A stretch of 64,000 bases of DNA from positions 1,028,670 through 1,092,669 of the forward strand of contig NZ_CM001857.1 in the NCBI RefSeq assembly GCF_000400505.1, read 5' to 3'. Position numbers and translations under genes: made by a program. A model generated the notes under the pieces. It saw nothing but the letters and a program-made list of their open reading frames with translations. It was not told the DNA's origin and did no database searches. This stretch comes from Musicola paradisiaca NCPPB 2511 (GTDB lineage Bacteria > Pseudomonadota > Gammaproteobacteria > Enterobacterales > Enterobacteriaceae). This document shows, piece by piece, positions 1 through 64,000 of the stretch. How positions within the stretch are numbered: position 1 is the stretch's first letter; every line of letters starts with the position of its first letter.

Positions 1-224
1 GCCTGTTCCGTTGCTGCATCGGTTCTGTTTTTCAAGTTCGGACTACGGCGACTTCGGTTGATTAACGCATCAACACCGCCTTGTTCAGCCAACTCCCGAT
101 AACGATAGAAAGTATCGCGCGATACGCCCATGACTTTACAGGCTTTCGAAACATTACCAAGTTCTTCGGCCAGATTCAGTAAACCCGCTTTGTGTTTGAT
201 GACAGGATTGTTAGTATGCAACAT
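1..224 (-). mobile_element. IS481-family transposase, N-terminal part (cut by window edge)
   Basis: The reading frame starts at the ATG at 224 and is still open at base 1, giving about 74 residues. It begins MLHTNNPVIKHKAGLL and continues with a helix-turn-helix (SKACKVMGVSRDTFYRYREL) and then ALINRSRRSPNLKNR. This is the typical N-terminus of IS481-family DDE transposases, which bind the element ends and catalyse transposition. The catalytic domain lies outside the window, so intactness cannot be judged. The sequence just beyond the start (about 225-335) is probably the end of the element, because the neighbouring MFS gene loses similarity to its family there. Family assignment is from recognition of the conserved N-terminus. 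Confidence 0.8.
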
Positions 225-291
225 GAGAGTTACCTCTAGTGTTTTGTATAAGGATTCGACACCCATATCAAAACCGGTAACTCTCACTCTT

Positions 292-1065
292 TCAAGCTGA
301 TATGTCAGATCTGGTCGCGACTAATGCAGATAATGACATACCTAATTCTCTTACGATGTAATCAACCCAGAATAAAGTATGTGGTAGATATCCAATCGCA
401 TTGCAGGTATAAGCCAATAAAATAAGTGCTACGCTCCTTATTTGAAATTTAGAAAGCTGAAAAAAAGAGACGTTAGCATCAATAGGTTGTGAGGTTTTGT
501 CAGTGTTTTTCCATGCACTCCATGTCAATACTGTTGTTGCGAATGCAATCGCGCCCATACCTAACCAAGCAGACATGATACTGAAATAAATAAGTAATGG
601 GATTAGCGTGCCTGATAGCATTGCACCGAGTCCGATGCCTGAGAAAACAACGCCACTTACTCTGGCTTTTACACTGGGTTTGTATTTACGAACAATGACC
701 GGGGGGGCAACAACCATTAACAACGCACCCGCTATTCCGGCCAACGTGCGGCAAACATAAAACCAGTTCAGTGGCGCTTCTTTTAGCGCACATCCAAAAT
801 AACTAAAACTGCTAACCAACATAGCTGCACGAATTAATTGGCCTGCACTAAAGTAACGTAATAAAACATTGGCTGCCGGTGCGCCTAATATATAGCCTAG
901 AAGTGTTGCCACCCCTAAATATGAGGCTTCACTTTTGCTAAACCAGTCACTTTGAATTAATGCGGGCATCAAGGCAATATAGGCAAATCGACCTATTCCA
1001 TTTCCTATCAGCGTCGCTCCCATACCCGCTAAACTGTCTCGATTAATGATTCGGTTATTCAACAT
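292..1065 (-). pseudogene. YbfB/YjiJ-type MFS transporter, 3' end lost
   Basis: The 257-residue product starts MLNNRIINRDSLAGMGATL and has about seven hydrophobic segments. The segments and motifs (GNGIGRFAYIALMPAL near the start, GVVFSGIGLGAMLSG mid-protein) resemble the YbfB/YjiJ family of major facilitator transporters, which normally have about 390 residues and 12 membrane helices. After LFWVDYIVRELGMSLSA the family sequence stops and a short unrelated tail (LVATRSDISA) follows, at the edge of the insertion sequence. I infer truncation by IS insertion, so the protein is probably non-functional. The substrate is unknown. Its 5' end overlaps the next gene remnant by 11 bases, which suggests the two were once an operon. 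Confidence 0.7.
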
Positions 1066-1409
1066 AAACGGATACCTTTGCTGTCTCTATCAGACGTGCC
1101 AACAATTGATTGACCGCTTTCCCCGCGTCAACAATCGCTGTTGAATTGACTCCAGGTCTGGGAACAATAAAAGTGTAGAATTTGTTTCCTTCTGTAGGTA
1201 ATCCGAGCGCCCACATATTTTTGTGTATTTCGCCATTTTTATTCAGCACTTGCATTGTCGTCGTCACATCAATGCCGCCAGGGGGGTAATCGCCGTTGTA
1301 GCAAAGTCGAGCATACCCTTTCGCGAGTAGCTGCTTCCATAAGGCGAATTATCCGTTCAATAACACTCAATCCTCTGGGGCCACATCCTATAATGCCAAT
1401 ACTCTTCAT
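1055..1409 (-). pseudogene. FAD/NAD(P)-binding protein, internally deleted remnant
   Basis: Two pieces of one gene lie head to tail in different frames. The 5' piece starts at the ATG at 1409 behind a good AGGAAGAGG ribosome site and reads MKSIGIIGCGPRGLSVIERI, a dinucleotide-binding GxGxxG start. The 3' piece (1267-1055) reads ALGLPTEGNKFYTFIVPRPG and NQLLARL, which resembles the C-terminus of the FAD-NAD(P)-binding (HI0933/lysine-oxygenase-like) proteins. Almost the whole middle of a several-hundred-residue protein is missing. The gene is therefore a deletion pseudogene, and the original activity cannot be stated beyond a flavin-dependent oxidoreductase. Confidence 0.7.
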
Positions 1410-2027
1410 AGCCTCTTCCTTAATTGCTGTTCTAACTGGGGTTATTGTTCGGGGCGATTGGGATACTTGCCTGTTTTATTGAGGCGTATTGCTACCAAAT
1501 TCACGCGATCTTTCATTTATGACAGCTTCCTTGTAATCAATTGACCGACAGTCACTCCTTTATAGCCGTTCAATACGTACCGGGTGTGAATGTTACAATG
1601 GTGTTAATAAAAGGATCGAGCATAAATTTTTATCAATTGTTAAGAATTAATTTTTTTTGACCTCTGTCACACTCACGTTATTCCAACACACCATGTGCAT
1701 TACTGGCCTCGTATTTCCCCGCATGAGGAGACTCACACTATCAGTTAATCGCTTTTGACTAGAGGAACGTGATTGGGCTACAGGCAGACTCGCTGTAATT
1801 AAGGGGATAACCCGTTGTTTATATCACCGATGTTCGCTGAATTCTGATCATCAGAGCTGATGGCGTCAGAACCAACAGTAAGGCTGCTGGTATTAAGGGA
1901 GATAACACGGTGGAGGAAGGTGCGCCAGAGAGGCGCTAGTCTGCTCCGTGGTGAAAACCGCCCTACAGGATAATGCGCTGCGTGGTTGCATCGCTGGCAG
2001 CGTTAAGTAGGAGTAGGGCGGAATAAT
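1410..2027. other. Intergenic, no gene recognised
   Basis: I see no supported gene in these 618 bases between the decayed oxidoreductase gene and yafV. A long-loop inverted repeat (ccgccctac near 1957 and gtagggcgg near 2012) could help end transcription of yafV. The rest looks like unremarkable or decayed sequence. Confidence 0.5.
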
Positions 2028-2795
2028 TCACAAACTAAACTTATCTGCGTCGCGCCAGGCGGGGAAGGTTTCGCGGTAGCTTTGCAATGCTTCCAGCGAC
2101 AGTTCGGCGTCGATGCGCGCCGCCTGATTGTCCGGCGCGCTGGCCAGCAGGTTGCCCTGCGCGTCGATGATCCGGCTGTCGCCCTGATAGCTGTGGCCGT
2201 TGCCGTCGGTGCCGACGCGGTTGCAACCGGCGACGTAAGCTTGATTCTCAATCGCGCGGGCAGTCAGCAAGGTTTTCCAGTGCGGCGCCCGCGGCGTCGG
2301 CCAGTTGGCGACGTACAGCGCCAGATCGTAATCCTGCCGGTTGCGCGACCAGACCGGGAAGCGCAGGTCGTAACAGATTAACGGCAGAATGCGCCAGCCG
2401 CGCCATTCCACAACCTGCCGGCTTTCACCGGATTGATAATATTCATGTTCGTCCGCCATGCGGAACAGGTGGCGTTTGTCGTACTGGTAGACGTTACCCT
2501 GCGGATCCGCCAGCAGGAAACGGTTCGCTGCGCCGTTGTTGGTCTGTACCGCCACGCTGCCGCCGACCAGCGCGTTGTTGCGCTGCGCCCACTGACGCAA
2601 CCAGCTTTCCACCACGCTCTGTTCCAGGCTGCTTTGAGCCGCTTCCATGGCAAAACCGGTGGTGAACATTTCCGGCAGCACGATCAGATCGCGGCCGGTG
2701 ATGTCACCCAATAGGGTGTCGAAATGGTTGAGGTTGGCCGGGCCGTCCATCCAGGCCAACGGTTGTTGCAACAACGTGATTTTTAAAGTCGACAT
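2028..2795 (-). CDS. yafV: Omega-amidase YafV (nitrilase family)
   Basis: This 255-residue carbon-nitrogen hydrolase is expected to hydrolyse 2-oxoglutaramate or 2-oxosuccinamate to the oxo-acid and ammonia. In methionine salvage this removes the product of glutamine-dependent transamination and drives methionine formation. The nitrilase triad is visible: Glu in IVLPEMFTTGF, Lys in YDKRHLF and Cys in LPLICYDLRFPVWSR. Length matches E. coli YafV. It starts inside the 3' end of the aminotransferase gene (13-base overlap), so the transaminase and omega-amidase are co-transcribed and act in sequence. Cytoplasmic. Confidence 0.92.
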   Translation of the reverse strand: MSTLKITLLQQPLAWMDGPANLNHFDTLLGDITGRDLIVLPEMFTTGFAMEAAQSSLEQSVVESWLRQWAQRNNALVGGSVAVQTNNGAANRFLLADPQGNVYQYDKRHLFRMADEHEYYQSGESRQVVEWRGWRILPLICYDLRFPVWSRNRQDYDLALYVANWPTPRAPHWKTLLTARAIENQAYVAGCNRVGTDGNGHSYQGDSRIIDAQGNLLASAPDNQAARIDAELSLEALQSYRETFPAWRDADKFSL

Positions 2796-3940
2796 AAGCG
2801 CTCCGCGGCGGCGTCAAGTGTGGATTCCTGTTTGGCAAAGCATAACCGAATCAGCGTATGAGGGAAGGGCGCGTCACAGAAAACCGACAGCGGAATGGCG
2901 GCGACGCCGACTTGCTCGGTCAGCCAGCGGCAGAAGCTGACGTCGTCCTGCGTCGAGATGGCGCGGTAGTCCGCCAGCAGAAAGTAGGTGCCTTCGCAGG
3001 GCAGGATGTCCAGCCGGCTGCCGGACAGCGCGTTGACGAAGCGGTCGCGTTTAGCGCGGTAGAAGTCGGGCAGCTCGCGCCAGTGCTGCGGCTGCTGTCG
3101 CAGCATATCGGCGATGGCTAACTGAGCCGGCGTATTGACGGAAAACGTCAGGTACTGATGAACCTTACGTACTTCGGCGCTCAGCGGCGCCGGCGCCACG
3201 CAGTAGCCCACTTTCCAGCCGGTCATATGAAAGGTTTTACCGAACGAAGACACGGCGATTGCGCGCTGTCGCAGTTCCGGATGCGCCAGCACGCTGGCAT
3301 GGCCCTCGGCGGCGAAGCAGATGTGTTCGTACACTTCATCACTCAGCACGTAGATTTCCCGTGCGGCGATCGCCTGCCACAGTTGCTGGAAATCCTGCCG
3401 TTGCCAGACCGTGGCGGACGGATTGTGCGGCGTATTGACGATGACCAGCCGGGTACGGTCGCTGAGCAGTGTGTCGAAGGTTGCCCAGTCGACGCGGAAG
3501 GCGGGCGGTTGCAGCGCCAGCCGTTTCAGCACGCCGCCCGCTAGCTGCACCGCCGGCGCATAGCTGTCGTAACTGGGATCGAAGCAGATGACTTCATCGC
3601 CGGGGCGCACCAGTGCGCTGATGGCGGCGAACAACGCCTCGGTGGCGCCTGCCGTAACGGTGATTTCAGTCTCCGCATCCGGTTGCCAGCCGTAGAGTTC
3701 CGCCGTCTTTTCCGCTATCACCTGGCGCAGCGGGGTGACGCCGGTCATGGGGGCGTACTGGTTGGCGCCCTGGCTGACATGGTGGTTCAGCCGTTCTTTC
3801 AGGTACGACGGGCCGTCGAAATCCGGGAACCCCTGCGACAGATTGATGGCCTGATGCTGCTGCGCCAGTGTGCTCATCTGCGTGAAGATCGTGGTGCCGA
3901 GGGAAGGTAGCTTACTGTCGGGAATTAGTGCGGCGCTCAT
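2783..3940 (-). CDS. ybdL: Methionine aminotransferase YbdL/MtnE
   Basis: This PLP-dependent fold-type I aminotransferase has about 385 residues from the chosen start MSAALIPDSKLPSLGTTIF, which aligns with E. coli YbdL. An upstream ATG at 3979 would add 13 residues not expected for the family. Family marks include NLSQGFPDFDGP near the N-terminus, NTPHNPSATVW, SDEVYEH, and the PLP-lysine region SSFGKTFHMTGWKVGY. It converts 4-methylthio-2-oxobutyrate to methionine, the last step of methylthioadenosine salvage, using glutamine or aromatic amino acids as donors. It is followed by yafV and is divergent from mtnBCD, with MetJ-like boxes between. Confidence 0.92.
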   Translation of the reverse strand: MSAALIPDSKLPSLGTTIFTQMSTLAQQHQAINLSQGFPDFDGPSYLKERLNHHVSQGANQYAPMTGVTPLRQVIAEKTAELYGWQPDAETEITVTAGATEALFAAISALVRPGDEVICFDPSYDSYAPAVQLAGGVLKRLALQPPAFRVDWATFDTLLSDRTRLVIVNTPHNPSATVWQRQDFQQLWQAIAAREIYVLSDEVYEHICFAAEGHASVLAHPELRQRAIAVSSFGKTFHMTGWKVGYCVAPAPLSAEVRKVHQYLTFSVNTPAQLAIADMLRQQPQHWRELPDFYRAKRDRFVNALSGSRLDILPCEGTYFLLADYRAISTQDDVSFCRWLTEQVGVAAIPLSVFCDAPFPHTLIRLCFAKQESTLDAAAERLCRL

Positions 3941-4008
3941 GACGGAAGAAGGACTCCTGCAAGCCTGTATTGCTGCCAATATAACACGATGCTAGTATTT
4001 GGCAATCA

Positions 4009-4024
4009 AGACGCTTGGACGTTT
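4009..4024. promoter_or_regulatory. MetJ-like boxes between ybdL and mtnB
   Basis: Two adjacent octamers, AGACGCTT and GGACGTTT, resemble the tandem 8-bp Met box (consensus AGACGTCT). They lie in the divergent promoter region of ybdL-yafV and mtnBCD. Repression by MetJ with S-adenosylmethionine is the expected control for methionine salvage genes. The match is imperfect, so this is an inference from sequence and context. Confidence 0.55.
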
Positions 4025-4126
4025 AAACGGCTAAATTCCATAACCCACTAAGCCATAACTAAATAGACTAAGCAGCCTAATTCTTTGTGACTCAAGCGCT
4101 GCCTTTTCACCTGTACAGGATGATTT

Positions 4127-4744
4127 ATGAGTAACAACCCGCAATTGAGCGAGCTGGTGGCCGCCTGTCGCTGGATCGGTCAGAAAGGCTGGTGCCCGGC
4201 GACCGGCGGCAACATGTCGGTTCGGCTCGATGAACAATGGTGTCTGATCAGCGAGTCCGGTAAGGATAAAGGCAACGTGCAGGCGCAGGATTTTCTGCAA
4301 GTGGATATTGCTTCCAATCATATCCCCAGCGGGCGCACCCCTTCGGCGGAGACCGGCCTGCACACCCTGCTGTATCGTCTGTTGCCGCAGCAGGCCGGCG
4401 CGGTGCTGCATACGCATTCGGTGAACGCGACCGTGTTGTCTCGGGTGGAGAAACGTGCGGCGTTGGTGTTGGAAGGATATGAAATGCAGAAATCCCTGAG
4501 CGGCCAGCGGACGCATCTCGATCGGGTGACGATCCCCATTTTCGACAACGATCAGGACATTCCGGCGCTGGCGGCCCGCGTTGCGGCTCTGCACGAGACT
4601 GCGCCTTTGCGCTACGGTTTTCTGGTGCGCGGCCATGGCCTGTATTGTTGGGGGCGGGATGTGGGGGAAGCCCGCCGCCACCTCGAAGGGCTGGAGTTTC
4701 TGTTCCAGTGCGAATTGCAACGACGATTACTGGAGGCCAAATGA
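4127..4744 (+). CDS. mtnB: Methylthioribulose-1-phosphate dehydratase MtnB
   Basis: The 205-residue protein belongs to the class II aldolase/adducin fold. It dehydrates 5-methylthioribulose 1-phosphate to 2,3-diketo-5-methylthiopentyl 1-phosphate. Visible marks are the phosphate-binding TGGNMSVRL near residue 26, the zinc histidines in [11 protein letters not shown], and a third zinc histidine in [10 protein letters not shown]. The stop overlaps the mtnC start (ATGA), so translation of the two is coupled. First gene of mtnBCD, divergent from ybdL. Confidence 0.95.
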
Positions 4745-5433
4745 TCAAAGCGATTGTCACCGATATCGAAGGCACAACCAGCGATATCCGTTTTGTGCAT
4801 CATGTTCTGTTTCCCTATGCCCGCGAACGGCTGGCGGCGACGCTGGCGCAAGCGGATGAGGTGCCGGAAATCGCCGGGGCGCTGGATGTGCTGCGTCAGG
4901 AGATGGGCGAGCCGCAGGCCGACGCCGCGCGACTGCTGGTCGTGCTGAACCAGTTTATGGATCAGGATCGCAAGTCGCCGGCGCTGAAGGTGTTGCAGGG
5001 CATTATCTGGCGTACCGGCTACCGTAACGGCGATTTTCGCGGCCATGTGTATGACGATGTGGCGCCGCAATTGCGCGCCTGGCACGCACAGGGACTGGCG
5101 CTGTATGTCTACTCTTCCGGCTCGGTGGAGGCGCAGCATTTGCTGTTCGGCCATAGCGAAGCGGGCGACCTGCGGCCGTGGTTCAGCGATTACTTTGATA
5201 CCCGCGTCGGCGCCAAACGCGATGTGGCGTCCTATCAGCATATCGCCCGGTCGATAGGGACATCGCCCGATGCATTGCTGTTCCTGTCCGATATCCGGCA
5301 GGAGCTGGATGCCGCCGAACAGGCGGGCTGGCATACCTGCCAGTTGATCCGTGACGACGCGGATACCGACAGCCGTCATCGTCAGGTAAACCGTTTTGAT
5401 CAGATCGATCTGAATGCCTATCAGGCCAACTAA
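4741..5433 (+). CDS. mtnC: Enolase-phosphatase E1, MtnC
   Basis: This HAD-superfamily enzyme of about 230 residues enolises and dephosphorylates the diketo-pentyl phosphate made by MtnB to the acireductone. HAD motif I is VTDIEGTT (Asp8, Glu10), motif II is YSSGSVEAQ, and the acidic motif IV is [12 protein letters not shown] chose the ATG at 4741 ([13 protein letters not shown]), which overlaps the mtnB stop, because this is the family start. A longer frame reading back into mtnB is not plausible. Cytoplasmic, magnesium-dependent. Confidence 0.95.
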
Positions 5434-5447
5434 CAGGAGAACCGCCC

Positions 5448-5990
5448 ATGAGCGCGTTAACCATTTTCAGTGACGCCGATGCCCAACAGCCGCTGTGGCA
5501 GAGTAACGACGCCGCGGCGATCCAACCGCAGCTCGCCGCCATCGGCGTGCATTTCGAGCGCTGGCAGGCGGATCGCCCACTCAGCGATGCCCCTTCCGCC
5601 GACGAGGTGCTGGCGGCGTATCAACATGAGATCGACAAACTGGTGGCGGAGAAGGGCTATCAGAGTTGGGATGTGATCAGCATGCGGGCGGATAGTCCGC
5701 AGAAGGAGGCGCTGCGCGCCAAGTTCCTGTCCGAGCATACTCACGCGGAAGACGAAGTGCGTTTTTTCGTGGCGGGCGCCGGGCTGTTCTGCCTGCATGT
5801 GGACGGCCGGATTTTCCAGATCCTGTGCGAGAAGAACGATCTGCTGTCGGTTCCGGCCGGCACTCCACACTGGTTCGATATGGGATCGGCGCCGCATTTC
5901 ACCGCCATCCGCCTGTTCAACAATCCCGACGGCTGGATTGCTCACTTCACCGGCGACACCATCGCCGATACTTACCCGAAGCTGGCGTAA
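5448..5990 (+). CDS. mtnD: Acireductone dioxygenase MtnD
   Basis: This 180-residue cupin oxidises acireductone with O2 to formate and 4-methylthio-2-oxobutyrate, the substrate of YbdL. The metal site is seen in [17 protein letters not shown] (HxHxxxxE) and the later histidine in [10 protein letters not shown]. The enzyme gives different products with iron and nickel in the family; the sequence alone does not say which metal is used here. It starts 14 bases after mtnC behind an AGGAG site and ends before a hairpin terminator. Confidence 0.95.
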
Positions 5991-6003
5991 TCCGCTGGCA
6001 GTC

Positions 6004-6025
6004 GCGTGCCCGTGGGCGGGCACGC
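6004..6025. terminator. Hairpin between convergent mtnD and mtnA
   Basis: The perfect stem gcgtgcccg/cgggcacgc has a 4-base loop and lies between the converging mtnBCD and mtnA ends. It probably serves both directions, though no strong T tract follows. Confidence 0.6.
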
Positions 6026-6035
6026 ACTCTCTCGC

Positions 6036-7064
6036 TTATCCCTGTGTGGGTTGAAAAATGCCGTCGTGCACCTGTTGCGGCGTCACCACGCCGTTATCAA
6101 GCACCCAACCGCTGATGAGCGCCGCCGGCGTGACGTCGAACGCCGGGTTGTATACCGCGGCATCCGTTGGGGCCCATTGGCACTGACCGAAACTGCCGGC
6201 GACGCCGGTGACTTCACTGGCGGCGCGTTGCTCGATGGGGATAGCCTGCCCATTGGGGCAATGCGGGTCATGCGTGGTGTGCGGCGCGGCGACATAGAAC
6301 GGAATGCCGTGATAGTGCGCCAGCACCGCCAGGCTATAGGTGCCTATCTTGTTGGCGACGTCGCCGTTGGCGGCAATGCGGTCGGCGCCTACCCACACCG
6401 CGTCGACCTGGCCCTGCGCCATCAGGCTGGCGGCCATAGAATCGCAAATCAGGCGATAAGGAATGCCCAACTCACCCAGCTCCCAGGCGGTGAGCCTGCC
6501 GCCTTGCAGCAATGGGCGAGTTTCATCCACCCAGACGCTTTCCACCTTGCCTTGCTGGTGAGCGCGCAGGATCACCCCGATGGCGGTGCCGATGCCCGCC
6601 GTCGCCAATCCGCCGGTATTGCAGTGGGTCAGCAGCCGACTGCCGGGTTTGACCAGCCCGACGCCGTGCCCGGCGATGCGATCGCACAAGGTTTTGTCTT
6701 CATCAATCAGCCGCAATGCCTCCTGCGTCATGGCGCCGGTGAAATCCGCCGCTGCCAGCGCCTGTTTCATGCGATCGAGGTTGTTCATCAGGTTGACGGC
6801 GGTCGGGCGCGATGCCCGCAGCGTTTCCAGCGCCTGTGCTAATGCATCCGGCGGCATCCCCTGTTCCGCCAACAGCGCCAGCAGCAGGCTGGCGGACAGC
6901 CCGATCAGGGGCGCGCCTCGCACCCGCAGCGTGCGGATGTGGTCGACCAGCGTGGCGACATCGGGGCAGGGGCACCAGATTTTTTGCTGCGGCAGCGCCT
7001 GTTGGTCGAGGATCCACAGTTGGTTATCAACGACTTTCAGACTGGTGGTGTTAAAGGTCTGCAT
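6036..7064 (-). CDS. mtnA: Methylthioribose-1-phosphate isomerase MtnA
   Basis: The 342-residue protein is related to eIF2B subunits and converts 5-methylthioribose 1-phosphate to the ribulose isomer, feeding MtnB. The catalytic Cys is in [14 protein letters not shown], and the conserved Asp is in [21 protein letters not shown]. The N-terminus carries the RVRGAPLIG loop. It is divergent from mtnK, which makes its substrate, and shares the MetJ-like region at 7134-7157. Full length. Confidence 0.95.
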
Positions 7065-7133
7065 GAGTGGTTAAATCCATGTTGCGTTATTGCGTCGGGG
7101 AACCTATTCTGCCAATATGCCTTGCGGAAGTAT

Positions 7134-7157
7134 AGACGTCTAAATGCTTTTATGTCT
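7134..7157. promoter_or_regulatory. MetJ boxes between mtnA and mtnK
   Basis: AGACGTCT is a perfect Met box, followed directly by AAATGCTT and TTATGTCT, in register at 8-bp steps. The array sits 55 bases before the mtnK start and 70 bases before mtnA, so MetJ could control both genes. Established for the regulon; binding here is inferred. Confidence 0.75.
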
Positions 7158-7211
7158 AAAAGCACAGATAAACCGAGTAACGCAAACACACCGAGACAAA
7201 AGAGGTTGGTT

Positions 7212-8414
7212 ATGTCGCTTTACCGTACCTTTACTGCACAGGATGCCGTGCAGTACGCCCGCCAGTTCGGCGGTGTGGCGGATCCGCAGTCGTTGATTGA
7301 CGCCGAGGAAGTCGGCGATGGCAATCTGAACCTGGTTTTTAAGATCCGTGATTCTCAGGGTATTAGTCGGGTGATCGTCAAACAAGCGTTGCCTTATGTG
7401 CGCTGCGTCGGTGAGTCTTGGCCGTTGACGCTGGATCGCGCCCGCATCGAAGCGGAAACCCTGTTGTCGCACGCGCGTTACTGCCCGCAACATACCGTGA
7501 CAGTGCTGCACCATGATCCGCAACTGGCGGTGATGGTGCAGGAAGATTTGTCCGATCATGAGATCTGGCGTCGCGGTCTGGTACAGGGGCGCGATTATCC
7601 ACTGGCGGCAGCACAGCTGGGTGAATATCTGGCCCAGACGTTATTTCACTATTCCGATTTCTATCAGCATCCTCATGAGAAGAAAGCGGCGGTGAGCCGT
7701 TTCACCAATCCTGAGTTATGCCAAATTACGGAAGATCTGTTTTTTACCGATCCTTATACCGACCATGAGCGTAATCAGTTCGATCCGGCTTTGCGTTCCG
7801 AGGTCGAAGCGCTGTGGCGAGATGCGGCGCTGAAATGCGCGGTAGCCGGACTGAAACATGCATTTCTGACCCGGGCGGAAGCGCTGCTGCACGGCGACGT
7901 GCACAGCGGCTCCATCTTCGTGAAGGAAGGGAGCCTCAAAGTGATCGATGCGGAGTTCGGTTTCTATGGCCCGATGGGCTTTGATATCGGCTCGGCGCTG
8001 GGCAATCTTTTGCTCAATTACTGCGGCTTGCCGGGGTTGCAGGCACCGCGTGAAGCGGCTGCGGCGCGGGAACGGCGGCTGGAGGATATCGTGATGCTAT
8101 GGCATACCTTTGCCCGCCGTTTTACGGTGCTCGCCCGGGAAAACAGCCGGGATTCGGCGTTGGCCGTCGAAGGGTATGCGGAGCAATTCCTGCAGCAGGT
8201 CTGGCGGGATACCGTCGGCTACTGCGGTACCGAACTGATTCGTCGTACCGTCGGCCTGGCGCATGTGGCGGATTTGGAGACGATTGCGGATGTGGAAGCC
8301 CGCCTGGCCTGCCAACGCCACGCAATCGTATTAGGAAAAACGCTGGTGTTGGCCGCACCGCATATCGACAGCCCGGAAGCGTTGCTGGCGCGGGTACGCC
8401 AGAGCGGCGCCTGA
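7212..8414 (+). CDS. mtnK: Methylthioribose kinase MtnK
   Basis: This kinase of about 400 residues with an aminoglycoside-phosphotransferase fold phosphorylates 5-methylthioribose at C1. The ATG at 7212 ([17 protein letters not shown]) follows an AGAGG site; frames reaching farther upstream cross the regulatory region and are rejected. Visible marks are [14 protein letters not shown] for nucleotide binding, the catalytic loop [13 protein letters not shown] and the metal-binding [10 protein letters not shown]. It supplies MtnA. A hairpin terminator follows. Confidence 0.95.
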
Positions 8415-8444
8415 GAGTACAGCGTGACATCTGGGGAACGCATT

Positions 8445-8466
8445 GAAGCCGGCTGCAACCGGCTTC
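8445..8466. terminator. Hairpin between convergent mtnK and fadE
   Basis: Stem gaagccgg/ccggcttc with a 6-base loop, placed between the ends of mtnK and fadE, which converge. Confidence 0.65.
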
Positions 8467-8475
8467 GCGGGGCGT

Positions 8476-10914
8476 TTACGCTGTTTCGTTTTGCGTCTGA
8501 CGTTGCGTCGGTTTACGGCTGGCCAGCCTGTCCGGCGCGAAATCATCCACATTGATGGTTCTTAGCCGACTGGATTCCGCTTTTTGAAGGATTTCAGCTT
8601 CTTCCAACGTGATTGTTCCCTCCGCCAGGCCGTGCTCCGCTAATCGATCCAACTGCATAAACGGCAAGCTGCGGCCAGCAGCCTGACACAGCCGTTGGTG
8701 GATGGGCTCTGCGGCCAGTACATCCTGCAACGCATGTTCGATCTGCGCTGCCGCGTGGCGGGCGCCGGATTTCAGATACAGACCTCTCCCCAGACGGCTA
8801 CGGGATACGGACGGCGTTTGCAGCAACCGCGCCAGCTGATGATCCAGCGCATCGGACGGCGGCGGGTTGACGGCGCCGAAGGGGAAGACCATCACGCGCA
8901 GCACGCGAGCAAGCAGCCGGTTGGGGTAGTTGGCCAGTAGTGCGTCGATGGCCTGGTCGGCCTGATGCAGCGCATCCTGCACGCCCCAACGTACCAGCGG
9001 TAAATCCGCACTCTGACGGCCTTCTTCGTCGTAGCGTTTGAGCGTAGCGGAGGCCAGGTACAGTTGGCTGAGAATATCGCCAAGCCGCGCCGACAGGCGT
9101 TCGCGGCGTTTCAGCCCGCCGCCGAGTACAGCCATGGAGACATCCGCCAACAGCGCCAGATTAGCGCTGAGCCGGTTCAGCCGTTGGTAATAACGGCGGG
9201 TGGCGTCGTTGACCGGGGACGCGCTGGTTCTGCCGTTGGTGACGCCAAGCCACAGGCTACGAAGCAAGCGGCTGGCGACATGGCCGAGATGCCCGAACAG
9301 CGCCTGGTCGAAATCCTTCAGGTTGTTTTCCTGCGCCGCCTGCATTTCCTTCAGAATATAAGGATGGCAGCGGATGGCGCCCTGCCCGAAGATAATCATG
9401 CTGCGAGTAAGAATATTGGCGCCCTCTACCGTAATCGCGATGGGGGCGCCCTGATAATTACGAGCAATGAAATTCGAGGGGCCAAGGCAGATGCCTTTGC
9501 CACCGGCGATGTCCATGGCGTCGATGATGGCGCGCTGACCCCGATGGGTGCAGTGGTATTTCACGATGGCGGACAGCACGGCGGGGCGTGCGCCTTGCAT
9601 GATCCCGGCGGTGATGAGCGTTGCGGCGGCGTCCATGACGTAGGCATTGCCCGCCATGCGAGCCAGCGGTTCCTCGATCCCTTCCATCTGGCCGATAGGC
9701 AGCCGGAACTGGCGGCGAATGCGGGCGTAGGCCCCGGTCGCCAGCGCGATGCCTTTCAGGCTGCCGGTCGAATTTGACGGCAGGGTGATCCCGCGCCCGA
9801 CCGACAGGCATTCCATCAACATGCGCCAGCCATGGCCTGCCATCGACGGCCCGCCGATGATGCAATCCAGCGGGACAAACAGGTTGTTGCCCTGGGTCGG
9901 GCCGTTCTGGAACGGCACATTGAGCGGAAAGTGACGGCGACCGATGCTGACGCCTTCCATGTGCGCTGGAATCAGCGCGCAGGTGATGCCGATATCATCT
10001 TTGTCCCCCAGCAGGTGGTCGGGATCATACAGACGGAACGCCAGCCCCAGTACGGTGGCGACCGGCGCCAGCGTGATGTAGCGTTTGTTCCAGGTTAGCC
10101 GCATTCCTAGCACTTGCTGGCCTTGCCACTGTCCATAACAGACTACGCCGAAATCCGGGATCGCGCCGGCATCGGAGCCGGCCTCCGGGCTGGTGAGCGC
10201 GAAACAGGGAATTTCATCGCCGCGCGCCAGCCGGGGTAGGTAGTGATCTTTCTGTTGCTCGGTTCCGTAGTGTTGCAACAGTTCGCCCGGCCCGAGCGAG
10301 TTCGGCACGCCGACGGTGATGGCAAGAATGCTGGATACGCTCGCCAGTTTTTGCAGCACCATCGCCTGGGCGTAGGCGGAAAATTCAAGGCCGCCATACT
10401 CTTTGCGGATGATCAGCGCGAAGAAGCGGTGCTGTTTCAGAAAATGCCAGAGCTCCGGCGGCAGGTCTGCCTGTTCATGGGTGATTTCAAAATCGTCGGC
10501 CATACGGCAGGCCTCTTCCACCGGCCCTTCCAGGAACGCCTGCTCCTCCAGCGTCAGCGTCGGGCGCGGGTAGGCGTGCAACTGACGCCAGTCCGGCGCG
10601 CCGCGAAACAATTCGCCTTCCCACCAGGTGGTGCCTGCGTCGATAGCTTCTTTCTCGGTGCTGGACATTGCGGGCATCGCGCGTCGGAACAGTTTCAGCG
10701 CCGTGGCGGAAAACAGCCGCTTGCGCAACGGCGGTAGGGTGAGCGGCAATAACAGAAGGATTAACGGCGCCAGCAACCAGTAAGACCAAACACCAAGCCA
10801 TGCCAGACCGCCGAACCAGGCGACCAGCAATATCCCACTGAGCCACAAAGGAACCTGATGGTAGAACAGAACAGCTGTAATGATGAGCAGAAGTAGAATA
10901 CTGACCGTAACCAT
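8476..10914 (-). CDS. fadE: Acyl-CoA dehydrogenase FadE
   Basis: This large acyl-CoA dehydrogenase (812 residues; the E. coli protein has 814) makes the 2-enoyl-CoA in fatty-acid beta-oxidation with FAD as cofactor. Two hydrophobic segments at about residues 3-50 suggest membrane association. The dehydrogenase core has [17 protein letters not shown] and [19 protein letters not shown], and a long C-terminal domain follows. It is divergent from gmhA. A FadR-like operator lies 36-52 bases upstream, so repression by FadR in the absence of long-chain acyl-CoA is likely. Confidence 0.95.
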
Positions 10915-10949
10915 ATGCGCATTCTCCCGTATCTATGGGTCAGCCTGGC

Positions 10950-10966
10950 AAAGAGGTCCGACTTGC
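10950..10966 (-). promoter_or_regulatory. FadR-like operator upstream of fadE
   Basis: Read on the fadE strand the sequence is GCAAGTCGGACCTCTTT. It resembles the FadR site core (GGTCNGACC) with one mismatch in the left half. It lies just upstream of fadE, a known FadR target in E. coli. Inferred from similarity only. Confidence 0.5.
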
Positions 10967-11168
10967 CGCTATAGTGTCGTTGTAGTCCAGGGTATGTTTT
11001 CGATCAATTCATTTACATCGTAATTACAACTCAACTCACAAAGCGATCGCGGGGCATGCCCGCTGTGTACAATGCTACCGTTTGACGATTGTTTGCTTCT
11101 CGCAGTATGGGTGATCCGCTACACTTCTGGTCGAAAAATTCATGATTTCACTGAATAAGAGGGTTTCC

Positions 11169-11750
11169 ATGTATCAGGACTTAATCCGTAATGAGTTGAA
11201 TGAAGCGGCTGCCACGCTGAACGCATTTTTAAGTGACGACGCCAATATTCAATCTATACAGAATGCCGCGGTATTGCTGGCCGATGCGTTCAAAGCCGGC
11301 GGTAAGGTTATTTCTTGTGGCAATGGCGGCTCTCACTGTGACGCCATGCATTTTGCCGAGGAGCTGACCGGCCGCTACCGCGAGAATCGCCCGGGGTATC
11401 CGGCCATTGCGATTTCCGATCCGAGCCATCTCTCTTGCGTCAGCAATGACTTCGGTTATGACTTCGTCTTTTCCCGTTATGTGGAATCCCTGGGGCGTGA
11501 AGGCGATGTTTTACTGGGTATTTCTACGTCGGGCAATTCCGGCAACATCATTAAAGCGATCAACGCCGCTCGCGCTAAGCGCATGAAAGTGATTACCCTG
11601 ACCGGCAAGGACGGCGGCAAGATGGCGGGAATGGCGGATGTCGAGATTCGCGTTCCGCATTTTGGCTATGCCGACCGTATTCAGGAAGTGCATATCAAGG
11701 CGATTCACATTCTGATTCAACTGGTTGAGAAAGAAATGGCGGGCCACTGA
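11169..11750 (+). CDS. gmhA: Sedoheptulose-7-phosphate isomerase GmhA
   Basis: This SIS-domain isomerase of about 193 residues converts sedoheptulose 7-phosphate to D-glycero-D-manno-heptose 7-phosphate, the first step of heptose synthesis for the LPS inner core. I chose [14 protein letters not shown], the E. coli-like start; an ATG 27 bases upstream would give an unusual extension. Family marks are [20 protein letters not shown] and [15 protein letters not shown]. Conserved gene order fadE-gmhA-yafJ. Confidence 0.95.
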
Positions 11751-11781
11751 TCGCCGCCGGAGAGGGGGCAAGGAATTAACG

Positions 11782-12549
11782 ATGTGTGAACTGCTGGGGA
11801 TGAGCGCCAATGTTCCAACGGATATCTGTTTCAGCTTTACCGGGTTGATGCAGCGAGGCGGTCGTACCGGGCCGCACCGTGACGGCTGGGGGATTACGTT
11901 TTACGAGGGGAACGGCTGTCGAACGTTCAAGGATCCTCTGCCTGGTTGCGACTCTCCCATCGCCCAATTGGTGCAAAATTATCCTATCAAGTCCCGCGCT
12001 GTGGTTTCTCATATCCGGCAGGCGAATCGCGGCGAAGTCACGCTGGAGAATACCCATCCGTTTACCCGTGAACTGTGGGGACGTAACTGGACGTTCGCCC
12101 ACAACGGCCAGTTGAAGGGCTACCGTAGTCTGAAAACCGGCAATTTCCGGCCGGTAGGTCAAACGGATAGCGAATATGCCTTCTGCTGGCTGCTGCATCA
12201 ATTGTCTCAGCGTTATCCGCGTAAGCCGACGTACTGGCCGTCAGTGTTCCGTTACATTGCTTCGCTGGCGGATCAGCTCAGGGAGAAAGGGGTATTCAAC
12301 ATGCTGCTGTCGGACGGTGATTTCGTGATGGGGTACTGTTCGACCCGTTTGCACTGGATTACCCGGCGGGCGCCGTTCGGCAAGGCAACGCTGCTTGATG
12401 ACGATGTGGAAATCGACTTTCAGCAACAAACCACGCCTGACGACGTGGTCACTGTGCTGGCGACATTACCGCTCACCGGCAATGAAACCTGGCATGCGCT
12501 CATGCCAGGTGAGTTTGTCTTATTTCGCTTGGGCGAACGCATAGTGTGA
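11782..12549 (+). CDS. yafJ: Class II glutamine amidotransferase YafJ
   Basis: The protein of about 255 residues has an N-terminal nucleophile fold. Cys2 (MCELLGMSA) is the predicted nucleophile, exposed after removal of Met1. [15 protein letters not shown] and WTFAHNGQL are standard glutaminase motifs. Family members release ammonia from glutamine or act as related gamma-glutamyl hydrolases (DUG3/EgtC-like); the physiological substrate of YafJ is not clear to me. Start ATG 11782 follows an AAGGAA site. Its 3' end overlaps the convergent yafK by 30 bases. Confidence 0.88.
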
Positions 12550-13269
12550 TGCGGGCGGACTGGCCGGTATGGTTTTGTTGTTGATCACATACTGGCCGTT
12601 CGCCACCGATACTGCGGGCGGTTGATGGGTTAGGTTGAAAAAGGCATAACCCGGCTGTAACTGCGACCAGAATTTGTAATCCACCGAACGGCTGTGACGC
12701 TTCATGTTTTGCTCCGTCATCCGGAACGGATAAATAGCGATATCCACTTTCTGTTGACCGTTGCGCAGCGCCTTTTCGACATAGGTATAGATTTCGTCGA
12801 TAGACTTGTTGGTCATCGCGTAGCAACCGATGGACACGCATTCGCCGTGGATCATCAGATAACGGCCGGAATACCCCTGAGCGCGATCGTATTCGTTGGG
12901 AAAGCCGACATTGATGGCGCGATAGTAGCGGCTGTCGGGTTTCAACTGACGTAAATCCACCTGATAAAACCCTTCCGGGCTTTTGAAATCGCCTTCGGTC
13001 TTCTTCGGCCCCAACCCGCCGGAAAATTTGCAGATGGGGTAACTCTGCACCAGACGATAGTCATTCCCTGATTTGCTATACAGTTCCAATACCCGCTCTT
13101 CCTTGAAAATCTGGATATACACGGGTGAACCGATGGCGGACTGCTGCGGCTGTTGCAGGGGCTGTTGTGTCGTATTGGTCGTTACCGGCGCGGTTTGAGC
13201 GGCATGGCTGTTGATGGCAACGGAAGGCAAAAAAAACAACATCGCAAGCGATAGTGCGACTTTTTGCAT
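12520..13269 (-). CDS. yafK: L,D-transpeptidase-fold protein YafK
   Basis: About 249 residues from [18 protein letters not shown], a clear signal peptide ending near HAA. Longer upstream starts are rejected because they would bury the signal. The YkuD domain follows, with the catalytic signature [14 protein letters not shown] (His and Cys). In E. coli, YafK (DpaA) cleaves the bond between Lpp and peptidoglycan rather than making cross-links, so a periplasmic hydrolytic role is likely here. A Gln/Pro/Thr-rich linker sits between signal and domain. Confidence 0.9.
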
Positions 13270-13608
13270 TATGAATCCTGGATGGCTGGAGCTGTTGTTA
13301 TATACGGTATGGTCCGTATTTCCCTTACCTACCCGAAAGAGCCGTATTTTCAGTGGAAACTGTGTCGGTTTTATCCGGCGGACGCCGCTCCGGGTGTGTA
13401 GCGTTGCCACATTAACATTGCCTCTTGTCTGATTCAAAGCGTAAAAAGCATAAAAAGCCGGTCTGTTTAGCCATCGATGGAGCGGGAGGCGATACGTGCT
13501 TTTTTCCCGACGGTATGTGCCGGTTTGGGGCGGTTTTTCGGTACGACTTACCTACGAGCAATAGCGTCTCTCCGGCGTTGGTTGTGCCTTGCCGCCTTAG
13601 CAATGAGG
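13270..13608. other. Intergenic between yafK and dinB
   Basis: About 340 bases between divergent genes. I find no gene with family support; short open frames on both strands lack ribosome sites and look like chance. The right end carries the dinB LexA box. Confidence 0.5.
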
Positions 13609-13624
13609 CTGTATATTTATACAG
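13609..13624. promoter_or_regulatory. LexA (SOS) box upstream of dinB
   Basis: CTGTATATTTATACAG matches the LexA consensus CTGT-N8-ACAG exactly and lies 15 bases before the dinB start. DNA damage induction of dinB is therefore expected. Confidence 0.92.
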
Positions 13625-13639
13625 TTTTCAGGAGGGGCG

Positions 13640-14698
13640 ATGCGCAAAATCATTCATATCGATATGGATTGCTTTTATGCGGCAATAGAGATGCGGGACA
13701 ACCCGCGTCTGCGCCATATTCCTCTGGCGATTGGCGGTCGAGCCGATCGGCGCGGCGTGATTAGCACCGCCAACTATCCGGCACGCCGTTACGGCGTTCA
13801 CAGCGCGATGGCGACGGCTACCGCGCTGCGGTTGTGCCCTCATCTGACGCTGTTGCCCGGTCGGATGGACGTGTATAAAGCCGTTTCGTATCAAATTCGG
13901 CAGATCTTCGCCCGTTATACCTCGCTGATCGAACCCCTGTCGCTGGACGAAGCCTATCTGGATGTGACCGACAGTACGCAATGCAGTGGTTCCGCGACGT
14001 TGATCGCCGAAGAAATCCGTCAAACGATAGCCAATGAATTGCAGTTAACCGCGTCCGCAGGCGTTGCGCCCATCAAGTTCCTGGCCAAAGTGGCGTCGGA
14101 GCAAAATAAGCCCGACGGGCTGTTCGTGATAACACCGGCGCACATGGAGCCGTTTCTGCTGTCGTTGCCGTTAGCGAACATTCCTGGCGTGGGTAAAGTG
14201 ACCGCAGGGCGTTTGGCCGAGCGGGGGCTGCACAATTGCGCTGATGTGCGGGGTTATGCGTTGGCGGAGTTGCTGAAGGAGTTTGGCAAGTTTGGCCGGA
14301 TACTGTGGGAGCGCTGCCACGGGATTGATGAACGCCGGGTTTCCCCCGAACGTTTACGTAAGTCGGTCGGCGTGGAAACCACGCTGGCCCAGGATATTCA
14401 TGACTGGCCGGCCTGTGAGGCGTTGATCGAGCGGTTGTACGCTGAACTTGAGGCCCGTCTGCGGCGCGTCCGGCCGGATCTGCATATCGCCCGACAGGGG
14501 GTAAAGCTGAAATTCGATGATTTCCGGCAGACGACGCAGGAGCACGTCTGGCCGAAGCTGAACAAATCTGATCTGATCCGGCTGGCGCATCAAACCTGGC
14601 AGCAGCGTCGGGAATCGCGCGGTGTTCGGTTGGTGGGGCTGCACGTTTCGTTACTGGATCCCCAGTTGGAACGCCAGTTGGTGTTTCAATGGGAGTAG
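13640..14698 (+). CDS. dinB: DNA polymerase IV, DinB
   Basis: This 352-residue Y-family translesion polymerase has catalytic acidic residues in IHIDMDCFYAAIEMRD (Asp8) and LSLDEAYLDVTD (Asp and Glu near 103-104). A helix-hairpin-helix IPGVGKVTAGRLAE follows, then the little-finger domain. The C-terminus LERQLVFQWE resembles a beta-clamp-binding tail. An AGGAGGGG site precedes the ATG and a perfect LexA box lies just upstream. Extends damaged or mismatched primers during the SOS response. Confidence 0.96.
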   Translation: MRKIIHIDMDCFYAAIEMRDNPRLRHIPLAIGGRADRRGVISTANYPARRYGVHSAMATATALRLCPHLTLLPGRMDVYKAVSYQIRQIFARYTSLIEPLSLDEAYLDVTDSTQCSGSATLIAEEIRQTIANELQLTASAGVAPIKFLAKVASEQNKPDGLFVITPAHMEPFLLSLPLANIPGVGKVTAGRLAERGLHNCADVRGYALAELLKEFGKFGRILWERCHGIDERRVSPERLRKSVGVETTLAQDIHDWPACEALIERLYAELEARLRRVRPDLHIARQGVKLKFDDFRQTTQEHVWPKLNKSDLIRLAHQTWQQRRESRGVRLVGLHVSLLDPQLERQLVFQWE

Positions 14699-14713
14699 TG
14701 CGAAGGGGAGAGA

Positions 14714-14740
14714 CATCGTGCCCATCAGCCAGGCACGATG
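14714..14740. terminator. Hairpin between convergent dinB and pepD
   Basis: Stem catcgtgcc/ggcacgatg with a 9-base loop between two convergent genes. Confidence 0.6.
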
Positions 14741-14766
14741 TTGCATTGAGGCGAGAGGCGCGTTGA

Positions 14767-16227
14767 TTAACGCCGTTCCGGGATGGCTTTCAGCAGTGCG
14801 GTGAGCAATTGCCAGTACAGCGCCACACTGGCAATGTTGACTTTTTCATCGGGCGAATGCGGGCCGGTAATCGTCGGGCCGATCGAAACCATATCCATTT
14901 CCGGATACGGCTTCTTGAACAGACCGCATTCCAGCCCGGCATGAATCACCATGATATTCGGGGTTTTGCCGAACAGCGTCTGATATGTTTCGCGTACCAG
15001 TTGCATGGCCGGGGAGGTCGCGTCCGGCTTCCAGCCCGGATAACCGCCTTTGGTGACGGTTTCCGCACCAGCCAGACGGCCCAGCGACGTCAGGACGCCG
15101 ACGACATACTCTTTGCCGCTGTCGATCAGCGAGCGGATCAGGCAGTGAATCTCCGCATGGGTATCATTTAGCGTAACGACACCCACATTCAGCGAAGTTT
15201 CGACGACGCCTTTGAAATCATCACTCATACGAATAACGCCGTTCGGCATGCTGTTGAGCAGCGCGATTAATCGGTCGCGGCTGTCGATATTCAGCACGGC
15301 CGTGCCGTTTTCCGTCGGCTCCAGTTTAATGTCGATATTTTTCTCTACGGCGCCCAGCTCCAGTTTCAGCGTGCTCAGATAATGCTGAACCGCCGTTTGC
15401 AGCGATGCGACGTTGTCGGCCGCAACCGCCAGCGTGGCGGCGCCTTCGCGTGGAATGGCGTTGCGCAGGGTTCCGCCGTGCAGATCGACAATGCGCAGAT
15501 CCAGCGCGATGGCTTGTTCGGCGAGAAAACGCGCCAGCAGTTTGTTGACGTTGCCGAGCCCAAGGTGAATATCGCAGCCGGAATGGCCGCCTTTCAGTCC
15601 CTTAATGGTCAATGTCAGTGTTTGATAACCGGCCGGGAGCGCTTCGCGCGTCAGCGGCAAGCGGGTTTTGAAATCGATACCGCCCGCACAGCCAACATAA
15701 ACTTCGCCCTCTTCTTCGGAATCGGTATTGATCAGCATTTCACCCTGTAGCCAGCCCGGTTGCAGGCCGAAAGCGCCGTCCATGCCCGCTTCTTCCGTCA
15801 TGGTCAACAGCACTTCCAATGGGCCGTGTTCGACGCTGTCGTCAAACAGAACGGCCAGTGCCGATGCCATACCGATACCGTTGTCCGCACCCAGCGTCGT
15901 GCCGCAGGCTTTGACCCATTCACCGTCAATCCTGGGGGTAATGGGGTCAGTGGTAAAATCGTGGACAGTATCGTTATTTTTCTGCGGCACCATATCCAAG
16001 TGTGCCTGCAGAACAACCGGTTTGCGGTTCTCCATTCCGGCGGTGGCCGGTTTTCTCAGCAGGATATTACCCACTTGATCTCGCTCGGCATGGATACTGC
16101 ATTCCTGGGCCCGAGCGAGAATATAGGCGGCGATCTGCTCTTCATGATAGGACGGATGCGGAATCGCGCAGATGCTGGCAAAAATGTCCCACAGCGGCTG
16201 TGGGGAGAGTTGGGATAATGCAGACAC
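14767..16227 (-). CDS. pepD: Cytosolic dipeptidase PepD (carnosinase)
   Basis: This 486-residue M20C dizinc dipeptidase cleaves many unblocked dipeptides, including Xaa-His. Metal and catalytic residues appear in VLQAHLDMVPQ (His, Asp), TTLGADNGIGMA (bridging Asp), MTEEAGMDGA (Glu-Glu) and the C-terminal VIHAGLECG. The lid domain lies in the middle. Full length compared with E. coli. Divergent small membrane protein gene 16417-16608 is the next upstream feature. Confidence 0.95.
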   Translation of the reverse strand: MSALSQLSPQPLWDIFASICAIPHPSYHEEQIAAYILARAQECSIHAERDQVGNILLRKPATAGMENRKPVVLQAHLDMVPQKNNDTVHDFTTDPITPRIDGEWVKACGTTLGADNGIGMASALAVLFDDSVEHGPLEVLLTMTEEAGMDGAFGLQPGWLQGEMLINTDSEEEGEVYVGCAGGIDFKTRLPLTREALPAGYQTLTLTIKGLKGGHSGCDIHLGLGNVNKLLARFLAEQAIALDLRIVDLHGGTLRNAIPREGAATLAVAADNVASLQTAVQHYLSTLKLELGAVEKNIDIKLEPTENGTAVLNIDSRDRLIALLNSMPNGVIRMSDDFKGVVETSLNVGVVTLNDTHAEIHCLIRSLIDSGKEYVVGVLTSLGRLAGAETVTKGGYPGWKPDATSPAMQLVRETYQTLFGKTPNIMVIHAGLECGLFKKPYPEMDMVSIGPTITGPHSPDEKVNIASVALYWQLLTALLKAIPERR

Positions 16228-16416
16228 GAGTTAATCTCTCCAGTTTGGCTGCCGCCATATGGCGGGCGCCAGGAAATACGGAACGGCCTGAATGTTCAGG
16301 CGAGGTGTCAGAGGATAACACTTTCCAACAGAGGGGGAGAGTGGCGTGACTATATGGATTATCAATTATGTGCAGATTGAAATAAAACCGGGGAGGGGTA
16401 TCCCCGGGCATTAGGT

Positions 16417-16608
16417 TCAGCGTGGCGGGGTTTGTTCTGGTGTCTGGGTTGGCGTCCGTTGCTGTATTCTGATGGGGACGAGCCGTCGATAGGCAAGAAT
16501 GCGGAAACTGATTATCAATTCGGCGCAGAGCAAGATGGCCAGCGCAATGCATAATAAAGGGGCTAACACGTCCAGTTGTGCGAGGAGCATCTGATCGAAT
16601 GTATTCAT
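16417..16608 (-). CDS. Small single-pass membrane protein, unknown
   Basis: This 63-residue frame starts at 16608 behind an AGGAGAACACCT Shine-Dalgarno region at good spacing. It has one strong hydrophobic segment at about residues 15-40 (VLAPLLCIALAILLCAELII), then a basic stretch (RILAYRRLVPIRIQQR) and a Thr/Pro/Gln-rich tail. The charge pattern suggests a cytoplasmic C-terminus. I do not recognise the family. The good ribosome site and clean membrane segment support a real gene. Confidence 0.55.
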   Translation of the reverse strand: MNTFDQMLLAQLDVLAPLLCIALAILLCAELIISFRILAYRRLVPIRIQQRTPTQTPEQTPPR

Positions 16609-16842
16609 AGGTGTTCTCCTGGCTGTTTTTTATTCAGTTGCTTTTTAACCTGGCTGTAACATGTGGTCTAATAATTTTTTACATACATGACGGAGGTTTC
16701 ATTACCAATTCGTTATGGTTGCCGGGAAACTCGCATAAGCTCTGGTTTTTGTCCGATCAGATATCTATAATGCCGCGCAACTTTATTTCCCCCCTCCGAC
16801 TTCTAGTTAAGTCCAACGTCAGCGTTGGCCGGGATAGATTTT

Positions 16843-17301
16843 ATGAGTGAAAAATACGTCGTCACCTGGGATATGTTGCAAATTCATGCCCGTAAACTGG
16901 CTCAGCGTCTGCTGCCGGCCGAACAATGGAAAGGCATTATCGCCGTCAGCCGCGGTGGTTTAGTGCCAGGGTCGTTGTTGGCCCGTGAATTGAGTATTCG
17001 TCATGTCGATACCGTGTGTATTTCCAGTTACGATCATGACAATCAGCGAGAACTGAAAGTATTGAAACGCGCTGAAGGTGATGGTGAAGGTTTTATCGTG
17101 ATTGACGATCTGGTGGATACCGGTGGAACCGCCAAAGCCATTCGCGAGATGTACCCCAAAGCTCATTTTGTAACGATTTTCGCCAAACCGGCCGGCCGGC
17201 CGTTAGTCGATGATTACGTTGTTGATATTCCGCAGGATACCTGGATTGAACAGCCGTGGGACATGGGTGTGGTGTTTGTACCGCCGTTGTCTGGTCGTTG
17301 A
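16843..17301 (+). CDS. gpt: Xanthine-guanine phosphoribosyltransferase Gpt
   Basis: This 152-residue purine salvage enzyme transfers phosphoribose from PRPP to guanine, xanthine and hypoxanthine. The PRPP-binding loop is [18 protein letters not shown], and the pyrophosphate-binding part is [18 protein letters not shown] chose [19 protein letters not shown], the family start; an ATG 18 bases upstream would add six residues. Membrane-peripheral in E. coli. Confidence 0.96.
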
Positions 17302-17332
17302 TTTCCCAATTCTTTTCTGTATTTCCTGTTTA

Positions 17333-17352
17333 CGCCCGGCATTTGCCGGGCG
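17333..17352 (+). terminator. Hairpin downstream of gpt
   Basis: Perfect stem cgcccggc/gccgggcg with loop attt, 31 bases after the gpt stop. The T tract is weak. Confidence 0.6.
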
Positions 17353-17452
17353 TATGCGTTTTGTGGCGTTTGTTGCGGCGTCATTTGTCTTCTTCCCAGG
17401 CTGTTAGGTAAACTCCCCAGCATATTCTTTTGCGCTATCCACGGAGGCTGTT

Positions 17453-18700
17453 GTGCAGGCCAACTTGTCCGAAACGCTGTTTAAACCCAGGGTAAAACAT
17501 CAGGAGACCTCCACGCTTATCCATCGGACTCGTAATGAGGCGGTGTCGGATAAGCCGATGCTGTCCGCGCTGGAAGGCCGGCATAATCGCAACTGGTATC
17601 GTATGCTTAACCGGCTGATGTGGATTTGGCGCGGCGTGGGGCCTTGGGAGATCGAAGAAGTTCTGTCTCGTATCGCCGCCAGCCAGGCCGAGCGCAGCCA
17701 TCAACAGTTGCTGGATACCGTGATCGGCTACCGTAGTGGAAACTGGATTTATGAATGGGTGGCTCAGGGGATGTGTCAGCAGCAACAGGCGACCCATGAG
17801 CAAAATCCGAACGCGGCGGGTCAGCACTGGTTGAATGCCGCCAATTTGTACAGTATCGCCGCATATCCCCATCTTAAGGGCGATGAGTTGGCGGAGCAGG
17901 CCCAGACGTTGTCTAACCGTGCTTATGAAGAAGCCGCCGGGCTGTTGAGCTATGAGCTGAAAAATTTGGCTTTTCCGGTGGAAGGGGGCGGCAGTTTGAC
18001 CGCGTTTTTGCATCTACCGGCGCAGGGGCGCGCACCTTATCCCACTGTGCTGATGTGCGGCAGTCTGGACATGCTGCAAAGCGATTATCATCGCCTGTTT
18101 CTGGATTATCTGGCGCCGGCGGGGATGGCGATGCTGACGGTGGATGTTCCTTCTGTTGGGTTTTCCTCCCGCTGGAAGCTTGATCAGGATTCAAGTTTTC
18201 TGCATCAGCAAGTGCTTAAAGCCCTGCCGGACGTGCCTTGGGTCGATCATTCCCGGGTGACGGCATTCGGTTTCCGTTTTGGCGCTAATATCGCTGTTCG
18301 ACTGGCTTATCTTGAGGCAGGTCGTCTGAAAGGGGTGGCCTGTCTGGGGCCCATCGTTCACCATTTGCTGGCGGATTCCCAACGGCAGAGTCAGGTTCCC
18401 GATATGTACATGGATGTCATGGCCAGCCGATTGGGCATGCCGTTTTCAACCGACTCGGCGTTGCTGACGGAAATGGGGCGTTATTCGCTGAAAACTCAGG
18501 GATTACTTGGCCGACGTTGCCCGACGCCGATGCTATCGGCGTTCTGGCGAGGCGATGTCATCAGCCCGAAGGAAGAATCCCTGTTGATAACCGATTCGTC
18601 AGCGAATGGGAAACTGCTGTCGCTGGATTTCTCTCCGGTGTACAGAAATTTCGACTCCGCCTTGCAACAAGTCACTGCCTGGTTGCATGAGCGCTCTTAG
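17453..18700 (+). CDS. frsA: FrsA, alpha/beta-hydrolase esterase
   Basis: This 415-residue protein starts with GTG ([15 protein letters not shown]) and matches E. coli FrsA (YafA) along its length: [52 protein letters not shown] and [20 protein letters not shown]. The nucleophile elbow reads GFRFG, lacking the usual serine (GxSxG), as expected for this family. FrsA was linked to the glucose-PTS protein IIA(Glc) and the fermentation/respiration balance; its chemistry is debated. Conserved position between gpt and crl. Confidence 0.92.
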
Positions 18701-18799
18701 TCATCGCTTCCAAAGAATGTCATGGCATATGATGGCGCGACGAGGCTGTCCTTCCTCATCGCTAATGTTTACTTGTTCTGATAACGGCCTGATACCGAC

Positions 18800-19354
18800 A
18801 TGATCAAAAAGAGGACGCTCTTTGTTGCGTTTATCACGGCGTTAACCCTGAATTTTTCATGGGCGCATACTCCAGACCTGCAAGATGACCTGGCACAGGT
18901 GGCCGCATCGGATGTCCGACGGACGGTATCGGGCATCATCAGTTATTCCCGATGGCCGATATTCCATAATAAAAAACCGTTACTGTGCGTATTTGCCTCC
19001 TCCCATTTTTTATCGGCGTTGATCACACCGCCTTATCTGCAGGAAAAAGCGGTATTTGAAGCGATAAAAGTGGAAAATAGCGAGGAGTTTTTATCGTCCG
19101 GGTGCGATGTCGTCTACTTTGGCGAAGAGAACGAAGCCCAGCAGATGGCGATTATCAACCGCGTCCAGGGCCAGCCGCTACTGACGATCTCCGAACAATC
19201 CCCCAGGTGTCTTGGCGGGAGCTCTTTTTGCCTGATTTTTGCTGATAAACGTGTGAGTTTTTCCATCAATATGGATGCGTTGGTTCGGACTGGAATTCGT
19301 GTAAATCCTGATGTTTTGATTCTCGCTAAGACTCGGGATGAACATTGTGAATAG
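18800..19354 (+). CDS. yfiR: YfiR-family periplasmic repressor of a diguanylate cyclase
   Basis: The 184-residue protein has an N-terminal signal peptide (KRTLFVAFITALTLNFSWAH) and a YfiR domain (DUF4154). Four cysteines (LLCVF, SSGCDVV and PRCLGGSSFC) match the disulfide pattern of YfiR. In Pseudomonas and enterobacteria YfiR binds the periplasmic part of YfiN and holds the cyclase inactive, with redox state tuning its stability. The stop overlaps the yfiN start by 17 bases, so the two proteins are made together. The outer-membrane partner YfiB is not encoded here. Confidence 0.88.
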   Translation: MIKKRTLFVAFITALTLNFSWAHTPDLQDDLAQVAASDVRRTVSGIISYSRWPIFHNKKPLLCVFASSHFLSALITPPYLQEKAVFEAIKVENSEEFLSSGCDVVYFGEENEAQQMAIINRVQGQPLLTISEQSPRCLGGSSFCLIFADKRVSFSINMDALVRTGIRVNPDVLILAKTRDEHCE

Positions 19355-20609
19355 TTCAGAACCTAACACGCCTCATTGCGCCGGGAATGCAACATTCAGG
19401 CAGGCATTGACCCGCATTAATATGCTGGTGGTGATTATCACCATGGTGGTTTCGTGGATGCTGATTACCGCCGCTTCGTTGTTTTCCTTTAAACAGTATG
19501 CGGATAAAAATCTGCAGCTGCTGGCCTATACCCTGAGCCGTAATGTTGAAGCGGCAGTCGTTTTTCGCGATGGTACGGCGGCGAACGAAATGCTGGCGAG
19601 TTTGGGCCAGCAGGAGCAATTCCGTCGCGCTGTGCTGAGCGATGCCAAGGGTAATGTGCTGACTAACTGGCGTGCCGCAGAACAAGAGGAGCCTGGTTGG
19701 TTTTCCCTGTTTACCTCGCGCTGGCTGTTTCGCGGTTCGGTAAAACAGTCCATCTATCATCGCGGACAACTGGTGGGGTATCTGGAGATTGCCGGTACCG
19801 ATACGACGATAAGACAGTTCGTCTCGTTCTCTTTGTTGTCGCTGACGCTGTGCATTTTATTGGCGTCAATATTGGCTATTTTTATTTCCCACCGTCTGCA
19901 CCGCGGTCTGATCCAGGCTCTGCACAATATTGCCGAAGTCGTGCACGACATTCGTAATAATCGTCATTTTTCCCGACGTATACCCAAGGTGAAAATCGCC
20001 GAGCTCGACAGTTTTGGGCATGATCTCAATAGCTTGCTGGATGAAATCGAAAGCTGGCAGCAGCAGATGCGCAAGGAGAATGACTCTCTGCTCGAACGTT
20101 CGTTGCGCGATCCCTTGACCGGGTTGGCGAATCGCACGGCATTTTTGGGGGCGCTGGGAAACATTCTGGCGGATCGGCACCATCAGACGAGTGCGGCATT
20201 GCTGTTTATGGACGGCAACAGTTTTAAGCATATCAACGATACCTATGGACATGCCGCAGGCGATCAGGTGCTGATAGCGATAGCGAATCGGCTGGCGCGT
20301 TATTCCCGCAAGCAGGATTTAGCGGCCCGGCTGGGAGGCGACGAATTCGCCCTGATTCTGGCGGATATCCATGACGTCAGTGACGTAGAACGGGTAGCGG
20401 ACAGCATCCGTCAAGCCATGCAGGAGCCGATTCCGCTAGATGAATCGCTGAAAGTAAGCATATCGCTGAGTATCGGCATTGCGATGACGGAGCCGGAGAT
20501 GACGCCGGAAGCGTTGATGGCGCAGGCCGATAAAGCGATGTATCTGGACAAGCAGTATTTTCGATTGGCGACGACGCGGATGCGCCGGTTATCGGAATCT
20601 GTACTCTAA
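19338..20609 (+). CDS. dgcN: Membrane diguanylate cyclase DgcN/YfiN
   Basis: This 423-residue protein has a first membrane helix near residues 28-52, a periplasmic CHASE8-like region (QYADKNLQLLAYTLSRNVEAAVVF), a second helix near 155-180 and a HAMP-like linker. The C-terminal cyclase domain carries the GGDEF sequence (AARLGGDEFALIL) and, five residues before it, an RxxD product-inhibition site (RKQD). It makes cyclic di-GMP from two GTP and should be controlled by YfiR in the periplasm, affecting adhesion and motility. The RGD-type active site is intact. Confidence 0.9.
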   Translation: MNIVNSSEPNTPHCAGNATFRQALTRINMLVVIITMVVSWMLITAASLFSFKQYADKNLQLLAYTLSRNVEAAVVFRDGTAANEMLASLGQQEQFRRAVLSDAKGNVLTNWRAAEQEEPGWFSLFTSRWLFRGSVKQSIYHRGQLVGYLEIAGTDTTIRQFVSFSLLSLTLCILLASILAIFISHRLHRGLIQALHNIAEVVHDIRNNRHFSRRIPKVKIAELDSFGHDLNSLLDEIESWQQQMRKENDSLLERSLRDPLTGLANRTAFLGALGNILADRHHQTSAALLFMDGNSFKHINDTYGHAAGDQVLIAIANRLARYSRKQDLAARLGGDEFALILADIHDVSDVERVADSIRQAMQEPIPLDESLKVSISLSIGIAMTEPEMTPEALMAQADKAMYLDKQYFRLATTRMRRLSESVL

Positions 20610-20727
20610 GCAACCCCTTCGTCTGCTGCGACGTTTTGTCGTGCTACTCGGGGGATAACGGCAATGCGGGTTGATAAATCATTGATCTTCTACTAATCAT
20701 TAAGGCGCAATCTGAGGAGATGATCAT

Positions 20728-21087
20728 ATGGGATTAAAAAGCAGACTCATAAAGCGCTTTGCCTCTCTAGGGCCTTATCTGCGCGAAGATCAATGTGGCG
20801 ATAACCGGTTTTTCTTTGACTGTCTGGCGGTCTGTGTCAGTATCAAACCAGCGCCGGAAACGCGCGAATTTTGGGGATGGTGGCTGGAGCTGGACGCTCA
20901 GGAGCAGACCCTGTTTTATTCATACCGTTTTGGCTTGTTTGACAAGGCGGGCAACTGGCTTGATGAGCCTATTAAGGAGCCTGAGGTGCAAACAAAAGTA
21001 CGTACAACCCAGCAGGATTTCCACATCCGGCTGAAAAATCTGGTACAGGAACTCGAACCTCCCTTTTCCCTTTCAGAACGACCGTGA
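20728..21087 (+). CDS. crl: Sigma-S assembly factor Crl
   Basis: This 119-residue protein matches Crl in [44 protein letters not shown] and [10 protein letters not shown]. It binds RpoS and promotes its assembly with core RNA polymerase. Shorter than E. coli Crl (133) at both ends but the conserved core is complete. Preceded by GAGGAG at 20714-20719. Its position before proB is conserved (phoE is absent here). Confidence 0.93.
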
Positions 21088-21211
21088 TGCTTGCCGATTA
21101 GCGGCTTGATCGTGGTGTTTCGCGTTATGCCTGTTGGCATAGCGCGTCTCTCCTGTTACAACATCCGTTTATTTTATTTTCATACATCAACAACGCAACG
21201 GTAGAAAGACT

Positions 21212-22316
21212 ATGAGTGGCAGCCAGACTTTGGTTGTAAAACTGGGCACCAGCGTGCTGACAGGGGGGTCGCGTCGCCTGAACCGTGCCCATATCGTTGA
21301 ACTGGTGCGTCAGTGCGCCCAGCAGCATGCAGCGGGGCATCGTATTGTCATTGTGACGTCTGGCGCGATTGCGGCTGGGCGTGAACATCTGGGGGTATCC
21401 GGAGTTGCCGCCTACTATCGCCACCAAACAGTTGCTGGCGGCGGTAGGGCAGAGCCGACTGATTCAATTGTGGGAGCAACTGTTTTCCATCTACGGCATT
21501 CATGTTGGGCAGATGCTGTTGACGCGCGCAGACCTGGAGGATCGTGAGCGTTTCCTCAATGCCCGCGATACCATGCGCGCTCTGCTTGATAACCATATCG
21601 TTCCCATTATTAACGAAAATGACGCGGTCGCTACGGCCGAAATCAAAGTCGGCGATAACGATAATTTGTCCGCATTGGCTGCGATGTTGGCGGATGCCGA
21701 CAAGCTGCTATTGTTGACGGATCAGGCCGGGTTGTTTACTGCCGACCCGCGATCCAACCCTGACGCGGAGTTGATCCGTGAAGTGCAGGGCATTACGGAT
21801 GAATTGCGACAAATCGCCGGCGGCAGCGTTTCTGGTTTGGGGACTGGCGGCATGTCCACCAAACTACAGGCGGCGGATGTCGCCTGTCGCGCCGGGATCG
21901 ATGTCATTATCGCTGCAGGCAGCCGCCAGGGCGTGATCGGCGATGTGATCAATGATGTGTCGGTCGGAACCCGCTTTCATGCGCTGGAAACGCCGCTGGA
22001 AAGCCGCAAGCGTTGGATTTTCGGTGCGCCGCCGGCCGGTGAAATCACTGTGGACGACGGTGCGTCGGTGGCGATTCTGGAGCGAGGCAGTTCCCTGTTG
22101 CCGAAAGGCATCCGCCATGTGGACGGCAATTTTTCCCGCGGTGAGGTGATTCGCATTCGTAACCTGGCGGGCCGGGATCTCGCGCATGCCGTCACTCGTT
22201 ACAATAGCGATGCGCTGCGGATGATCGCCGGGCATCATTCCCAGCAAATCGCCGATATCCTCGGTTATGAATATGGCCCGGTGGCAGTCCATCGGGACGA
22301 CATGATTATCAATTAA
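21212..22316 (+). pseudogene. proB: Glutamate 5-kinase ProB, single-base frameshift
   Basis: The N-terminal part ([20 protein letters not shown] to [13 protein letters not shown]) reads in one frame and the rest ([20 protein letters not shown] onwards) in the next. The shift falls at a run of five G (21391-21395), where removing one G restores CTG GGG TAT and the full 367-residue kinase. Both halves are otherwise well conserved: the amino-acid kinase domain including [12 protein letters not shown], then the C-terminal PUA domain. ProB phosphorylates glutamate in proline synthesis and is feedback-inhibited by proline. A sequencing error is at least as likely as a real null allele, which would make the strain need proline. 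Confidence 0.9.
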
Positions 22317-22326
22317 GGAGCAGACG

Positions 22327-23580
22327 ATGCTGGAGCACATGGGGAAAGCAGCAAAGCAGGCGTCTTATCAATTGGCGTCGTTGAGTTCATCGCAGAAAAA
22401 TCAGGTTCTGATGACCATCGCCGAGCTGCTGGAAACGCAGAGCAGTGTGATTCTGGCCGCGAATGCGCTGGACGTGGCCGATGCCAGAGAAAACGGTATG
22501 AGCGCCGCGTTGCTGGATCGCCTGCAACTGACTCCGGCGCGGTTGTCGGCGATTGCCGACGACGTGCGTCAGGTTTGCCGCCTGAACGATCCGGTTGGCG
22601 AAGTTATCGATGGCCGCATTCTGGATAATGGCTTGAAACTGGAGCGCCGCCGGGTACCGCTGGGCGTTGTTGGCGTCATTTATGAAGCCCGTCCGAACGT
22701 GACGGTGGATGTCGCCAGTCTGTGTCTGAAAACCGGCAATGCCGTGATTCTGCGCGGCGGTAAGGAAACCTATCGCACTAACGCGGCAACGGTAAACGTC
22801 ATTCAACAGGCGCTGGAGCAGCATGGCTTGCCTGCAGAGACTATTCAGGCGATTGAAAGCCCTGACCGTGAGCTGGTAAACCAGTTGCTGAAGCTTGATC
22901 GTTATGTGGATATGCTGATCCCCCGCGGCGGCGCAGGCTTGCACAAACTGTGTCGCGAACAGTCCACCATCCCGGTGATTACCGGTGGAATTGGGGTTTG
23001 CCATATCTTTGCCGACGAAAGCATTGATTTTGAAAAGGCGCTGGTCGTTATCGAAAGCGCGAAGGTACAGCGTCCCAGCGCCTGCAATAGTCTGGAAACC
23101 CTGCTGGTGCATCGGGCGATTGCCGGGCGTTTTCTGCCGCAACTCAGTGAGAAAATGGCACTGGCGAATGTCACTTTGCATGCCAGCGCTTCCGCGATGC
23201 CTCATTTGTTTGAGGGGCCGGCGCGGGTCGTGGCGGTAAACGAACAGGATTACGATGACGAATGGCTGTCGAATGACCTTAACGTCACTATCGTGGACGA
23301 CATGGAGGCAGCGATTGCGCATATCCGCCAGCATGGGACGCAACATTCCGATGCGATTTTGACGCACTCGATGACGAACGCGGAGCGCTTCGTCCGAGAA
23401 GTGGATTCATCGGCGGTTTATGTCAATGCCAGCACTCGTTTCACCGATGGCGGCCAGTTCGGGCTCGGTGCGGAAGTCGCCGTCAGTACCCAGAAACTGC
23501 ATGCGCGCGGCCCGATGGGGTTGGAAGCGCTGACCACCTATAAATGGATTGGCTACGGTAATGATCTGATCCGCGAATAA
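22327..23580 (+). CDS. proA: Gamma-glutamyl phosphate reductase ProA
   Basis: This 417-residue NADPH-dependent enzyme of the aldehyde dehydrogenase fold converts gamma-glutamyl phosphate to glutamate semialdehyde, the second step of proline synthesis. The active-site cysteine is in [17 protein letters not shown], and VRNLGLxxRR-type and [20 protein letters not shown] motifs are visible. It starts 10 bases after proB and forms an operon with it. Intact. Confidence 0.96.
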
Positions 23581-23584
23581 AACC

Positions 23585-23617
23585 ACCGCCCGGCAACGCC
23601 ACCGCGTACCGGGCGGT
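23585..23617 (+). terminator. Hairpin after proA
   Basis: Stem accgcccgg/ccgggcggt with a 15-base loop right after the proA stop; no strong T tract. Confidence 0.55.
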
Positions 23618-23658
23618 ATTCCCACCGCTTAGAAAATCATCACACGAACATCAAGGTA

Positions 23659-23687
23659 TTGACTTGGAAAACCGATTTCACTAGTTT
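23659..23687 (+). promoter_or_regulatory. Promoter of the tRNA-Thr gene
   Basis: TTGACT, a 17-base spacer and TAGTTT end 47 bases before the tRNA. This fits a sigma-70 promoter for thrW. Confidence 0.5.
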
Positions 23688-23734
23688 GTCACCCCGTAGT
23701 TATCGTCATGCACTCGCAGGATGATTCTCTCAAA

Positions 23735-23810
23735 GCCGGTATAGCTCAGTTGGTAGAGCAGCGCATTCGTAATGCGAAGGTCGTAGGTTCGACTCCTATT
23801 ACCGGCACCA
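23735..23810 (+). tRNA. thrW: tRNA-Thr(CGT), thrW
   Basis: A 76-base cloverleaf begins gccggtatagctcagttggt, has anticodon CGT in the loop gcattcgtaatgc, carries the T-arm ggttcgactcc and ends in an encoded CCA. The acceptor stem gccggta/taccggc pairs. E. coli thrW is the same gene in the same place, downstream of proBA, and is a known integration site for the CP4-6 prophage. Here an integrase remnant lies 160 bases downstream. Confidence 0.97.
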
Positions 23811-23970
23811 TCCTACCTATTTTAACGTCTCCTCAAGTCTACTCAGACACCCTTTAAACCTTTAGAATACGCGGTTTCACGGCCCTTATTGTCTCTGCTC
23901 GTCTACTCACGCTCACAGAAATTTACGGTGAGTTGGGGGTATCGGTGGGGGGATTCTCTGTTCGGTCTCA

Positions 23971-24069
23971 ATGAAGCTCAATGCCAGGCAGGTCGACACC
24001 GTCAAATCTAAAGACAAGCCCTATAAGCTCTCGGATGACGGCGTCTGCTCGAATCGCGTACTGGAATAA
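23971..24069 (+). pseudogene. Phage-type integrase N-terminal remnant
   Basis: The frame from ATG 23971 reads MKLNARQVDTVKSKDKPYKL and then departs from the family and stops at 24069. That N-terminus (arm-binding domain) is characteristic of P4-type tyrosine integrases that use tRNA genes. With thrW immediately upstream, it marks an old integration event. The catalytic domain is absent. The surrounding bases 23811-24307 hold no other gene I can support. Confidence 0.7.
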
Positions 24070-24307
24070 GCCCATTGGGATTCGCTCATTTGCTGTCTTC
24101 CTGCAACCCGAATTATTTAGGGTATCGACCCTCGTCGCACTCTGTGTATGTTCCGGTTATCCGCGACTAAACGGGTTGTACAATATTGCTGCTGGGAACA
24201 GCGCTGAACACTGTACATACCGTTACACAGCAATGCTCATCATCGAAGATTAGCCTGGTATATAGTGTCGAAAAATACAGTGTTCGGTTTGCTGTGAAGA
24301 TAAAAAA

Positions 24308-24324
24308 TTAACATATTTTAAACA
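24308..24324 (-). promoter_or_regulatory. PhoP-box-like direct repeat upstream of dlt
   Basis: On the minus strand the sequence reads TGTTTA-AAATA-TGTTAA, close to the PhoP box (T/G)GTTTA-N5-(T/G)GTTTA with one mismatch. It lies 26-42 bases before dltD in inverted orientation relative to the operon. PhoP control of envelope D-alanylation would fit a response to cationic peptides and low magnesium. Inferred from sequence only. Confidence 0.45.
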
Positions 24325-24349
24325 AATAAAAGTCATGTAGTTTTACTTT

Positions 24350-25489
24350 ATGATGAAAATTAAAAATACTTTCTGCCTACATATCTTGATGGCTATCCTG
24401 GCCATTCTGTTTCTTAGCATTCACCCACTGGTGACAAGCTTTGATCCGCCGTTAAAATTCCAACCGTTGATTAAAAGTATTGATGGAACGCCCCGGGAGC
24501 AAAAGGAAAAAATAGCGGCCATTTCGCATGCGTTGCAGGGAAATGCGATTTTTTTCATCGGGGCGTCAGAGGTCTCTACCTCAGAGGATGAGCATTACGC
24601 GGTATATAATTACTTTAATAACCAACTAAAGCGACCGGTTGTCGCCTATGGCGATGTGTATATCGATAATATCACCCATTTTTTACTGCTCTTACGCTTT
24701 AAAAATGATCTCAACGCTAACAGTAAAGTCGTTTTGCAACTGGCGCCCGATAGTTTTTATGGTGATGGTATCCCGCCGACAGTTTTTGCCGATAATTTCC
24801 CCGCACCGGTTTTTAACCCCCTGATGGAGGATGCGCAGGCGCGTCCTTTGCTGGTGGATTATTTACAACATATTAATGAAGAAGAGATCAGTCATTTAAC
24901 TTTCAGTCAAATGAAGATCTATGGCTGGCAGCCGAAAATTATCTGGCAGGAAGTGAGTTATCAGTTTGCGACTTTCTGCGAAATGATAAAAAACGACTGG
25001 CTGGCGATGTTGCGGATTGTTCCTCAGCCGGCGAAACCGTGGCCACATCAGCCAAATGCCGAGAGGGCTCCCGACTGGGATCGCGAATTGGCTAACGCCC
25101 ATGTGTTGAATCAGTCTCGTCAACAAAGTGCCGAGACCATGTGGATGGATAAGTCTTTTTTTGACGATGATCCCACGCAGGATGTGTGGGACGACGCACC
25201 GGTTTTCCCTGCGCAAATGGAAGCCTTCCAGGCGACAATCACATTGCTCAAAGAGCGCCATGTCCAGCTGGTGGTGATTGTCGATGCGGTCAATCCGTGG
25301 GCGATTCAGAATAGCGAGAAATTCCAGCCGGTCGATCGCCAAATCCGGGCTATGCTGGAGCAAAATCAGGTTCCCTACTTTGATATGTATGCGCAGCCTT
25401 ATCAGAATGGTTGGAACTGGGATCGTCTGCACCCTACCGATCCTGCATGGGTCGCCATGGATCGTTTTATTGCTGAGAGTTTTAAATGA
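24350..25489 (+). CDS. dltD: DltD-like D-alanyl transfer protein
   Basis: This 379-residue protein has one N-terminal membrane anchor (residues about 8-28) and an SGNH-like hydrolase domain facing the periplasm. The nucleophile Ser is in NAIFFIGASEVSTSED and the catalytic His is in DRLHPTDPAWVAMD. In Gram-positives DltD takes part in transferring D-Ala to teichoic acid; in this Gram-negative the acceptor is unknown. The start ATGATG lacks a clear Shine-Dalgarno. The stop overlaps the small dltX gene. First gene of dltDXBAC. Confidence 0.85.
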   Translation: MMKIKNTFCLHILMAILAILFLSIHPLVTSFDPPLKFQPLIKSIDGTPREQKEKIAAISHALQGNAIFFIGASEVSTSEDEHYAVYNYFNNQLKRPVVAYGDVYIDNITHFLLLLRFKNDLNANSKVVLQLAPDSFYGDGIPPTVFADNFPAPVFNPLMEDAQARPLLVDYLQHINEEEISHLTFSQMKIYGWQPKIIWQEVSYQFATFCEMIKNDWLAMLRIVPQPAKPWPHQPNAERAPDWDRELANAHVLNQSRQQSAETMWMDKSFFDDDPTQDVWDDAPVFPAQMEAFQATITLLKERHVQLVVIVDAVNPWAIQNSEKFQPVDRQIRAMLEQNQVPYFDMYAQPYQNGWNWDRLHPTDPAWVAMDRFIAESFK

Positions 25490-25608
25490 TGAAACACGCT
25501 ATTCGCCTTTTCTTTCTTTATCTCTTGCTGGCGGTAACGATCATCGCGTGGACCTCTGTTGATGACAGCATGAGTTTAAAAGTGCACTTTGAATATCAAA
25601 AGTTCTGA
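25486..25608 (+). CDS. dltX: DltX-like small membrane peptide
   Basis: A 40-residue frame begins ATGATG overlapping the dltD stop and encodes MMKHAIRLFFLYLLLAVTI, a single membrane helix, then a short tail ending HFEYQKF. The end matches the FxYxxF C-terminal motif of Gram-positive DltX, whose tyrosine is thought to carry D-Ala between DltB and DltD. Its place between dltD and dltB supports this. Too short to be found by usual gene length limits. Confidence 0.7.
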   Translation: MMKHAIRLFFLYLLLAVTIIAWTSVDDSMSLKVHFEYQKF

Positions 25609-25618
25609 AGGATGAATG

Positions 25619-26736
25619 ATGTATAGCTCCGGAACATTTTTTTCTTTCTGTTTTTATCAGCACTGCTGTTTGCGCTGATTAATCGGGTCTTTAATTATCG
25701 GCTAACTTATTTATCCGCTTTTTCCGTGCTGGTGGCCTTAGGCTGGGGATATATTTTCCAGGGTGATTATATTGTACCTGTGGCGGTGTTCTTCAGTTTT
25801 TATATTCTTGTCACAGTGAAAGAGAAGGGCTGGTTGAAAACCTGGCAGGCGGTTAGCCTGACGTTGCTCCCGCTGTTCCTGGTGAAATTACACCTTAATA
25901 ACCACTGGGGGATGCTCGGCCTGTCCTTTATGACCTTCCGCGCCATTGATGTATTACTTTACCGGACTCAAAAAGAGGGGCGGAGTTTTTTACAGTATTT
26001 CTGCTATCTCTTTATGCCTTTTATTATCACCGCCGGGCCGATGTATCGTTGGCGGACATGGGTGAATGATATTAATAAGCCCACCTTCACTATTACCCGT
26101 GAGCAGTTTTTACCGGCGATGGAACAAATCTTTGTCGGCATTATCCAAAAGTTCTTATTCGCCACGCTGATCGATAACCTGGTTGTTCAGTCATGGAGCC
26201 ATCGTCCGTTCACGTTAAGCGTTGGCGTAGTGATGTCGCTGGCCTACAGCGCTTATCTTTATTTTGATTTTGCTGGTTATAGCAATATGGCTATTGGGGC
26301 TGGGCGTTTATTTGGCCTGAATATTCCGGCGAACTTTAATATGCCGATTCTGGCTAAAAACCCGCAGGATTTTTGGCGACGCTTCCATATCAGTCTGTCT
26401 GAATGGCTGCGGGATGTGGTCTTTATGCCGATTTATATGAATTTGATGAAGATGGATTTTTTCCGTCAGAACAAAACACTGGCACAGAATATTGGTATTT
26501 TTTGCACCCTGTTTTGTATGGGCGCATGGAACGGACTCGAACGACACTACATTATAAGCGGCGCGCTGTTTGGCGCCATTTCCGTTACTCACAACATGTT
26601 ACAGTGGTCAGCCAAACGCAGTCCGACGCTCAGCAACTGGTTACATTATCCAGTTATTGTGTTTTTGGGACGAATTCTGACGCTGGCAAGCGCCGCTGTC
26701 TCCCTTTACATCTTTAGCGGAATGTCACCACTATGA
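25619..26736 (+). pseudogene. dltB: DltB, MBOAT D-alanyl transferase, frameshift near start
   Basis: Most of the protein (336 residues from GTG 25726) reads cleanly as a membrane-bound O-acyl transferase with about ten helices; the conserved histidine region is FWRRFHISLSEWLRDVVF. The likely true start is ATG 25619 (MYSSGTFF), but that frame shifts at a run of seven T (25637-25643). One more T would join it to FLSALLFALINRVFNYRLTY and the rest. Either a sequencing error or a lesion; alternatively translation starts at the weak GTG. DltB passes D-Ala from DltC across the membrane. The stop overlaps dltA (ATGA). Confidence 0.8.
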
Positions 26737-28169
26737 ACCTTCACTCCGAACTTCTGGAACTGCAAGATTTCTTGCGTGCGGCATTACTTGATCCCGCGCA
26801 TCCACATCAGCTGGCGATTAGCGGTAGCGACGAAGCCATAACCTGGCAACAGCTCTCTGTCGCGGTTACGGATTGGGCGCAGCGTTACCAGCATTGCCAG
26901 CAACCTGCCGGTGTGCCCGTCGTGTTGTATGGGCATCAACAAGCGGAATTTGCCGTCGCTATCTATAGCTGCTTGCTGCATAACATTCCGTACATTCCGG
27001 TGGATTGCATCTATCCTCAGGAACGGCTCAAAGAGATCTGCCAGTTGGCCGGCGCGCCTTACTATTACGACATCGCGGCAAAGCAGTTTGTGGCTACCGG
27101 CGAGGTTGGCCGGGTACTGGTTGAGCAGGATCTCGCGTATATCATGTTCACCTCTGGAAGCACCGGTAAGCCGAAAGGGGTACAGATCGGACGTGAAAGC
27201 CTGTGGCATTTTATGAAATGGGTGCGTCAGGACTTTTCGCTGCCGGAAACGCCGGTGCTGATGAACCATGCGGTATTCAGCTTCGATCTCTCCTTGATCC
27301 CCTTGTTGGCTAATCTGGCAACCGGAGGGCATATCGTCCTGAATGCCAAAGAAGATATCGCCGCAGAAAACTGGCTTGAACGCCTGAAAAACAACGGTGT
27401 TTCCGTATGGGTTTCAACACCGTCTTTTGCCTACCAGCGACTGCTCTCTTTGCAATTCAATAGTGACTATTTACCCGATCTCGGCGTTTTCGTATTCATT
27501 GGCGAAGTGTTAAACAAAGCGCTGGTAAAACAGCTACGCCGCCGCTTCCCGCACGCCAAAATCCTCAACTCTTACGGCCCGACGGAAGCGACTATCGCGA
27601 CCACGGTCATCGAAATTACCGACGATATCCTGCACAGCGAAAACGATCTGTTGCCGGTAGGTACGATGATGCCGGACTCTCACATGGAGGTTACGGCTGA
27701 GGGCGAGTTGATTATCTGGGGCAAAAATGTGATGCGCGGCTACCTTGGGCTGCCGCAGGAGAACGCGGAAAAATTGCTGCATCGGGAGAGTGAAGCGTTC
27801 CGGGGGTACAAAACCGGCGATCTGGGGTACGAAGAAGACGGGATCCTGTATTGTCAGGGGCGCAATGACAGCCAGATCAAACTGAATGGCTATCGTATTG
27901 AAATCAACGAGATTGAGAATCGCCTGCTGGCGATGCCGGATATCAGCGAAGCGGTGGTTCTGCCGTTGATGAAATCGGGCGGCGGAGTGCTGCGTATTGC
28001 GGCTTTCTGCGTGACGGACTTAGCCCCGGAGGTGATCAAGACGTCGCTTTCGAAGGTGATCCCGCACTACATGGTGCCTTCCCAAATTATTGTCAAAGAT
28101 GCGTTGCCGCTGAATCCTAACGGCAAAATCGATCGTAAACTATTAGATACACATGCTCGTACCAATTAA
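26733..28169 (+). CDS. dltA: D-alanine--carrier protein ligase DltA
   Basis: This 478-residue adenylating enzyme of the ANL family activates D-alanine with ATP and loads it on DltC. The phosphate loop is IMFTSGSTGKPKGV; NSYGPTEATIATTVIEI (A5), YKTGDLGYEEDG (A7) and the C-terminal lysine in NPNGKIDRKLL (A10) are intact. Full length. Coupled to dltB by overlapping start and stop. Confidence 0.93.
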   Translation: MNLHSELLELQDFLRAALLDPAHPHQLAISGSDEAITWQQLSVAVTDWAQRYQHCQQPAGVPVVLYGHQQAEFAVAIYSCLLHNIPYIPVDCIYPQERLKEICQLAGAPYYYDIAAKQFVATGEVGRVLVEQDLAYIMFTSGSTGKPKGVQIGRESLWHFMKWVRQDFSLPETPVLMNHAVFSFDLSLIPLLANLATGGHIVLNAKEDIAAENWLERLKNNGVSVWVSTPSFAYQRLLSLQFNSDYLPDLGVFVFIGEVLNKALVKQLRRRFPHAKILNSYGPTEATIATTVIEITDDILHSENDLLPVGTMMPDSHMEVTAEGELIIWGKNVMRGYLGLPQENAEKLLHRESEAFRGYKTGDLGYEEDGILYCQGRNDSQIKLNGYRIEINEIENRLLAMPDISEAVVLPLMKSGGGVLRIAAFCVTDLAPEVIKTSLSKVIPHYMVPSQIIVKDALPLNPNGKIDRKLLDTHARTN

Positions 28170-28184
28170 TTACGCCAGGAAAAA

Positions 28185-28409
28185 ATGATGGAACAAGAAA
28201 TACTCGCCCTGTTTGAAAAGGTCTTATCCCGCAAAGTGGGTTTTAACGATGAGTTGATCGAGTCCGATATCCTCGATTCTATTCTGGCGGTGGATCTGGT
28301 GCTGGAAGTGCAGGACGTTTACGGTTGCATGATCCCGCCGACTGAAGTCGCTAACGTATTGAAGACTCCGGCGGATCTGGCTCGCTACATCGAAGAGAAT
28401 CGCAGCTAA
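28185..28409 (+). CDS. dltC: D-alanyl carrier protein DltC
   Basis: This acyl-carrier-like protein has 73-74 residues (start at 28185 or the next ATG at 28188) and forms a four-helix bundle. The phosphopantetheine serine is in ESDILDSILAVDLVLEVQ. It carries D-Ala from DltA to DltB. An AGGA site precedes the double ATG. Last gene of the operon; a strong terminator follows. Confidence 0.9.
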   Translation: MMEQEILALFEKVLSRKVGFNDELIESDILDSILAVDLVLEVQDVYGCMIPPTEVANVLKTPADLARYIEENRS

Positions 28410-28432
28410 CCGGCGAACCGCAGCTCACCCGT

Positions 28433-28469
28433 AAACGCCCCTGCATGTCGTCATGCGGGGGCGTTTTTT
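28433..28469 (+). terminator. Rho-independent terminator of dlt operon
   Basis: A 15-base-pair stem (aaacgcccctgcatg/catgcgggggcgttt, one G-U pair) with loop tcgt and a T run. Confidence 0.85.
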
Positions 28470-28557
28470 ATGCATGGTCAGTACGCGACAAACCTGACGG
28501 AATCACGGGGTGGCTGCTTTCGTTACACCGTTCGTCTGGGGGGCGTCGGCACGAGTA

Positions 28558-29451
28558 TCAACCGGGGCCATCGCTGGCGGCGGCCAGCAGCGGTACGATC
28601 AGATCGCTGATCGGCGTTGGGATCCCATGAGCGCGTCCGTATCTTTGAACCACCCCGTTGCGACAATCCCATTCGAGTGGGTGGCCGGCCTGTCGGTCGG
28701 CGAGGATCGATGTGCTCAAGTCGGCCGGGGCGCGATGAAATCTATCGACGATTTCCCGCGGCACATCGTCGCTAAGCGCCGCGCCCTCGGCACGCGCTAC
28801 GGCAAGACATTCCTGTAGATAGCTCAGCGCTAGCCCGGTGATGTCAGCACGGGAGAACATGCCGGCGCGGCGACCGGCCAAAACCATTAGCCCCCCAACC
28901 GCGTTTTGCAGCAGTTTTCGCCATGCGACGGTGGTGAAATCCGCCGCCACGTCGACCGCGCACCGCGTGCCGTGCAGCGCCGTCTGCACGATACGGGCTT
29001 CCGGCGTGTCCGGTAACGTGAGCCGTGCGTTTTCGCGTAGCCAGACTGAGGCGTCCGGCTCGCGTTGGGCAGGGAACCACACCACGGAGGGCAGAACCAA
29101 ACTTGCGGATAAATACGGCGCGAAGAGCGCTTTTTGCTCTACGCCGTTTTGCAGTACGCAAACGACGGTCTTTGCGCTGCATAATGCAGACAACCATGGC
29201 GCCACAGCGGCGATCTGCGTCGACTTGACCGCAATAAAAACCAGATCGAACATTCTCTTTATCCCGGCCGGATCCGTGTGTACGGGCCCAGGTACCACCA
29301 CCTGACCGCCGTCGAAGCGAAGCTCCAGATGATCATGCGCGGTACGGCCACATACTGTTGGCGTGCGGCCAACCTCATGCAGCGCTGCGGCGATGGTCGT
29401 GCCGATAGCGCCCGGGCCCACGAGGGCGACGGTTGGATTTTCAGACATCAT
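28558..29451 (-). CDS. Ketopantoate reductase-like dehydrogenase
   Basis: About 297 residues from MMSENPTVALVGPGAIG, a Rossmann GxGxxG start with GGGGAT upstream. The two-domain ketopantoate reductase fold is indicated by VFIAVKSTQ, VLQNGVEQ and WRKLLQNAVGGL, which carries the family's catalytic lysine region. The family includes PanE (2-dehydropantoate to pantoate) and paralogues of unknown substrate. It is isolated from pan genes here, so the substrate is uncertain. The 28 kb neighbourhood looks accessory. Confidence 0.75.
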   Translation of the reverse strand: MMSENPTVALVGPGAIGTTIAAALHEVGRTPTVCGRTAHDHLELRFDGGQVVVPGPVHTDPAGIKRMFDLVFIAVKSTQIAAVAPWLSALCSAKTVVCVLQNGVEQKALFAPYLSASLVLPSVVWFPAQREPDASVWLRENARLTLPDTPEARIVQTALHGTRCAVDVAADFTTVAWRKLLQNAVGGLMVLAGRRAGMFSRADITGLALSYLQECLAVARAEGAALSDDVPREIVDRFHRAPADLSTSILADRQAGHPLEWDCRNGVVQRYGRAHGIPTPISDLIVPLLAAASDGPG

Positions 29452-29749
29452 CACTATCCCCAATACCAATAGTCATTAACGACCTGTACCAAACGGCACA
29501 GGGTTGTCTGCATCATTAACATGCCTTCGTACCATAACAGATTGCGGGTCGGCGGCTCAGATGGCGGTTACGTGAACGGCTCGAGGGTCAGGCAGGCTAC
29601 CGGATGGTGTGGGGAGGCAAAACCCGATTTATGGGGCCCGGCAGAGGGCGTTTCTTCAAGCGGGAATACTGCAATCGGGGAGGGACGCCAAGCCTGACGG
29701 CGGTGCGAGGAGGCCGGACGATCCGTGGTTGGCGTGCGTCCGAACAACG

Positions 29750-30478
29750 TTATGGGTGTTCGCCGTTATCATCGGACTCAGATTGTTTAAGTTTTTCAAT
29801 AGCGTAGACATTGTCTGACATCGCCTCGTTCAATACTTCCACCGCGGTATGCGCATCTCTTTTCTTTATCGACATATAGACTTTGATATGCGCCTCAACG
29901 CTTTCAAGCGTAATTCCCAACGCCCGATTCAACTCTTCAAGATAGTAATAATAGCTGTCTTTAATTGAGCTCATGACGTTAAAAAAGATGCTGTTATGCG
30001 ACGCTTTAACAATGGCGAGGTGAAAATCATAATCGGCTTCAGAATATTTTTTATAATCTCCTTTATTTATCAGCATTCTGTGCAGTGCCTGTTCGAGGGA
30101 CTGGATATCTTCCTCGGTCGCATTGGCGACGGCCAATTCGACACACTTGAACTCAACCGTCTGGCGAAAAATCATCATATCGTGAAATTCTTCACGGCTG
30201 AGGTGCATGATGGGTTTGGGTTCATGGCTGAGCATCTGCGGATTAAAATTTTCGCTGACGTAGCTGCCGCTGCCCTGACGTGTAACCACGATCCCCAAAT
30301 CCCGCAACCGTTGGACTGCGCTGCGCACGCTGACCCGGCTGACATTGAAGGAGGCCGTTAGCTCTGCCTCCGACGGAAGACGGCTGCCCGGCGTCCAACT
30401 GCCATCAAGCAATTTTTCTTTTATCTGGTCGAAAACCGCATTGACAACGTTTTGTTTTTGTATGGATTTAATGTTCAC
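29750..30478 (-). CDS. FadR/FCD-type GntR transcription regulator
   Basis: This 242-residue protein has an N-terminal winged helix (LLDGSWTPGSRLPSEAELTASF, NVSRVSVRSAVQRLRDLGIV) and a C-terminal all-helical FCD domain (residues about 95-225) whose conserved acidic and histidine residues (ADYDFHLAIVKASHN) bind a metal and an acid ligand. A sequence TTGTAGGACAT lies upstream of its own gene, and TTGTAGGACAA upstream of the dehydratase gene. I infer that it controls the 30.6-35.5 kb sugar-acid genes and itself. Bases 29470-29749 after the previous gene hold no clear feature. Confidence 0.85.
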   Translation of the reverse strand: MNIKSIQKQNVVNAVFDQIKEKLLDGSWTPGSRLPSEAELTASFNVSRVSVRSAVQRLRDLGIVVTRQGSGSYVSENFNPQMLSHEPKPIMHLSREEFHDMMIFRQTVEFKCVELAVANATEEDIQSLEQALHRMLINKGDYKKYSEADYDFHLAIVKASHNSIFFNVMSSIKDSYYYYLEELNRALGITLESVEAHIKVYMSIKKRDAHTAVEVLNEAMSDNVYAIEKLKQSESDDNGEHP

Positions 30479-30494
30479 CGCGACACTTCATATG

Positions 30495-30505
30495 ATGTCC
30501 TACAA
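30495..30505 (-). promoter_or_regulatory. Putative operator upstream of the GntR gene
   Basis: On the minus strand this is TTGTAGGACAT, close to the TNGTNNNACNA pattern of FCD GntR regulators. It differs by one base from the site at 34153. Suggests autoregulation. Confidence 0.55.
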
Positions 30506-30605
30506 TAATTCATTATATATCACTTAACTTTGCCGGATTAAAGCGCTCGCGAAGGCATGGGCGGGTTAACGCCACCTGCGTGCAGGTGGCTTGTCATCGT
30601 AGTGA

Positions 30606-31658
30606 TCACTCAAACCGGATCAGCACTTTTGCCGATACATTTTTATCCGCAGCCGTAATCAATGCCTGCTCGATATCGGCAGGTGGGTATTCGCCGCTGA
30701 TTAACGGACGTGGATCGACGCGCCCGTCTTCCAGCCATTTGACCGCAGTGGCGAACTCGTCGATAAAGCGGAATGAGCCAACCCAGTTGATTTCCTTCAC
30801 CAGCATGGCTGAGACCGGCCAGGATACCGGGCTGGTTCCCATGCCAACCTGCACAATGGTGCCGCAAGGGCGGGTGAAGCCGACGGTTGAAGCAATCGCA
30901 GCCGGTGCGCCGGAGGCTTCAAACACGACGTCGAAATAGCCTTTATGCTGCTGGTACGCGGCAATTACGGCATCATCCTGTGGGTCAATAACCGCTGTCG
31001 CCCCCATCTGCAACGCCAATTCCCGGCAGCGGGGGCTGAGGTCGGAGGCTACCAGCTCGGTGGCTCCCGCGCTTCTGGCCGCCGCCAGAATCAAACAACC
31101 GATGGGGCCGGCGCCGATCACCAGGATTTTCTTACCGGTCAATTGCCCGGCCATTTTTACGGCGTGGATTGAAACCGCAAGCGGTTCTGAAAAGGCCATC
31201 ACGTTAGCCGGTACGCCCTTATCGTAAGGAATGCATTGTTCCGGTTTAACGGCCACATACTCGGAGAAGCCGCCATTCACATGCGGGTTAAATTGCGCGC
31301 TGCCCATAAACCGCATGGTGGCGCAGTGATTCTGGCGCCCCGACAGGCACATATCGCAGTGATTACAGGGTTGAGAGGGATTAACCGCAACGGCCTGACC
31401 TACCTGCAACCCGCTGTTCTCCGGCGCTTTTTTCACTACGCCCACAAACTCATGGCCGACTACCATCGGGTGTTTCAGAATCGACATTCCTGCGCGGCCG
31501 TGTTGGTAGTAATGAATATCGGAACCACATATCCCGCCACAGGCCACTTTCACCAGCACATCGCTGTCGCTGTATTCAATTTCACGCTGTTCTACACGGA
31601 CATCTTTTTCACCATGAGCGAAACAGGCGCTGCATTTAATTTTTTCAGTGCTTTTCAT
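30606..31658 (-). CDS. idnD: L-idonate 5-dehydrogenase (zinc-dependent)
   Basis: This 350-residue zinc alcohol dehydrogenase closely resembles E. coli IdnD: VACGGICGSDIHYYQHG, MVVGHEFVG, the structural-zinc cysteines in CNHCDMCLSGRQNHC, MRFMGSAQFNPHVNGGF, MAFSEPLAVSIHAVKMAG and the cofactor loop VIGAGPIGCLI. It oxidises L-idonate to 5-keto-D-gluconate. Last gene of an apparent operon with the MFS and SDR genes, all on the minus strand. Cytoplasmic. Confidence 0.85.
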   Translation of the reverse strand: MKSTEKIKCSACFAHGEKDVRVEQREIEYSDSDVLVKVACGGICGSDIHYYQHGRAGMSILKHPMVVGHEFVGVVKKAPENSGLQVGQAVAVNPSQPCNHCDMCLSGRQNHCATMRFMGSAQFNPHVNGGFSEYVAVKPEQCIPYDKGVPANVMAFSEPLAVSIHAVKMAGQLTGKKILVIGAGPIGCLILAAARSAGATELVASDLSPRCRELALQMGATAVIDPQDDAVIAAYQQHKGYFDVVFEASGAPAAIASTVGFTRPCGTIVQVGMGTSPVSWPVSAMLVKEINWVGSFRFIDEFATAVKWLEDGRVDPRPLISGEYPPADIEQALITAADKNVSAKVLIRFE

Positions 31659-31668
31659 ATCAACCTCA

Positions 31669-33030
31669 TTATTTATTAACCGGTGCGGTATTCAGTATTT
31701 TTTCATCTGATGCCGGGGTGTTATCTTTTTCCGGCAAAATGACTTCAATTTTTCCAACCAGGAATACGTAGGCTAAAATTCCCATCCCGGCGACGCCTGC
31801 GATATACCACATGGCATATTGAAAATTATGGGTACGTTCGAGAATTACACCGATGACTATCGGGCTGACAATGCCGGAAAGGTTGCCGCAGATATTCAAA
31901 AAACCGCCCATGGTGCCGAGGTAATTACGGGGAATAACATCACTCCATACCACCCAGCCCAGATTTGAAAAAGCATTGGCAAAAAAGGCGATGGACAGAA
32001 TGATGATGGCAATAATAGGTTGATCTTCAAAGAAGTTGACCGTGGCAATAATTAATGTCAGACACAGCCCCATCAGTACGGGTAATTTTCTGGCCAGAGT
32101 TCGTGATTTTCCTTTTTTCAGCAACATGTCGCTTAACGTGCCGCCACATAATACGCCGAACATCGCCATAATATAGGGAAGCATGGCTCCCATACCGGCC
32201 TTGGAAATAGAAAGGTGCAGCCCTTTTTCCAGATAGACGATAAACCAGGTCAGGAAAAAATACAGCGTTGACGAACAGGCGAATTGGGTAATAAAAAGGC
32301 CCCAAATGGTTTTACGTTTCAAAAAATATTTAATATCCCGCCAGCTGATTTTTTCGCTCACCGTCGATTGATTAACGGAGCCGTAACCGCCGCCAGCTTT
32401 GATATAGTCGAGTTCGGCCTGGTTAATGTTCTTGCTGTGTTGCGGGTCGCGATAGTAGATCAGCCAGTAGATGCCAAACAGGATCCCGGCGGCGCCGGAT
32501 AAATAGAACGACATTTCCCAGCCATATTGCGCCACAATAAAAGAGAGCGCCGGGGTCAGCAACGCCAGCCCGATATATTGCGCGCTGGAATAGATTGCCG
32601 TTGCGCGTGCGCGTTCATGGTCGGGGAACCAGGTAGCAATAATCTTGGTATTGGATGGAAATGAAGGTGCTTCCGCAACGCCAATCAGTGCGCGACACAC
32701 CAACAGCATAATAAAAGAGGCTGTTACCGTGGCGAAAAGATGATGAGAAGCAAACCCCATCAGGAAAGTAAAGACGCTCCATAGAATAATCGCGCCGCCA
32801 TATAAAATACGCGAACCGATACGATCCAGTACATAGCCGACAGGGATCTGGCTTGCGGCATATGCCCATGTAAACATAGAGAACAGCAAACCCAGTTGCG
32901 TCGGAGTCAGACTAAAATCATTCTGAATATTTGAGCCTGCCACCGCCAGATTGGCGCGATCCATATAATTTATCGCGGTCACAATAAAAAGCAGCGATAA
33001 AATAAAGAAGCGATTTTTTGTAGCCTTCAT
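31669..33030 (-). CDS. MFS transporter, anion:cation symporter (sugar-acid) family
   Basis: About 453 residues from MKATKNRFFILSLLF with 12 predicted helices. The sequence TAINYMDRANLAVAG and the loop after helix 2 (GYVLDRIGSR) are typical of the ACS family (ExuT, GudP, GarP), which imports hexuronates and sugar acids with protons. The start is chosen at 33030 because longer versions run back through the non-coding space toward the SDR gene. Its neighbours suggest L-idonate, gluconate or a related acid as substrate. Confidence 0.85.
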   Translation of the reverse strand: MKATKNRFFILSLLFIVTAINYMDRANLAVAGSNIQNDFSLTPTQLGLLFSMFTWAYAASQIPVGYVLDRIGSRILYGGAIILWSVFTFLMGFASHHLFATVTASFIMLLVCRALIGVAEAPSFPSNTKIIATWFPDHERARATAIYSSAQYIGLALLTPALSFIVAQYGWEMSFYLSGAAGILFGIYWLIYYRDPQHSKNINQAELDYIKAGGGYGSVNQSTVSEKISWRDIKYFLKRKTIWGLFITQFACSSTLYFFLTWFIVYLEKGLHLSISKAGMGAMLPYIMAMFGVLCGGTLSDMLLKKGKSRTLARKLPVLMGLCLTLIIATVNFFEDQPIIAIIILSIAFFANAFSNLGWVVWSDVIPRNYLGTMGGFLNICGNLSGIVSPIVIGVILERTHNFQYAMWYIAGVAGMGILAYVFLVGKIEVILPEKDNTPASDEKILNTAPVNK

Positions 33031-33130
33031 GTTTGTACCTGTGTTGTATAGGGTATATCTGTCGTCGTCATTCGACGGCAGATATACATGCATGTTAAAG
33101 GCAAGGTGTAGAGTATTTGGGTTCGGATAT

Positions 33131-33898
33131 TTACAACACGGCCAGCCAGCCGCCATCGACATAAATAATCTGGCCGTTTATATAATCGGAGGCTTTTGAT
33201 GACAAAAATACCGCCGTACCAATTAATTCTTCCGGGTGGCCCCAGCGTTGCGACGGGTTACTGCTTTTAACCCAGCTATCGAATTTTTCGTCTTCAATCA
33301 GGGCGGTATTCATATCCGTCAGAATATAGCCGGGGCCAATCGCGTTGGTCTGGATATTGAAAGCCGCCCATTCTGCCGCCATAGAGCAGGTCAGCATCTT
33401 AATTCCGCCTTTGGCCGCCGTGTAGGGGGCGACGGTGGGTCTTGCCGCCTGGCTGGTCAGTGAACCGATATTGATGATCTTGCCCCCGGTTCCGCGGGCA
33501 ATCATGCGCCTGGCCGCAGTACGGGACACGATGAAGGCGCTGGTCAGGTTGGTGTCGATAACCTTCTGCCAGTTTTCCAACTCCAGTTCCACCATGGGTT
33601 TACGATACTGGATCCCCGCATTGTTGATGACGATATCAACCTGCACGCCTTGTGCATCCAGCGCGGCGAAGGCTTGCTCCACGGCGTCTTCATCGGTGAC
33701 GTCAAAGGCGATGCCCTGTGCGTTGTACCCTTTATTACGCAGCTTGCCGACGGATTCTTGCAGCAAGGTGTCGCGGATATCATTGAGAATGACGCTGGCG
33801 CCTTCGGCGGCCAATCCCTCTGCGTAGGCAAACCCCAAACCCCGTGCGGAGCCGGTGATCAGCGCGGTTTTCCCGGTCAAGTCGAATAAAGCTGTCAT
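33131..33898 (-). CDS. idnO: 5-keto-D-gluconate reductase-like SDR
   Basis: This 255-residue short-chain dehydrogenase begins TALFDLTGKTALITGSARGL. The cofactor loop TGSARGLGF, NNAGIQYRKPM and the catalytic tyrosine-lysine pair in YTAAKGGIKML are intact. It resembles IdnO (gluconate 5-dehydrogenase), which reduces 5-ketogluconate to D-gluconate. First gene of the idnO-MFS-idnD operon; an ATTAA-rich promoter region shared with the dehydratase lies upstream. Confidence 0.82.
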   Translation of the reverse strand: MTALFDLTGKTALITGSARGLGFAYAEGLAAEGASVILNDIRDTLLQESVGKLRNKGYNAQGIAFDVTDEDAVEQAFAALDAQGVQVDIVINNAGIQYRKPMVELELENWQKVIDTNLTSAFIVSRTAARRMIARGTGGKIINIGSLTSQAARPTVAPYTAAKGGIKMLTCSMAAEWAAFNIQTNAIGPGYILTDMNTALIEDEKFDSWVKSSNPSQRWGHPEELIGTAVFLSSKASDYINGQIIYVDGGWLAVL

Positions 33899-34083
33899 GT
33901 TGTCCCCCTTGATTTATTAATTTGTATGACGACTATCGTTTTAGGAGAGTGGTTCGACTCGCGTTTAAAAGCAATAAGTGATAATTATTTTTGTAATAAC
34001 GATCACACTTCCCTGTGTTAAAAAATAGCAACCAGGGTTTTTATTGTTATTTATCAATTAATTATTGATTTTTTGTGTGTAAT

Positions 34084-34099
34084 AGTGATGGTGATCACA
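34084..34099. promoter_or_regulatory. CRP-like site in the idnO/dehydratase divergent region
   Basis: aGTGATGGTGATCACa has the GTGA-N6-TCAC core of the CRP site. It lies in the 339-base divergent region (33899-34237), as expected for catabolite-controlled sugar-acid genes. Confidence 0.6.
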
Positions 34100-34152
34100 A
34101 AATATTAAGCATGATATTCCCGTCATCATTGGTCGTGATATAACAAGCTTAG

Positions 34153-34163
34153 TTGTAGGACAA
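34153..34163. promoter_or_regulatory. Palindromic operator upstream of dehydratase gene
   Basis: TTGTAGGACAA, with flanking G and C extending it to 13 bases, is a perfect TNGTNNNACNA-type palindrome. The same core occurs upstream of the local FCD GntR gene. Confidence 0.6.
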
Positions 34164-34237
34164 CTTACAAATTTTCGGTATTTCTGTTACGTCGGGATGG
34201 CCGGGAACTGGCTAACTTACTGAATTAAGGAGTTAAC

Positions 34238-35491
34238 GTGAGCAAACTCAAGATAACGAATGTGAAAACCATTCTTACCGCCCCCGGCGGTATTGATTTG
34301 GCCGTGGTTAAGGTGGAAACCAACGAGCCCGGATTGTATGGCCTGGGATGCGCAACGTTCACCCAGCGCATTTTTGCGGTCAAAAGCGCGATTGATGAAT
34401 ACATGGCGCCGTTTCTGATCGGAAAGGATCCCACTCGTATCGAAGATATCTGGCAGTCTGCTGCGGTCAGCGGCTACTGGCGTAATGGCCCGATCATGAA
34501 CAATGCCCTTTCCGGCGTTGATATGGCGCTGTGGGATATCAAAGGGAAGCTGGCCGGTATGCCGGTTTATGAACTGTTGGGCGGAAAATGTCGGGACGGG
34601 ATCCCCCTTTACTGCCACACGGATGGCGGCGACGAGGTCGAGGTGGAAGACAATATTCGTGCCCGCATGGAGGAAGGGTATCAGTACGTTCGCTGCCAGA
34701 TGGGGATGTACGGCGGGGCTGGTACCGATGATTTAAAACTCATCGCCACCCAACTGGCCAGAGCGAAGAATATTCAACCGAAACGCTCGCCGAGAAGCAA
34801 AACGCCGGGGATTTACTTTGACCCGGAAGCCTATGCGAAGAGCGTTCCACGCCTGTTTGAGCATCTGCGCAATAAACTGGGCTTCGGCATCGAATTTATC
34901 CATGACGTCCACGAGCGCGTCACGCCCGTCACCGCCATCCAATTGGCGAAAACGCTGGAACCTTACCAGCTCTTCTATCTGGAAGACCCCGTCGCACCGG
35001 AAAATATCGACTGGCTGAGAATGCTGCGTCAGCAGTCTTCCACACCCATTTCCATGGGGGAACTCTTCGTCAATATCAATGAATGGAAGCCATTGATTGA
35101 TAACAAGCTGATTGACTACATCCGCTGCCACGTCAGCACGATTGGCGGCATTACGCCGGCGAAAAAGCTGGCGGTGTACAGCGAGCTGAACGGCGTCCGC
35201 ACCGCGTGGCACGGCCCGGGCGATATTTCACCGGTGGGCGTATGCGCCAACATGCACCTGGATATGAGCTCGCCTAACTTCGGCATTCAGGAATATACGC
35301 CGATGAATGACGCACTGCGCGAAGTCTTCCCGGGGTGTCCGGAGATCGATCAAGGCTATGCCTACGTTAACGACAAACCGGGCTTAGGCATTGATATCAA
35401 TGAAACCCTGGCGGAGAAATACCCCTGTGACGGCGGCATTCCTTCCTGGACGATGGCGAGAACGCCTGACGGCACGGCATCCCGCCCCTGA
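34238..35491 (+). CDS. Enolase-superfamily sugar-acid dehydratase (ManD/RspA family)
   Basis: The 417-residue protein has the ManD-type capping domain (YGLGCATFTQRIFAV) and barrel. Metal ligands are in FIHDVHERVTP (Asp, with catalytic His), YLEDPVAPEN (Glu) and SMGELF (Glu); the conserved AWHGPGDISPVG follows. Family members dehydrate D-mannonate or D-gluconate to 2-keto-3-deoxygluconate (KDG), and some are weak on both. Next to idnD and idnO, D-gluconate is the natural guess, which would bypass gluconokinase. Substrate choice cannot be settled from sequence. Confidence 0.82.
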   Translation: MSKLKITNVKTILTAPGGIDLAVVKVETNEPGLYGLGCATFTQRIFAVKSAIDEYMAPFLIGKDPTRIEDIWQSAAVSGYWRNGPIMNNALSGVDMALWDIKGKLAGMPVYELLGGKCRDGIPLYCHTDGGDEVEVEDNIRARMEEGYQYVRCQMGMYGGAGTDDLKLIATQLARAKNIQPKRSPRSKTPGIYFDPEAYAKSVPRLFEHLRNKLGFGIEFIHDVHERVTPVTAIQLAKTLEPYQLFYLEDPVAPENIDWLRMLRQQSSTPISMGELFVNINEWKPLIDNKLIDYIRCHVSTIGGITPAKKLAVYSELNGVRTAWHGPGDISPVGVCANMHLDMSSPNFGIQEYTPMNDALREVFPGCPEIDQGYAYVNDKPGLGIDINETLAEKYPCDGGIPSWTMARTPDGTASRP

Positions 35492-35657
35492 TCGTGCGGT
35501 GTGATGGAGGATGAAAGGCCCATGGATGGGCCTTCGCCTGTCTCGCGATTCCTGTCTCAGGATCGACGGGTTATAAACCCGCGGCCCGGCCAGAACACGA
35601 CGGTGGGAGAACACGGCGGTGAGCGTCCCCCGGTGAACGTATCCCGGTGCGGCGAGC

Positions 35658-36770
35658 CTATAACGACGACAGGGCGCGCGGCAGTGAACTCATCCGCCGC
35701 CCGCCTTGCGGTGTGACCACCACGCTTTCACTGAACGCCAACGAACGGGCGGATGCGTACATGTGAAACACCATATTTTCTTCCAGCCGCCAGTCGGCTG
35801 CGGGGGTAAAGCAGCAGGAGAAATCGCTGGGGCGAGGTGTCCGCGTATAGAGGCCAAGCGCGTAGCCGGTGACGTTGCCGTAATGCTCGCGCAGGCCGGC
35901 ATCCAGCACCGCCTGGCGCAGTAGCGCGTCCACGTCGCTGGCGTTGACGCCAGGTTTCATGGCGGCGATTTGCGCATCCTGAAACCGGATCAGCTGCGTG
36001 GCGATCTGTTGCTGCTCGGCGCTTGGCGTACCGATCAGAAAAGGGCGCATCAGCCGTGCGCTGTAATGGTTTACCTTCGGGATCAACTCCACATGCAGCA
36101 TATCGCCGGCGCTCAGACGATGATCGTGACTGCTGGCATGCAGAAACCCGTTATCGCCGTTGGCGCAGACGATCGGCCCGGTTTCGCCGCTATCGGCGCC
36201 GTTGCGCAGAAAGGTATGCGCCGCCAACGCGGCCACATCGCGCACTCGCCAGCCGGTAGTGACTTCGTCTGCGATAGCACGCATGGCATCGTCGGCGATG
36301 CGCGCCGCCTGACGCAGCGCCGCCAGTTCATCGGCGAACTTAACGCTGCGCAGCCGGTCGCTCAGCCCATCCATCGCCTGCCACTGAACCGCAGGCAGGC
36401 GATGGCACAGTTGCCGCCAGTTATACACCGTCATGCCGTAGGAGTTGAAATCGACGCCGAGCCGGGCATGGCCGAAACCGCGCGCCAGCAGGCTGTCGGC
36501 GACGGCCTGAAACGGATCCTGATGGTCGTCATAGACCACAATAGCGTTGAGGCTGCTCAATGCGCGGCAGGGCGCTTCGTCCAACTGGCGCAGCACCATC
36601 CACGGTTCGCCCTCCAGCGGCACCAGACAGGCGCGGTAACAGGTTTCCGATACCGTGTAGCCGGTCAGCCAGGCCAGCAGTTCGCCGTGGTCGATCAACA
36701 ACAGTTCGACGTCCGCCTGTTGCATGGCGGCACGGGTGCGCGCCAGCGCGAGTGGCGCATGCGCGGTCAT
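35658..36770 (-). CDS. M24 'pita-bread' family protein lacking metal ligands
   Basis: The 370-residue protein has the creatinase-like N-terminal domain and the C-terminal aminopeptidase P/creatinase fold. Of the usual five metal ligands only the last Glu (SESVVVT, near 349) is kept. The others appear replaced: E228 in HVELIP, A238 in YSARL, Y303 in TGYALGL and Y in FHMYAS. It is therefore unlikely to be a metallopeptidase and may act metal-free, as creatinase does, on a small amide or amidine. Overlaps the upstream M20 gene by 4 bases (ATGA) and ends the operon. Confidence 0.75.
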   Translation of the reverse strand: MTAHAPLALARTRAAMQQADVELLLIDHGELLAWLTGYTVSETCYRACLVPLEGEPWMVLRQLDEAPCRALSSLNAIVVYDDHQDPFQAVADSLLARGFGHARLGVDFNSYGMTVYNWRQLCHRLPAVQWQAMDGLSDRLRSVKFADELAALRQAARIADDAMRAIADEVTTGWRVRDVAALAAHTFLRNGADSGETGPIVCANGDNGFLHASSHDHRLSAGDMLHVELIPKVNHYSARLMRPFLIGTPSAEQQQIATQLIRFQDAQIAAMKPGVNASDVDALLRQAVLDAGLREHYGNVTGYALGLYTRTPRPSDFSCCFTPAADWRLEENMVFHMYASARSLAFSESVVVTPQGGRRMSSLPRALSSL

Positions 36771-37996
36771 GACAGCCTGTCCTCCGGTTGGCAGATCTCC
36801 AATATCGCCAGCAGATAAATACGCACCGCGTCGAGAAAATCGCTGATGTGGACGCGCTCATCCGGCATGGTGTTGAACTTGCCGCCGGGGCCGCACACGA
36901 TGCCTTCCATACCGGCCAATTGGTAAAAGTGGGCGGCGTCGGTGCCGTAAAACGCGGGCGGCGTGATGGCGCCGCTGGGCTGCGGCTCGCCGCGCACCTG
37001 CTGATAGGCGCGGTTAACCGCCTGCACAATCGCCGATGCGCGGGACACTTCGAACGGCAGCATGGTGGGTTTATCCCGTTCGCCGTCGTCGAACAGCTCC
37101 GCTTTCAGGCCGGGGTGGCGGGCGCAAAGCGCATCCAGCAATGCCTGAATATCCGCCAGCACGCCGGCGACGGTCTGTCCCGGTGCAAAGCGGGCGGAGC
37201 CCTTGAGGCGGGCGAAATCCGCCACCTGCGGCGGCCGCCACTCTTCAAGCTCGCGCCCCAGCGCGCCGTGTACGGTGCCGACATGGCAACGGTTGATGCT
37301 GCGGTGTTCATCGCTCTGCGCGCCGCTGAAGGTCATGGCGTTCAACTGCGGGATCAGCGCTACGGCGGCGGCGATGGCGTCCACCGCCTGTTCGCGTTTG
37401 GAGAGGTGGCGGGTATCACCGGTCAGTTCGATGGTGAACATCAGTGAACCGGCGTGCATGGTTAACGCCTGGATATCGGTCGGTTCGGCGTTGATGAAAT
37501 AGTCGGCGCGGATACCTTGCTCAATCGCCGCGATGGAGCCGATGCCGCCCTGCAACTCGCCGACCACGTAAGTCAGCACCACGTCGCCTTTCAGCTTGAT
37601 GCCGGCGTCGATCAGCGTCTTCAGCGCGCAGAAATAGGCGGCATCGCCGGATTTCATATTGGATACGCCGATGCCATAGATGAATTCGTCGTCGATTTTT
37701 CCTTCCCAGGGATCCACCGTCCAGCCTTCCGTCACCGGGTTGGTGTCCAAATGGCCGTTGAACAGCAAACTGTGGCCGCCGCCGGTGCCGCGCAGGGTGC
37801 CGATAGCGTTGAGTCGGCCGCCCGGCACCGGCGTGAGTTGGGTCTCCAGCCCGAGCTCGCGCATCCGTTCGGCCATAAATTCCGCCAGTTGACGTTCACC
37901 GTCGGTGGCGCTGTAGCTTTTGTGTTGCACCATATTTGCCAGAAAACGCAGACAAAATTCGGTATCGATGCTCTGTAGTAACTGTTCTTTCGTCAT
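36767..37996 (-). CDS. M20-family amidohydrolase/peptidase
   Basis: About 409 residues from MTKEQLLQSIDTEFCLRFL. Zinc-site regions are LLFNGHLDTNPVTEGW, GIGVSNMKSGDAAYF and FINAEPTDIQAL, and the lid domain follows. The ArgE/DapE-like fold hydrolyses N-acyl amino acids or short peptides. In YVVGELQGGIG the first of the usual Glu-Glu pair appears to be Gly, so catalysis may differ. In an operon with the ABC importer, so its substrate is probably imported by it. Confidence 0.78.
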   Translation of the reverse strand: MTKEQLLQSIDTEFCLRFLANMVQHKSYSATDGERQLAEFMAERMRELGLETQLTPVPGGRLNAIGTLRGTGGGHSLLFNGHLDTNPVTEGWTVDPWEGKIDDEFIYGIGVSNMKSGDAAYFCALKTLIDAGIKLKGDVVLTYVVGELQGGIGSIAAIEQGIRADYFINAEPTDIQALTMHAGSLMFTIELTGDTRHLSKREQAVDAIAAAVALIPQLNAMTFSGAQSDEHRSINRCHVGTVHGALGRELEEWRPPQVADFARLKGSARFAPGQTVAGVLADIQALLDALCARHPGLKAELFDDGERDKPTMLPFEVSRASAIVQAVNRAYQQVRGEPQPSGAITPPAFYGTDAAHFYQLAGMEGIVCGPGGKFNTMPDERVHISDFLDAVRIYLLAILEICQPEDRLS

Positions 37997-38003
37997 GATG
38001 GTT

Positions 38004-39701
38004 TCATTCAGTGTATGAGGGTGAAGCCGGTGATAAGGCATCGGGCGTCGGAATGGCGGACAGTAACGCACGGGTGTAAGGGTGCTGCGCCTGCTCTGTC
38101 ATGGCATGGCCCGGCAGAACTTCCAGCAGATCGCCGCGATACATCACCGCGATGCGGTGGGCGAGTTGCTGGATCAGGTTAAGATCGTGGGTGATGAACA
38201 GGTAGGCGGTGCCGTAGCGGCGTCGCAGTTCCAGCAACAGCTCAATCACGGTGGCTTGCACCGAGACATCCAGCGCGGCGGTGATCTCGTCGCAAATCAC
38301 CAGCTCCGGCGGATGGGCGAAGGCGCGGGCGATCGCCACCCGCTGTTTTTGGCCGCCGGACAGTTCGTGGGGATAGCGCGACGCCATCGACGCCGGCAGG
38401 CGGACTTCCTCCAGCAGCCGGGCGACCGCCTGCGCTTCGGTTTCGCCGTTGGGCAGGCCGTACAACCGCAGCGGACGGGCGATGATGTCGCCGATACGCC
38501 TGCGCGGATTGAGCGAGGCGTCCGGGTGCTGGAAGATCATCTGCACCCGGCGGCGGTAGTCTTTATCCATCTGCGCCCGGCCGAACAGACTATAACCGCG
38601 AAAATCCAGCTCGCCGGTAAAGGGCACCAGGCCGGTGACGGCTTTGGCCAGCGTCGATTTGCCGGAACCGGACTCGCCGACGATCCCCAAAATCTCGCCT
38701 TCGTGTACGGTCAGCGATACCGCATTGGCGGCCCGGGTGTGGTTCGGTTGCCGCCTGAGCAACTTATCCAGCAGCCGGTGATGGCCGTACTGAATAGTGA
38801 TGTCGCTCAGGGTGAGTAGCGGGTGCGGCGAGGGCGCGGTTTCGTCCAACAAACGTAACGACGGATTAGGCACCGCGGCGATCAGCCGACGGGTGTACTG
38901 GTGTTGTGGCGCGCTAAACAGTTGGCCGGATTGCGCCCGCTCAACGATGCGACCTTTTTCCAGCACGCAGATGCGGTCGGTGACGCGCGAGACCAGCGCC
39001 AGATCGTGGGAAATGTACAACGCCGCCACGCCGGTTTCTTCCCGCAGCCGTTCAAACAGCGCCAGGATCTGCGCTGAGCTGATCACGTCCAGCGCGGTGG
39101 TGGGCTCGTCGAAGATCAGGCAGTCGGGCTGGCAGGCGAAGGCGGTGGCGATCAGGATGCGCTGTTTTTCGCCGCCGGAGACCTGATGTGGGTAGCGTTG
39201 CATCATCTGCGCCGGATGTTTTAGGTCAACATCGCGTAATAGGGTTTCGGCATATTGCTGCGCTTCTCTGGCGTTCAGGCGGCGGTGGCGGCGTAGCACC
39301 TCGGTGACTTGTTCCCCCAGCGTTAGGGTGGGGTTGAGCGAGGCGCTGGGATCCTGAAAAATCATCCCCAGTTTTCCGCCGCGCAGCGCGTGCAGTTTGT
39401 CCATCGCCAGGGTGCGCAGGTTCAACGCGCCGAGGTGAATCTCGCCGGTGCGCTCCACCGCGTTACCGGCGAGCCAGCGCATAATCGCCCAGCCGAGCGT
39501 GGTTTTGCCGGAGCCGGATTCCCCCACCAACCCCATCACTTCGCCGCGGTTCACATGCAGGGTGATATCCCGCAGCACCGGCAGATGCGAGCCGTCCGGC
39601 AGTGTGTAGTCCAGGCTGTAATCCCTGACCGCCAGCACCGGTGCGGCGGTTTTCGTCGGCGCCGTTGCGTCAGCGGGTATCGCTGCGTCGTGCTTGTGCA
39701 T
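38004..39701 (-). CDS. Oligopeptide ABC transporter, two fused ATPase domains
   Basis: About 565 residues with two complete nucleotide-binding domains (DppD- and DppF-like) in one chain. Walker A motifs are GLVGESGSGKTTLGW and GIVGESGSGKSTLAK, signatures are VSGGEKQRI and LSGGQKQRVAIARAF, and the Walker B regions are CLIFDEPTTALD and LVICDEITAALD. Start chosen at 39701, where ATG overlaps the stop of the permease gene by one base (TGATG). GsiA-like fusions of this kind are known. Powers uptake by the two downstream-numbered permeases. Confidence 0.9.
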   Translation of the reverse strand: MHKHDAAIPADATAPTKTAAPVLAVRDYSLDYTLPDGSHLPVLRDITLHVNRGEVMGLVGESGSGKTTLGWAIMRWLAGNAVERTGEIHLGALNLRTLAMDKLHALRGGKLGMIFQDPSASLNPTLTLGEQVTEVLRRHRRLNAREAQQYAETLLRDVDLKHPAQMMQRYPHQVSGGEKQRILIATAFACQPDCLIFDEPTTALDVISSAQILALFERLREETGVAALYISHDLALVSRVTDRICVLEKGRIVERAQSGQLFSAPQHQYTRRLIAAVPNPSLRLLDETAPSPHPLLTLSDITIQYGHHRLLDKLLRRQPNHTRAANAVSLTVHEGEILGIVGESGSGKSTLAKAVTGLVPFTGELDFRGYSLFGRAQMDKDYRRRVQMIFQHPDASLNPRRRIGDIIARPLRLYGLPNGETEAQAVARLLEEVRLPASMASRYPHELSGGQKQRVAIARAFAHPPELVICDEITAALDVSVQATVIELLLELRRRYGTAYLFITHDLNLIQQLAHRIAVMYRGDLLEVLPGHAMTEQAQHPYTRALLSAIPTPDALSPASPSYTE

Positions 39702-40528
39702 CAGTGGCTCCTCGGATTCAGAACGTCGCGCAGCCCGTCGCCGAGCAGGTTGAAACCGATCGCCACGATGGCGATCGCCAGCCCAGGGATCAGCATCATC
39801 CAGGGTGCGTTGAAGAAGTAGGCGCGGGCTTCGGACACCATCAGCCCCCATTCCGGCTGCGGCGGTTGCGCCCCCAGACCCAGAAAGCTCAGGGTGGCGA
39901 ACAGCATGATGGCGAAGGAGACGCGAATGGTGGATTCCACGATGATCGGCGCCACGATATTGGGCAGCATCTCCCGCAGGATGATATAGCCGGCGGATTC
40001 GCCGCGGGCGATGGCGGCATTGACGTAATCCTGTTGGCGCACGGCCAACGCCACGCTGCGGGCGATGCGCACCATGCCCGGCACAAAGGCGATGGTAATG
40101 GCCAGCACCGCATTCAGGCTGCTTTGCCCCAGCGTGCTGACGATCAACAGCGCGAACAGCAGGCTGGGGATCGACATCACGGCATCCATGGTGCGCATGA
40201 TGCCTTCGTCCATCCGGCCGCCCAGATAGGCGCTGGCGGTGCCGATGACCGAGCCGACTACCATCGCCAGCGTGGTGGCGAGCAGCGAATAAAGAATGGT
40301 GGTGCGGGCGCCGACCAGCACCCGGCTGAAAATATCGCGCCCAAGCTGATCGGTGCCGAACCAGTGCGCGGCGTTGGGCGCCTTATAGCGCGCCAGAATC
40401 GAGATCGCCTCCGGGTCGGCTGGCGCCAGATGAGCGCCGGCACAAACGACAAGCAGCGCCAGCAGCAGGACGCTGACCCCGGCGATGCCCTGCGGGGTAT
40501 GCAGCAGTTTTTTGAGTACGTCAAACAT
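39701..40528 (-). CDS. Peptide ABC transporter permease, DppC type
   Basis: This 275-residue inner-membrane permease has about six helices. The EAA loop coupling it to the ATPase is AAIARGESAGYIILREMLPNI. N-terminal part includes the family's FGTDQLGRDIFSRVLVGART. Overlaps the DppB-type gene by 8 bases. Confidence 0.9.
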   Translation of the reverse strand: MFDVLKKLLHTPQGIAGVSVLLLALLVVCAGAHLAPADPEAISILARYKAPNAAHWFGTDQLGRDIFSRVLVGARTTILYSLLATTLAMVVGSVIGTASAYLGGRMDEGIMRTMDAVMSIPSLLFALLIVSTLGQSSLNAVLAITIAFVPGMVRIARSVALAVRQQDYVNAAIARGESAGYIILREMLPNIVAPIIVESTIRVSFAIMLFATLSFLGLGAQPPQPEWGLMVSEARAYFFNAPWMMLIPGLAIAIVAIGFNLLGDGLRDVLNPRSH

Positions 40529-41468
40529 AGTGAATCCGCTTGTCTAGCATGGCGTAGGCGAGGTCGGCCAGAAAATTAACGACCGCATAGGTGGAGGCCA
40601 GGATCATGACGCCGCCCTGAAGGGTGGGCAGGTCACGCGCCTGCACCGCGACGATAAGCTCTCGGCCGATGCCGGGAATGGCGAAAATCTCTTCCACCAC
40701 CACGATGCCGCCCAGCAGATAACCGACGTCCAGCGCCACGATGGTGATGGCCGGCAACAGGCCGTTGCGCAGCGCGTGCCGCCACAGGATGCGCCGCCGC
40801 GACAGCCCTTTCAGCCAGGCCGCCCGGATATAGTCAGTATGCAGCACGTCCACCATTTCCGAGCGCACCATGCGTGAGACATGCGCCACCAGAATCATCG
40901 CTACCGTCGCCGACGGCAGCACCAGATGGCGCACGCCGTCAATCAGGCTCTCGCTGAGCGGGACGTAACCGGTCGCCGGCAACAACTGCCAGATATCGGC
41001 GAACAGCAGCAACATCAGCGTGGCGGTGACGAACTCGGGAAAGGAAATACCGATGTAGGACAGCACGCTGACCAACACATCCGCCAGTTTGCCTTTTCTG
41101 ACCGCCGCCCAGACGCCGAGCGGCAGCGCCACCAGCAGCATCAGCGACAGGGCGCACGCCGCCAGCAGCAGCGAACGGGACAACGCCGTGAGCAACGTGG
41201 GCGCGACCGGCAAATTGGTGCGCATGGAGACACCGAAATCGCCGTGCAACGCCGCCGCCAGCCAGTGCCCGTATTGCACCCAGGCGGGCGCGTCCAGCCC
41301 GAGGCGTTCCCTGACTGCCGCCAGCGCCTCGGGGGTGGCGTGCTGGCCGAGCAGCGTGACCGCCGCATCGGCAGGCAGCAACTGGGTAATGCCGAACACC
41401 AGCACGGACACCACCAACAGGGTGTAGATCACCAACAGCAGGCGTTTTAACAGATAACTCGCGCTCAC
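40521..41468 (-). CDS. Peptide ABC transporter permease, DppB type
   Basis: This 315-residue permease starts MSASYLLKRLLLVIYTLLVV and has six helices; the EAA loop is YIRAAWLKGLSRRRILWRHA. Family marks include TLLGQHATPEALAAVRERLG. It pairs with the DppC-type subunit to form the channel. It lies 14 bases after the binding-protein gene. Confidence 0.9.
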   Translation of the reverse strand: MSASYLLKRLLLVIYTLLVVSVLVFGITQLLPADAAVTLLGQHATPEALAAVRERLGLDAPAWVQYGHWLAAALHGDFGVSMRTNLPVAPTLLTALSRSLLLAACALSLMLLVALPLGVWAAVRKGKLADVLVSVLSYIGISFPEFVTATLMLLLFADIWQLLPATGYVPLSESLIDGVRHLVLPSATVAMILVAHVSRMVRSEMVDVLHTDYIRAAWLKGLSRRRILWRHALRNGLLPAITIVALDVGYLLGGIVVVEEIFAIPGIGRELIVAVQARDLPTLQGGVMILASTYAVVNFLADLAYAMLDKRIHYV

Positions 41469-41482
41469 GGCGGCTCCTCAGC

Positions 41483-43081
41483 TTAGCTTCGGCGAACCGG
41501 CGCCTGCGCCGTCAACCAAACATGGTCGAGACGGAACACGGCGGCGCGCGGATGCAGGGCATAACCGTGCACATAATCACGGCCGGCGGAGAGCAGGTTG
41601 AAGAAGGCCGGGATGACCGACGGTACCTGTTCGTGCATCAGTTGTTGCGCTTTACCGTAGAACTCCCGGCGCTTGACGTCGTCGGTGGTGCCGCGCGCGC
41701 CGGCGACGGCGGCGTCAAAATCGGCATTGTTCCAGCGGGTTTCGTTCCAGGCGGCATCGGAGGTATAGAGCAACGAGAACACCGCGTCCGGCGAAGGCTG
41801 CATGTTGTAGAAACCGACGTAAAAGTTGCCCTTCTTCCACACCTGATCGAGATAGGTGCTGTGGGCCATGGTCTGCACGTTGATGCGAAAACCGGCGGGC
41901 TTCGCCATTTCACGTACCGCGATCCCCAACTGGGTGCGGGAGGCGGGTTTGTCGGAGGCGATCAATGTGATATCCAGCCCGTCCGGGTACCCGGCTTCCG
42001 CCAGCAGCGCTTTGGCCTTGGCATAGTCAGGTTGGCGCAGCGGCATATTGCGATACCAGGGGTACGAGGCGTTGATCGGGGTATCGTTGCCGGGGGTGCC
42101 GTAGCTGTCGGCGACGAAATCGACCATCGCTTTGCGGTCGATACACAGCGCCAGCGCCTGACGTACCCGCACGTCGTTAAAGGGTTTCTGGTCGCAGCCC
42201 ATATTGATATTGAGGAACTGGCCCGACGGCACGCGCAGCGGCTGGATGCCGGCGGCGGCGGACAGGCGTTTGAACTCGCTCGGCTGCGCCGCCATCATCA
42301 AGTCGGTATCGCCGGCGATCAGCGCGGAACTTTCAGCGATGGCGTCGGGGTAGACCACGATCTCTATGCCATCCAGATACGGGCGGTTCGGGTCGTAGTA
42401 ATGAGGATTGCGTTTTACCACGATTTTGCGCTCGGGCTCATACGACGCCAACATGAACGGGCCGGCGCCCAGCGCTTCTTTGGACAGCCGGGCCAGTTGC
42501 CCCTGTGCGATGGCGGCGGGGACGATTTTGGCGTCCGGGTAGGCCAGCATGACCGGCAGGTCGGCATAAGGCGCTTGGGTGACAATCACCACCTTATCGG
42601 CGCCGTCGGCATGCAGCTCCTTGATCGGGCCGATGTTACGCATCCCCGGCGAGGCGTTTTTCGGATCCAGAATAGCGGAAAGGCTGGCGACGACGTCGTC
42701 GGCGGTCAACGGCGTGCCGTCGCTGAATTTCAGGTTGGGGCGCAGCGTAAACGTCCACTGCGTCAGGTCGGCATTGGGCTGCCAGCTGGCGGCCAAATCC
42801 GGTTCGGCCTTCATCTCTTGCGTCAGCCGGGTCAGGCCGCTGTAGAGCAGTTCAGCCAGCAGATATTCGGGGTTCACGCGCGCCTGCTGCGGGTTGAGCA
42901 TATTGATGGCCTGATCGACGCTGATGCGCAGAATGCCGCCTTTCTGCGGCGTGCCTCCCGCCGTCATGACGCTGGCATCGGCCGCGCTGGCATGGAATGA
43001 CCACGGCAGCATGGCTGCGCCGGTCATCAGCGTGGTGTTGGTAATAAACTGCCGTCGGTTTATTCCTTTCATTGCACACAT
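41483..43081 (-). CDS. Peptide-type periplasmic binding protein (SBP family 5)
   Basis: This 532-residue precursor begins MCAMKGINRRQFITNTTLM, a twin-arginine-like signal (RRQFI) followed by a hydrophobic core and AHASAA-type cleavage region. The mature part has family 5 marks: LRPNLKFSDGTPLTADDVV and the C-terminal lobe. It should deliver a peptide, or a peptide-like compound, to the DppBC-type permease. The Tat-like signal is unusual for this family and suggests folding before export. A GAGG site precedes the first ATG; the second ATG (residue 4) is also possible. Confidence 0.88.
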   Translation of the reverse strand: MCAMKGINRRQFITNTTLMTGAAMLPWSFHASAADASVMTAGGTPQKGGILRISVDQAINMLNPQQARVNPEYLLAELLYSGLTRLTQEMKAEPDLAASWQPNADLTQWTFTLRPNLKFSDGTPLTADDVVASLSAILDPKNASPGMRNIGPIKELHADGADKVVIVTQAPYADLPVMLAYPDAKIVPAAIAQGQLARLSKEALGAGPFMLASYEPERKIVVKRNPHYYDPNRPYLDGIEIVVYPDAIAESSALIAGDTDLMMAAQPSEFKRLSAAAGIQPLRVPSGQFLNINMGCDQKPFNDVRVRQALALCIDRKAMVDFVADSYGTPGNDTPINASYPWYRNMPLRQPDYAKAKALLAEAGYPDGLDITLIASDKPASRTQLGIAVREMAKPAGFRINVQTMAHSTYLDQVWKKGNFYVGFYNMQPSPDAVFSLLYTSDAAWNETRWNNADFDAAVAGARGTTDDVKRREFYGKAQQLMHEQVPSVIPAFFNLLSAGRDYVHGYALHPRAAVFRLDHVWLTAQAPVRRS

Positions 43082-43131
43082 CGCGGTTTCCTCTGTCTGT
43101 TGTCTGTCAATTGTTGTTGGTTTTCTGTTAC

Positions 43132-44412
43132 TTAATTACCCTGGGTTGGCGAAAAATCCTCGGCCAGATAGGCCAGAATGGATTGGGATAAGGCGACGAC
43201 GTCCGGTATGGTGGTGTACTCATTGGCGGCGTGAATGTGGTTGTCCGGCCGCGCCAGACCCCCTAAAAGAATTTCCTGAATGCCCGCCTGTTGTACCCAT
43301 CCCATATCGGAACTGGTGGAGGAGCCCCAGGCGGCGAATTCCTCGGCGCGGAAACCGAACCCCAGGCCGAGCGCGTGCTGCCAGCGCGGCCAGTGCGGCC
43401 CGGTCGGGTCGCTGACCGGCGCCAGATGGCCGATCAGATGGTATTCCGTACTCAGCGCGGCGGAGGACGACATCGATTGCGTGATGCAGTCAGTCAATTC
43501 CTGCCAGACGGCGTCGAACGGCTCTTCGGGGGCGTAGCGACGGTTGACCAGCAATTCAAAACGCTCCGGCAGGGTAGAGCCTTTGCTGCCGCCGTGCGCC
43601 ACCGCCAGCGTCAGACGGGAGGTCAACGGTTTGCCGGCAAAATGCGGCGGCGACGGCATGGCGGAGGCGCGCTGTTCAACCTGCTGTTTCAGCGCCATCA
43701 GCGCGTTCATCAACGGCAGGCTTTCCTCAATGGCGTTGATGCCGCCCACCGGGTCGCCGGAATGCGCCGAGCGCCCCGTCACGCGGATCACCACGTCCAG
43801 GCTGCCGAAACAACCGGCCCAAATGCGCGGCGCGGCGCCGCCGTTGAAACTCAGCATATGGCCTTGAAACAACTGCTGTTCCGCCAGATAGCGAATGCCG
43901 GGATACAGGCCGCCCTCTTCATCGGTGCACAGCAGCAGCACCGGGTTGAAACGCAGTTTGAGGCCGAACGTTTGCGCTGCACGCAGCGCGGCCAATGTGG
44001 CGACAATCGTTCCTTTCATATCGGCGCTGCCGCGGCCGATCAGCCGTTCGCCGTCCTGGCTCAGCGCCAGCGGCGGATAATGCCAGCCATCACCCGGCGG
44101 CACGGTATCGACGTGAAAATAGAGGTTGCAGTTTTCCGCTGCGTCGCCGGGCAGCGTCGCCAGCAGGTTGACGCGCTCGCCGCGTGCGCTGCCGTCCGGC
44201 GAACGCCACAGCGCTTCGGGCACCGACACCCGCTGAAAGCGGAACCCCATCGGCGCCAGCAGCGATTCCATCAACTCGGCGAACGCGCCATAGCCCAGGC
44301 CGGGCGGGAAGCTGGTATCCACCGCCAGCATGCTGCTCATATCCTGTAAAATGGCGGCTGCATCATCAGCAATCGCGCTCAGCGCCTGCTGAAAGGGGGC
44401 GGTCACACTCAT
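43132..44412 (-). CDS. M20-family deacylase/peptidase (ArgE/DapE type)
   Basis: The 426-residue protein has zinc-site regions NLYFHVDTVPPGDGW, GRGSADMKGTIVATL, CTDEEGGLYPG (catalytic Glu and zinc Glu) and the terminal NHIHAANEY (His). Lid domain contains RVTGRSAHSGDPVGG. It is likely to hydrolyse an acyl-amino acid or a dipeptide. First gene of the minus-strand operon, divergent from the UTRA regulator, with only 77 bases between. Unlike the second M20 protein, its acidic pair is complete. Confidence 0.82.
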   Translation of the reverse strand: MSVTAPFQQALSAIADDAAAILQDMSSMLAVDTSFPPGLGYGAFAELMESLLAPMGFRFQRVSVPEALWRSPDGSARGERVNLLATLPGDAAENCNLYFHVDTVPPGDGWHYPPLALSQDGERLIGRGSADMKGTIVATLAALRAAQTFGLKLRFNPVLLLCTDEEGGLYPGIRYLAEQQLFQGHMLSFNGGAAPRIWAGCFGSLDVVIRVTGRSAHSGDPVGGINAIEESLPLMNALMALKQQVEQRASAMPSPPHFAGKPLTSRLTLAVAHGGSKGSTLPERFELLVNRRYAPEEPFDAVWQELTDCITQSMSSSAALSTEYHLIGHLAPVSDPTGPHWPRWQHALGLGFGFRAEEFAAWGSSTSSDMGWVQQAGIQEILLGGLARPDNHIHAANEYTTIPDVVALSQSILAYLAEDFSPTQGN

Positions 44413-44435
44413 GTCGTGCTCACTCTGTTGTATTT

Positions 44436-44450
44436 CTATATAGTTTATAG
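44436..44450. promoter_or_regulatory. Putative operator between peptidase operon and GntR/UTRA gene
   Basis: CTATATAGTTTATAG has inverted ends (CTATA/TATAG) and sits midway in the 77-base divergent region. It could be the binding site of the adjacent regulator and overlap promoter elements. Tentative. Confidence 0.35.
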
Positions 44451-44489
44451 ATAATGCAGGTTAGCGAGCCGGTCAATAGGTAATCATTC

Positions 44490-45263
44490 ATGATAATGAA
44501 ACGATCTGACGAGCAGGATGCCGTGAGTTTTGGGCGTCTTGAGGAGTTTGAGGGCGCCCCGCGTTATGAGGTGGTGAAGCGCTACATCAGCGAATCGATT
44601 CTGGTGGGCGAACTGGCCGCCGGTACGGTGTTGCCCAGCGAGAACGCGCTGGCGGCCGATTTCGGCGTGTCGGTGGGCACGGTGCGCAAAGCGCTGGCGG
44701 CGTTGACCACCGAAGGGATGTTGATGCGCCGCCGTAAAACCGGCACGGTCGTGACTGGGTGGGCGCCGCTGCATAACCTGAGCCATTTCTTCCGCTATTT
44801 TCGCCTGCACGGCAAGGATGGCCGGTTGCTCAATTCGCACACCTTCCTGCTGGATTATCACCGGGCGCTGGCAACCGAGCAGGAAGTGGAAAAGCTGAAG
44901 TTGCAGCCGGGCGACAGCGTGATTTACCTCAAGCGGTTACGCAAGATCGACGGCGCGCCCGTGATGCATGAAACCATGGTGCTGCCGGAAGCCCGCCTGC
45001 CGGATTTCCCGGCGCAGGATGCGGTGCCGCCGTTGCTGTACCGCTTTTTGATGGATCGCTACGACATTCGGGTGGCGGCGGTGCGAGAGCAGATTACCGC
45101 CGAGCTGGCCAGCGAAGAGGACTGCCGGTTGCTGGAATTGCAAGCGCCGCAGGCGATTATGGTGATTGACGAAATCTCGTTCGATCAGAGCGCGATGCCG
45201 GTGATCCTGGCCCATCACCGTTTCACTACCGGGAACTTCATGTACGTCAATGAAATCCGCTGA
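44490..45263 (+). CDS. GntR/HutC-family regulator with UTRA domain
   Basis: This 257-residue protein has an N-terminal winged helix (GTVLPSENALAADFGVSVGT, VRKALAALTTEGMLMRRRKT) and a C-terminal UTRA ligand domain (residues about 100-250, including YLKRLRKIDGAPVMHETMVL). It probably represses the divergent peptide-uptake operon until a substrate-derived ligand binds. A start at the third codon (ATGAAACG) is also possible. Confidence 0.85.
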   Translation: MIMKRSDEQDAVSFGRLEEFEGAPRYEVVKRYISESILVGELAAGTVLPSENALAADFGVSVGTVRKALAALTTEGMLMRRRKTGTVVTGWAPLHNLSHFFRYFRLHGKDGRLLNSHTFLLDYHRALATEQEVEKLKLQPGDSVIYLKRLRKIDGAPVMHETMVLPEARLPDFPAQDAVPPLLYRFLMDRYDIRVAAVREQITAELASEEDCRLLELQAPQAIMVIDEISFDQSAMPVILAHHRFTTGNFMYVNEIR

Positions 45264-45583
45264 TCGCCGCGCCAGCCGGTGTTTCGGTATAACCCGCATC
45301 CTGTTTGGTGAAGCGGGTTAGGCGGAGAAGGTTGATACCGGATGGCCTGATGGTTGCGCGTGCTCCGCCGGTGCTGATTGAGCAGGGCGGCATTGCCGCA
45401 TGACGGCCCGGCACGCCGAGCAGTGGTGAAACATCGTGACCGGGCGTACTCGGCCGGCGCCGACGGGAACACCGCGATGTGAATTACGCGATGCCGCGCA
45501 AAGCAACGCATCCCCTTTGTGTTAGGGTAGGTTCCCAAGGTATTCTCAGCGTCCTGATTGCTGCCCCGTCCAGGTTTTTTATC
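45264..45583. other. Intergenic before btsS
   Basis: No gene is supported in these 320 bases. The end should hold the btsSR promoter, but I cannot single out convincing -35/-10 boxes. Confidence 0.4.
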
Positions 45584-47275
45584 ATGTATGAATTCAAGCT
45601 GGTTTTACTGTTGCTTCAGCAGATGTGCGTTTATCTGGTTATCGCCTATCTGCTCAGTAAAACCCCGCTGTTTATCCCGCTGATGCAGGTCACGGTGCGG
45701 TTGCCGCACAAGCTGCTGTGTTATGCGATGTTCTCCATGTTCTGCATCATGGGCACCTATTTCGGCCTGCATATTCAAGACTCTATTGCCAACACGCGCG
45801 CCATCGGCGCGGTACTGGGCGGCTTGCTCGGCGGGCCGGGCGTGGGGGCGCTGGTGGGGTTGACCGGCGGGCTGCATCGCTATTCGTTAGGCGGGATGAC
45901 CGCATTCAGTTGCATGGTGTCGACCATCGTCGAAGGGTTGCTGGGCGGTATGATGCACCGCCAACTGATGCGGCGGGGGCGGATCGACCGGCTGTTTAAC
46001 CCGTTCACCGTGGCCGGCGTGACCTTCATCGCCGAAATACTGCAAATGGCGATCATTCTGGCGCTGGCGCGCCCCTACGATGACGCGTTGAAGCTGGTGA
46101 AGGATATCGCCGCGCCGATGATCGTCACCAACAGCATCGGCGCCGCCATGTTTATGCGCATCCTGTTGGATCGGCGCGCCATGTTTGAGAAATACACCTC
46201 GGCGTTTTCCGCCCGGGCGCTGAAAATTGCCGCCTGTACCGAGGGGATCCTGCATCAGGGGTTCAACGAAGAAAACAGTATGCGGGTGGCGCAGGTGATC
46301 TATCAGGAGATGGATATCGGCGCGGTGGCGATTACCGATCGCGAGAAGCTGCTGGCGTTTATCGGCATCGGCGACGACCACCATCTGCCGGGTACGCCGA
46401 TCGCCTCCAACCATACCCGGCGCGCCATCGAAAATAACGAAGTGGTGTACGCCGACGGTAATGAAACCCCGTATCAGTGTTCGTTGCAGCCGACCTGTCG
46501 TCTGGGGTCGACGCTGGTGATCCCGCTGTGCGGCGAGAATCATCAGGTGATTGGCACCATCAAATTGTACGAAGCCAAAAACCGCCTGTTCAGCTCCATC
46601 AACCGTACTCTGGGGGAAGGGATTGCCCGGCTGCTGGCGGCGCAGATTCTGGCGGGGCAGTACGAGCGCAGCAAACAGTTGCTGACGCAGTCCGAAATCA
46701 AACTGCTGCACGCCCAGGTCAACCCGCATTTCCTGTTTAATGCGCTCAACACTCTGCTGGCGGTGATCCGCCGCGACAGCGACCAGGCCGGCCAGTTGGT
46801 GCAGTCGCTCTCGACTTTTTTTCGCAAGAACCTCAAACGTTCCGCAGAGGTGGTGACGCTGGCTGACGAACTCGAACATGTGAATGCTTATTTGCAGATT
46901 GAAAAGGCGCGTTTTCAGGAGCGGTTGCAGATTCGTTTTGATGTGCCATCGGCGCTGATGAGCATGCGGTTGCCGGCGTTTTCGCTGCAACCGCTGGTGG
47001 AAAACGCCATCAAGCACGGTACTGCGCATTTGCTGGGCACGGGTATCATCACCATCAGCGCCAGTCAGCAGGGGGATCGTCTGTTGTTGAGCATTGAGGA
47101 TAATGCCGGTCTGTATCAGCCGCGTACCAACTGCACCGGTTTGGGGATGAATCTGGTGGATAAACGCATCCGCAGCCGCTACGGCAATGAGTATGGCCTG
47201 AGCGTGGAGTGCGAGCCCGACTGTTACACCCGCATCCATCTGACCCTGCCTGGTAAGGAAAGCCCATCATGTTGA
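45584..47275 (+). CDS. btsS: Pyruvate-sensing histidine kinase BtsS
   Basis: About 563 residues from [19 protein letters not shown], the family start (an upstream frame from 45479 is rejected). Six N-terminal helices of the 5TM-LYT class are followed by a GAF-like domain and a LytS-type kinase. The phosphorylated His is in [16 protein letters not shown], and the ATP-binding N-box in [10 protein letters not shown]. BtsS (YehU) binds external pyruvate with high affinity. Overlaps btsR by 7 bases. Confidence 0.93.
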
Positions 47276-47994
47276 GTGTACTGATTGTGGATGATGAGCC
47301 GCTGGCGCGAGATAACCTGCGCTGTTTGCTGGAGCAGGACAGCGAGCTTGAACTGGTGGGCGAGTGCGCCAACGCGGTGGAGGCCATCGGCGCCATCCAC
47401 CGGCTGCATCCCGATGTGGTGTTCCTGGATATTCAGATGCCGCGCATCAGCGGGCTGGAGATGGTCGGCATGATCGACCCGGCCAACATGCCCTATATCG
47501 TGTTTATTACCGCGTATGACGAGTACGCCATCAAGGCGTTTGAGGAGCAGGCGTTCGACTATCTGCTCAAACCGATCGATCCGCCGCGCCTGGCCAAGAC
47601 CCTGAACAACCTGCACCGGGAACGCCCGACGCAGAATATTGACCAACTGGCCGGGCATCAGTGCCACCTCGATTACATACCCTGTACCGGGCACAGCCGT
47701 ATCTACCTGATGAAAGCCAGCGAAGTGCAGTTCGCCAGTTCACGGCAGAGCGGGGTTTACGTCACCGGCTTGCAGGGGGAAGAGTGCTTTACCGAGCTGA
47801 CCCTGAAAACGTTGGAAAGCCGCACGCCGCTGGTGCGTTGCCACCGGCAGTATCTGGTGAATATGGATTTTCTGCGTGAAATCCGGCTGGAAGAGAGCGG
47901 CCAGGCCGAAATCGTGCTGAAGGGCGGGCAGATGCTGCCGGTCAGCCGTCGCTATCTGAAAACCCTCAAACAGTTGCTGGGCCTGAAAGGGTAA
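47269..47994 (+). CDS. btsR: LytTR response regulator BtsR
   Basis: This 241-residue protein has a receiver domain ([12 protein letters not shown]; phosphorylated Asp in [10 protein letters not shown]) and a C-terminal LytTR DNA-binding domain ([20 protein letters not shown]). BtsR (YehT) activates the btsT gene in E. coli. Here btsT lies immediately downstream (255 bases), whereas in E. coli it is elsewhere on the chromosome. Confidence 0.93.
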
Positions 47995-48249
47995 CGCCCC
48001 GGCGTAGTTCCACCGTGATGCGCGCCGCTGCCGCGGTGGCCCGTCCCGGCGGCCGGTTTTTCTCCTGCGGCGCCATCAGCAGTCTTGCGGGGCGCCGGAC
48101 ATTTCTCGTCAATTGCCCTCCCTATCATCGCCACTCATTTCGGTATGCGACCGGTCGTCGGCCTATCCGACCGCTAAACCAAATTCCGCTGTTACCTGAC
48201 TGTCAGGCTGATTATTGTCGCGACAGGTTACTAATAAAAAGAGTGAAAG

Positions 48250-50400
48250 ATGATGAAAGATAAACTTCTCAAGCATCTCCCCTGGGCACTGTTGGGCTTC
48301 ATTGGAGCCTGCTGCCTTGGCGTTGTCGCGCTGCGTCGCGGCGAACACGTCAGCGCGATGTGGATCGTCGTGGCTTCCGTGGCCGTCTATCTGGTCGCTT
48401 ACCGTTATTACAGCCTGTATATCGCCCGCCAGGTGATGCAGCTTGACGCCAACCGCGCCACGCCGGCGGTGGTCAATAACGATGGGCTCAACTATGTGCC
48501 GACCAACCGCAATGTGTTGTTCGGCCACCACTTTGCCGCTATCGCCGGCGCGGGGCCGTTGGTCGGGCCGGTGCTGGCGGCCCAGATGGGCTACCTGCCC
48601 GGCACGCTGTGGCTGCTGGCCGGGGTGGTATTGGCCGGCGCGGTGCAGGACTTTATGGTGCTGTTCATGTCCACCCGTCGCAACGGTGTGTCGCTCGGTG
48701 AAATGATCAAAGAGGAAATGGGGCCGGTGCCCGGCACCATTGCACTGTTCGGCTGCTTCCTGATCATGATCATCATCCTGGCGGTGCTGGCGTTGATTGT
48801 GGTGAAAGCGCTGGCGGAAAGCCCGTGGGGCGTGTTCACCGTCTGCTCCACCGTGCCGATTGCGCTGTTTATGGGCATCTATATGCGCTTCTTGCGTCCG
48901 GGACGGGTGGGGGAAGTGTCGGTGATCGGCATCGTGCTGCTGCTGCTGGCGATCTGGTTCGGCGGCGTCATCGCCCACGACCCGTACTGGGGCCCGGCGC
49001 TGACCTTCAAAGACACCACCATCACCTTTGCGCTGATTGGCTATGCGTTTATTTCCGCGCTGCTGCCGGTGTGGCTGATTCTGGCGCCGCGTGATTATCT
49101 GGCGACGTTCCTGAAAATCGGGGTGATTGTCGGCCTGGCGATCGGCATCGTGATCATCAACCCGGAACTGAAAATGCCGTCCATGACACAGTTCATTAAT
49201 GGCACCGGGCCGGTGTGGAAAGGCGCGCTGTTTCCCTACCTGTTTATTACCATCGCCTGCGGCGCGGTATCCGGCTTCCACGCGCTGATCGCCTCCGGCA
49301 CCACGCCGAAGCTGCTGGCGAACGAAACCGACGCCCGCTTTATCGGCTACGGCGCGATGCTGATGGAATCCTTTGTCGCCATCATGGCGCTGGTCGCCGC
49401 GTCGATCATCGAACCGGGCCTGTACTTCGCCATGAACACCCCGCCGGTGGGGCTCGGCATCACCATGCCTAACCTGCACGAGCTGGGCGGCGCCAACGCG
49501 CCGGCTATCATGGCTCAATTGCAGGATGTGACGACGCACGCCGCCGCCACCATCAGCTCCTGGGGCTTTGTGATTTCGCCGGATCAAATCCTGCAAACCG
49601 CGAAGGACATCGGCGAGCCGTCGGTTCTTAACCGTGCCGGTGGCGCACCGACGCTGGCGGTGGGGATCGCTCATGTATTCCACCAAATCATCCCGAGCGC
49701 CAACATGGGCTTCTGGTATCACTTCGGTATTCTGTTCGAGGCGCTGTTCATCCTGACCGCGCTGGACGCAGGCACCCGTTCCGGCCGCTTTATGCTGCAG
49801 GATTTGTTGGGCAACTTCGTCCCGTTCCTCAAGAAAACCGATTCGTTGGTCGCCGGTATCGTCGGCACTGCCGGTTGCGTCGGCCTGTGGGGCTACCTGC
49901 TGTATCAAGGGGTGGTGGATCCGCTGGGCGGCGTCAAGAGCCTGTGGCCGCTGTTCGGTATCTCCAACCAGATGCTGGCGGCGGTGGCGCTGGTGCTGGG
50001 CACCGTGGTGCTGATCAAGATGAAGCGCACGCGCTACATTTGGGTGACGATGCTGCCGGCGGTATGGCTGCTGATCTGCACCACCTGGGCGTTGGGGCTG
50101 AAGCTGTTCAGCAACGACCCGCAGCTGGAAGGTTTCCTGTATCTGGCGCGCGCCTATAAACAGCGTATTGCCGAAGGCACCGACCTGAGCGCGCAGCAGA
50201 TTGCCAATATGCAGCACATCGTCGTCAACAACTATACTAATGCCGTGTTGAGCGTTTTGTTCCTGGTAGTGGTCTATAGCATAATCTTCTATGGTATCCG
50301 TACCGCGTTGCAGGGGCGCAGCCAGTCTGATCGCTCCGACCGGGAAACACCCTATGTACCGGTGCCGGAAGGTGGTGTGAAGATGTCGTCCCATCATTGA
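48250..50400 (+). CDS. btsT: Pyruvate:proton symporter BtsT (CstA family)
   Basis: The 716-residue protein has about 18 membrane helices. CstA-family marks include [32 protein letters not shown] and [20 protein letters not shown]. BtsT (YjiY) imports pyruvate in E. coli and is induced by BtsSR. The start ATGATGAAAG follows AAAGAGTGAAAG. Local context (btsSR upstream, yjiX and yjiA downstream) strongly favours BtsT over the paralogue CstA. Confidence 0.93.
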
Positions 50401-50473
50401 TGGCCGTGGGATGATCATGTCGCCGGCAGGCACCTGTAAGGGCCTGCCGGCGTTGATGCAAAGAGAGGGCGAT

Positions 50474-50677
50474 ATGTTCGGAAATCTTGGGCAGGCGGGA
50501 AAATATCTGGGGCAGGCCGCCAGAATGCTGGTGGGCATCCCGGATTACGACAACTACGTGCAGCATATGAAAACCAACCACCCGGATCAGGATGTGATGA
50601 CCTATGAGGCGTTTTTCCGGGAACGCCAGCAAGCGCGCTACGGCGGCAGCGGCAAAGGCGGTTTCCGTTGCTGCTGA
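50474..50677 (+). CDS. yjiX: YjiX/YbdD-family small protein
   Basis: The 67-residue protein ([20 protein letters not shown]) has the family features [19 protein letters not shown] and a terminal FRCC. Genes of this family follow CstA-type transporters almost everywhere and are thought to assist them, by a mechanism I cannot state. Start chosen at 50474 behind GAGAGGGCG; an upstream ATG at 50411 is not family-like. Confidence 0.9.
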
Positions 50678-50745
50678 TGTGATGCCTGACGGCCCGGCCC
50701 ATCCTGAGGCGTGACCGCGGTCGTGTTATCGCCATCCTGTAGTGT

Positions 50746-50771
50746 CCGCCCGTTTCGGGCGGTATTTTTTT
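50746..50771 (+). terminator. Rho-independent terminator after yjiX
   Basis: Stem ccgcccg/cgggcgg with a TTT loop followed by seven T. Confidence 0.85.
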
Positions 50772-50837
50772 ATCCGTCGGCCCTGGCAGTGGCGATGTCG
50801 CTGCTAAGACTGCATTGAGCGTAAAGGAGTTTTTCCC

Positions 50838-51800
50838 ATGACCAGACCCTTGCCCGCGACCATCCTCACCGGTTTTCTCGGCGCCGGAAAAACCACGCTG
50901 CTGCGGCATCTGTTGTATGCCGACCACGGTGAAAAGATTGCGGTGATTGAAAACGAATTCGGCGCGGTCGCCATCGACGACGGCTTGCTGGGCGATCGGG
51001 CGACCCGCATTACTACCCTCAGCAACGGTTGCATTTGTTGCAGCAGCGCCAATGAGCTATCGGATGCCTTGCACGACCTGCTGGACGGTATCGATCGCGG
51101 TGAACTGACGTTTGACCGGCTGGTGATCGAGTGCACCGGCATGGCCGATCCGGGCCCGGTGATTCAGACCTTTTTTTCCGACGAACGTTTAAGCCAGCGC
51201 TTTTTGCTGGACGGCGTCATCACGCTGGTGGACGCGGTACATGCCGACGAACAGCTGAGCCGACATACCGTGGCGCAGGCTCAGGTGGGCTATGCCGACC
51301 GTCTGTTATTAACCAAGACCGATCTGGCCGGGGATACGCAGGCGCTGGAAGCGAGGCTGGCGCGCATCAACGCACGCGCCACGCTCCATCGGGTGGTCAA
51401 CGGCCTGATTGACCACCGGGCTATCTTCGGGGTGGACGGTTTTATGCTCAACGACCGGCTGCCGGTCTCCCCGCCGCGTTTCCGACCGCTGATTGAGCCG
51501 GATAACGCCATTGCCTCGCTGGTGGTGCGCCTGGCACATCCGCTCGATATCGCGGCGGTATCGACGGTGATGGAGCAACTGCTGGTGAACTGCGCCGACA
51601 ACTTGCTGCGTTACAAAGGCGTACTGTCGATTGCCGGCGACGACCGGCGCCTGTTGTTTCAAGGGGTGCAGCGGCTGTACAGCGCCGACTGGGATCGCGA
51701 TTGGCGTGAGGATGAACCGCGCGAGAGCGTGATGGTATTTATCGGCATCCGGCTGCCGGAAGAGGATATTCGCCGCGCCTTTGACGCGCTGAATGCGTGA
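50838..51800 (+). CDS. yjiA: COG0523 P-loop GTPase YjiA
   Basis: The 320-residue G3E-family protein has Walker A in ILTGFLGAGKTTLLRHLL, the metal-binding CxCC in LSNGCICCSSANEL, ENEFG near residue 35-40 and a variant guanine-specificity motif TKTD. C-terminal CobW_C domain from about 220. Family members insert or traffic metals; YjiA binds transition metals in E. coli, but its client protein is unknown. Own start behind AAAGGAG. Same gene order as E. coli btsT-yjiX-yjiA. Confidence 0.92.
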   Translation: MTRPLPATILTGFLGAGKTTLLRHLLYADHGEKIAVIENEFGAVAIDDGLLGDRATRITTLSNGCICCSSANELSDALHDLLDGIDRGELTFDRLVIECTGMADPGPVIQTFFSDERLSQRFLLDGVITLVDAVHADEQLSRHTVAQAQVGYADRLLLTKTDLAGDTQALEARLARINARATLHRVVNGLIDHRAIFGVDGFMLNDRLPVSPPRFRPLIEPDNAIASLVVRLAHPLDIAAVSTVMEQLLVNCADNLLRYKGVLSIAGDDRRLLFQGVQRLYSADWDRDWREDEPRESVMVFIGIRLPEEDIRRAFDALNA

Positions 51801-51860
51801 TCTTTCGCTGCCCGGCGCGGCACGCGGGGCAGCATCATCCATTCCCCCGCTTTTCCCTTC

Positions 51861-51903
51861 AACCTATCCGGTTCAATCGCGTTATGCGGCTGCCGGATAG
51901 GTT
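51861..51903. terminator. Inverted repeat after yjiA
   Basis: Perfect 11-base stem aacctatccgg/ccggataggtt with a 21-base loop, 60 bases after yjiA. Possible terminator or the left edge of the inserted region. From 51904 to 52408 the only thing I see is the long direct repeat. Confidence 0.5.
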
Positions 51904-52001
51904 AAATTGACGTCCTTTCCTCCTACCCCAGTAAGCTGAGTTGCAGGGCGACAGGCCCGCGTGTCGAGCCACATGGCCAACGCACCGGCAACGTGAAGTA
52001 C

Positions 52002-52138
52002 GCAGGGGATGTTCAGAACCCTGTATTCAGAAAACCGTGTTCATCAGTGTATTAACTCAGACCTGATCTGGATCTGGCGCTCTTACGGCACAACAAAGTG
52101 GCCTAAACTGACTGGTGGTTTTGTGCCAGGAGTGGACT
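52002..52138. repeat. Direct repeat, left copy, flanking the AT-rich cluster
   Basis: About 135 bases, nearly 90% alike to 58799-58933 in the same orientation. Both contain attcagaaaaccgtgttcat, gatctggcgctcttacggca and gtggcctaaactgac. The copies bracket the 52.4-58.5 kb cluster. Confidence 0.85.
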
Positions 52139-52408
52139 TTTCTGATATCACAATGTGTTAATCAACCGGGAACAGGTCATGCCAGAAAGTGTACGTATTG
52201 CCTGATAATGAGCCTTCTGTAGAAACTCTCGCCCAGAATTCGATTTAATTTAACAAAGCCACATTCATAGTAATAACGACCGGGTAATTAAAACCTGCGG
52301 TCATGGGTTCAACGACTCAGATATGACTTGATGGACGTTGTAAACAAATAAATATCAATATAGATTATCTGTGATAACCTCCTGTCGGGAGATCATTTTG
52401 TAGGATGA

Positions 52409-53611
52409 TTAAATTAAAACTCGTTCTACTTTATCTTTTTTCTTTATTAAAAAAATCACGACCATAAATAAGATACCCGCACTGGTTGCTAAAAAGCATG
52501 CATTCAACCCTAAGTAATATGTAATAAATGAACCTACAGGCGGAGCTGAAAACATTGCAAAACCTATCGATGAAGAAATCATACTTGTTGATTTTGCTGT
52601 ATTATCTTTTGATGAAAAATATTGAACGTAAGTAGACAGTAGAATACTGTTTATTGAAACCGCCCCCCCCATCACTATCATGGCGAAATACATTATATAT
52701 TCCCTCGGGATATGAAATATATCCTCAGCATAAGAGGATGCAGGGATAAGAAAATATCCCAAACCTCTGAAAATCAAGCATGACAATATGTTTTTTATGT
52801 TTGCATTTAAAACTGATTTGCTTATAAAAAAACCGGCAACGACACCCGATAAGCCCGACAAACTCATGGCATATCCATAATCAGATTTTGTCAATCCCAT
52901 TTCATAGAATTTTAGTATTATCTGGCTATCTGATAAATAGAAAAATACAGATGAAATCAATGCCAGTATAAATGCAGGGGAAATATTTTTATCCATAATA
53001 ATCCCCCGATATTCATTAAAATAATTAGTTCTTGAGTTATTATTCACTTTAGGCTGACATACTAACTCATTAATAAATATCAAATATGATAAAAATGAAA
53101 CCAGATAGGATATTGATATAAAAATCAAGATATTTAATGGATCATGGTGTATTACATAAAATCCGATCAGAAGAGGTGATGACATTTTACATATTTGAGC
53201 AACCATTTGAAAGTAGCTCAAGTTTTTTCTTAAATTCACTGAACTATTCTTTAGGAGAATCATATTTGAAGGGTCAATCGTAAGTCTGAAACAGTTTTTT
53301 ATAATCACAATTAAAAGATAGAATAAAATATCAGGATACACGTATTGTAATAATGTAAGGAAAAAGCACACAATAGAAGATATAGATAAATATAATTTTG
53401 GTTTTGGGTTTTTATCAATCCAGGAAGAAACTATTGGCCCTAAGAAAAGTATTGAAAATGCATAAAATGATGTGTACAGAGCTAAATGTAAAGCAGTACC
53501 ATTCCATAAGAATGTGATTAATGTAAATGATATCGTTAATTCAAGATACAATGACAACGTGTTCCCAAAGGATGCGCATATCAACCGTGGTGTAGAATTT
53601 ATTGCCTCCAT
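52409..53611 (-). CDS. MFS transporter, probable exporter of the cluster product
   Basis: This AT-rich gene encodes 400 residues with about 11-12 hydrophobic helices and MFS organisation, including a short charged loop SSWIDKNPKPK after helix 2 and a long central loop around residue 200 (QPKVNNNSRTNYFNEYRG). I do not recognise a close family. It starts behind GGAGAG, 26 bases after the kinase-like gene, and is the last gene of the cluster. As the only membrane protein in the cluster it is the natural exporter and could also give self-protection. Inference from position. Confidence 0.75.
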   Translation of the reverse strand: MEAINSTPRLICASFGNTLSLYLELTISFTLITFLWNGTALHLALYTSFYAFSILFLGPIVSSWIDKNPKPKLYLSISSIVCFFLTLLQYVYPDILFYLLIVIIKNCFRLTIDPSNMILLKNSSVNLRKNLSYFQMVAQICKMSSPLLIGFYVIHHDPLNILIFISISYLVSFLSYLIFINELVCQPKVNNNSRTNYFNEYRGIIMDKNISPAFILALISSVFFYLSDSQIILKFYEMGLTKSDYGYAMSLSGLSGVVAGFFISKSVLNANIKNILSCLIFRGLGYFLIPASSYAEDIFHIPREYIMYFAMIVMGGAVSINSILLSTYVQYFSSKDNTAKSTSMISSSIGFAMFSAPPVGSFITYYLGLNACFLATSAGILFMVVIFLIKKKDKVERVLI

Positions 53612-53637
53612 AAAAATAGCTCTCCAATATTTTGTTA

Positions 53638-54309
53638 CTATTTTTGCTTTTCCAGATTTGATTTTATGATTTCTATTATATGCACTTTCAAATACTCTGG
53701 AGATAGATCAGTGGTGTTCATATGTATCCATTTATCATTAAAAAATTTAGAATATTGTTCTCTCACTAATTGTTGATAAGAAGAAAAATTTAAATTTTTA
53801 TCATTTTCAAGCATACCTGATTCGCTTGGCTTCAATGTTTCTTTCCTTGTTGCAGCAACTCGCGGGGTAACATCTAAGTATATAGTTAGATCTGGCTCTG
53901 TACTTAAATTAAACACTTCATTGGCAATATTTCTCATAATGTCATTTTTCAATGAAAAACGTGCTATATATTTATAGAACCATCCATCACTAATAATTAT
54001 CTTTCCTTCGTTTAAGGCTGGTTTTATTATGCCATAATCTAGAGCTGCAAACCATGATGATAGTAATAATAGCCAATGACTATCTCCTAACTCATCTAAT
54101 GGAGCCGATATATCGTAATCCCAAAGGATTTCACGTATCTTTCCCATATGGTACATTCCATATCCTGACTCGAGGACTGGGTGATTTTTGTCTAAGAATG
54201 TAGTATTAGGATATATTGTAACAATTGAATCATAAATATCTCTTGACACTGTCGATTTACCAGCGCCATCATTACCCTCAAATGCTATAAAAAAACCTTT
54301 ATTATTCAT
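53638..54309 (-). CDS. Thymidylate-kinase-like nucleoside/nucleotide kinase
   Basis: The 223-residue P-loop protein has Walker A at residues 12-20 (EGNDGAGKSTVSRDIY), a DGWFYKYIARFSL segment in place of the DR(Y/W) motif of thymidylate kinases, and a lid-like basic region ATRKETLKPSE. It probably phosphorylates a nucleotide or modified nucleoside. The housekeeping tmk would be elsewhere, so a dedicated role in this pathway is likely. Overlaps the radical SAM gene by 8 bases; AAGGAG ribosome site. Very AT-rich. Confidence 0.7.
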   Translation of the reverse strand: MNNKGFFIAFEGNDGAGKSTVSRDIYDSIVTIYPNTTFLDKNHPVLESGYGMYHMGKIREILWDYDISAPLDELGDSHWLLLLSSWFAALDYGIIKPALNEGKIIISDGWFYKYIARFSLKNDIMRNIANEVFNLSTEPDLTIYLDVTPRVAATRKETLKPSESGMLENDKNLNFSSYQQLVREQYSKFFNDKWIHMNTTDLSPEYLKVHIIEIIKSNLEKQK

Positions 54310-55444
54310 TTATTAATTCTCCTTTAAATGCTTCTGTGTCTAAAGAGTTTCGCCCGCTTCCTTCTATGAAAGGTTTGAAACCATATTTTTTATAGAGATG
54401 ACTCATTTCTAAACATACGCTATATATATAATCGAAAGATGGTCTTGGATAATTGGCGTATTTAGAACCATGATCTGGATGGAATACGGCAACGGCTGGA
54501 ACAACGCCCATTTCTGCGAAGAAATTAATCCCTTGAATGAGATCATCTAATGGTTCCAGTCCCGCAACAAAACCAGCATAAACATTACCTTTTCCTAGCT
54601 CGAGAACAGCTGCACTATATGCATCTAGCAATTTATCCCTGCCATAATCTTCAGATTTTCCTGGACATATTTCACTAAATTTTTTAGGGTTAAATATTTC
54701 AATGCTTATTGCCCATGAATTTACATAATTTTTTATTCCATTTATTTTTTCGAGATTCATTGGTGGCAGAGATATCAAATGACTATTAATATTATTTCGA
54801 AGACAATGTGGTTTTAATTTTAATAACAATTCTTTATGCATTTCAAAACCAACATCATAATTGCGTGTTGTTCCTCCATTAACAAGAATACGCTTTATTC
54901 TAGCTATATTGTGCAGTTCTAGCAAATCCATTACTTCCATTGCTTTTTCTGGCCGTATAGAGGTTTTATGATCGGAAACTGAATTCCTAGCTTCTCCTAA
55001 TGAGCAAAATTTACATTCTCTATCACTATTAAAATAATAACAATGTCCAGGCGAGAAAAATCCCAATGTTGAGTTACCATAAACAGTAGCATATTCTTCC
55101 ACTCTACTGCCATCCTTAAGTAAGATGCCATATATATCCGGTTTATCAGGGAATGTTATTTCTTGCAAATGGCCATCAATCGATATAAAAAACTCATTTT
55201 TATCAAAATCAAAGAAAATTCTATATTTTGAATTTTTATTATAATTACATGCAATGATGGTTCTGTCGTTTAAAAATATTTCTTGCGGTGTATTTTTCTC
55301 AGCAAAATCCAAAGAGCTATCCCCAGTCCCATATGCCCTTCGCTTAGGGATGAAAGAACCTTTTCTATTATATTCATGTAAAAATTCAGAGTCATAATTA
55401 ACCCCTTCGCTAAGAATTTTTAATTTCAATACTGTTGATTTCAT
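54302..55444 (-). CDS. Radical SAM enzyme with CX8CX2C cluster motif
   Basis: The 380-residue protein has three cysteines at 135, 144 and 147 (GHCYYFNSDRECKFCSLGEA) that should hold a [4Fe-4S] cluster and generate the 5'-deoxyadenosyl radical. The spacing CX8CX2C differs from the usual CX3CX2C. Barrel-like elements follow: VNGGTTRN (GGE-like position), SWAISIEIFNP and VYAGFVAGLEPLDDLI. The N-terminal 130 residues are beta-rich and may be an accessory domain. No SPASM cysteine cluster is seen at the C-terminus. Starts ATGA-overlapped with the phosphatase stop. Reaction unknown; could modify the peptide or a sugar/base. Confidence 0.82.
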   Translation of the reverse strand: MKSTVLKLKILSEGVNYDSEFLHEYNRKGSFIPKRRAYGTGDSSLDFAEKNTPQEIFLNDRTIIACNYNKNSKYRIFFDFDKNEFFISIDGHLQEITFPDKPDIYGILLKDGSRVEEYATVYGNSTLGFFSPGHCYYFNSDRECKFCSLGEARNSVSDHKTSIRPEKAMEVMDLLELHNIARIKRILVNGGTTRNYDVGFEMHKELLLKLKPHCLRNNINSHLISLPPMNLEKINGIKNYVNSWAISIEIFNPKKFSEICPGKSEDYGRDKLLDAYSAAVLELGKGNVYAGFVAGLEPLDDLIQGINFFAEMGVVPAVAVFHPDHGSKYANYPRPSFDYIYSVCLEMSHLYKKYGFKPFIEGSGRNSLDTEAFKGELINE

Positions 55445-56289
55445 ATATCTACCTCATTATATAAACGCAATATTTCTTGCTTTGTATTTTTACCGGATGA
55501 AGCAATTATTGATACATGTTTTTTAATAAGGGTTTCACTTGGGAACTGTAATTCGTACGTTGTCCCTGTTGAATACATCATCTCACCACCAGCCTCTATC
55601 AAAATTATTTTTGCGGCAGCAACGTCAATTCCTCTTTCATGCCCATGAATTGAGAGATCGATAAAAGCGTGTAATACACCGCTTGCAACCAAACATATAT
55701 CTAAACTAGAGCATGATGAGACTCGAATCTTTCCTGCTGATTCTACAATAGCTCTTTGTAGTGTTATTAACCTATCATCTTTAGCTCGGTGAAACGATAC
55801 TCTCATATCAGATAGTTTTTTTCTATCTTGCGTTTTTATCTTTCTACTTTCATAAATATTTTGTATGTAAGCACCTTCGCCTATAGCTGCTTTATATATT
55901 AGATCTCTAGAAATATCATACACCCATCCCATAATGTATTTATTGTTGTAATATACTGCTATTGATGTTGTAAATGAATGATATCCCATTATTAAATTAT
56001 GAGTCCCATCTATTGGATCTATGATAAAAATTAATTTTTTATAATCAACTTCACAATTGGGGTTTTCCTCTGATAAAACAAAACAATCGCATCCTTTATT
56101 ATCAAAATATTCTTTGATTAGTGTATCTATAAATATGTCTACAGATGTTTGACCTCCTTTGTATTGTTCCTGATAATCTAAATGCCATAAAGAAATTTTA
56201 GCTAACCACGCTTTTCTTATATCTTCTCTTAATCCACTAAATAAAAACTCCAAGTAATTAGGGAGTTCTTTTTTAAAAATAAACTTCAT
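55441..56289 (-). CDS. Inositol-monophosphatase-family phosphatase
   Basis: The 282-residue protein has the metal-binding elements of the family: LSEENPN, FIIDPIDGTHNLIMG near residue 92, and GIDVAAAKIILIEAGGEM near 222. Relatives dephosphorylate inositol phosphates, fructose 1,6-bisphosphate or 3'-phosphoadenosine nucleotides (CysQ). In this setting a nucleotide or sugar phosphate intermediate is likely. GGGAG ribosome site; overlaps the preceding gene by 17 bases. Confidence 0.8.
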   Translation of the reverse strand: MKFIFKKELPNYLEFLFSGLREDIRKAWLAKISLWHLDYQEQYKGGQTSVDIFIDTLIKEYFDNKGCDCFVLSEENPNCEVDYKKLIFIIDPIDGTHNLIMGYHSFTTSIAVYYNNKYIMGWVYDISRDLIYKAAIGEGAYIQNIYESRKIKTQDRKKLSDMRVSFHRAKDDRLITLQRAIVESAGKIRVSSCSSLDICLVASGVLHAFIDLSIHGHERGIDVAAAKIILIEAGGEMMYSTGTTYELQFPSETLIKKHVSIIASSGKNTKQEILRLYNEVDI

Positions 56290-56734
56290 CTTGACAATCT
56301 CCCATGTAAACTAGCTGTTTATGCCACTCTTTAGAATTAAGAAAAGGAATTGTTTTTCTTACATTGAAAAAACGCCCTGCATAAATTGAATAATCGGAAG
56401 ATGAAAATGCTTCCAGTGTTTTGGGGAAAAGAGACACTTTATGTATTTTTGTATTATGTCCTATTATGTTGGCAAGTTTATTATATGCTAATTGAATACT
56501 TCCTCCGGTATAAGCTTTATCTATAACAGCCCAAGTTTCACTCTTGTTTTTTCTGATTTCCGGGTAAATATCATCAAAAGACTTTGTTTTATATAGAAGA
56601 CCACTATCATTTTCTCTATGCACTTCACAGAAAAAAATATTAGAATCTTTAGTTGCTGCATGGTATGCCAATGCTATTGGCACACCACCAGAAACTATAA
56701 AGAGTTTGTTTTTTGCTATAGTGTTTATTGACTT
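56273..56734 (-). CDS. Phosphoribosyltransferase-like protein (start unclear)
   Basis: The readable part includes KLFIVSGGVPIALAYHAA (like the first strand and loop of type I phosphoribosyltransferases) and WAVIDKAYTGGSIQLAYNK, which matches the PRPP-binding loop except that K replaces the second acidic residue. About 150 residues. No ATG, TTG or well-placed GTG with a ribosome site precedes the fold; a GTG at 56683 would cut off the first strand. The frame continues upstream through one TGA (56735-56737) into the next gene. So this may be the C-terminal half of one 340-residue protein, made by readthrough or broken by mutation. Confidence 0.6.
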   Translation of the reverse strand, partial: KSINTIAKNKLFIVSGGVPIALAYHAATKDSNIFFCEVHRENDSGLLYKTKSFDDIYPEIRKNKSETWAVIDKAYTGGSIQLAYNKLANIIGHNTKIHKVSLFPKTLEAFSSSDYSIYAGRFFNVRKTIPFLNSKEWHKQLVYMGDCQDEVYF

Positions 56735-57298
56735 TCAGATTATATGATCCTGATATATTTTTTCTATATTCAGTGTTGGACATAATTCGAGGGAGGATAA
56801 ATAAATTTTCTTACTATAAAAATATCTAAAATCAGAATATAATTCTATTGTTTCTTTAGGAGCATCTGCAAGTGGATATGTTTTGCTTAATCCTCTGGCA
56901 TTATATGCATCATGATAGTGGTTAAGCGTTTCTATTAATGACTCACCTAATATTTTTGACTTTATCGCTACAATATCACTCTTTTTTACTCCGGAAATAG
57001 CCAATTCAGGATCAATGGCATATCCCTTTATAATTCCCTCTCTTTTCGTGTCACTTTCCAAAGATGAATGAATACTTTCCCAGCAATTTATAATATCGTC
57101 GCTAGAAAGAGAAGAGTAATGTTCTGATAAATTACTTAAATCAATGATCATTTCTTCAGCATTACGTAAAATAAAATTAACGCTTTGTAATTGACATCCA
57201 TTATCCACTAAATCAATATATTCTTTATAGTCATTTGTTTTTACCCCTTCTAATGTTCGCCAACAATGATTACGGCTTATTATTTTAATTTTATTCAT
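56735..57298 (-). CDS. Unknown cluster protein, in frame with the following PRT-like segment
   Basis: The 187-residue product begins MNKIKIISRNHCWRTLEGVK behind GAGGGG and ends at TGA in codon 188, after KIYQDHII. I recognise no family. Mostly helical by appearance, with a conserved-looking segment ETLNHYHDAYNARGLSKTYP. Because the downstream PRT-like frame is continuous apart from the TGA and lacks its own start, this may be the N-terminal domain of a single two-domain protein. Starts 19 bases after the nucleotidyltransferase gene. Confidence 0.6.
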   Translation of the reverse strand: MNKIKIISRNHCWRTLEGVKTNDYKEYIDLVDNGCQLQSVNFILRNAEEMIIDLSNLSEHYSSLSSDDIINCWESIHSSLESDTKREGIIKGYAIDPELAISGVKKSDIVAIKSKILGESLIETLNHYHDAYNARGLSKTYPLADAPKETIELYSDFRYFYSKKIYLSSLELCPTLNIEKIYQDHII

Positions 57299-57317
57299 AT
57301 ACCCCTCATGATAGTTG

Positions 57318-58355
57318 CTACCTTAATATTGCACCTATTTTAGAAAACTCATCGATATAAAATTTTGTTGTATTAGAATCAATGTCATTTTCACTTAAGT
57401 CAGATATAACTTTGTCTATATCTTTAGAATTATCAATAGACAACCAAACTTTATAGGCATCAGCTGTTATTTCACAAATAGCTGAGCTTTCTATTAATAC
57501 TAATTTAGATCTTTCGAATATTACTCTATACAATGGTTTTTTTATTATGGAGTTGTTATCTTTTATCTTTAAATGTCCTAAAAGCCTTTCTTGCCTTAAC
57601 TCTATTTCTACATCGCAACACTCTTTCCCTTGAATATAGTCAAGCGTTGCTTGCCATACTCTTCCAACTGCTTGGATATATTCAAGAGCGCTTGTATCAT
57701 TAATAACATTAATTTTAGAACAAACCAGCAGATAAGATTTAAAATATTCGTTATCTTTACCAAATTTTTTTATTGCGTTCTTTACACGCCACTTAATCAG
57801 GGTAGATGTACTGTTATGAAAAGCTAACATACAGTCTATTGATGCATGAAGCGTTCGCTCAGCGTTGAATGCTGCAGTAATATAGTCATTATCAATCATA
57901 TTCCCCATGCAATCAGAAAAACATTTCTCGCCGAACTTTTTCGCTTTATTTAATAAAAACTTACAAAGTTCATCTTTTGGGATACTATTTTTCAAAGAAA
58001 ATAATGCACTTTCGTGATGTATAGAAATCCCTGTTAGTAATCTATGCAATAGGTGCGACTCATACCAGCTTATTATCTCTTGACTATTAAGGTTGCTGAT
58101 TATCTCATTTATTTTGTCGATGCTTACAACAGTTAACTCACAGATCTTGTCATTAAATGGGATAAATATCTCAGTATTACATTGCTTATTCTCGGACGAA
58201 ACGATAGCATATACATCAAAATCAGATTTCGAAGTTGCGAACCCTTCCGTGATTGATCCTGAAAGATAACTAGTAATTAGGTTACTATCAGCTATTAAAG
58301 CTTTTTCTATAAGAGCTGCCAATTCGTTTTGAGTCTCTTTAGTCAGTATGCTCAT
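57318..58355 (-). CDS. Nucleotidyltransferase fused to a PqqD-like recognition domain
   Basis: The 345-residue protein has an N-terminal nucleotidyltransferase fold: SYLSGSITEGFATSKSDFDV, with the GS pair at 33-34 and the metal-binding SDFD at 44-47 (DxD). A helical middle region follows (residues about 120-260). The last 70 residues (LYRVIFERSKLVLIESSAIC, then EITADAYKVWLSID and a final helix FYIDEFSKIGAIL) have the pattern of PqqD-type winged helices, the RiPP recognition element that binds leader peptides. With the 32-residue peptide gene just upstream, I infer that this enzyme binds that peptide and adds a nucleotide to it or to an attached group. AGAGGTG site. Confidence 0.7.
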   Translation of the reverse strand: MSILTKETQNELAALIEKALIADSNLITSYLSGSITEGFATSKSDFDVYAIVSSENKQCNTEIFIPFNDKICELTVVSIDKINEIISNLNSQEIISWYESHLLHRLLTGISIHHESALFSLKNSIPKDELCKFLLNKAKKFGEKCFSDCMGNMIDNDYITAAFNAERTLHASIDCMLAFHNSTSTLIKWRVKNAIKKFGKDNEYFKSYLLVCSKINVINDTSALEYIQAVGRVWQATLDYIQGKECCDVEIELRQERLLGHLKIKDNNSIIKKPLYRVIFERSKLVLIESSAICEITADAYKVWLSIDNSKDIDKVISDLSENDIDSNTTKFYIDEFSKIGAILR

Positions 58356-58381
58356 GAAACACCTCTAGTTGACGCCGCTGA

Positions 58382-58406
58382 AAGCCGACAGCATAGCTGC
58401 CGGCTT
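58382..58406 (-). terminator. Hairpin between peptide gene and nucleotidyltransferase gene (attenuator)
   Basis: On the minus strand a 10-base stem (AAGCCGGCAG/CTGTCGGCTT, one G-U pair, 5-base loop) lies 16 bases after the peptide stop. The T tract is weak, so partial termination is likely: this would give more peptide mRNA than enzyme mRNA, as is common for RiPP operons. Confidence 0.55.
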
Positions 58407-58421
58407 CCTATATGTGAAAAA

Positions 58422-58520
58422 TTATTCACCATTACTCAATGAATCAGCTCTGCCATTGTTAAAGTCAGCGGATTCCTGCTTGTCGAGCATACGGAATGGA
58501 ACTAAGCATTCTTTGTTCAT
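58422..58520 (-). CDS. 32-residue candidate precursor peptide
   Basis: The frame starts at ATG 58520, six bases after a strong GGAGG (minus strand GGAGGTTTATATG), and ends TAA at 58422. The product begins MNKECLVPFRMLDKQES and ends with a polar part (ADFNNGRADSLSNGE) rich in Asn, Asp, Ser and Gly. It has one Cys (residue 5), one Arg at 10 and another at 24, and no membrane segment. Size, strong ribosome site, hairpin after the stop and place at the head of the operon fit a ribosomal peptide precursor. The N-terminal hydrophobic half would be a likely leader and the polar end a likely core, but this division is a guess. Confidence 0.65.
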   Translation of the reverse strand: MNKECLVPFRMLDKQESADFNNGRADSLSNGE

Positions 58521-58549
58521 ATAAACCTCCAATAATATGAGTGACTAAT

Positions 58550-58565
58550 ACCAGTTTTCACTGGT
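58550..58565 (-). promoter_or_regulatory. Small hairpin in the peptide gene leader
   Basis: ACCAGT-GAAA-ACTGGT on the minus strand forms a 6-base stem closed by a GAAA tetraloop, about 30 bases before the peptide start. It may stabilise the 5' end of the mRNA or mark a processing site. Confidence 0.4.
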
Positions 58566-58693
58566 GATTTTTGTATAGCTCGGGAAATAGCCATGTGATG
58601 AATATGAAATAATTATTCATACGCTAATGCTCTCATCTTAAATTGATAAGATTTTACTATTTCAACAGCTGATACTGTGGTCTAAATAGCTGC

Positions 58694-59066
58694 GCCTAAA
58701 TAGCTTCTCATATTACCGCTCCACTTTAGCCAGGCCAGGTTGGTTGCCGGGAAACGGTGAAGCTGCATTCATAAATTGCGTTACCTGTTTCAGTAACTGC
58801 AGGGAGGTATTCAGAACCCGATATTCAGAAAACCGTGTTCATGAATGTATTAGCTCAGACCTGATTTGGATCTGGCGCTCTTACGGCACAAAAAGTGGCC
58901 TAAACTGACAGGTGGTTTTGTGCAAGGAGTGGATATATAACATATGGCTGAGGCAGAACCTAAATAACTTCGCACATTGATGCTTCACCTCTCATTGTGC
59001 AAGGCCCGTTCCTAACGGGGCACCACCTCCCACAAGTGTAGCGGTAATATGAGAAGCTATTTAGGC
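58694..59066. mobile_element. MITE-like element with 33-bp inverted ends
   Basis: The left end (58694-58726, beginning gcctaaatagcttctcatat) and the right end (59034-59066) are inverted repeats of 33 bases with one mismatch. The 373-base interior has no coding frame I can support and contains the right copy of the long direct repeat. Structure is that of a non-autonomous insertion element or the residue of an IS with its transposase lost. I could not define a target duplication. The family is not recognised. Confidence 0.7.
58799..58933. repeat. Direct repeat, right copy, flanking the AT-rich cluster
   Basis: Matches 52002-52138 in the same orientation with a handful of changes and a short deletion. 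It is inside the MITE-like element, whereas no matching inverted ends are seen around the left copy. A 14-base piece (cagaaaaccgtgtt) recurs at 60027-60040. Confidence 0.85.
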
Positions 59067-59140
59067 CTAATGGTGTATCGTTTGACCTGCATTTCACTTA
59101 GCGTATATTGGGTAAAAAATCTGATGGTGGGTTGGTGAAA

Positions 59141-59883
59141 ATGGGCATTAATGATTTTATCTTTGGGAAGAAGAAAAAATGATGAAAATGAAAATATCAA
59201 GCATGCAGAAGAAATAACACAACTCCCCTCGCAATATATGAATATAGCAAGACAGAACAAAGATATAATTGAAGGGATGCAGTTCCATGCAACATGCCAA
59301 TTGCGGATCCCGATAGATGTATTTAAAAAAACACGGTGAATTTTTTAAAGGAGATAGTATCCCCCCAATATATGGTTCCCCAAGAGATGGTATTTGGTTG
59401 CCCAAATTACTAGATAGTACATTTGATTTTCTCGATAAAGGGGCTACCACAGCTTCTGATGCTGGGTCAGTAGATGCAGATGAGTATGTTGATTATGCGA
59501 TTAGTTTACTGAGTATTTTTGAATCAAACATGACTATTGACGATAAGATGGCTCAGGCATTAGTTTATGCGGGATGTAATGATTCTAAAAATAGAATCGA
59601 AAGCGGGATATTACGTTTCTATGGAGAAAAAAACATAGCTGATGTAATGTCTTTATACATTTCTAAACTAGATCGTTTTAAATTTTATTATGATAAACCA
59701 AATAAATTAACCATTGGTTAATGGTGTCAATAAAAAATAACCGATGCATTAGAATCCTCAGGGATAAATACGTTAAGGGCACTATCTGGGATGAGCGAGA
59801 ATGACTTAATTAATATTAACGGTGTCGGTAAAATTAGCGCAAAAAAAATAATAAGCAGCATTGGAGAATTAAGGGAAGTGTAG
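59141..59883 (+). pseudogene. Unknown AT-rich gene with C-terminal helix-hairpin-helix, decayed
   Basis: Three frames join into one protein if one A is removed from each of two A runs (59174-59179 and 59325-59331): MGINDFIFGKKK, then NDENENIKHAEEITQLPSQY to IPIDVFKK, then HGEFFKGDSIPPIYGSPRDG. After a long unknown domain the frame meets two in-frame TAA codons (59719, 59731). It then resumes with a helix-hairpin-helix (ALSGMSENDLININGVGKIS) and stops at 59883. The domain (containing VDYAISLLSIFESNMTIDDK) is not recognised. A DNA-related role is suggested only by the HhH motif. Low GC like the neighbouring cluster. Bases 59884-60076 hold nothing evident. Confidence 0.55.
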
Positions 59884-60076
59884 CTGTCTTTCTTAATGAT
59901 CACATTATACTGTATCCAAGTAGGATCAACCTCCGCTCCTCACTCAATCCAGGCCGTCAGATTTCATTGTGCGCGGCCAAAAAAACTGTCAGATCAAGTT
60001 TACGTGAATACACATAACGCCATTTGCAGAAAACCGTGTTAATAAAACCAGTTGCATAAAACCATGAGGTGTATCG

Positions 60077-60553
60077 ATGCGTCAGGACATTCCCGTCAGG
60101 TGTTTTTCTATCTCGCTGTTGGTATTGAGCCGCGACGCTACGGCGTGTCGGGTTCTGCTGTTGCGGCGCAGCGGCAGCACTCAGCATGGCGCCTGGTGTC
60201 AGATTGCGGGCGGCATCGAGCCCGGTGAATCGGCATGGCAGACTGCGCGGCGTGAAGCGCAAGAAGAGACCGGGCTGCGGTTGACGCAGCTGTATTCGGC
60301 GGATATCTGCGAGCAGTTTTATGAAGCGGATCGCAATGCAATCACATTGGCGCCGGTGTTCGTCGCCTATGTCGATGCCGGTAGCGCCGTGACGCTAAAT
60401 CATGAGCACAGCGAGTATTACTGGGCGACGTTCGATGAGGCGCAGCAGATGCTGCCTTTCCCCGGTCAACACCGCACGCTGCAACATGTGCGCCGGTATT
60501 TTGCCGATAGCGAGCCCAACGCGGCGTTGTTGATGCCGGGCGCCCAAGACTGA
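60077..60553 (+). CDS. Nudix hydrolase
   Basis: The 158-residue protein carries a complete Nudix box at about residues 45-67 (GGIEPGESAWQTARREAQEE followed by TGL), which binds magnesium for pyrophosphate hydrolysis. It lies at normal GC content, unlike the AT-rich cluster to its left. Resembles NudB/dihydroneopterin-type or YfaO-like members; the substrate is unknown. TGAGG lies before the start. Confidence 0.85.
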   Translation: MRQDIPVRCFSISLLVLSRDATACRVLLLRRSGSTQHGAWCQIAGGIEPGESAWQTARREAQEETGLRLTQLYSADICEQFYEADRNAITLAPVFVAYVDAGSAVTLNHEHSEYYWATFDEAQQMLPFPGQHRTLQHVRRYFADSEPNAALLMPGAQD

Positions 60554-60591
60554 ACAACGGCGCTGGGTGCCCGGCGGCGAACGACACCGGA

Positions 60592-61839
60592 TTACTCAGG
60601 GGCTTTCAGCGGGATGGTCAACAGGCTGGCCAGAAAGTAAAGCAGCGCGATAACCCACAGGGTGCCCTCGATACCCAGCGGGGCGATGCACAGGCTGACA
60701 ATCAGCGGCCCGGCGAAATTGCTCAGCCCCGACCCCAAATTCAAGCACGAAATGGCGGCGCCCTTGTTGCCGGGCGATAGCGTAGGGATCAGCGCCGCCA
60801 GCGGGCCGAACGCGCCGAGCCCGATGGCGTACACCGCCAGCGCGGCGAAAACGGCAGCCTGACTGTGGCCGAACCAGACCGGCGCATAGCACACCAGAAT
60901 GGCCGAGGCGCCGCACAGCGTGCCGGAAAACCACACCACGGTTTTGCGCCAGCCGATGATGTCCCCCAAATAGCCAAAGAAATAGCCGGAAAACAGATTC
61001 AGGATATTTACCGCCGACCAGATAGTCAGCCATTCGGCAATGCGAAAGCCGAATCGGGGCAGGTAAATCGGCATCAGGATAATCAGCGAAAACTTGCCGA
61101 TGTCATTGATGGTTTTGACGATCACCGCCAGCCCCAGTTTGGGTTGCTGAAACATGATCAGCAGCCCCTGCACGAACGCCCGGCCGGGGTTTTGCTCGCG
61201 GGTATCCGCCGGTGGCCGGTCGTGGTTGAGCACCAGCGCGGAAAAAGCACCCGCCGCCACGAACAAAAACCCGGTCAGCAGCACCCCCTGTTCCCCGATA
61301 AGCGGCATGGCCAGGCTGGAGAACCAGGGGCCGAGAATCGTCATGCCGACCGCAAAGGCGCTCCAGAACCAGGAGACCGCGCGCCCGAGAATGGCCTTGT
61401 CCGTGCGCATGTTAATCCAGACCAGAAACGAATAGGCGAACAGGGGATACGCCACGCCGCGCAGCATGTAGGTGATGATGATGGCGTAGTAGTTTTTCCC
61501 CGGCAGGGCGTAGAGCACAAACGGCAGCGAGGTGACGAAAAAGACGATCGTGCCGGCCCACATCAGGGTACGCAGGCCGAATACCTGTGAGCCGATGCCG
61601 CTGAACCAGGACGAGAGCGCGACGCACAGACCAAAGGCCGATGAAATGACGCCGATTTGAAAGCCGCTGTACCCGTAGGCAATCAACAGCGACGACAGCC
61701 AGCTCTGTTCAATGGTGGCGCCGGTAATGAACAGAAAAATGCCGATATAGCCCCAGAACAGCGGCTGCGGCAGTCCCAGTTTTTGCCAGAGCCCGTCACG
61801 CCGGATGTGCGGCGGCGGGTAAAGCGATGCTTGCTGCAT
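60592..61839 (-). CDS. MFS transporter
   Basis: About 415 residues from ATG 61839 (MQQASLYPPPHIRRDGLWQK); a TTG seven codons upstream is possible, and neither has a clear ribosome site. Twelve helices with marks such as WFSGIGSQVFGLR after helix 2 and GYLGDIIGWRKT after helix 8, as in the RbtT/NarK-like sugar or sugar-alcohol MFS group. It follows the GPH transporter gene on the same strand. Substrate unknown; the neighbour suggests plant-derived sugars. Confidence 0.78.
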   Translation of the reverse strand: MQQASLYPPPHIRRDGLWQKLGLPQPLFWGYIGIFLFITGATIEQSWLSSLLIAYGYSGFQIGVISSAFGLCVALSSWFSGIGSQVFGLRTLMWAGTIVFFVTSLPFVLYALPGKNYYAIIITYMLRGVAYPLFAYSFLVWINMRTDKAILGRAVSWFWSAFAVGMTILGPWFSSLAMPLIGEQGVLLTGFLFVAAGAFSALVLNHDRPPADTREQNPGRAFVQGLLIMFQQPKLGLAVIVKTINDIGKFSLIILMPIYLPRFGFRIAEWLTIWSAVNILNLFSGYFFGYLGDIIGWRKTVVWFSGTLCGASAILVCYAPVWFGHSQAAVFAALAVYAIGLGAFGPLAALIPTLSPGNKGAAISCLNLGSGLSNFAGPLIVSLCIAPLGIEGTLWVIALLYFLASLLTIPLKAPE

Positions 61840-61949
61840 GAAGATATGTATCCGAGTCAACCGATCGATCAGGATCGCCTGACGGTGACGTCGGGCAATC
61901 GGTATTTTTCCCGGCGCAGGTCATCACCGACCGCGCCGGGGGCATGTCG

Positions 61950-63527
61950 TCAGGGCTTTTTGTACGCCATCGCCATGGCGCTACGTTCGGCATGTTCCCT
62001 GGCTAACAGCCGGTTGCGGTTATGGTGGCCGACGCTGTTGTTGCCCCAGGACTGGTCGTAGGGCAGCCCGGTCAGGCTTTCGATCACCGCCCGGGTTTCC
62101 GGGGTGGCGTCGGCTTTGTCGCCGCCTTGTTTCAGCCGTTGCACTTCCTGATTGAGGATCGCGTGGGTCTGGCTGTTGATGTTAAAGCGGTAGGAAGACA
62201 GGATGCCGAACAGCGTCAGTACCACCGGGATGATGATCATGATGGCGATGATGCTGTTGATCGCGGATTGCGGCTGGACGCTTTGGCCGGAGACAAAGCC
62301 GGACATTTGCAGCGCCAGACCGACCAAAAAGACGGAGAGCGCCTGGGAAGCCTTGCGCAGCAGGCTCATGAAGCCGGCGAAGATCCCCTCCCGGCGGTTG
62401 CAGGTCAGGATTTCGTCCACATCCGCGACGAAAGTGTAGTTGTTCCAGGGAATGGCGTAGATCCCGCCGCGCGCCAGGCCGGCGATAACTGCGCCGACGT
62501 ACAGCAGCGTCAGGCCGGCGGTATGGGTGAAATAGCTGGCGCCAAAGAGGGCGAAGGCCAACAGCGCCATACTGGCCTGGGTGCGGAATGCCTGCGATGG
62601 CGAGAATTTCAGCGTCAGGAAGGTGGCGACGCCGACGCCGAAAAATTGCAGGGCGTTGACGGTTCCCAAGAGATTGGAGGCGGTCACTGAGGTATTCATC
62701 AGCGCGAAAACAATAAAATAGGTGAATACCGAGTTGAAAATATCCTGTGCGACCGATCCCCCCAGATACATGCCGAGATGGGAGCGGAAGGTTTTGATTT
62801 TCAACGTGGAGACGAAGTCGAAAAAGATATTCCGGCTTTTTTCCGCAAAGGAAATCTTTTCTTCACTGGCGTGCTGGCGTTCCAGACTTTCGACTTCCTC
62901 CACCGAACGTTCCCAGGTGCCGAAATAGACGAACAACAGCACGACGATAAAGGTGACGGTGAAAATCAGGCCGGTGTAATAAAACGAGAGCGATGACTCT
63001 TTGCCGAAGAAAGTGACCAGCCGACCGGGTAAAAACGCGGCGATAAAACCGGAGAACTGGGCGATGTACATTCTGGCGCTGGTCAGTTTGGCGCGTTGCG
63101 TAAAGTCCGACGTCATTTCGGCGGAGAGGGTGTCGTAAGGAATGAGGATCATGGTGTACACGACCTCGAACAGAATATAGACCCCCAGGTAGAACCCGTA
63201 ATTCAGCCCCTCGACCCACAGAAAGGAATACACCGTCACCAGCGGAACGCTGAGCAACAGGAAAAAACGTCGTCTGCCGAAGCGGCGCCCCAGGCGGGTT
63301 TTATAAAAATTGTCCGTGATATATCCCATCACCGGGCACATGATCACGTCCACAATACGGGCAATGGCGAAGATGGAGCCCGCCTGTAGCGGCGACAGGC
63401 CGCAAAAGGTGGTCAGAAAAAATAACAGCCAGGCGCTGACCAGCGTAAACGCGCCGGAGCCGATGACATCCGCCAATCCGTAACAGATATAGTTACGGAG
63501 TTTGATCTCTCTTTTATTATTTGCCAT
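61950..63527 (-). CDS. GPH-family glycoside/oligosaccharide cation symporter
   Basis: The 525-residue protein begins with MANNKREIKLRNYICYGLAD and has 12 helices. GPH marks are GLADVIGSGAFTLV, VMGYITDNFYKTRLGRRFGR and ILIPYDTLSAEMTSDFTQRA. It resembles the RhiT and TogX-like transporters that import unsaturated pectin oligomers in soft-rot bacteria, and the C-terminal tail (residues 450-525) is long. The gene to its right, cut by the window, seems to belong to the same operon. Exact substrate not provable from sequence. AAGAGGT site near the start. Confidence 0.85.
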   Translation of the reverse strand: MANNKREIKLRNYICYGLADVIGSGAFTLVSAWLLFFLTTFCGLSPLQAGSIFAIARIVDVIMCPVMGYITDNFYKTRLGRRFGRRRFFLLLSVPLVTVYSFLWVEGLNYGFYLGVYILFEVVYTMILIPYDTLSAEMTSDFTQRAKLTSARMYIAQFSGFIAAFLPGRLVTFFGKESSLSFYYTGLIFTVTFIVVLLFVYFGTWERSVEEVESLERQHASEEKISFAEKSRNIFFDFVSTLKIKTFRSHLGMYLGGSVAQDIFNSVFTYFIVFALMNTSVTASNLLGTVNALQFFGVGVATFLTLKFSPSQAFRTQASMALLAFALFGASYFTHTAGLTLLYVGAVIAGLARGGIYAIPWNNYTFVADVDEILTCNRREGIFAGFMSLLRKASQALSVFLVGLALQMSGFVSGQSVQPQSAINSIIAIMIIIPVVLTLFGILSSYRFNINSQTHAILNQEVQRLKQGGDKADATPETRAVIESLTGLPYDQSWGNNSVGHHNRNRLLAREHAERSAMAMAYKKP

Positions 63528-63734
63528 ATCAAGACCTCTTTTTTTGAGGGTACCGGCACCTGTTCCATACGAATTATTTTTTCCTGAGCGATATTCAGGT
63601 GCTATTTTTTATAGGTATGTGTCGTGGATATTCGCCCTATTGCGACAATATCCGAACGTATTCTCCGGAGAATAAGCGCCTGTCTATTGATGCTGTCAGG
63701 GGCTCTATTTCTGCCTGCTGTCCTGAAATAATAA

Positions 63735-64000
63735 TTACGGTGCGGTTATTGCGTCCTCCATCACAATAGCCTGTGGGTTCCAGCCGGGCGGTAAATGATC
63801 CGGGCGGATAATCTGAATGTCGTTGAGATGTAATGAGGCGACGCCTTTGGCGAAAATCGCCGGTAAACCGCCGGGGTATTTTTCCACGCCGAATGCGCGG
63901 CCGGTCTGCGGATTCACCCGGTAGGCGTTGTCCAGCCCCATGCCGGTCGGGCGTTCCGGGTTGCAGGGCGGGCGGATATCGTATTCTCCCTGGGCGTGAT
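63735..64000 (-). CDS. C-terminal part of a possible glycoside hydrolase/polysaccharide-active protein
   Basis: The frame is open at the window edge and ends at TAA 63735; 88 residues are visible (HAQGEYDIRPPCNPERPTG ... VMEDAITAP). Segments such as KGVASLHLNDIQIIRPDHLP look like the last strands of a right-handed beta-helix, as in GH28 and similar pectin-acting enzymes. I am not sure of the family. It is upstream of, and on the same strand as, the GPH transporter, which fits an uptake-and-breakdown operon. Confidence 0.5.
   Translation of the reverse strand, partial: HAQGEYDIRPPCNPERPTGMGLDNAYRVNPQTGRAFGVEKYPGGLPAIFAKGVASLHLNDIQIIRPDHLPPGWNPQAIVMEDAITAP

What the first reader, a model, noticed from the sequence alone, without database searches (positions are those of the whole stretch)
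52409..58520. AT-rich cluster that may make a peptide-nucleotide hybrid (RiPP-like) product
Seen: a 32-codon gene with a strong ribosome site, then seven tightly linked frames on the same strand: nucleotidyltransferase with PqqD-like end, unknown protein, phosphoribosyltransferase-like, IMPase-like, radical SAM, thymidylate-kinase-like, MFS. Most adjacent genes overlap by 4-17 bases. GC is far below the flanks. Known: RiPP loci pair a small peptide with an RRE-bearing enzyme and an exporter; kinases, phosphatases and phosphoribosyltransferases act on nucleotides and sugars. Inference: the pathway builds a modified nucleotide and joins it to a ribosomal peptide. No ThiF/MccB, YcaO, LanB/C or protease is present, so it does not match microcin C or other classes I know.
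Basis: partly seen in the sequence, partly recalled or inferred. Interest (0 to 1): 0.92.

Follow-up and report, generated by a model that had tools for sequence, protein, structure and literature searches.

The report
Peptide cluster with leader-binding nucleotidyltransferase
A horizontally acquired operon encodes a tiny peptide and an unusual enzyme that probably grips that peptide and attaches a nucleotide to it; intact relatives exist in the insect-associated bacterium Photorhabdus, although the copy here has a stop codon inside one gene.

Summary
An AT-rich minus-strand operon at 52409-58520 encodes a 32-aa peptide, a nucleotidyltransferase (NTase) and further enzymes. I found the operon, whole or decayed, at 8 Photorhabdus loci; 8 of 8 keep a 30-aa peptide upstream of the NTase, with coding-type substitutions and a stem-loop between the two genes. 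The predicted NTase is a kanamycin-nucleotidyltransferase fold plus a C-terminal domain (about 266-345) whose matches in solved structures are mostly RiPP recognition elements (RREs). Corrections: the 'unknown' and 'phosphoribosyltransferase' frames are one gene in intact relatives, interrupted here by an in-frame stop; the phosphoribosyltransferase label rests on one motif; 3 of 7 junctions overlap, not most. Best reading: an undescribed RiPP class in which an RRE-fused NTase nucleotidylates a short core (LM[NS]SSPN in Photorhabdus, RADSLSNGE here), exported by an MFS pump; it works like microcin C but with unrelated enzymes. RiPP clusters with a kinase, an NTP transferase and a discrete RRE are known (lasso/LPP); the fusion and gene set differ. 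No product has been seen; the nucleotide, acceptor residue and order of steps are inferred.

The parts
58422..58520 (-). 32-aa precursor peptide gene, MNKECLVPFRMLDKQESADFNNGRADSLSNGE
   Evidence: Matches 9 of 23 Photorhabdus-invariant columns (M1 left out), reached by 0 of 20000 shuffles.
58356..58421 (-). spacer with a 13-bp stem-loop between peptide gene and NTase gene
   Evidence: MFE -25.5 kcal/mol, z -3.93 against dinucleotide shuffles. Not listed as a terminator-like site by the scan.
57318..58355 (-). nucleotidyltransferase, KNTase-like fold with C-terminal RRE-like domain (residues about 266-345)
   Evidence: Model pLDDT 82.9, pTM 0.81; Foldseek; VIA-align; GS-x10-D-x-D and E73 invariant in 9 of 9 rows.
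56735..57298 (-). N-terminal part of the fused 'unknown/PRTase-like' gene, ending at an in-frame TGA (56735-56737)
   Evidence: homologous to the N-terminal half of single genes in L006, L015, L017.
56273..56734 (-). remaining, PRTase-like part of the same gene, same frame; first ATG/GTG/TTG start in the frame gives 56273-56683
   Evidence: motif VIDKAYTGGS; no Pfam family.
55441..56289 (-). inositol-monophosphatase-family phosphatase
   Evidence: PF00459 E 5.7e-32, 111.7 bits against cut-off 27.
54302..55444 (-). variant radical SAM protein with C-x8-C-x2-C seen in the sequence
   Evidence: NF045502 249.6 bits against cut-off 125; sequence.
53638..54309 (-). thymidylate-kinase-like P-loop kinase
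   Evidence: PF02223 51.8 bits against 27; below the dTMP kinase equivalog cut-off, 56.3 against 83.25.
52409..53611 (-). MFS transporter, putative exporter
   Evidence: PF07690 48.8 bits against 33.4.
52002..52136 (+). left copy of a flanking direct repeat
   Evidence: 91% identical to the right copy over 135 bases; 2 places in the genome.
58799..58933 (+). right copy of the flanking direct repeat, inside the next feature
58694..59066 (.). transposon remnant with 33-nt inverted ends, IS630-like at its left end
   Evidence: Inverted repeat 97%; 58694-58800 is 92.5% identical to DNA under IS630-family transposase annotations in plasmids.

Best explanation
A ribosomal-peptide (RiPP) biosynthetic operon of an undescribed class. 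The RRE-like domain at the C-terminus of the NTase binds the leader half of the 30-32 aa precursor (FR.L and L...E...[YF].NG). The KNTase-like domain then transfers a nucleoside monophosphate from an NTP to the short core, most likely at conserved Ser27 or Asn30. The thymidylate-kinase-like, IMPase-family, radical SAM and PRTase-like proteins prepare the nucleotide donor or finish the attached group, and the MFS protein exports the product. The stem-loop after the peptide gene probably lets peptide be made in excess of the enzymes. Shown by computation: the conserved peptide gene, the RRE-type fold on an NTase that keeps its catalytic residues, the recurring gene set, the stem-loop, horizontal acquisition. 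Inferred: leader binding, nucleotide transfer to the peptide, acceptor residue, leader end at Gly23, order of tailoring, an antibiotic-like role. In this genome the operon may be impaired, since one gene has an in-frame stop.
For: Peptide gene upstream of the NTase at 8 of 8 Photorhabdus loci; dS exceeds dN in 28 of 28 peptide pairs; the window peptide beats 20000 of 20000 shuffles at the invariant columns. Residues 266-345 of the NTase model match RREs: TigE Z 10.0, lasso B1 9.2, TbiB1 9.0, PbtF 8.9, TruD 8.2. Residues 1-297 match kanamycin NTase, Z 10.6-11.4. Catalytic motif invariant in 9 of 9 rows. Stem-loop at the same position with unrelated sequence in the window, 8 Photorhabdus loci and L028.
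Against: No product or activity is known. No PqqD/RRE sequence model fires, and two proteins not known to me as RiPP enzymes, Rv2067c and GdmN, match the same residues at Z 7.9-9.0. The PRTase label is unproven. No leader peptidase was recognised in the cluster. The window gene is interrupted, and 6 of 8 Photorhabdus operons are damaged.
Confidence: 0.5

Rival explanations
1. RiPP operon in which the NTase acts otherwise: it nucleotidylates only as an activation step, or works on a phospho-Ser placed by the kinase, ending in a glyco-, phospho- or cyclised peptide, or in a small molecule cut from the peptide scaffold.
For: PsmN of pseudomycoidin, annotated as nucleotidyltransferase, is needed to add hexoses to phospho-Ser (PMC9266682, passages). 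Kinase plus NTP transferase is usual in paeninodin-like lasso and LPP clusters (PMC13381572, passages). NTase and kinase frames stay open in L018 and L023, where the genes between them are deleted.
Against: The kinase here is thymidylate-kinase-like, not HprK-like, and no glycosyltransferase family was listed for the 8 frames. Post-deletion codon changes are too few to show that NTase and kinase are still selected.
Confidence: 0.27
2. A small nucleoside pathway in which the NTase is a self-resistance enzyme or a nucleotide activator and the short ORF is a regulatory leader peptide.
For: The NTase fold is that of aminoglycoside NTases, which are resistance enzymes. PRTase-like, kinase and phosphatase fit nucleoside chemistry. 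A short ORF followed by a stem-loop could also be an attenuator.
Against: Resistance enzymes need no RRE. The peptide's conserved columns and substitution pattern extend to its last residues, and no run of one amino acid is seen in it, as an attenuator peptide would usually have (recalled).
Confidence: 0.13
3. A decaying import without present function in this genome. This concerns the window copy and is compatible with the best explanation for intact relatives.
For: In-frame TGA; transposon-remnant border and flanking repeats; lesions in 6 of 8 Photorhabdus operons.
Against: The other window frames are open over the length of their relatives, and the PRTase-like half could be made as a separate chain or by read-through.
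Confidence: 0.5

Closest known systems
Lasso peptide and LPP clusters with HprK-like kinase and NTP transferase (paeninodin-like, pseudomycoidin PsmK/PsmN, LppK/LppN)
   Same: RiPP setting, leader-binding RRE, a kinase and an NTP transferase (PMC13381572 abstract, outline and passages; PMC9266682 passages).
   Different: There the RRE is a discrete protein (LPP) and the kinase HprK-like; here the RRE-like domain is fused to the NTase, the kinase is thymidylate-kinase-like, the exporter MFS, and no lasso protease or cyclase family is listed. LppN and PsmN sequences were not compared.
Microcin C (MccA-MccB)
   Same: Works like it if the reading is right: short ribosomal peptide plus nucleotide; in Photorhabdus a putative 7-residue core ending in Asn, as in MRTGNAN (PMC12250964 passages). 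An MFS exporter (MccC) is recalled.
   Different: Acting enzyme is a KNTase-fold protein with an RRE, not a ThiF-type MccB; there is a leader; the window core is 9 residues and ends in Glu.
Kanamycin nucleotidyltransferase / ANT(4') family
   Same: Predicted fold of residues 1-297 and the catalytic motif.
   Different: About 10% identity in the structural alignment; extra C-terminal RRE-like domain; sits beside a peptide gene.
RRE fusions of other RiPP enzymes (TigE, CteB, LynD, TruD)
   Same: RRE-type domain joined to the modifying enzyme (names CteB and LynD recalled).
   Different: Those enzymes are other catalytic folds (recalled); none in the listing joins an RRE to an NTase.

Membership tests
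RiPP (broad) | Short genetically encoded precursor next to the modifying enzymes | tested here: met
   9 of 9 loci counting the window; dS above dN in 28 of 28 pairs.
RiPP (broad) | Leader-recognition domain (RRE) | tested here: met
   By predicted fold only: residues 266-345, Z 8.2-10.0 to RREs; no sequence model hit; leader binding not tested.
RiPP (broad) | Mature product is a modified ribosomal peptide | not testable with these tools
   Needs mass spectrometry.
PqqD (PF05402) | Match to the Pfam family | tested here: not met
   Not listed at E up to 10 for 9 NTases. The RRE-Finder paper says PF05402 retrieves RREs incompletely (passage).
Microcin C-like | MccB, a ThiF-type adenylyltransferase | tested here: not met
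   No ThiF family listed for the 8 window frames.
Microcin C-like | Peptide ends in Asn | tested here: not met
   Window peptide ends in Glu; 8 of 8 Photorhabdus peptides end in Asn.
Lasso peptide | Leader protease (B2) and Asn-synthase-like cyclase (C) | tested here: not met
   Neither family listed for the 8 window frames.
ANT/KNTase fold | KNTase fold and GS...DxD motif | tested here: met
ANT(9) aminoglycoside NTase (NF012212) | Score above curated cut-off | tested here: not met
   15.1 bits against 340.
Type I phosphoribosyltransferase | PRPP-binding loop and PRTase profile match | tested here: inconclusive
   Loop-like motif in 5 of 5 rows, one acidic residue replaced; Pfam 0 families at E 10; hhalign 0.1-0.4% to four E. 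coli PRTases, same as unrelated controls; model pLDDT 37.3.
Variant radical SAM (NF045502) | Score above curated cut-off | tested here: met
   249.6 against 125 bits.
Inositol monophosphatase family (PF00459) | Score above gathering cut-off | tested here: met
   111.7 against 27 bits.
dTMP kinase equivalog (TIGR00041) | Score above curated cut-off | tested here: not met
   56.3 against 83.25 bits; the broader PF02223 is met, 51.8 against 27.

The most novel reading that the evidence does not exclude
A second natural route to peptide-nucleotide hybrids, unrelated to MccB: an RRE-guided KNTase-fold enzyme couples a custom-made nucleotide, built by the operon's PRTase-like, kinase, phosphatase and radical SAM enzymes, to a 7-9 residue core of a ribosomal peptide as a Trojan-horse antibiotic.
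Probability: 0.33. Interest if true: 0.9.

Novelty: new variant of a known kind. Interest (0 to 1): 0.68.

Why it matters
An RRE-type domain fused to an aminoglycoside-NTase-like enzyme is a combination I did not find described in nine library searches (mostly seen as listings, and one search listed 20 of 39 papers), nor by term search in the main text of the RRE-Finder paper. If it nucleotidylates a leader-guided peptide it adds a new reaction and probably a new RiPP class, and means that peptide-nucleotide conjugates arose at least twice. The two Photorhabdus operons with every gene open (L006, L017) make this directly testable.

Tried and rejected
The single-protein scan of genome contigs with the radical SAM found no relative; the scan with the NTase alignment found 8 loci. 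Plasmid search with the radical SAM: 508 records, all under 60% identity; the rows shown were mostly MSMEG_0568-family genes. The best, on an Agrobacterium pusense plasmid (31%, L003), sits with another radical SAM, NUDIX and galE genes; no other window cluster protein matched L003 below E 0.04. NF045502 is in 89 of 398 phylum-sample genomes and rings in 2 of 14 controls. Of 5 contexts fetched, 4 showed the radical SAM in my ORF list and none another cluster protein (next best E 0.19); in L065 my longest-ORF choice missed the radical SAM itself. So this family does not point to a function.

Samples that gave only the window's own genome: NTase 1 of 394 in the order, NTase alignment 1 of 369 in the class, PRTase-like alignment 1 of 378 in the phylum. 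These are samples and need not have held Photorhabdus. No match: cluster DNA in E. coli genomes (megablast) and plasmids (blastn), NTase in phages, NTase alignment in viral contigs, fused PRTase-like protein in plasmids. NTase in plasmids: 3 weak partial matches.

The fused PRTase-like model failed (pLDDT 37.3) and was not searched. PDB sequence searches with it gave only WD-40 repeat chains, no single stretch credible. Profile comparison with E. coli hpt, gpt, apt and pyrE gave 0.1-0.4% probability, no better than dut, slmA, yicC, ybaN and dfp. PADLOC: only the kinase had clear hits, 28-30 bits to two models, taken as shared P-loop kinase similarity.

The 44-aa ORF before the Burkholderiales NTase (L028 9739-9873) has no significant similarity to the peptides. 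A double-glycine-type leader (LSxxELxxIxGG, recalled) fits the register L...E...[YF].NG only loosely and is kept as a hint. Selection on NTase and kinase after the deletion shared by L018 and L023: 9 synonymous/13 non-synonymous and 6/3 differing codons, too few to conclude. Promoter-like sites were fewer than in shuffles (29 against 36.9), and the window stem-loop is not among the 4 terminator-like sites. The HEPN-like match (Z 11.9) is to a helical bundle, for which the tool calls Z under about 13 weak. TruD appears in Foldseek at probability 0.96 but E 0.71.
Full report
The finding. The window lies at 1028670-1092669 of a 4.63 Mb single-contig genome, the only genome of its genus in the held set. 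From 52 to 60 kb GC is 0.29-0.39 per kb, against 0.58-0.61 in the 2 kb to the left and 0.53-0.60 in the 4 kb to the right. The cluster frames are on the minus strand. Pfam or NCBIfam place the IMPase-family phosphatase, thymidylate-kinase-like protein, MFS transporter and variant radical SAM protein above a curated cut-off; the NTase only below it (16.8 against 21 bits); the peptide and the PRTase-like frame have no hit at E 1, and the 'unknown' frame only sub-threshold ones.

Correction of the gene model. The 'unknown' and 'phosphoribosyltransferase' frames lie in one reading frame, parted by a TGA at 56735-56737. In L006, L015 and L017 the two are one gene of 340-344 codons. The same gene has an in-frame stop elsewhere in L016 and in L024. 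Intact copies therefore exist, and the window copy is broken, split or read through.

Relatives. In a sample of 392 family genomes the radical SAM finds 3 at E 1e-20 or better: the window's own, G232 and G360. Within the genus of G232 the NTase is in 6 of 12 genomes. A scan of named genomes gives P. thracensis, asymbiotica, akhurstii, heterorhabditis, namnaonensis, bodei and noenieputensis, plus a Burkholderiales MAG (L028, 32%). What remains at each is in the window's gene order. Only L006 and L017 have every gene open. L015 has two radical SAM pieces in different frames; L016 and L024 have stops; L007, L018 and L023 have deletions, and the end of the L007 NTase is altered.

The peptide is a gene. 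8 of 8 Photorhabdus loci carry a 30-codon ORF (ATG or GTG start) upstream of the NTase, each behind a GGAG- or GAGG-type sequence. They read MNxIxxQAFRPLTxDExLNYDNGLM[NS]SSPN. dS exceeds dN in 28 of 28 pairs (NG86 on 30 codons, so single values are rough). The window's 32-aa peptide shares M1 N2 F9 R10 L12 E16 N22 G23 S27 N30 with all eight. M1 left out, it matches 9 of the 23 other Photorhabdus-invariant columns, which 0 of 20000 shuffles equalled. Its alignment scores to 5 of the 8 peptides beat 5000 of 5000 shuffles each. It is two residues longer and ends in Gly-Glu.

Stem-loop. Between peptide stop and NTase start the window has a 13-bp stem (-25.5 kcal/mol, z -3.93), the 8 Photorhabdus loci a 13-14-bp stem of unrelated AT-rich sequence, and L028 a stem followed by a T-run. 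Shared position without shared sequence argues for function, most simply partial termination or processing that leaves more peptide mRNA than enzyme mRNA. That is inference; the window stem is not listed as a terminator-like site.

The NTase. Nine aligned NTases gave a model with pLDDT 82.9 and pTM 0.81. Foldseek ranks ANT(4')/kanamycin NTases first (E 2.5e-6) and lists TruD at probability 0.96 but E 0.71. VIA-align, a second look at Foldseek's own list, resolves the parts: residues 1-297 to KNTase rows (Z 10.6-11.4), 129-245 to HEPN proteins (Z up to 11.9), and about 266-345 to RiPP enzymes: TigE 10.0, lasso B1 6jx3 9.2, TbiB1 9.0, PbtF RRE 8.9, ThcOx 8.7, a sactipeptide enzyme 8.6, a heterocyclase 8.4, TruD 8.2. 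Against: Rv2067c (9.0) and GdmN (7.9-8.1), not known to me as RiPP enzymes, match the same residues, and no PqqD sequence model fires. The RRE-Finder paper states that PF05402 retrieves RREs incompletely (passage). GS-x10-D-x-D and E73 are invariant in 9 of 9 rows, L028 included; their catalytic meaning is recalled.

The other enzymes. The PRTase-like half carries [VI]IDK.YTGGS in 5 of 5 rows, like a PRPP loop (recalled) with one acidic residue replaced. Pfam at E 10 gives nothing, hhalign to four E. coli PRTases is no better than controls, PDB sequences give nothing credible and the model failed. I treat the label as unproven. The kinase's best PDB relative is 2plr, a probable thymidylate kinase (E 2e-11). 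The radical SAM family is widespread (89 of 398 phylum-sample genomes), in other contexts in the few examined.

Mobility. A 135-base direct repeat, 91% identical and found at 2 places in the genome, brackets the cluster. The right copy lies inside a stretch with 33-nt inverted ends whose left end matches IS630-family DNA. With the GC drop this indicates horizontal acquisition. In Photorhabdus the operon has at least two neighbourhoods: L006 and L017 lie near an ORF I recognise as MltD-like, L007, L015 and L018 near ilvIH-like ORFs (names recalled).

Mechanism. I commit to an RRE-guided NTase that nucleotidylates the core of a leader-bearing peptide. The parts are shown by computation; the reaction is inferred from fold and pairing. 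In Photorhabdus the putative core after Gly23 is seven residues ending in Asn, a parallel to microcin C's MRTGNAN (PMC12250964, passages), but the enzyme is unrelated and the window core ends in Glu, so the parallel may be superficial. Known relatives in kind are lasso and LPP clusters, where an HprK-like kinase, an NTP transferase and a discrete RRE occur together (PMC13381572, abstract, outline and passages). PsmN, an annotated NTase there, is needed to add hexoses to phospho-Ser (PMC9266682, passages), a warning that annotation need not equal reaction.

Verdict. A genuine, rarely found, horizontally moving RiPP-type operon with an RRE-NTase fusion that I did not find described in the searches made.

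Noticed in passing
window 59151-59903: AT-rich stretch right of the IS630-like remnant with small ORFs (134 aa at 59317-59721 and others) that were not assigned to a family.
   Followed up: no
L028 836-11415: Burkholderiales MAG: a related NTase (352 aa) follows a 44-aa ORF (9739-9873) with AAGGAGATCAC before its ATG and a stem-loop with T-run after it; opposite-strand neighbours include transketolase halves, a cupin, an Asn synthase, a MobA-like NTP transferase and a class V aminotransferase. The 44-aa ORF is one of 15 short ORFs listed there.
   Followed up: partly
L019 597-9720: Streptomyces europaeiscabiei plasmid: a distant NTase gene beside genes annotated PqqD family, radical SAM, MFS, diiron oxygenase and asnB, perhaps another RiPP cluster.
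   Followed up: no
L063 5094-7727: An 877-codon ORF holding the variant radical SAM domain, next to ORFs that look like sulfate-assimilation genes (CysD/CysN-like, recalled); similar long ORFs recur in many genomes of one family in the sample.
   Followed up: no
L016, L024, L015, L007, L018, L023: 6 of 8 Photorhabdus operons carry different lesions (stops, a frameshift, deletions) while the peptide frame is open in all 8; L018 and L023 share one deletion.
   Followed up: partly
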